Source: an uncultured Lachnospiraceae bacterium (GTDB lineage Bacteria; Bacillota; Clostridia; Lachnospirales; Lachnospiraceae). Taken from it: a stretch of DNA of 15,332 bases. Of this stretch, positions 1 through 15,332 are shown in pieces. Within the stretch, counting starts at the first letter, position 1; every line of letters begins with the position of its first letter. The stretch spans positions 1 through 15,332 of the forward strand of contig CALWEE010000015.1 of NCBI GenBank assembly GCA_944376975.1, written 5' to 3'. The position numbers and the translations under genes were made by a program. The notes under the pieces were generated by a model. It had not been told where the DNA came from, searched no databases, and saw only the letters and a list, made by a program, of their open reading frames with translations.

Positions 1-446
1 GTCGTAATGATGTATCTGCTCCATCCTTTGGAGATCAGATGATGCAGTTTCATCATCACGCCGCCGGAACTGTCGCCGGTCTTAAAAATATAAAAACGAT
101 ACAGGGGACGGTCGTACAAGGGCATGGCCTCTCTTGCCACAGCCTCCTGCCAGTTGACGATCCCGTCCCTGTTCGTCCGTGAAAAATCATAGATCAAAAA
201 AGGCTCCTCGTCATAGGCCGTCTGATACTGGACCGGTCCTCCCTCCAGCATGCGCAGACGGGTCCTTAAAGAAGCGTCCGATCTGAGGACCATATGGATA
301 CTTTTTTCCAGAAGGTTCAGATCGATCCGACCATCAATATGTATCGTTGTGCTGATATGGTTCATTGATGTTCCCGGATAGGTCTGTTCCAGATTCCAGA
401 TATTCCGCTGGTTAAAAGAAAGCGGAAAATACGCATCCCCGGTCAT
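1..446 (-). CDS. Condensation-domain protein (NRPS-type), N-terminal part, cut by window edge
   Basis: I translated this stretch by hand: 148 complete codons run without a stop from ATG 446 to the window edge. The start has a clear AAGGAGGTA site at 452-460. The N-terminus (YFPLSFNQRNIWNLEQ, residues 6-21) matches the usual opening of condensation domains, where an S-x-x-Q-x-x-x-W-type motif is expected. The catalytic HHxxxDG motif is recognisable at residues 135-141 but reads HHLISKGW. The second histidine, the proposed catalytic base, is kept, while the normally invariant Asp is Lys140. Condensation domains join aminoacyl or acyl groups held on carrier proteins in the cytoplasm. Whether this is a stand-alone domain or the first domain of a multimodular synthetase cannot be seen. 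It is divergent from the bL25 gene. The family is fairly certain; the product and activity are unknown. Confidence 0.8.
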   Translation of the reverse strand, partial: MTGDAYFPLSFNQRNIWNLEQTYPGTSMNHISTTIHIDGRIDLNLLEKSIHMVLRSDASLRTRLRMLEGGPVQYQTAYDEEPFLIYDFSRTNRDGIVNWQEAVAREAMPLYDRPLYRFYIFKTGDSSGGVMMKLHHLISKGWSRYIIT

Positions 447-510
447 GAATATACCTCCTTCATGACGATTTCGCCAAAAATCCGACTTTTTCGCAAAAGC
501 CCTTAGTATA

Positions 511-539
511 TTTATACCTTTTTTCACGAAAAAAATCAA
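511..539 (-). promoter_or_regulatory. Sigma-A-type promoter of the condensation-domain gene
   Basis: On the minus strand TTGATT (539-534) and TATAAA (516-511) are separated by exactly 17 bases. This puts the transcript start about 55 bases upstream of ATG 446. Nothing else in the stretch obviously competes on this strand. Confidence 0.6.
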
Positions 540-567
540 CACTTTTGCCCATTTCCGCCATTGCCTA

Positions 568-586
568 TTGACACCGGTGCTATAAT
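568..586 (+). promoter_or_regulatory. Extended -10 promoter of bL25 gene
   Basis: A perfect TATAAT lies at 581-586, preceded by TG at 578-579, which gives the extended -10 form TGnTATAAT. No good -35 sits 17 bases upstream; the position holds CCATTG. A perfect TTGACA at 568-573 is only 7 bases from the TATAAT, so the two cannot form one ordinary promoter. TTGACA could instead pair with TGTAAC at 592-597 (spacer 18). Confidence 0.55.
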
Positions 587-677
587 ATAGGTGTAACAAA
601 TAAATATCTTAACAGGACCTGTTTGCGAGACAAACTTGAAGGCTGCTAAGCACTCAGATTTTTGGAGGAAAAGATAA

Positions 678-1274
678 ATGAATACTTTAAAAGCTGAAAA
701 GCGCGGCATGGACATCAAAGCAAAGAAATTAAGAAGAGAAGGATTTGTTACCGGCAATGTATTCGGTAAAGAGTTACCGGCATCCATTCCCCTCAAGATG
801 CTCAAGAAAGACGTGGATCATCTGCTGAAAGAAACCGGCAAAGGCGGTCAGGTCATCCTGGATGTGGATGGCAGCAAGATGAACGTCCTCATCAAAGACA
901 TCGCGTTCAACCCGTTGAAAAACCAGATCGATGAGATGGATTTCCAGGCTCTCGTACAGGGCGAGAAAGTCCACTCCGTTTCCGAGATCGTGCTTTTAAA
1001 CCACGATAAAGTTTCCGGCGGCATCGTCGAGCAGATGCTCCAGGAGATCGCCTATCGGGCGCTTCCCGCCGACCTGACGGAAAAGGTCACCATCGACCTG
1101 AGCGGTTACCATATCGGCGATACGGTCAAAGTCAAAGATCTGGACTTCGCCAAAAACGCCAACGTGGATATATCCACCGACCCGGAGACCATCGTCTTTT
1201 CCATCGCGGAGCCGCATGCTTCCGCTGAAGAGACCGAAGCCGAAAGCGACGGATCGGCGGAAAACGAAAAATAA
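678..1274 (+). CDS. rplY: Ribosomal protein bL25 / general stress protein Ctc
   Basis: This 198-residue protein belongs to the bL25/Ctc family, which binds 5S rRNA in the large ribosomal subunit; the two-domain Ctc form is stress-linked in Bacillus. The N-terminal 5S-binding beta-barrel covers about residues 1-92. Its opening (MNTLKAEKRG) and the segment with RREGFVTGNVFG fit the family. The C-terminal TL5-type domain covers about 95-185, and an acidic Glu/Ser/Ala-rich tail follows from 180 to the end. GGAGG at 663-667 sets the ATG at 678. The length matches the long two-domain form rather than the short E. coli protein. The gene stands alone. No terminator lies between its stop and the next promoter 14 bases on, so its transcript may run into the T-box leader. 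Confidence 0.93.
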   Translation: MNTLKAEKRGMDIKAKKLRREGFVTGNVFGKELPASIPLKMLKKDVDHLLKETGKGGQVILDVDGSKMNVLIKDIAFNPLKNQIDEMDFQALVQGEKVHSVSEIVLLNHDKVSGGIVEQMLQEIAYRALPADLTEKVTIDLSGYHIGDTVKVKDLDFAKNANVDISTDPETIVFSIAEPHASAEETEAESDGSAENEK

Positions 1275-1287
1275 TCCCATCTTACCA

Positions 1288-1316
1288 TTGACAAACCGGC
1301 TGTTAAGTATTAAAGT
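1288..1316 (+). promoter_or_regulatory. Promoter of T-box / trpXYZ unit
   Basis: TTGACA at 1288-1293 is perfect. With a spacer of 17 bases, TAAAGT at 1311-1316 serves as a 4-of-6 match to the -10. The expected start near 1323 lies just before the T-box stem I sequence, as it should. Confidence 0.6.
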
Positions 1317-1319
1317 AAT

Positions 1320-1608
1320 AAAAAAGTTCCATCAGACCAAACCGATGAGAAAGAGAAGTAAGTCTTTATACGACATCCCAGAGAGCTGCTGATGGTGGGA
1401 AAGCGGCATGAAGTGACTGACTGAATGGACTTTCGAGGGTATTCCGAAAGCGCGCGGCGCAAGTAGGCGATACCGGGAACCAAACCCGTTATCAATAAGG
1501 CGTGCATGTCAGTGCATGGAAAGAGAGGACATAGCCTATGTCAATTTGAGTGGTACCGCGATAATAAGATTTTATTACCGTCTCAAGCGTCAGCTTGAGA
1601 CGGTTTTT
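1320..1608 (+). promoter_or_regulatory. T-box leader, tryptophan specifier (UGG)
   Basis: This is a T-box riboswitch, which reads tRNA charging and permits transcription when the cognate tRNA is uncharged. The evidence, in order, is an AGAGAG distal bulge at 1380-1385, a GGTGG-containing stem I return strand, an F-box-like CCGTTA near 1485-1492, the T-box core GTGGTACCGCG at 1550-1560, and an intrinsic terminator at 1578-1608. The likely specifier is TGG at 1426-1428, followed by A in GAATGGAC, which is the codon for Trp. This agrees with the trpXYZ-type importer downstream. It accounts for most of the 456-base gap between bL25 and trpX. From 1609 to 1730 I see only a 7-bp hairpin (GCCGGAC 1614-1620 with GTCCGGC 1634-1640) and the ribosome binding site. 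The T-box call is firm; the specifier is read by eye without folding software. Confidence 0.92.
1578..1608 (+). terminator. T-box intrinsic terminator
   Basis: A perfect 11-bp stem, CCGTCTCAAGC (1578-1588) with GCTTGAGACGG (1593-1603), has a 4-base loop and is followed by TTTTT at 1604-1608. It is the conditional terminator of the T-box and probably also ends any bL25 read-through transcript. Confidence 0.9.
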
Positions 1609-1730
1609 ATTTTGCCGGACAATCCAAAAGCAGGTCCGGCAGCGTCAGGAAACTGCTCATCTTCCTCATCTGACAGACATTGACTTTACCTGTATGACGG
1701 TATTTCATTCGCATCAAAAAGGAGGAAAAC

Positions 1731-2765
1731 ATGATGATCAAAAAACGATTTTTAACCACGTCCCTTTGTCTTACCCTGACCGTTTCCCTGCTGGCCGGCT
1801 GCTCCGGTTCCGGTGAAACCAGCGCCGTTACTTCGTCCGCTTCCGGCGAAGGAAGTTATACCATCGGCATCACCCAGTACGCGGAACACGGTTCCCTGGA
1901 CAACTGCCGGGAGGGCTTCCTTGAAGGACTTGCCGAAGCCGGCATTGAAGAAGGCGTCAACCTTAACATCCAGTTCCAGAACGCCCAGGCGGACAGCGGC
2001 GCCGCGACCCAGATCGCTTCCCAGTTCGTATCGGAAAAAGTGGATCTGATCTGCGCCATTGCCACGCCCAGCGCCCAGAGCTGTGTCAACGCCGCCCTGG
2101 ATACCGATATCCCCGTTGTCTATACTGCCGTGTCCGATCCGGTGGCCGCGTAACTGTCCACGGAGGACGGCATGCCGACCCAGAACGCCACCGGCACATC
2201 CGACAAGCTCCCGGTGTACGCCCAGCTTCAGCTTATCCGCGACATGCTCCCCGACGCCCGCTCCATCGGCATCCTCTATACGACCAGCGAAGTCAATTCC
2301 GAGTCGGCCATCGCCGAATATGAAGCCAAGGCCGGCGACTACGGTTTCGAGATCGTCACGGTGGGCATCAGCACTTCCGCCGATATTTCCCTGGCGGCAG
2401 ACAATATCCTCTCCCAGGTGGGCTGCCTGACCAATCTGACCGACAACACCGTTGTACAGGGGCGGCCCACGATCCTGGCGAAAGCCGGCGAGAAAAACAT
2501 CCCTGTTTTCGGAAGCGAGATCGAGCAAGTCAAAGTGGGCTGCCTGGCCGCCGCCGGCATTGATTATATCGAGCTTGGGAAAAAGACCGGCGAGATGGCC
2601 GCCAAAATACTGAAAGGCGAAGCGTCCGCCGAAGAAATGGCATATGAAACGTTTGAAACACCGAAGATCTACTTCAATCAGCAGGTGACCGACGATCTCG
2701 GCCTGACCGTTGATGAAAGCGTCATCGCCGACGCGGAGGTCTTCACCGAGATCAGCGAGGAATAA
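1731..2765 (+). pseudogene. trpX: trpX-type ABC transporter substrate-binding lipoprotein, interrupted by in-frame TAA
   Basis: Read through, this gives 344 positions, the normal length for the ABC_sub_bind (COG2984) binding proteins of trpXYZ systems. The N-terminus is a lipoprotein signal with basic MMIKKRF, a hydrophobic stretch and lipobox LAGC, with Cys24 as the lipid anchor. Codon 141 (2151-2153) is TAA, in the segment VSDPVAA-stop-LSTEDG, where relatives usually carry a Glu-Leu continuation; GAA to TAA is a one-base change. The frame afterwards is fully intact for 204 codons, with recognisable family sequence and no further lesion. GGAGG at 1721-1725 serves ATG 1731 or the adjacent ATG 1734. 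The gene is the first of trpXYZ and is T-box controlled. The full protein should be anchored outside the membrane and deliver tryptophan. It may be a recent null allele, a sequencing error, or two separately translated halves (1731-2153 and 2172-2765). The second half would have no signal peptide. Confidence 0.85.
2162..2174 (+). other. Possible translation restart after the trpX stop codon
   Basis: Just after the TAA at 2151-2153, GGAGG lies at 2162-2166. Five bases later an ATG at 2172 is in the original trpX frame and opens 197 further codons. Ribosomes ending at the TAA could restart here. The GGAGG arises from Thr-Glu-Asp codons that the family would carry anyway, so it may be chance. 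Confidence 0.4.
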
Positions 2766-2786
2766 GATCATCAGGAGGTTCCGATC

Positions 2787-3671
2787 ATGGATATGTTATT
2801 GAGCACGCTGGAGCAGGGCCTGATCTACGGCATCATGGCCCTGGGCGTCTATATCACCTACAAAATACTGGATTTTCCGGACCTGACCGTAGACGGCAGC
2901 TTCCCTCTGGGGGCTGCCCTCGCCGCGGTCCTGGTCACGAAGGGCGTCAACCCGTATCTGACCCTTTTAGCCGCTTTCGCCGGCGGCGTCCTGGCCGGTA
3001 TATGTACCGGCCTGATCCACGTCAAGCTGAAAGTACGGGATCTGCTTTCCGGCATCATCATGATGACGGCGCTCTACACCATCAACCTGAAGATCGCCGG
3101 CAAGGCCAACGTCCCCTTGTTCACGAAGGATACCATCTTTGACAACAGCCTGCTGGATGGTTTTGTTCCCGAAGCGCTGGCGCCTTATGTCACGCTGGCC
3201 ATCATCCTGATCATCACCCTGATCGCCAAATACCTGCTGGACGCTTATCTTAAGACCCGGTCCGGCTACCTTCTCCGGGCCGTCGGCGACAACGATACGC
3301 TGGTCACCTGTCTGGCCAAAGATCATGGACTGGTCAAGATCGTCGGTCTGGCCATCGCCAACGGACTGGTCGCCCTGGGCGGCGCCGTTTATGCCCATGA
3401 GGAACGGTTTTTCGATATATCCATGGGAACCGGCACCATGGTCATCGGTCTGGCGAGCGTCATCATCGGGACCAACCTGTTCAAGAACTTTACGGTCATC
3501 CGGGCCACTTCGTCGGTGCTGATCGGCTCCGTCATCTACAAAGGCTGCGTGGCCATCGCCATCGCCTGCGGCCTGGATTCTTCCAGCATGAAACTGATCA
3601 CGGCCGTATTGTTCCTGATCATCCTTGTCATCAGTATGGACCGGAAAAGGAAGGTGAAGACCCATGCTTGA
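2787..3671 (+). CDS. trpY: trpY-type ABC transporter permease
   Basis: This 294-residue integral membrane protein has about eight or nine hydrophobic segments, for example around residues 10-30, 38-52, 56-78, 132-150, 182-202 and 268-284. It belongs to the BPD_transp_2 (branched-chain-type) permeases paired with COG2984 binding proteins. The motif DFPDLTVDGSFPLGAA at residues 29-44 is characteristic of this permease group, and a basic C-terminus (DRKRKVKTHA) faces the cytoplasm. AGGAGG at 2772-2777 lies 9 bases before the ATG. The gene starts 21 bases after trpX and overlaps trpZ by 8 bases, so translation is probably coupled. It should form the membrane channel of a tryptophan importer; that substrate is inferred from the Trp T-box. 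The reading frame is intact. Confidence 0.9.
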   Translation: MDMLLSTLEQGLIYGIMALGVYITYKILDFPDLTVDGSFPLGAALAAVLVTKGVNPYLTLLAAFAGGVLAGICTGLIHVKLKVRDLLSGIIMMTALYTINLKIAGKANVPLFTKDTIFDNSLLDGFVPEALAPYVTLAIILIITLIAKYLLDAYLKTRSGYLLRAVGDNDTLVTCLAKDHGLVKIVGLAIANGLVALGGAVYAHEERFFDISMGTGTMVIGLASVIIGTNLFKNFTVIRATSSVLIGSVIYKGCVAIAIACGLDSSSMKLITAVLFLIILVISMDRKRKVKTHA

Positions 3672-4437
3672 GTTAAAACATATCCACAAATTCTATAATC
3701 CGGGGACGATCAACGAAATGTGCCTGTTCAGCGATTTCAGCCTGTCCGTGCAAAAAGGCGATTTCGTGTCCATCATCGGCAGCAACGGTTCCGGGAAAAC
3801 GTCCCTTTTGAACATCATCTGCGGCAGCATTCCCGTGGACGACGGCCAGGTTTTCATGAACGGCAAGGATATCACCAACGAAAAAGAGTATAAACGGTAT
3901 CGCCACATTGGCCGGGTATTCCAGAATCCCGCGCTGGGCACCTGCCCTTCCATGACCATACTGGAAAATATGTCCATCGCCGATAATAAAGCCGGATCTT
4001 TTAATCTTCGCCGGGGCACGGATAAAAAGCGGATCGACTATTACCGGGAACTTTTAAGCCAGCTGGATCTGGGTCTGGAAAATAAGCTGTATACGAAAGT
4101 CGGCTCCCTCTCCGGCGGCCAGCGCCAGGCCATGGCCCTTCTTATGTCAACCATGACGCCGGTGGAATTCCTCATCCTGGATGAGCATACCGCCGCCCTG
4201 GATCCGAAGACAGCCGATCTTATCATGGAACTGACCGACAAGATCGTCCGGGAAAAACACCTGACCACCATCATGGTCACCCATAACCTCCGCTACGCGG
4301 TGGAATACGGCAGCCGCCTGCTCATGATGCACCAGGGCGGCACTGTCCTGGATGTGTCGGGAAAAGAAAAAGAAAACGTGCGCATCGAAGACCTTCTGGA
4401 ACAGTTCAATCAGATCAGTATTGAGTGTGGGAATTAA
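3664..4437 (+). CDS. trpZ: trpZ-type ABC transporter ATPase
   Basis: This 257-residue nucleotide-binding subunit has all the usual parts in order: Walker A GSNGSGKTS at residues 39-47, Q-loop at Q87 (GRVFQNP), signature LSGGQ at 149-153, Walker B FLILDE at 169-174 with catalytic Glu174, and the switch histidine H207 (VTHN). The Walker B is followed by HTAALDP rather than the common PTAALDP, which is typical of this subgroup. It should dimerise on the cytoplasmic side and power the trpY permease. The ATG at 3664 lies inside the end of trpY (8-base overlap), with AAGGTGAAG just upstream as the ribosome binding site. It is the last gene of the T-box unit, followed by the terminator at 4501-4551. 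The ATPase role is certain; tryptophan as substrate is inferred from the leader and gene set. Confidence 0.92.
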   Translation: MLELKHIHKFYNPGTINEMCLFSDFSLSVQKGDFVSIIGSNGSGKTSLLNIICGSIPVDDGQVFMNGKDITNEKEYKRYRHIGRVFQNPALGTCPSMTILENMSIADNKAGSFNLRRGTDKKRIDYYRELLSQLDLGLENKLYTKVGSLSGGQRQAMALLMSTMTPVEFLILDEHTAALDPKTADLIMELTDKIVREKHLTTIMVTHNLRYAVEYGSRLLMMHQGGTVLDVSGKEKENVRIEDLLEQFNQISIECGN

Positions 4438-4500
4438 AGGTAAAAGGAAGAAGGTCCCCGCGCGGCGTACCAAGCCGGCGCGGTTGGCCAAAAAACACAA

Positions 4501-4551
4501 AGCCCCCGTGCACCATTTTCCATAAGGGAAATGTCCCGGGGGCTCTTTTTT
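4501..4551. terminator. Bidirectional terminator between trpZ and atpC
   Basis: AGCCCCCG (4501-4508) pairs with CGGGGGCT (4537-4544). An inner stem CATTTTCC/GGGAAATG closes on the loop ATAA. On the plus strand the stem is followed by CTTTTTTAT. On the minus strand it is followed by a T-rich run (TTTGTGTTTTTT). It can therefore end both the trpXYZ and the convergent ATPase transcripts. A second GC-rich dyad lies at 4458-4483. Confidence 0.88.
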
Positions 4552-4562
4552 ATCCATATTTT

Positions 4563-4979
4563 CTACAGATTCCACCGTCTGTTCTGAGAAAGTTTCAGCC
4601 GGTTCATGGCGCGGGCAAGGGAGGCCTGAGTATGGTAATATTCCTGGATACTCTGTTTCTGACGGAGACGTTCTTCCGCGTGCTCCTTCTGTTCCCTGGC
4701 GCGCCGGATATCGATATCTTCCGGTTTTTCCGCGGTATCCACGATCAGGGTCACACGGTTGTTGATCACTTCCGCGAATCCCTGTCCGAAGGCCACATCT
4801 TTCCATTCCCCTTCGGTGAGCTCCAGCTTGCCGATGCCGATAGCCATGGCGATGACCATATTCTCATGGTTGGGCAGGATACCCATCTCCCCGTCAGCGG
4901 CGGGAATGATCAGTTTCCGGCATCTGCCTTCGTAAAATACGCCGTCACTTGAAATGATCCTGAGACCAAATGTATCCAT
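4563..4979 (-). CDS. atpC: F1Fo ATP synthase epsilon subunit
   Basis: This is the 138-residue epsilon subunit of F1, part of the central stalk, which couples rotor to head and can inhibit ATP hydrolysis. The N-terminal beta-sandwich (about residues 1-85) shows the hallmark segment PAADGEMGILPNHENM at 26-41. The C-terminal two-helix hairpin (about 90-138) carries the charged stretch RRAREQKEHAEERLRQ. The length is normal. AAGGAG lies 9 bases before ATG 4979. The gene begins 12 bases after atpD, closes the operon and faces the terminator at 4501-4551. Confidence 0.95.
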   Translation of the reverse strand: MDTFGLRIISSDGVFYEGRCRKLIIPAADGEMGILPNHENMVIAMAIGIGKLELTEGEWKDVAFGQGFAEVINNRVTLIVDTAEKPEDIDIRRAREQKEHAEERLRQKQSIQEYYHTQASLARAMNRLKLSQNRRWNL

Positions 4980-4991
4980 ACGATCCGCTCC

Positions 4992-6398
<1,407 letters not shown>

Positions 6399-7292
6399 TC
6401 ACTTCCTTTTGCGCTTCTGCGCCCTGGCGCCCGCGCACACTTCTGTGATCTCCTGTGTGATCGCCGCCTGTCTGGCCCGGTTGTAAAGGACCGACAGCTC
6501 CTTGATCAGCTTGTTGGCGCTGTCCGTCGCGGACTTCATGGCCATCATCCGGGAATTATGCTCACTGGCGTAAGCCTCCACCAGACATCCATAGACCATA
6601 CCGTCCACGTAATTGGGCACGATGCTGTCCATCACGCTTTCAGCGGACGGATAAAGATCGATGGCCTCCCGGTACATGTTCAGGGGCATGATCATCTCGT
6701 TAAAGGAGCTTCTCTCAAGGGGCAGCAGTTTCAGCACTTCCGCTTCCAGATCCACGGAATTTTCCATACGGGTGAAGACGATATATACTTCGTCCAGCTC
6801 CCCGTTCAGGTACTTTCGCGTCATCACGTCTCCGATATCCCGCGCCCGATGGAGCGTCGGCTTCTGGACCGTATACTGGAAATGGGTGTCGATATCAATG
6901 TGCCGTTTCGCGAAATACTGCCTTCCCAGCTCGCCCACGACAAACAGCTTGTGGATACCCGGCCGGGCAAGGATCTCCTCTTCCAGTTTGATGATATTAT
7001 GGTTATAGGCGCCCGCCAGGCCCTTATCTCCGGTCACCACGATGGACGCGATCTTTCTTTCGTCCGCCGGTATCTTTTCCCGCTTGTCAAAGTAGGGATG
7101 GTGCATCTCGGGCAGATGGCGGAGGATACGGGATATCTCCCCCTGAAGGCTGTAGAAGTAAGGTTCCGTGGCCTCCAGTTTTCTCTTGGCCTGTGTCATC
7201 TTTGAGGAAGAGATCATATACATGGCATTGGTGATCTTCATCGTATCCTTAACGCTGTTGATCCTGCTCTGTATTTCTCTTATATTTGCCAT
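6399..7292 (-). CDS. atpG: F1Fo ATP synthase gamma subunit
   Basis: This 297-residue central shaft subunit is of normal length. The N-terminal helix (MANIREIQSRINSVKDTMKI) and the C-terminal helix with NSRMMAMKSATDSANKLI (about residues 245-262) are the conserved coiled-coil strands that turn inside the alpha-beta ring. The Rossmann-like middle includes VVTGDKGLAGAYN at about 85-97. The ATG at 7292 follows the atpHA stop codon (7294-7296) with one base between, and AGGTG precedes it, so translation is coupled. The C-terminal tail is unusually basic (AQKRKRK). Confidence 0.96.
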   Translation of the reverse strand: MANIREIQSRINSVKDTMKITNAMYMISSSKMTQAKRKLEATEPYFYSLQGEISRILRHLPEMHHPYFDKREKIPADERKIASIVVTGDKGLAGAYNHNIIKLEEEILARPGIHKLFVVGELGRQYFAKRHIDIDTHFQYTVQKPTLHRARDIGDVMTRKYLNGELDEVYIVFTRMENSVDLEAEVLKLLPLERSSFNEMIMPLNMYREAIDLYPSAESVMDSIVPNYVDGMVYGCLVEAYASEHNSRMMAMKSATDSANKLIKELSVLYNRARQAAITQEITEVCAGARAQKRKRK

Positions 7293-7293
7293 A

Positions 7294-9336
7294 TCAACAC
7301 CTGCTCTTTTTAAATTCGCCGGCTGCCTCTACGATCTGGCTGATCTGTTCTTCCGTCAGCGCTTTCGTCTCTTCGATCTGTCTTCCGATAGCCGGATATG
7401 TCCGGTCGAAATATTCAAGCATCTCCGCCTGGAAGGCTTTGACGTCTTTTTTGTCCACGCCGAGGAATACCCGATGGGTGGCCGCGCACAGCGTGATGAC
7501 CTTCTCCCGCAGGCTCATGGGATGGCCCAAGGGCTGTTTCAGCAGTTCCATCAATCCGCTTCCGTAATCCAGTTCTTCTTTTGTCGCCGGATCCAGATCG
7601 GAGCTGAACTGGGTAAACACTTCCATCTCCCGGTACTGGGCCAGGTCGATACGGATACTTCCCGACGCCTTTTTCATGGCTTTCGTCTGGGCCGCGCCGC
7701 CCACACGGGATACGGACAGGCCCACGTTGACCGCCGGACGCATACCGGAGGCGAACAGGCCGCTTTCCAGGAAGATCTGGCCGTCGGTGATGGAGATGAC
7801 GTTTGTCGGGATATAAGCCGAAACGTCGCCCGCCTGTGTCTCGATGATCGGCAGGGCGGTTATGGAACCGCCGCCCAGTCTGTCGCTCAGATGGCTGGAA
7901 CGTTCCAGCAGTCTGGAATGGAGATAGAACACGTCGCCCGGATAGGCTTCCCGTCCCGGAGAACGTCCCAAAAGCAGCGACAGGGCACGGTAAGCTACCG
8001 CGTGCTTGGACAGGTCGTCATAGACGATCAGCACATCCCGTCCCTGATACATGAAATATTCCGCCAAAGCGGTCCCCGCGTACGGGGCGATATACTGCAA
8101 GGGCGCGCAGTCGCTGGCCGTGGAGGATACCACAGTCGTATAATCCATGGCGCCGTAATGATCCAGCGTATTGACCACTTTCGCCACACTGGACGCTTTC
8201 TGTCCGATGGCGACATAAATACAGATGACATCTTTCCCCTTCTGGTTCAGGATCGTATCCAGGGCAATGGATGTCTTTCCGGTCTGACGGTCGCCGATGA
8301 TCAGCTCACGCTGTCCCCGGCCGATGGGGAACATGGCGTCGATGGCCAGTATGCCCGTCTCCATGGGCGTATCCACCGATTTCCTGTCCACGATGCCCGG
8401 CGCTTCCATCTCCACCGGACGGTAACCGTCGGCTTTGATGTCGCCCTTATCGTCAATGGGCGCGCCCAGGGCGTTGATGACACGTCCGATAAACTGTTCG
8501 CCTACCGGTATGCCGGCCCGTTTTCCGGTGCGGGAAACTTTCGTCCCCTCTCTTATCTCTGTATCGGATCCGAACAGGATACAGCCCACTTCATCCTTCC
8601 GGATATCCTGGACCATACCTTTCAGACCATTTTCAAATGTCACGATCTCTCCATACATGGCGTGGTCGATGCCGTGGATCGTGGCGATACCGTCGCCGAC
8701 GGAGAGTACCGTTCCTACTTCGCTTTCACTGCTGAAGCTGTCAAAGTTTTCGATCTCTTCCTTCAGGATGGAAATGATCGCGTCGGAATCCAGCTTCCCT
8801 GTTTTTGTGGAGCCCAGCGTCCGGCTCATCCGTTTCAGGCGGCCTTTCGTGCTCCAGTCGTATTCGTCGCAGTCCACTGTCAGGACAAATCCGCCCAGCA
8901 GGCTGTCGTCTTTTTGTATGTCGATACGCGCCGAACGGGCGTTGTATTTACGGCATATGAACTGGGAAAGCTTTTCAAGCTGCGCCGCGTCCGGCGCTTC
9001 CACGCACGCGAGGACGGCTTTCTGGACGCCTTTTTTGCGGTCCATCATGTCTTCATAAGCCTGAAAAACATCTGCCAGCGATTCCATCTGCGCATCCTGG
9101 CACATGCTTTTGAGCACGTCGCCCATGCTTTCCGGAAATGTCCGGTCGATGACCCGGCTTTTTTCCCGGAAAGGAACCGTTTTGTCCGAAAGGGTCTTTT
9201 CCAGTTCTTCCGTCTCTTTTATGATCCGGCCGGCTTCCCGTATATCTTCTTCGGGAACGTCCAGTTCATACAGCGACTGGGCATATTTTTTCGCCGCCAG
9301 AGAAATATAATGTCTATTTTTCTGTGTCTGATCCAT
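7294..9336 (-). CDS. atpA: Fused F1Fo ATP synthase delta-alpha subunit (AtpH-AtpA)
   Basis: One uninterrupted frame of 680 residues encodes two subunits that are normally separate. About residues 6-172 are the delta/OSCP subunit: its helical N-terminal domain has [13 protein letters not shown] near 13-25, and its C-terminal domain ends [13 protein letters not shown] and [14 protein letters not shown] short linker (GSTKTGK, 175-181) follows. From about 182 comes complete alpha: the N-terminal helix ([15 protein letters not shown]), [16 protein letters not shown], the non-catalytic site Walker [10 protein letters not shown] at 348-356, and the arginine finger Arg544 in [15 protein letters not shown]. 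No domain is visibly shortened. I chose ATG 9336 because GGTGAGG lies 6 bases upstream; a GTG at 9348 is possible but has no good site. The gene overlaps atpF by 23 bases. No other atpH lies in the operon. The only possible internal start for free alpha is Met170 (ATG 8829-8827), and it has no good ribosome binding site. Confidence 0.95.
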
Positions 9337-9823
9337 GGACGTCCTCACCTACTTCTTCCAAAAACTCGTCATATATCTTCTGGTTATCCTTTACCTGTCC
9401 GGATTTTTCCTCAACGATCTTCTGAGCGGCGCTCATGGCCAGACCGGCGATCTGGGACTGGAGCGCGTTCATGGACTGCTCCTGTTCCATCCGGATATTG
9501 GCCTTGGCGGATTCCATCAGGCTTCCGGCGTCTTCGCTGGCCTTCTGCATGACTTTATCGTACTCCGCCCGGGCGTCTTTCTGAGCCTGGGCCATGATAC
9601 GGGCAGATTCTTCCCTGGCCCCGCTGAGCGCGTCCGTATACTGTTTTTTCAGATCCATCGCGTCATTTTCCGCTTCTTTGGCCTTCCGGAAACCGTCTTC
9701 GATCATCTCTTTCCGCTTTTCCATGACGTTGGTCACAGGTTTAATGAGGAACTTCTTTAAAAGGAAGACGAGGACGATCAGATTTATTATAGTATAGAGA
9801 AAATTCAGATTAAACTGCAGCAC
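9314..9823 (-). CDS. atpF: F1Fo ATP synthase b subunit
   Basis: This is the 169-residue peripheral-stalk subunit. One N-terminal membrane helix (about residues 4-24, [20 protein letters not shown]) is followed by the conserved [14 protein letters not shown] and a long charged helix that would dimerise. Its far end normally binds delta; here that partner is the N-terminal part of the fused delta-alpha protein encoded next. The start is GTG 9823, because no ATG is available before the membrane helix. The upstream AGGTAGGAG is close but present. The stop lies inside the start region of the fusion gene, giving a 23-base overlap. Confidence 0.93.
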
Positions 9824-9859
9824 TTCTCCTACCTGCCTTTCCTGTTTTTGAATACCTCA

Positions 9860-10081
9860 TTATAAGAAGAAAATGATCAAAACGCCGATGATGAAACCGT
9901 AGATGGCGGTTGCCTCGGCCAGGGCGCATCCAAGGATGAAGTTCTTGCTGATCTTGCCTTCCGCTTCCGGCTGTCTGGCAATAGCTTCCGCTGATTTCGC
10001 TGTGGCGATACCGATACCAACGCCGGCTCCGATACCGGCCAAAACTGCGATTCCCGCTCCGATTGCGATAAGTGCTTCCAT
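9860..10081 (-). CDS. atpE: F1Fo ATP synthase c subunit (rotor ring)
   Basis: This 73-residue two-helix hairpin forms the membrane rotor ring. Helix 1 is glycine/alanine-rich (GAGIAVLAGIGAGVGIGIA), the polar loop is ARQPEAEG at 35-42, and the ion-binding carboxylate in helix 2 is Glu56 (ALAEATAIYG). Sodium-binding c subunits such as that of Ilyobacter carry Gln in helix 1 (GVGQG) and Ser after the Glu. Here those positions are Ile23 and Ala57, though Thr58 is kept. This argues for protons rather than sodium, but it is an inference from few residues. AAGGAG precedes ATG 10081. Confidence 0.97.
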   Translation of the reverse strand: MEALIAIGAGIAVLAGIGAGVGIGIATAKSAEAIARQPEAEGKISKNFILGCALAEATAIYGFIIGVLIIFFL

Positions 10082-10116
10082 AATATTTTACTCCTTTTTA
10101 ATGATCTGATTTTTGT

Positions 10117-10773
10117 TTACTCCATCTCTTCCGTCATGAACAGGGCGGTGAGAAATACAAATACATACGCCTGGATCAGGCCGTCAAAAATATCGAAATA
10201 AAAACTCAGCGGGATGGGAACGATCAGCGGCACAAACGCCTTGATAAGTTCCATGACTACAAATCCTGCCAGTATATTTCCAAAAAGCCGCATGCACAGC
10301 GACAATGGCCGGATAAAGATCTCCAGGACCATGATGGGAGCCACGATGGCCACCGGCTTGGCGAAATGCTTCATCCAGTGTTTCACTCCGTTTTTGTAGA
10401 TCCCGGAAAATTCGATCAGGCACATACTCATGATCGCAAGGGCCGCTGTCACGTTCAGGTCCTTTGTCGGCGGTTTGAATCCGAAAAGCCCGATGGTATT
10501 GGACACTCCCAGGTAAATGAGCACCGTCGTCAGATACGGTATGTATCTGCGGTTGGATTTTCCCAGGATGCCTTCAAAGAAATCGTTGGTCCAGCTGATG
10601 CCCGATTCCAGGAGCAGCTGGATCTTCCCCGGATTTTCCACCTTCAGATTTCGGGTCAGAAGGATGGAGGCGATCACGAGCACCGCCATGATGATCCAGG
10701 TAACGACCACGGACTCAGATATACCGCCCAGGACCGGAACTTCAAACACCGTCTTGCAGTTCAGCTGATCCAT
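10117..10773 (-). CDS. atpB: F1Fo ATP synthase a subunit
   Basis: This 218-residue membrane stator subunit forms the ion half-channels against the c-ring. The essential arginine is Arg162 in MRLFGNILAG (161-170), preceded by EIFIRPLSL. Five or six hydrophobic segments are visible, around residues 22-40, 80-98, 110-125, 140-158, 165-188 and 196-212. The length is at the short end, as in many Clostridia. ATG 10773 has no obvious Shine-Dalgarno sequence, and no better in-frame start lies between it and the promoter. It is the first gene of the operon; I see no atpI ahead of it. Confidence 0.94.
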   Translation of the reverse strand: MDQLNCKTVFEVPVLGGISESVVVTWIIMAVLVIASILLTRNLKVENPGKIQLLLESGISWTNDFFEGILGKSNRRYIPYLTTVLIYLGVSNTIGLFGFKPPTKDLNVTAALAIMSMCLIEFSGIYKNGVKHWMKHFAKPVAIVAPIMVLEIFIRPLSLCMRLFGNILAGFVVMELIKAFVPLIVPIPLSFYFDIFDGLIQAYVFVFLTALFMTEEME

Positions 10774-10835
10774 GAGTTCGGTAACTAACTCTTCCGTTTT
10801 TCTCGCTTCCTTTCTTATGGTCTTATATTTCTTTC

Positions 10836-10857
10836 AGGATATGTGTCGATATATCCT
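10836..10857 (-). other. Small hairpin in the atp operon leader
   Basis: AGGATAT and ATATCCT form a 7-bp stem with an 8-base loop in the untranslated leader, between the promoter and atpB. No T-run follows, so it is not a terminator. A role in mRNA stability is possible but unsupported. Confidence 0.35.
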
Positions 10858-10871
10858 TAAAAGCCTTATCC

Positions 10872-10900
10872 ACTGTACGCCCAAATGGCTTTTTTGTCAA
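10872..10900 (-). promoter_or_regulatory. Promoter of the atp operon
   Basis: On the minus strand a perfect TTGACA (10900-10895) and TACAGT (10877-10872, 4 of 6) are separated by 17 bases. This gives a leader of about 90 bases before atpB and allows the operon to be transcribed separately from the LysR-type gene upstream. Confidence 0.65.
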
Positions 10901-10978
10901 CACCTTGCGGGGGGACTTTTCCTTTGTCGTCTCCCACTTTGGCATACATTATTCGCATATCGGATATACAAAAAAAAT

Positions 10979-11866
10979 CTATCGGTCCATGAGCATTTTT
11001 TTCAGCGTCTTCGCCGCCGCTGTCAACGGGCTGTCCTTGACCTCGATCAGGCAGATCTCCCGCTCAGGTATGGGCTCTTCAAGGAAAATGGGGACCACTT
11101 TTTTCTGTTCGATCGCCTCTTTGGCATAATCTTCCGGAAGGAAGCCGATGCCCAGCCCGCTGATGATCATGGGCAGCATCTGCCCTAAGGAAGCCGCTTC
11201 CACGTCCGGCTTCAACTTGGCTCCGTGCTCATAAAAGAAGTTGGAATAAAATTCATAGGTGGTCGTGTCTTTCGCCATGCCCACCAGAGGAAGATTGTCC
11301 AGATCGGACAGGCGGACCCGTTTCCCCGCCAGGCCGGCGAGCCTTGGGCTTCCCACCAGGATGTCTTTAAACGTCCGCAGCGACGTGGACCGCAAAGTCT
11401 TGCTCAAGGTCAGCGGCGTGGATACCACGGCGAAATCGGCCATGCCGTTCTTCACCGTCTGGATGGCATGGGGCGTCGTATGGTTGGAGATGCGCAGATG
11501 GATCCCCGGAAATTCTTCATGGAAACGGCTGAGCACCGGAAGGACGAACAGATGCAGGGCGATCTCGCTCAGCCCGATGCTGACCATGCCTTTCTCCAGG
11601 CTCTGGTCGTTGGCCAGTTCCTGCTCCGCCAGGTGCAGATGGGCAAAGGCCGCCGAAACGTGCCTGTACAGCTTTTCGCCCTCCGGCGTCAGCGTCACGC
11701 CCCGGTTGGAGCGCACGAATAATTTGCAGCCCAGCTGGCTTTCCAGATTGTTCATAAACCGGGTGATATTGGGCTGGTTGCTCAAAAGGACTTCCGCCGC
11801 TTTTGAAAAGCTCCGGCATCTGGCCACATAGTAAAAAACCCGGTAATAATCATACGTAATTTCCAT
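10979..11866 (-). CDS. LysR-family transcriptional regulator
   Basis: This 295-residue protein has normal LysR layout. An N-terminal winged helix-turn-helix lies at about residues 3-62 (SFSKAAEVLLSNQPNITRFM at 19-38, then LESQLGCKLFVRSNRGVTLT). A linker helix follows at about 63-88, and a periplasmic-binding-protein-like effector domain at about 90-295 starts GMVSIGLSEIA. GGAGG lies 6 bases before ATG 11866. It has its own promoter, divergent from the HPr-like gene, and lies upstream of the atp operon in the same direction. LysR proteins usually control a divergent neighbour and themselves, so the HPr-like gene is the first candidate target. The ligand is unknown, and no metabolic gene next door points to one. 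Confidence 0.93.
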   Translation of the reverse strand: MEITYDYYRVFYYVARCRSFSKAAEVLLSNQPNITRFMNNLESQLGCKLFVRSNRGVTLTPEGEKLYRHVSAAFAHLHLAEQELANDQSLEKGMVSIGLSEIALHLFVLPVLSRFHEEFPGIHLRISNHTTPHAIQTVKNGMADFAVVSTPLTLSKTLRSTSLRTFKDILVGSPRLAGLAGKRVRLSDLDNLPLVGMAKDTTTYEFYSNFFYEHGAKLKPDVEAASLGQMLPMIISGLGIGFLPEDYAKEAIEQKKVVPIFLEEPIPEREICLIEVKDSPLTAAAKTLKKMLMDR

Positions 11867-11906
11867 AATTCCTCCATATCATTTTGACATGCTCTTTATC
11901 TCAAAT

Positions 11907-11936
11907 TTGTATTTCATCTTTCATGGCATGTATTAT
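11907..11936 (+). promoter_or_regulatory. Candidate promoter of the HPr-like gene
   Basis: TTGTAT (11907-11912) and TATTAT (11931-11936) are 18 bases apart on the plus strand, and the -10 overlaps the -10 of the opposite LysR promoter. An alternative is TTGACA at 11884-11889 with TGTATT at 11908-11913. Both are imperfect, so only the region is well supported. Confidence 0.35.
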
Positions 11937-11960
11937 ATACTACAAAAAGTGTTAAAACAA
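11932..11960 (-). promoter_or_regulatory. Promoter of the LysR-type gene
   Basis: On the minus strand TTGTTT (11960-11955) and a perfect TATAAT (11937-11932) are exactly 17 bases apart. The leader to ATG 11866 would be about 60 bases. Confidence 0.7.
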
Positions 11961-12001
11961 CTCTTTTTTTTGTTCAATTTTATACCAGGAGGATTTTCGA
12001 T

Positions 12002-12244
12002 ATGATCAAGAAAATGATCCGATTCACAGATTCTGACCAGATCATCGAATGCTGTCAGCTCTGTCAGACATTCAAGTCTGATATCGATCTTCATTCCCAG
12101 AAAGGGTTCCGTATGCGCATCGACGCCAAGTCCCTGCTCGGAATGATGTCTGTTCATCCCGGTACGCTGCTGAATCTGTTCATTGACGGCGAAGACGAAC
12201 AGGACGCCGCCGAACGGTTCCGGGCATACGAAGTACGTGTCTGA
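12002..12244 (+). CDS. Small HPr-like protein lacking the phosphorylatable histidine
   Basis: This 80-residue protein resembles HPr of the sugar phosphotransferase system in its second half. KSLLGMMSVHPGTLLNLFID (residues 43-62) matches the HPr regulatory-serine region (KSIMGVMSL in typical HPr), and DGEDEQDAAERF (62-73) matches the C-terminal helix start. Ser44 corresponds to regulatory Ser46. The first part has no HARPA active site and no histidine near position 15, so it cannot relay phosphate from enzyme I. A regulatory role like that of Bacillus Crh, which also lost His15, is an analogy only. Cys17, Cys18 and Cys21 (CCQLC) are an extra feature. AGGAGG at 11987-11992 sets ATG 12002. It is a single gene between its promoter and a strong terminator. 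Confidence 0.82.
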   Translation: MIKKMIRFTDSDQIIECCQLCQTFKSDIDLHSQKGFRMRIDAKSLLGMMSVHPGTLLNLFIDGEDEQDAAERFRAYEVRV

Positions 12245-12267
12245 TCTTTCTTTTCTCTTTTTATACA

Positions 12268-12309
12268 CGAAAAACGCGCGGCAAAGCGATCTTTGCGGCG
12301 CGTTTTTCG
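12268..12309. terminator. Bidirectional terminator between HPr-like gene and cbiO
   Basis: A 19-bp dyad with one mismatch pairs 12268-12286 with 12291-12309 around the loop CGAT. The outer part is AAAAACGCGC against GCGCGTTTTT, so a T-run ends the stem on either strand. It lies 23 bases after the HPr-like stop and 2 bases after the cbiO stop. Confidence 0.88.
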
Positions 12310-12311
12310 CG

Positions 12312-13154
12312 TTACGCCTTTCTTTCGATATACCTTTCCAGCTCGTCGAAACTTTTCGGTGCCGGCAGCGCCGCGTCGATCAGGCCTTTCCCGATCAACT
12401 TCCGGTACAGTTTCAATACCTCCGGCATGTGTATATCCGCTTTTTCAAGAACCCTTTCATCGGAAAGCAGACGGATGGGCTCTCCCTGGGCCACGACCCG
12501 TCCTTCCTTCATAAGGATCAGATCGTCCGCCCATTCCAGGGCGTGATCCACGTCATGGGTGGCCACGATCACCGTCATGCCGGTGTCGGACAGATGGTCC
12601 GTGAGCGCCCGCAACGTCCGGACGTGCCCCGGGTCCAGCGCCGCGAAAGGTTCGTCCAGTATGAGTATATCCGGCGCCATCACCAGGATATCCGCCAGCG
12701 CCACCTGTTTTTTCTGCCCGCCGCTCAACGCGTGGGCCGGCCGGTCTTTAAAGGGGGTGATGCCCATCCGCGCGATCATATCCTCCACCCGCGCCCGTGC
12801 CTCCGTTTCCGTAAGTCCCAGGTTTAAAGGGCCGAACGCTATTTCCTGATAAACGCTGGCCGACAAAAGCTGGACGTCCGGATTCTGGAAGACGATCCCC
12901 ACTTTCCGCCGCAGTTTGAGCAGTTCTTTTCTTTTATATACGATGGGTTTGCCCGCAATGGATATCTGGCCCGCGTCCGGCCTTAATATCCCGTTGCAGC
13001 ACAGGAAAAACGTGGACTTCCCGGAGCCATTGGCGCCCATGAAGACCGTCCGGCTGCCCTTTTTTACAGACAGGCTCAGATCGTTCAGCGACGGCGTATG
13101 ACCATCATCGTAGGCATACGACACGTGCCGCGCTTCCAGGATCATCTCATCCAT
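12312..13154 (-). CDS. cbiO: Cobalt ECF-type transporter ATPase CbiO
   Basis: This 280-residue ABC ATPase powers the CbiMNQO cobalt importer. Walker A GANGSGKST is at residues 40-48, the Q-loop VFQNPDVQLLS at 88-98, the signature LSGGQKK at 143-149, Walker B ILILDE at 163-168 with catalytic Glu168, and the switch His200 (ATHD). The VFQNPD-Q-L form of the Q-loop is typical of ECF-type ATPases. I chose ATG 13154 because GGGAG lies 8 bases upstream; a GTG at 13169 has no site. Its start overlaps the end of cbiQ by 13 bases. It is the last gene of the operon and directly abuts a terminator. A C-terminal extension of about 60 residues (from about 220) is usual for CbiO. Confidence 0.95.
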   Translation of the reverse strand: MDEMILEARHVSYAYDDGHTPSLNDLSLSVKKGSRTVFMGANGSGKSTFFLCCNGILRPDAGQISIAGKPIVYKRKELLKLRRKVGIVFQNPDVQLLSASVYQEIAFGPLNLGLTETEARARVEDMIARMGITPFKDRPAHALSGGQKKQVALADILVMAPDILILDEPFAALDPGHVRTLRALTDHLSDTGMTVIVATHDVDHALEWADDLILMKEGRVVAQGEPIRLLSDERVLEKADIHMPEVLKLYRKLIGKGLIDAALPAPKSFDELERYIERKA

Positions 13155-13939
13155 AACATCCACTCCCACTTTGTCACATCCGCCAGGATCATCCCGAGCA
13201 AAAGCGCCTCGAACCCGGCGATCTTAAGGATCTCCCCGGCCTTCGGCGGCCGGCTTTCACGAAGCATATGTATCGTCCCGTCATAGCACCGGGATTCCAT
13301 GGCGTCATAGATGGCGCCGGCGCGCCGGATCGCCAATAAAAACAACGATGTCGCCAGCATCCCCCGGCACCGAAGCCACGTCTTTTTGTCCCTGTCGCCC
13401 AGCCGGGAACGTTGGGAGACGGTCATCCAGGCCGCCGTTTCCAGAAGGATGAACAGGAACCGGTAGGTCAGCAGCATCAACTCCGTCAGAACGGAGGGAA
13501 GGCGCCAGCTTTCAAACAACGTCAACATATCGGTCATGGGCGTGGAAAGCGACAGGAAATACAGGCAGGATACGCCGGCCAGGGCGGTCGATACCATCTG
13601 TACGCCCCGGAAAAGCCCTTCTTTGCTCCCGGTCAGATACAGACCGCCGACGGGTATGGCAAAGGCGTCCAGCGGTTCCCCGGATACGTTGACCATCACC
13701 GCGGCCGTTCCCGCCAGCAGAAAGCCCAAGGGGATCAGCATCAGTTTCATATAGCGTCCCGGCGCGATGCCGCTTTTTCCCACGTTGATGGCGGACATGA
13801 CCGCCAGGACAAAAAGGGCCATGACCACCGACCGGCTGACCAGGCAGCCGATCAGGGTCAGAAAGGAAAACGCGAACTTTTCTCCGGTGTTCATATATCG
13901 GAGCCGGGACACGTAGCAGATCTTATCGATAACCGGCAT
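13142..13939 (-). CDS. cbiQ: Cobalt ECF transporter transmembrane protein CbiQ
   Basis: This 265-residue T-component links the ATPase to the substrate-binding CbiM. Hydrophobic segments lie at about residues 22-52, 65-84, 112-132 and 150-172, with another at the C-terminus (about 240-256). The coupling helices end in motifs that correspond to the family's paired Ala-Arg-Gly signatures, but they read SQRSRLG (175-181) and AMESRCYDG (213-221), so Gly is replaced by Leu and Cys. The arginines that contact the ATPase are kept. AGGAGAG precedes ATG 13939. It follows cbiN by 12 bases and overlaps cbiO. Confidence 0.92.
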   Translation of the reverse strand: MPVIDKICYVSRLRYMNTGEKFAFSFLTLIGCLVSRSVVMALFVLAVMSAINVGKSGIAPGRYMKLMLIPLGFLLAGTAAVMVNVSGEPLDAFAIPVGGLYLTGSKEGLFRGVQMVSTALAGVSCLYFLSLSTPMTDMLTLFESWRLPSVLTELMLLTYRFLFILLETAAWMTVSQRSRLGDRDKKTWLRCRGMLATSLFLLAIRRAGAIYDAMESRCYDGTIHMLRESRPPKAGEILKIAGFEALLLGMILADVTKWEWMLWMR

Positions 13940-13951
13940 GACTTTTCTCTC

Positions 13952-14272
13952 CTATCGTTCTTCCTGCCTGTCCATCCACTTCTTCCGTTCCACCAGTCGG
14001 CCCATGAAAAAGGCAATGACGCCCACGCCGATACCGGTCTGGACACAGAAGATCAGGCTTTCGATCTCGCCCGGCAGTTCCCGGCCAAGGAAACGCTCCA
14101 ACACCGGCGTAAACCAGGGCTCATAGGCTTTTCCGGTCACTTCCTCCACCATGACGCTCCCCGCGTCATCCGAGCCGCCAAAATCGGCGTCTTTGCGGAC
14201 GAACAGGGGAAACAGGGTCAAAATGACGACGACCGCCAACAAGATCAGCACTGTGCGCGTTGTTTTGCTCAT
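13952..14272 (-). CDS. cbiN: Cobalt transport accessory protein CbiN
   Basis: This 106-residue protein has the CbiN layout: an N-terminal membrane helix (about residues 7-24, VLILLAVVVILTLFPLFV), an extracellular stretch containing DADFGGSDDAGSVMVEEV, and a C-terminal membrane helix (about 75-92). CbiN assists CbiM in loading cobalt. I chose ATG 14272, one base after the cbiM stop, because GGGAGG lies 9 bases upstream; an ATG at 14290 would overlap cbiM and lack a site. The middle segment KAYEPWFTPVLE also fits the family. Confidence 0.9.
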   Translation of the reverse strand: MSKTTRTVLILLAVVVILTLFPLFVRKDADFGGSDDAGSVMVEEVTGKAYEPWFTPVLERFLGRELPGEIESLIFCVQTGIGVGVIAFFMGRLVERKKWMDRQEER

Positions 14273-14273
14273 A

Positions 14274-15038
14274 TCACTTACCCTCCCCATAATATCCGAT
14301 CATTTTCAGTTCCGGTTTCGCGTAAGACTCCAGTCCGATGATGATGACCACGGTCAGTATGCCTTCGATCACCGCCAAAGGCAGCTGGGTCGGCGCGAAC
14401 ACGCCGAGGAACTTGAGGATTGAAGCGGCCACGCCGCCTTGTTCCGACGGATGGGCGAAGGCCAGCTGGACGCTGGTGACGCAGTAGGTCAGCAGGTCGC
14501 CCAAAGCCGCCGCCAGAAAGATGCTCACCCGTCTGTTCACCCGGGCTTTCACGCATATCTTATAAACGATCCAGGCGCATATCGGTCCGGCGATCGCCAT
14601 GGAAAAGGTATTGGCGCCCAGCGTGGTCAGCCCGCCGTGTCCGAGCAGAAGGGCCTGGAACAGAAGGACGATCAGTCCGAGGACGCTCACGGCGGCCGGC
14701 CCGAATAAAATGGCGCCCATTCCCGTCCCGGTCATATGGGAGCAGCTGCCGCTCACCGACGGGATCTTCAGGGACGATATGACAAAGATAAAGGCCCCGG
14801 ACATGGCGAGAAGGACAAGGGCCTTCCGGTTCTCCTCCATGGTCTTTCCTATGGACCTCAGCCCCGCCGCGACAAACGGCAGGCAGGCCGCGCCCCAGGC
14901 CGCGCAGTAAGACGCCGGCAGATAGCCTTCCATAATGTGCATGGCATAGGTCGGCACGCCCATCAGCAGCAGGACGGCCGGCAGCATGGCCAGCGGTATT
15001 TTTTGTTTTCCGGTCTGTGTCATCCGCACATGTTTCAT
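14274..15038 (-). CDS. cbiM: Cobalt ECF transporter substrate-binding protein CbiM
   Basis: This 254-residue membrane protein captures cobalt. A signal peptide ends PTYA at residue 32. Cleavage there exposes MHIMEGYLP (33-41), whose N-terminal Met-His pair is the known metal-binding end of CbiM. Another conserved stretch is SGSCSHMTGTGMGAILFGP (96-114), and its His101 is also a metal ligand in the family. Six or so further hydrophobic segments follow. AAAGGAG lies 8-9 bases before ATG 15038. It is the first gene of cbiMNQO and is controlled by the cobalamin riboswitch upstream, which supports cobalt rather than nickel. Confidence 0.95.
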   Translation of the reverse strand: MKHVRMTQTGKQKIPLAMLPAVLLLMGVPTYAMHIMEGYLPASYCAAWGAACLPFVAAGLRSIGKTMEENRKALVLLAMSGAFIFVISSLKIPSVSGSCSHMTGTGMGAILFGPAAVSVLGLIVLLFQALLLGHGGLTTLGANTFSMAIAGPICAWIVYKICVKARVNRRVSIFLAAALGDLLTYCVTSVQLAFAHPSEQGGVAASILKFLGVFAPTQLPLAVIEGILTVVIIIGLESYAKPELKMIGYYGEGK

Positions 15039-15100
15039 AGAAAAACTCCTTTCACGGCGAAAACCCCGGGGCCAGCCGCGCCAGCCCGCGTTTTTGCCAT

Positions 15101-15132
15101 AAAAACGCCCTTATCCGGAGCGGATAAGGGCG
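15101..15132 (-). terminator. Riboswitch-controlled intrinsic terminator before cbiM
   Basis: A perfect 12-bp stem (CGCCCTTATCCG at 15106-15117 with its complement at 15121-15132) has a 3-base loop and is followed on the minus strand by TTTTT. It lies between the B12 box and cbiM, so the riboswitch most likely acts by transcription termination. Confidence 0.9.
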
Positions 15133-15197
15133 GAACGGACGATGGAAAAACAGTCCTTTTATACGCGCCCTGGCCATACTCCGTGACAGACGGCATG

Positions 15198-15332
15198 CTT
15201 ACACCCAGGCAGGTCTTCTGACTTGGAGATCGACGCGGCCTTTGCCTTCCCATAGCGCTACGGCGCTACAGTGGCGTTATAAAGACCGCTCCATCCTTAC
15301 AGCGGCGGGACCGTACAGGACTTTCACCTGTT
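15198..15332 (-). promoter_or_regulatory. Cobalamin riboswitch, 5' end cut by window edge
   Basis: On the minus strand the aptamer core is visible: ACAGGTGAAAGTCCTGT at the window edge, GGTCCCGCCGCTGTAA (15312-15297), GCCACTGT, GGGAAGGC, and the B12 box AGTCAGAAGACCTGCC within 15223-15202. The first strand of the aptamer and the promoter lie beyond the window. When cobalamin is bound, the terminator at 15101-15132 should form and shut off cbiMNQO. It fills most of the gap 15039-15332. From 15039 to 15100 I see only GC-rich sequence (CCCCGGGG and two CCAGCC copies) and the cbiM ribosome binding site. Confidence 0.92.

Follow-up and report, generated by a model that had tools for sequence, protein, structure and literature searches.

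In F-type ATP synthases, one delta subunit and one peripheral stalk per F1 count as the rule, and the H+/ATP ratio is taken to be set by the c ring. The locus analysed in this study raises the question of what becomes of this rule when delta and alpha are encoded as a single polypeptide. It lies in a 15,332-nucleotide stretch of DNA from an uncultured Lachnospiraceae bacterium, which is referred to below as the window, and on its minus strand the ORF 7294-9348 holds a complete delta (OSCP) and a complete alpha in one frame of 684 codons. We propose that the enzyme would have three delta subunits per F1, that their C-terminal domains (CTDs) may seat extra stalks, whose number would vary from one to three, and that the fusion is recent and independent; taken as a whole, we consider the chances of this proposal to be about even.

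The fusion gene (atpH-atpA, 7294..9336, minus strand) is open from a GTG at 9348, but translation probably begins at ATG 9336, which has a Shine-Dalgarno sequence of -7.7 kcal/mol and gives a protein of 680 aa. Its delta part (8815..9294, minus strand) comprises a six-helix N-terminal domain (NTD, residues 17-105) and an alpha/beta CTD (residues 108-179); Pfam OSCP aligns to residues 19-178 with 78 bits (profile 2-172 of 172), and PS3 delta (6n2y_I) is matched across the two domains, while the NTD scored 118 bits against a profile made from the fused set, the window included. The alpha part (7303..8790, minus strand) is full length according to TIGR00962 and the alignment, with the N-terminal helix, the P-loop GDRQTGKT and the C-terminal domain. 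Three ATP-synt_ab Pfam domains were matched in the fusion, and NCBIfam atpA (TIGR00962) covers residues 187-682 with 752 bits against a cut-off of 484. Only about eight residues separate the OSCP and atpA matches (junction, 8791..8814, minus strand). The operon has the order a-c-b-[delta-alpha]-gamma-beta-epsilon and runs on the minus strand from 10773 to 4563, with one gene each for subunits a (atpB, 10117..10773) and b (atpF, 9314..9823, a separate gene whose last bases overlap the beginning of the fusion), followed in the Pfam annotation by those for gamma (atpG, 6399..7292), beta (atpD, 4992..6389) and epsilon (atpC, 4563..4979); subunit c (atpE) is encoded at 9860..10081. All eight subunit domains of an F-type ATP synthase are thus found in one operon, and both they and the gene order are those of the canonical bacterial F-ATPase, in which, however, delta and alpha are separate.

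The earlier note on this DNA had seen no separate atpH in the operon, which proved correct, and the genome did not supply one either. The assembly (1.83 Mb, 274 contigs, 91% complete) contains no second OSCP match and no second atpA above the cut-off, the fusion gene being the sole match to each; a separate atpH or atpA elsewhere in the genome was accordingly not found at this completeness. A weak match to the atpA profile (22 bits) at G000:C137:1038-1505, within a 553-codon frame, possibly belongs to a V-type catalytic subunit. One sampled congener of the window's organism (G289, 99% complete) seems to be without an F-ATPase, since OSCP, the junction profile and subunit b were all without a match in it.

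The origin of the fusion was traced using alpha trees of 119, 160 and 46 rows, which part the canonical operons of the window's family from a second lineage that comprises the fused forms and 16 split operons. In the 46-row tree, the window and L122 (Candidatus Onthocola gallistercoris, of a genus that NCBI places in Bacilli incertae sedis; the one locus that a scan of genome contigs brought up) were sisters (100/100) with the split L117 next to them (97/91), and all three belonged to a nine-row set, seven members of which are split (100/99). The same nine-row set was recovered in the 160-row tree (99), though with L117 not sister to the pair. A single clade for all 25 fused second-lineage rows was rejected (AU test, p 0.00045, 25 versus 21 rows), in a test for which we chose the 46 of the 160 rows and defined the group after the earlier trees had been seen. 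Because one fused clade was rejected and the window's own set is mostly split, the trees indicate that the window's fusion arose on its own and recently, within a group of unfused relatives. For the deep second lineage, the three trees differ on the order of fusion and fission, and 38 further split loci from the family are in none of them.

The junctions of these relatives bear on whether the fused frame is real. In all seven split members of the nine-row set, the delta stop TGA lies inside the Shine-Dalgarno sequence of alpha (GGAGGTGA), and alpha is in the -1 frame in six of them and in frame in L034; the junction layout differs in the more distant split loci L060 and L088. With the nearest relatives split in this way, a sequencing or assembly indel that deleted the stop between two ordinary genes could have mimicked a fusion, and two metagenomic fusions (P0003 and P0004) do, by eye, resemble frame changes of split genes. 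For the window, however, we regard such an indel as scarcely credible. The fused ORF of L122 likewise spans 684 codons and aligns without a gap across the 665 codons compared, even though the DNA has diverged, with 82% identity for the delta NTD, 80% for the CTD, 65% over the junction (18 codons) and 84% for alpha. The dN and dS values were 0.094 and 0.83 for the NTD, 0.057 and 1.83 for the CTD, 0.32 and 1.20 for the junction and 0.052 and 0.885 for alpha, and by these estimates purifying selection acts on both domains of the fused delta. Since a second species keeps the frame under purifying selection, a sequencing or assembly error was ruled out for the window, from which the Shine-Dalgarno sequence, the delta stop and the alpha start of the nearest split relatives are all gone. 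The full delta and full alpha that had been noticed in one frame were therefore confirmed both by the Pfam and NCBIfam matches and by L122. Relatives in which atpH and atpA are separate had been named as a finding that would speak against the fusion; the nearest unfused relatives are indeed split, but because L122 has the fusion too, they date it rather than refute it. In the split genes behind fusions like P0003 and P0004, the frame 5' of the alpha start is open, and frame changes can therefore easily fuse split delta and alpha genes.

A fused gene may still yield some free alpha, as the earlier note had allowed, and a mixed population could then arise in which internal translation or proteolysis supplies free alpha or an NTD-less delta-alpha (deltaDeltaN-alpha) and F1 contains one fusion and two alpha subunits. 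For the window, this option found no support in translation. Close to alpha, the sole start codon in frame is an ATG that precedes the alpha match by 14 codons; it has -3.2 kcal/mol, where starts within alpha have a median of -2.3 kcal/mol. As the site, stop and start of the split relatives are gone and the remaining ATG is weak, free alpha made by translation is unlikely in the window, to judge from the gene sequence. Across the fused genes, a near-alpha start with a Shine-Dalgarno sequence of -5 kcal/mol or lower was found in 13 of 73 (7/27 with the NTD, 26%; 6/46 without it, 13%), which is near the background of 20% for 860 comparable stretches inside alpha, whereas the alpha-start site reaches -8 kcal/mol or lower in 16/16 split second-lineage loci. 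Moreover, 40 of the 73 have no start codon at all in the near-alpha stretch, and starts at the boundary of the NTD and CTD were not in excess (4 of the 27 fused genes with the NTD). It must be said in favour of a mixed population that true alpha starts are not always strong, as only 18 of 30 canonical loci reach -5 kcal/mol, and that L075, an NTD-bearing fusion, has a TTG located two codons upstream of the alpha match with the strongest Shine-Dalgarno sequence of the 73 (-8.5 kcal/mol). Because this strong site is kept, L075 might still make free alpha; apart from it, internal starts for alpha or deltaDeltaN-alpha gave no clear signal over background. Overall, we think it improbable that a mixed population is the explanation.

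The earlier note could not say how widespread the arrangement is and had suggested a domain-architecture search; the arrangement proved not to be unique. When residues 1-200 of the window's fusion were used as a protein query, 138 proteins were found, and among the matches listed all 120 carry OSCP and alpha domains; 119 of these have 661-693 aa and the remaining one is a 446-aa fragment. As many as 107 share a length of 672 aa and have much the same score, and are therefore mostly near copies. One listed protein bears the name Suilimivivens. In the 397 genomes of the window's family, which were screened with a junction profile before the loci were fetched, at least 74 fused frames were present (27 with and 47 without the NTD, the partial frame G147 being left out), and at least 16 more were found beyond the family in a screen of 398 phylum genomes, including G588, which is cut by a contig end. 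All 15 of the outside-family fusions that were fetched are without the NTD. In the 160-row tree they fall into groups of 11 and three rows elsewhere and one row in the second lineage, while four of them cluster together in the 46-row tree; because these groupings differ, the number of their origins is unsure. The two classes are also distinguished by the residues that precede the delta CTD, which number 94-119 in the proteins with the NTD and 2-80 in those without, with the exceptions of L052 and L184, two copies of one locus (109 residues that by eye read as noncoding), and of L095 (191 residues, which hold subunit b). No separate delta was found on the same strand in any of the 77 fused operons that are at least 8 kb long. 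A canonical delta is present elsewhere in 46 of the 74 fusion-bearing family genomes and absent from the other 28, the window's among them, according to a tally by hand of best OSCP E-values of 1e-35 or lower.

The exception L095 is a triple fusion, as b, the delta CTD and alpha form one protein of 778 residues (L095:6156-8492, genome G068), in which the b domain scored 126 bits; no other b was found in G068, which is 96% complete. The arrangement recurs in the protein cluster P0121 (781 aa, 34 members, five contigs; Pfam b, OSCP and alpha), which is 97% identical to the triple fusion over 270 query residues. Unless the protein is cleaved, each alpha of such a b-deltaDeltaN-alpha enzyme should, from its gene, bear a b. 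In the literature searched, no report of a full-length delta-alpha fusion was found, in searches that did not name b-delta-alpha, and mention of natural delta-alpha fusions was found only in Ueno et al. 2025 (PMC12229609).

The NTD appears to have been lost many times. Fused proteins with and without it are interspersed in the trees, where the NTD-less label needs 12-13 changes, with at least seven changes forced by starred branches; in the 46-row tree, which has only six NTD-less rows, five changes are needed and four are forced. Among the unfused deltas, none of the 85 checked is without the NTD. This set consists of 30 canonical deltas, which are the 30 best OSCP hits and hence biased towards full length, 16 split deltas of the second lineage, the 38 further split family loci and L238, the last two having been chosen by CTD and alpha matches, with L239, truncated at a contig end, left out. 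Among the fused proteins, NTD loss is frequent, and it was seen only in them. Helices 1 and 5 of the OSCP NTD are described as binding the N-terminal helix of alpha (PMC4057687). The entropy of helix 1 was 2.11 bits in the older fused proteins with the NTD, 1.26 in their split relatives and 0.54 in canonical delta, while that of the rest of the NTD was unchanged (1.62, 1.74 and 1.51, respectively), as calculated from 24 fused proteins (without the window, L094 and L075), 16 split and 28 canonical ones, each subsampled to 14. A relaxation of the whole NTD in the fused proteins was not observed relative to alpha, and only helix 1 is eroded: the ratio of NTD to alpha distances was 4.2 in the fused proteins with the NTD versus 5.2 in split relatives (alpha distance 0.20-0.35), although relative to the CTD the NTD was somewhat faster in the former (1.44 versus 1.18). 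Because it is not relaxed relative to alpha, the NTD of these proteins presumably still does something and possibly holds a single stalk. Our reading of these patterns is a series in which fusion would have been followed by weaker contacts between the NTD and alpha and then by loss of the NTD. The window, whose helix 1 keeps the canonical-like motif YAQSLYEL, would on its sequence be a young fusion in which the NTD is still intact.

The Na+-type c ring, as opposed to the H+ type, is marked by Gln and Glu-Thr/Ser in subunit c. At the key columns, Ile and Glu-Ala are found in the c subunit of the window, which thus has the H+-type pattern, whereas Gln and Glu-Thr were found in all eight canonical operons that were fetched from the family (L168, L169, L170 and L188-L192). 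The c frames of the second lineage in the family have Ile, Met or Leu at the Gln column in 79/79 cases; outside the family, Gln is present in three of 15 fused operons. As 46 of the 74 fusion genomes also have a canonical delta, and the canonical c is of the Na+ type and that of the second lineage is not, many of these bacteria seem to hold both a Na+ and an H+ F-ATPase, the H+ one being often fused. The split second-lineage operon L088 has two identical subunit c frames in tandem, and the canonical atpA of L189 is in two frames (331 and 181 codons), which may reflect either a broken gene or an assembly error.

In mycobacteria, delta is fused with b in a protein that is present in one copy per enzyme, and that fusion therefore does not force three delta subunits. 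It joins delta to a stator partner, as in the window, to whose delta it has a weak sequence match (PDB 7jg5 chain d), but the partner differs from the window's alpha. The closest precedent is an engineered one: Ueno et al. deleted the delta NTD of Bacillus PS3 and joined the CTD to alpha, and the resulting deltaDeltaN-alpha FoF1 carried as many as three stalks, together with their a subunits, and reached an H+/ATP ratio of 5.8 versus 3.0 (PMC12229609). The authors argue that the NTD, which lies on the symmetry axis, restricts the number of stalks to one, and they point to a natural NTD-less delta-alpha fusion in Acidaminococcus fermentans (PMC12229609). The window resembles the engineered enzyme (PDB 9jc1) in the short link from the delta CTD to the alpha N-terminus, but it is natural and keeps the NTD, with OSCP matched from profile position 2. 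It shares with the A. fermentans fusion a natural origin in an ATP synthase operon, whereas the NTD of the latter is reported missing; the NTD-less relatives of the window have been repeatedly trimmed in the manner of the engineered PS3 motor (PMC12229609). An AlphaFold model of the window's fusion (15 sequences) had a mean pLDDT of 63, with 77-87 for the six NTD helices (17-105), 73-83 for the CTD, which falls to 52-64 over residues 161-180, and under 50 for the junction and alpha helix 1 (178-207); alpha was poorly modelled. A Foldseek search with this model placed chains I, K and J of 9jc1 at ranks 1, 2 and 4, but with a TM of about 0.4 and a weak alpha model these matches are driven by sequence similarity and carry little geometric weight.

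From the single gene, delta and alpha would be made as one polypeptide, and the genome has no known gene for either subunit by itself. Since the genome's only known delta and alpha are those of the fusion gene, three delta subunits per F1 are to be expected, and each alpha3beta3 head would have a delta module attached to each of its three alpha N-terminal helices. Each delta CTD would sit on its own alpha and could bind a b2 stalk and the a subunit that goes with it, and in principle more than one peripheral stalk per enzyme is possible, by analogy with the engineered motor and also from the relatives. The central dimple on the symmetry axis would take one delta NTD at most, with the other two displaced, and because only one NTD fits there, the number of stalks is probably variable, from one to three. 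The view that three delta subunits crowd or change the stator had already been put forward, and it is upheld by gene content and by the engineered precedent, which support an affected stator architecture with up to three delta subunits per F1, while the free alpha that had been offered beside it was not upheld for the window. Extra delta CTDs that seat extra peripheral stalks are an option beyond those considered in that note.

The main rival for the window is an enzyme with three delta subunits and a single stalk, in which only one delta, whose NTD occupies the central dimple, binds b2 and the other two are idle and tolerated. The window itself offers much that agrees with it: a full NTD that is kept and constrained here and in L122 (dN/dS about 0.11), a canonical-like helix 1, and one a and one b gene, together with the attribution of the one-stalk rule to the NTD by Ueno et al. 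(PMC12229609). Such an enzyme is harder to reconcile with the fused relatives, in which the NTD was repeatedly deleted and helix 1 eroded, and hardest with the b-delta-alpha form, where an idle delta would imply an idle b too. We therefore regard a single stalk as quite possible for the window but rather doubtful. The multi-stalk reading draws on the restriction of NTD loss to fused proteins (47/74 in the family and 15/15 outside it, versus 0/85 unfused). Extended to the whole second, H+-type F-ATPase lineage of anaerobic Bacillota, it would mean that the lineage has repeatedly become multi-stalk, by fusion, by shedding the NTD and, once, by fusing b, with the window at an early stage; we advance this extension tentatively and hold it to be somewhat less probable than its opposite. 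If it is true, the number of protons moved per ATP by such enzymes would be two to three times higher, and in the b-fused lineage every alpha would bear its own stalk. Natural enzymes in which three delta subunits are seemingly unavoidable, and from which the NTD has been repeatedly lost, make the one-stalk rule directly testable, and the forms with the NTD, without it and with b provide a series for the evolution of stalk number and coupling ratio.

The operon has transporter genes on both sides. On one side, an apparent ABC transporter lies on the plus strand at 1731-4437, with putative genes for the substrate-binding protein, the permease and the ATPase, the first of them in two frames (1731-2153 and 2172-2765). 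On the other side, a cbiM/cbiO cobalt-type transporter cluster is found on the minus strand at 12312-15038.
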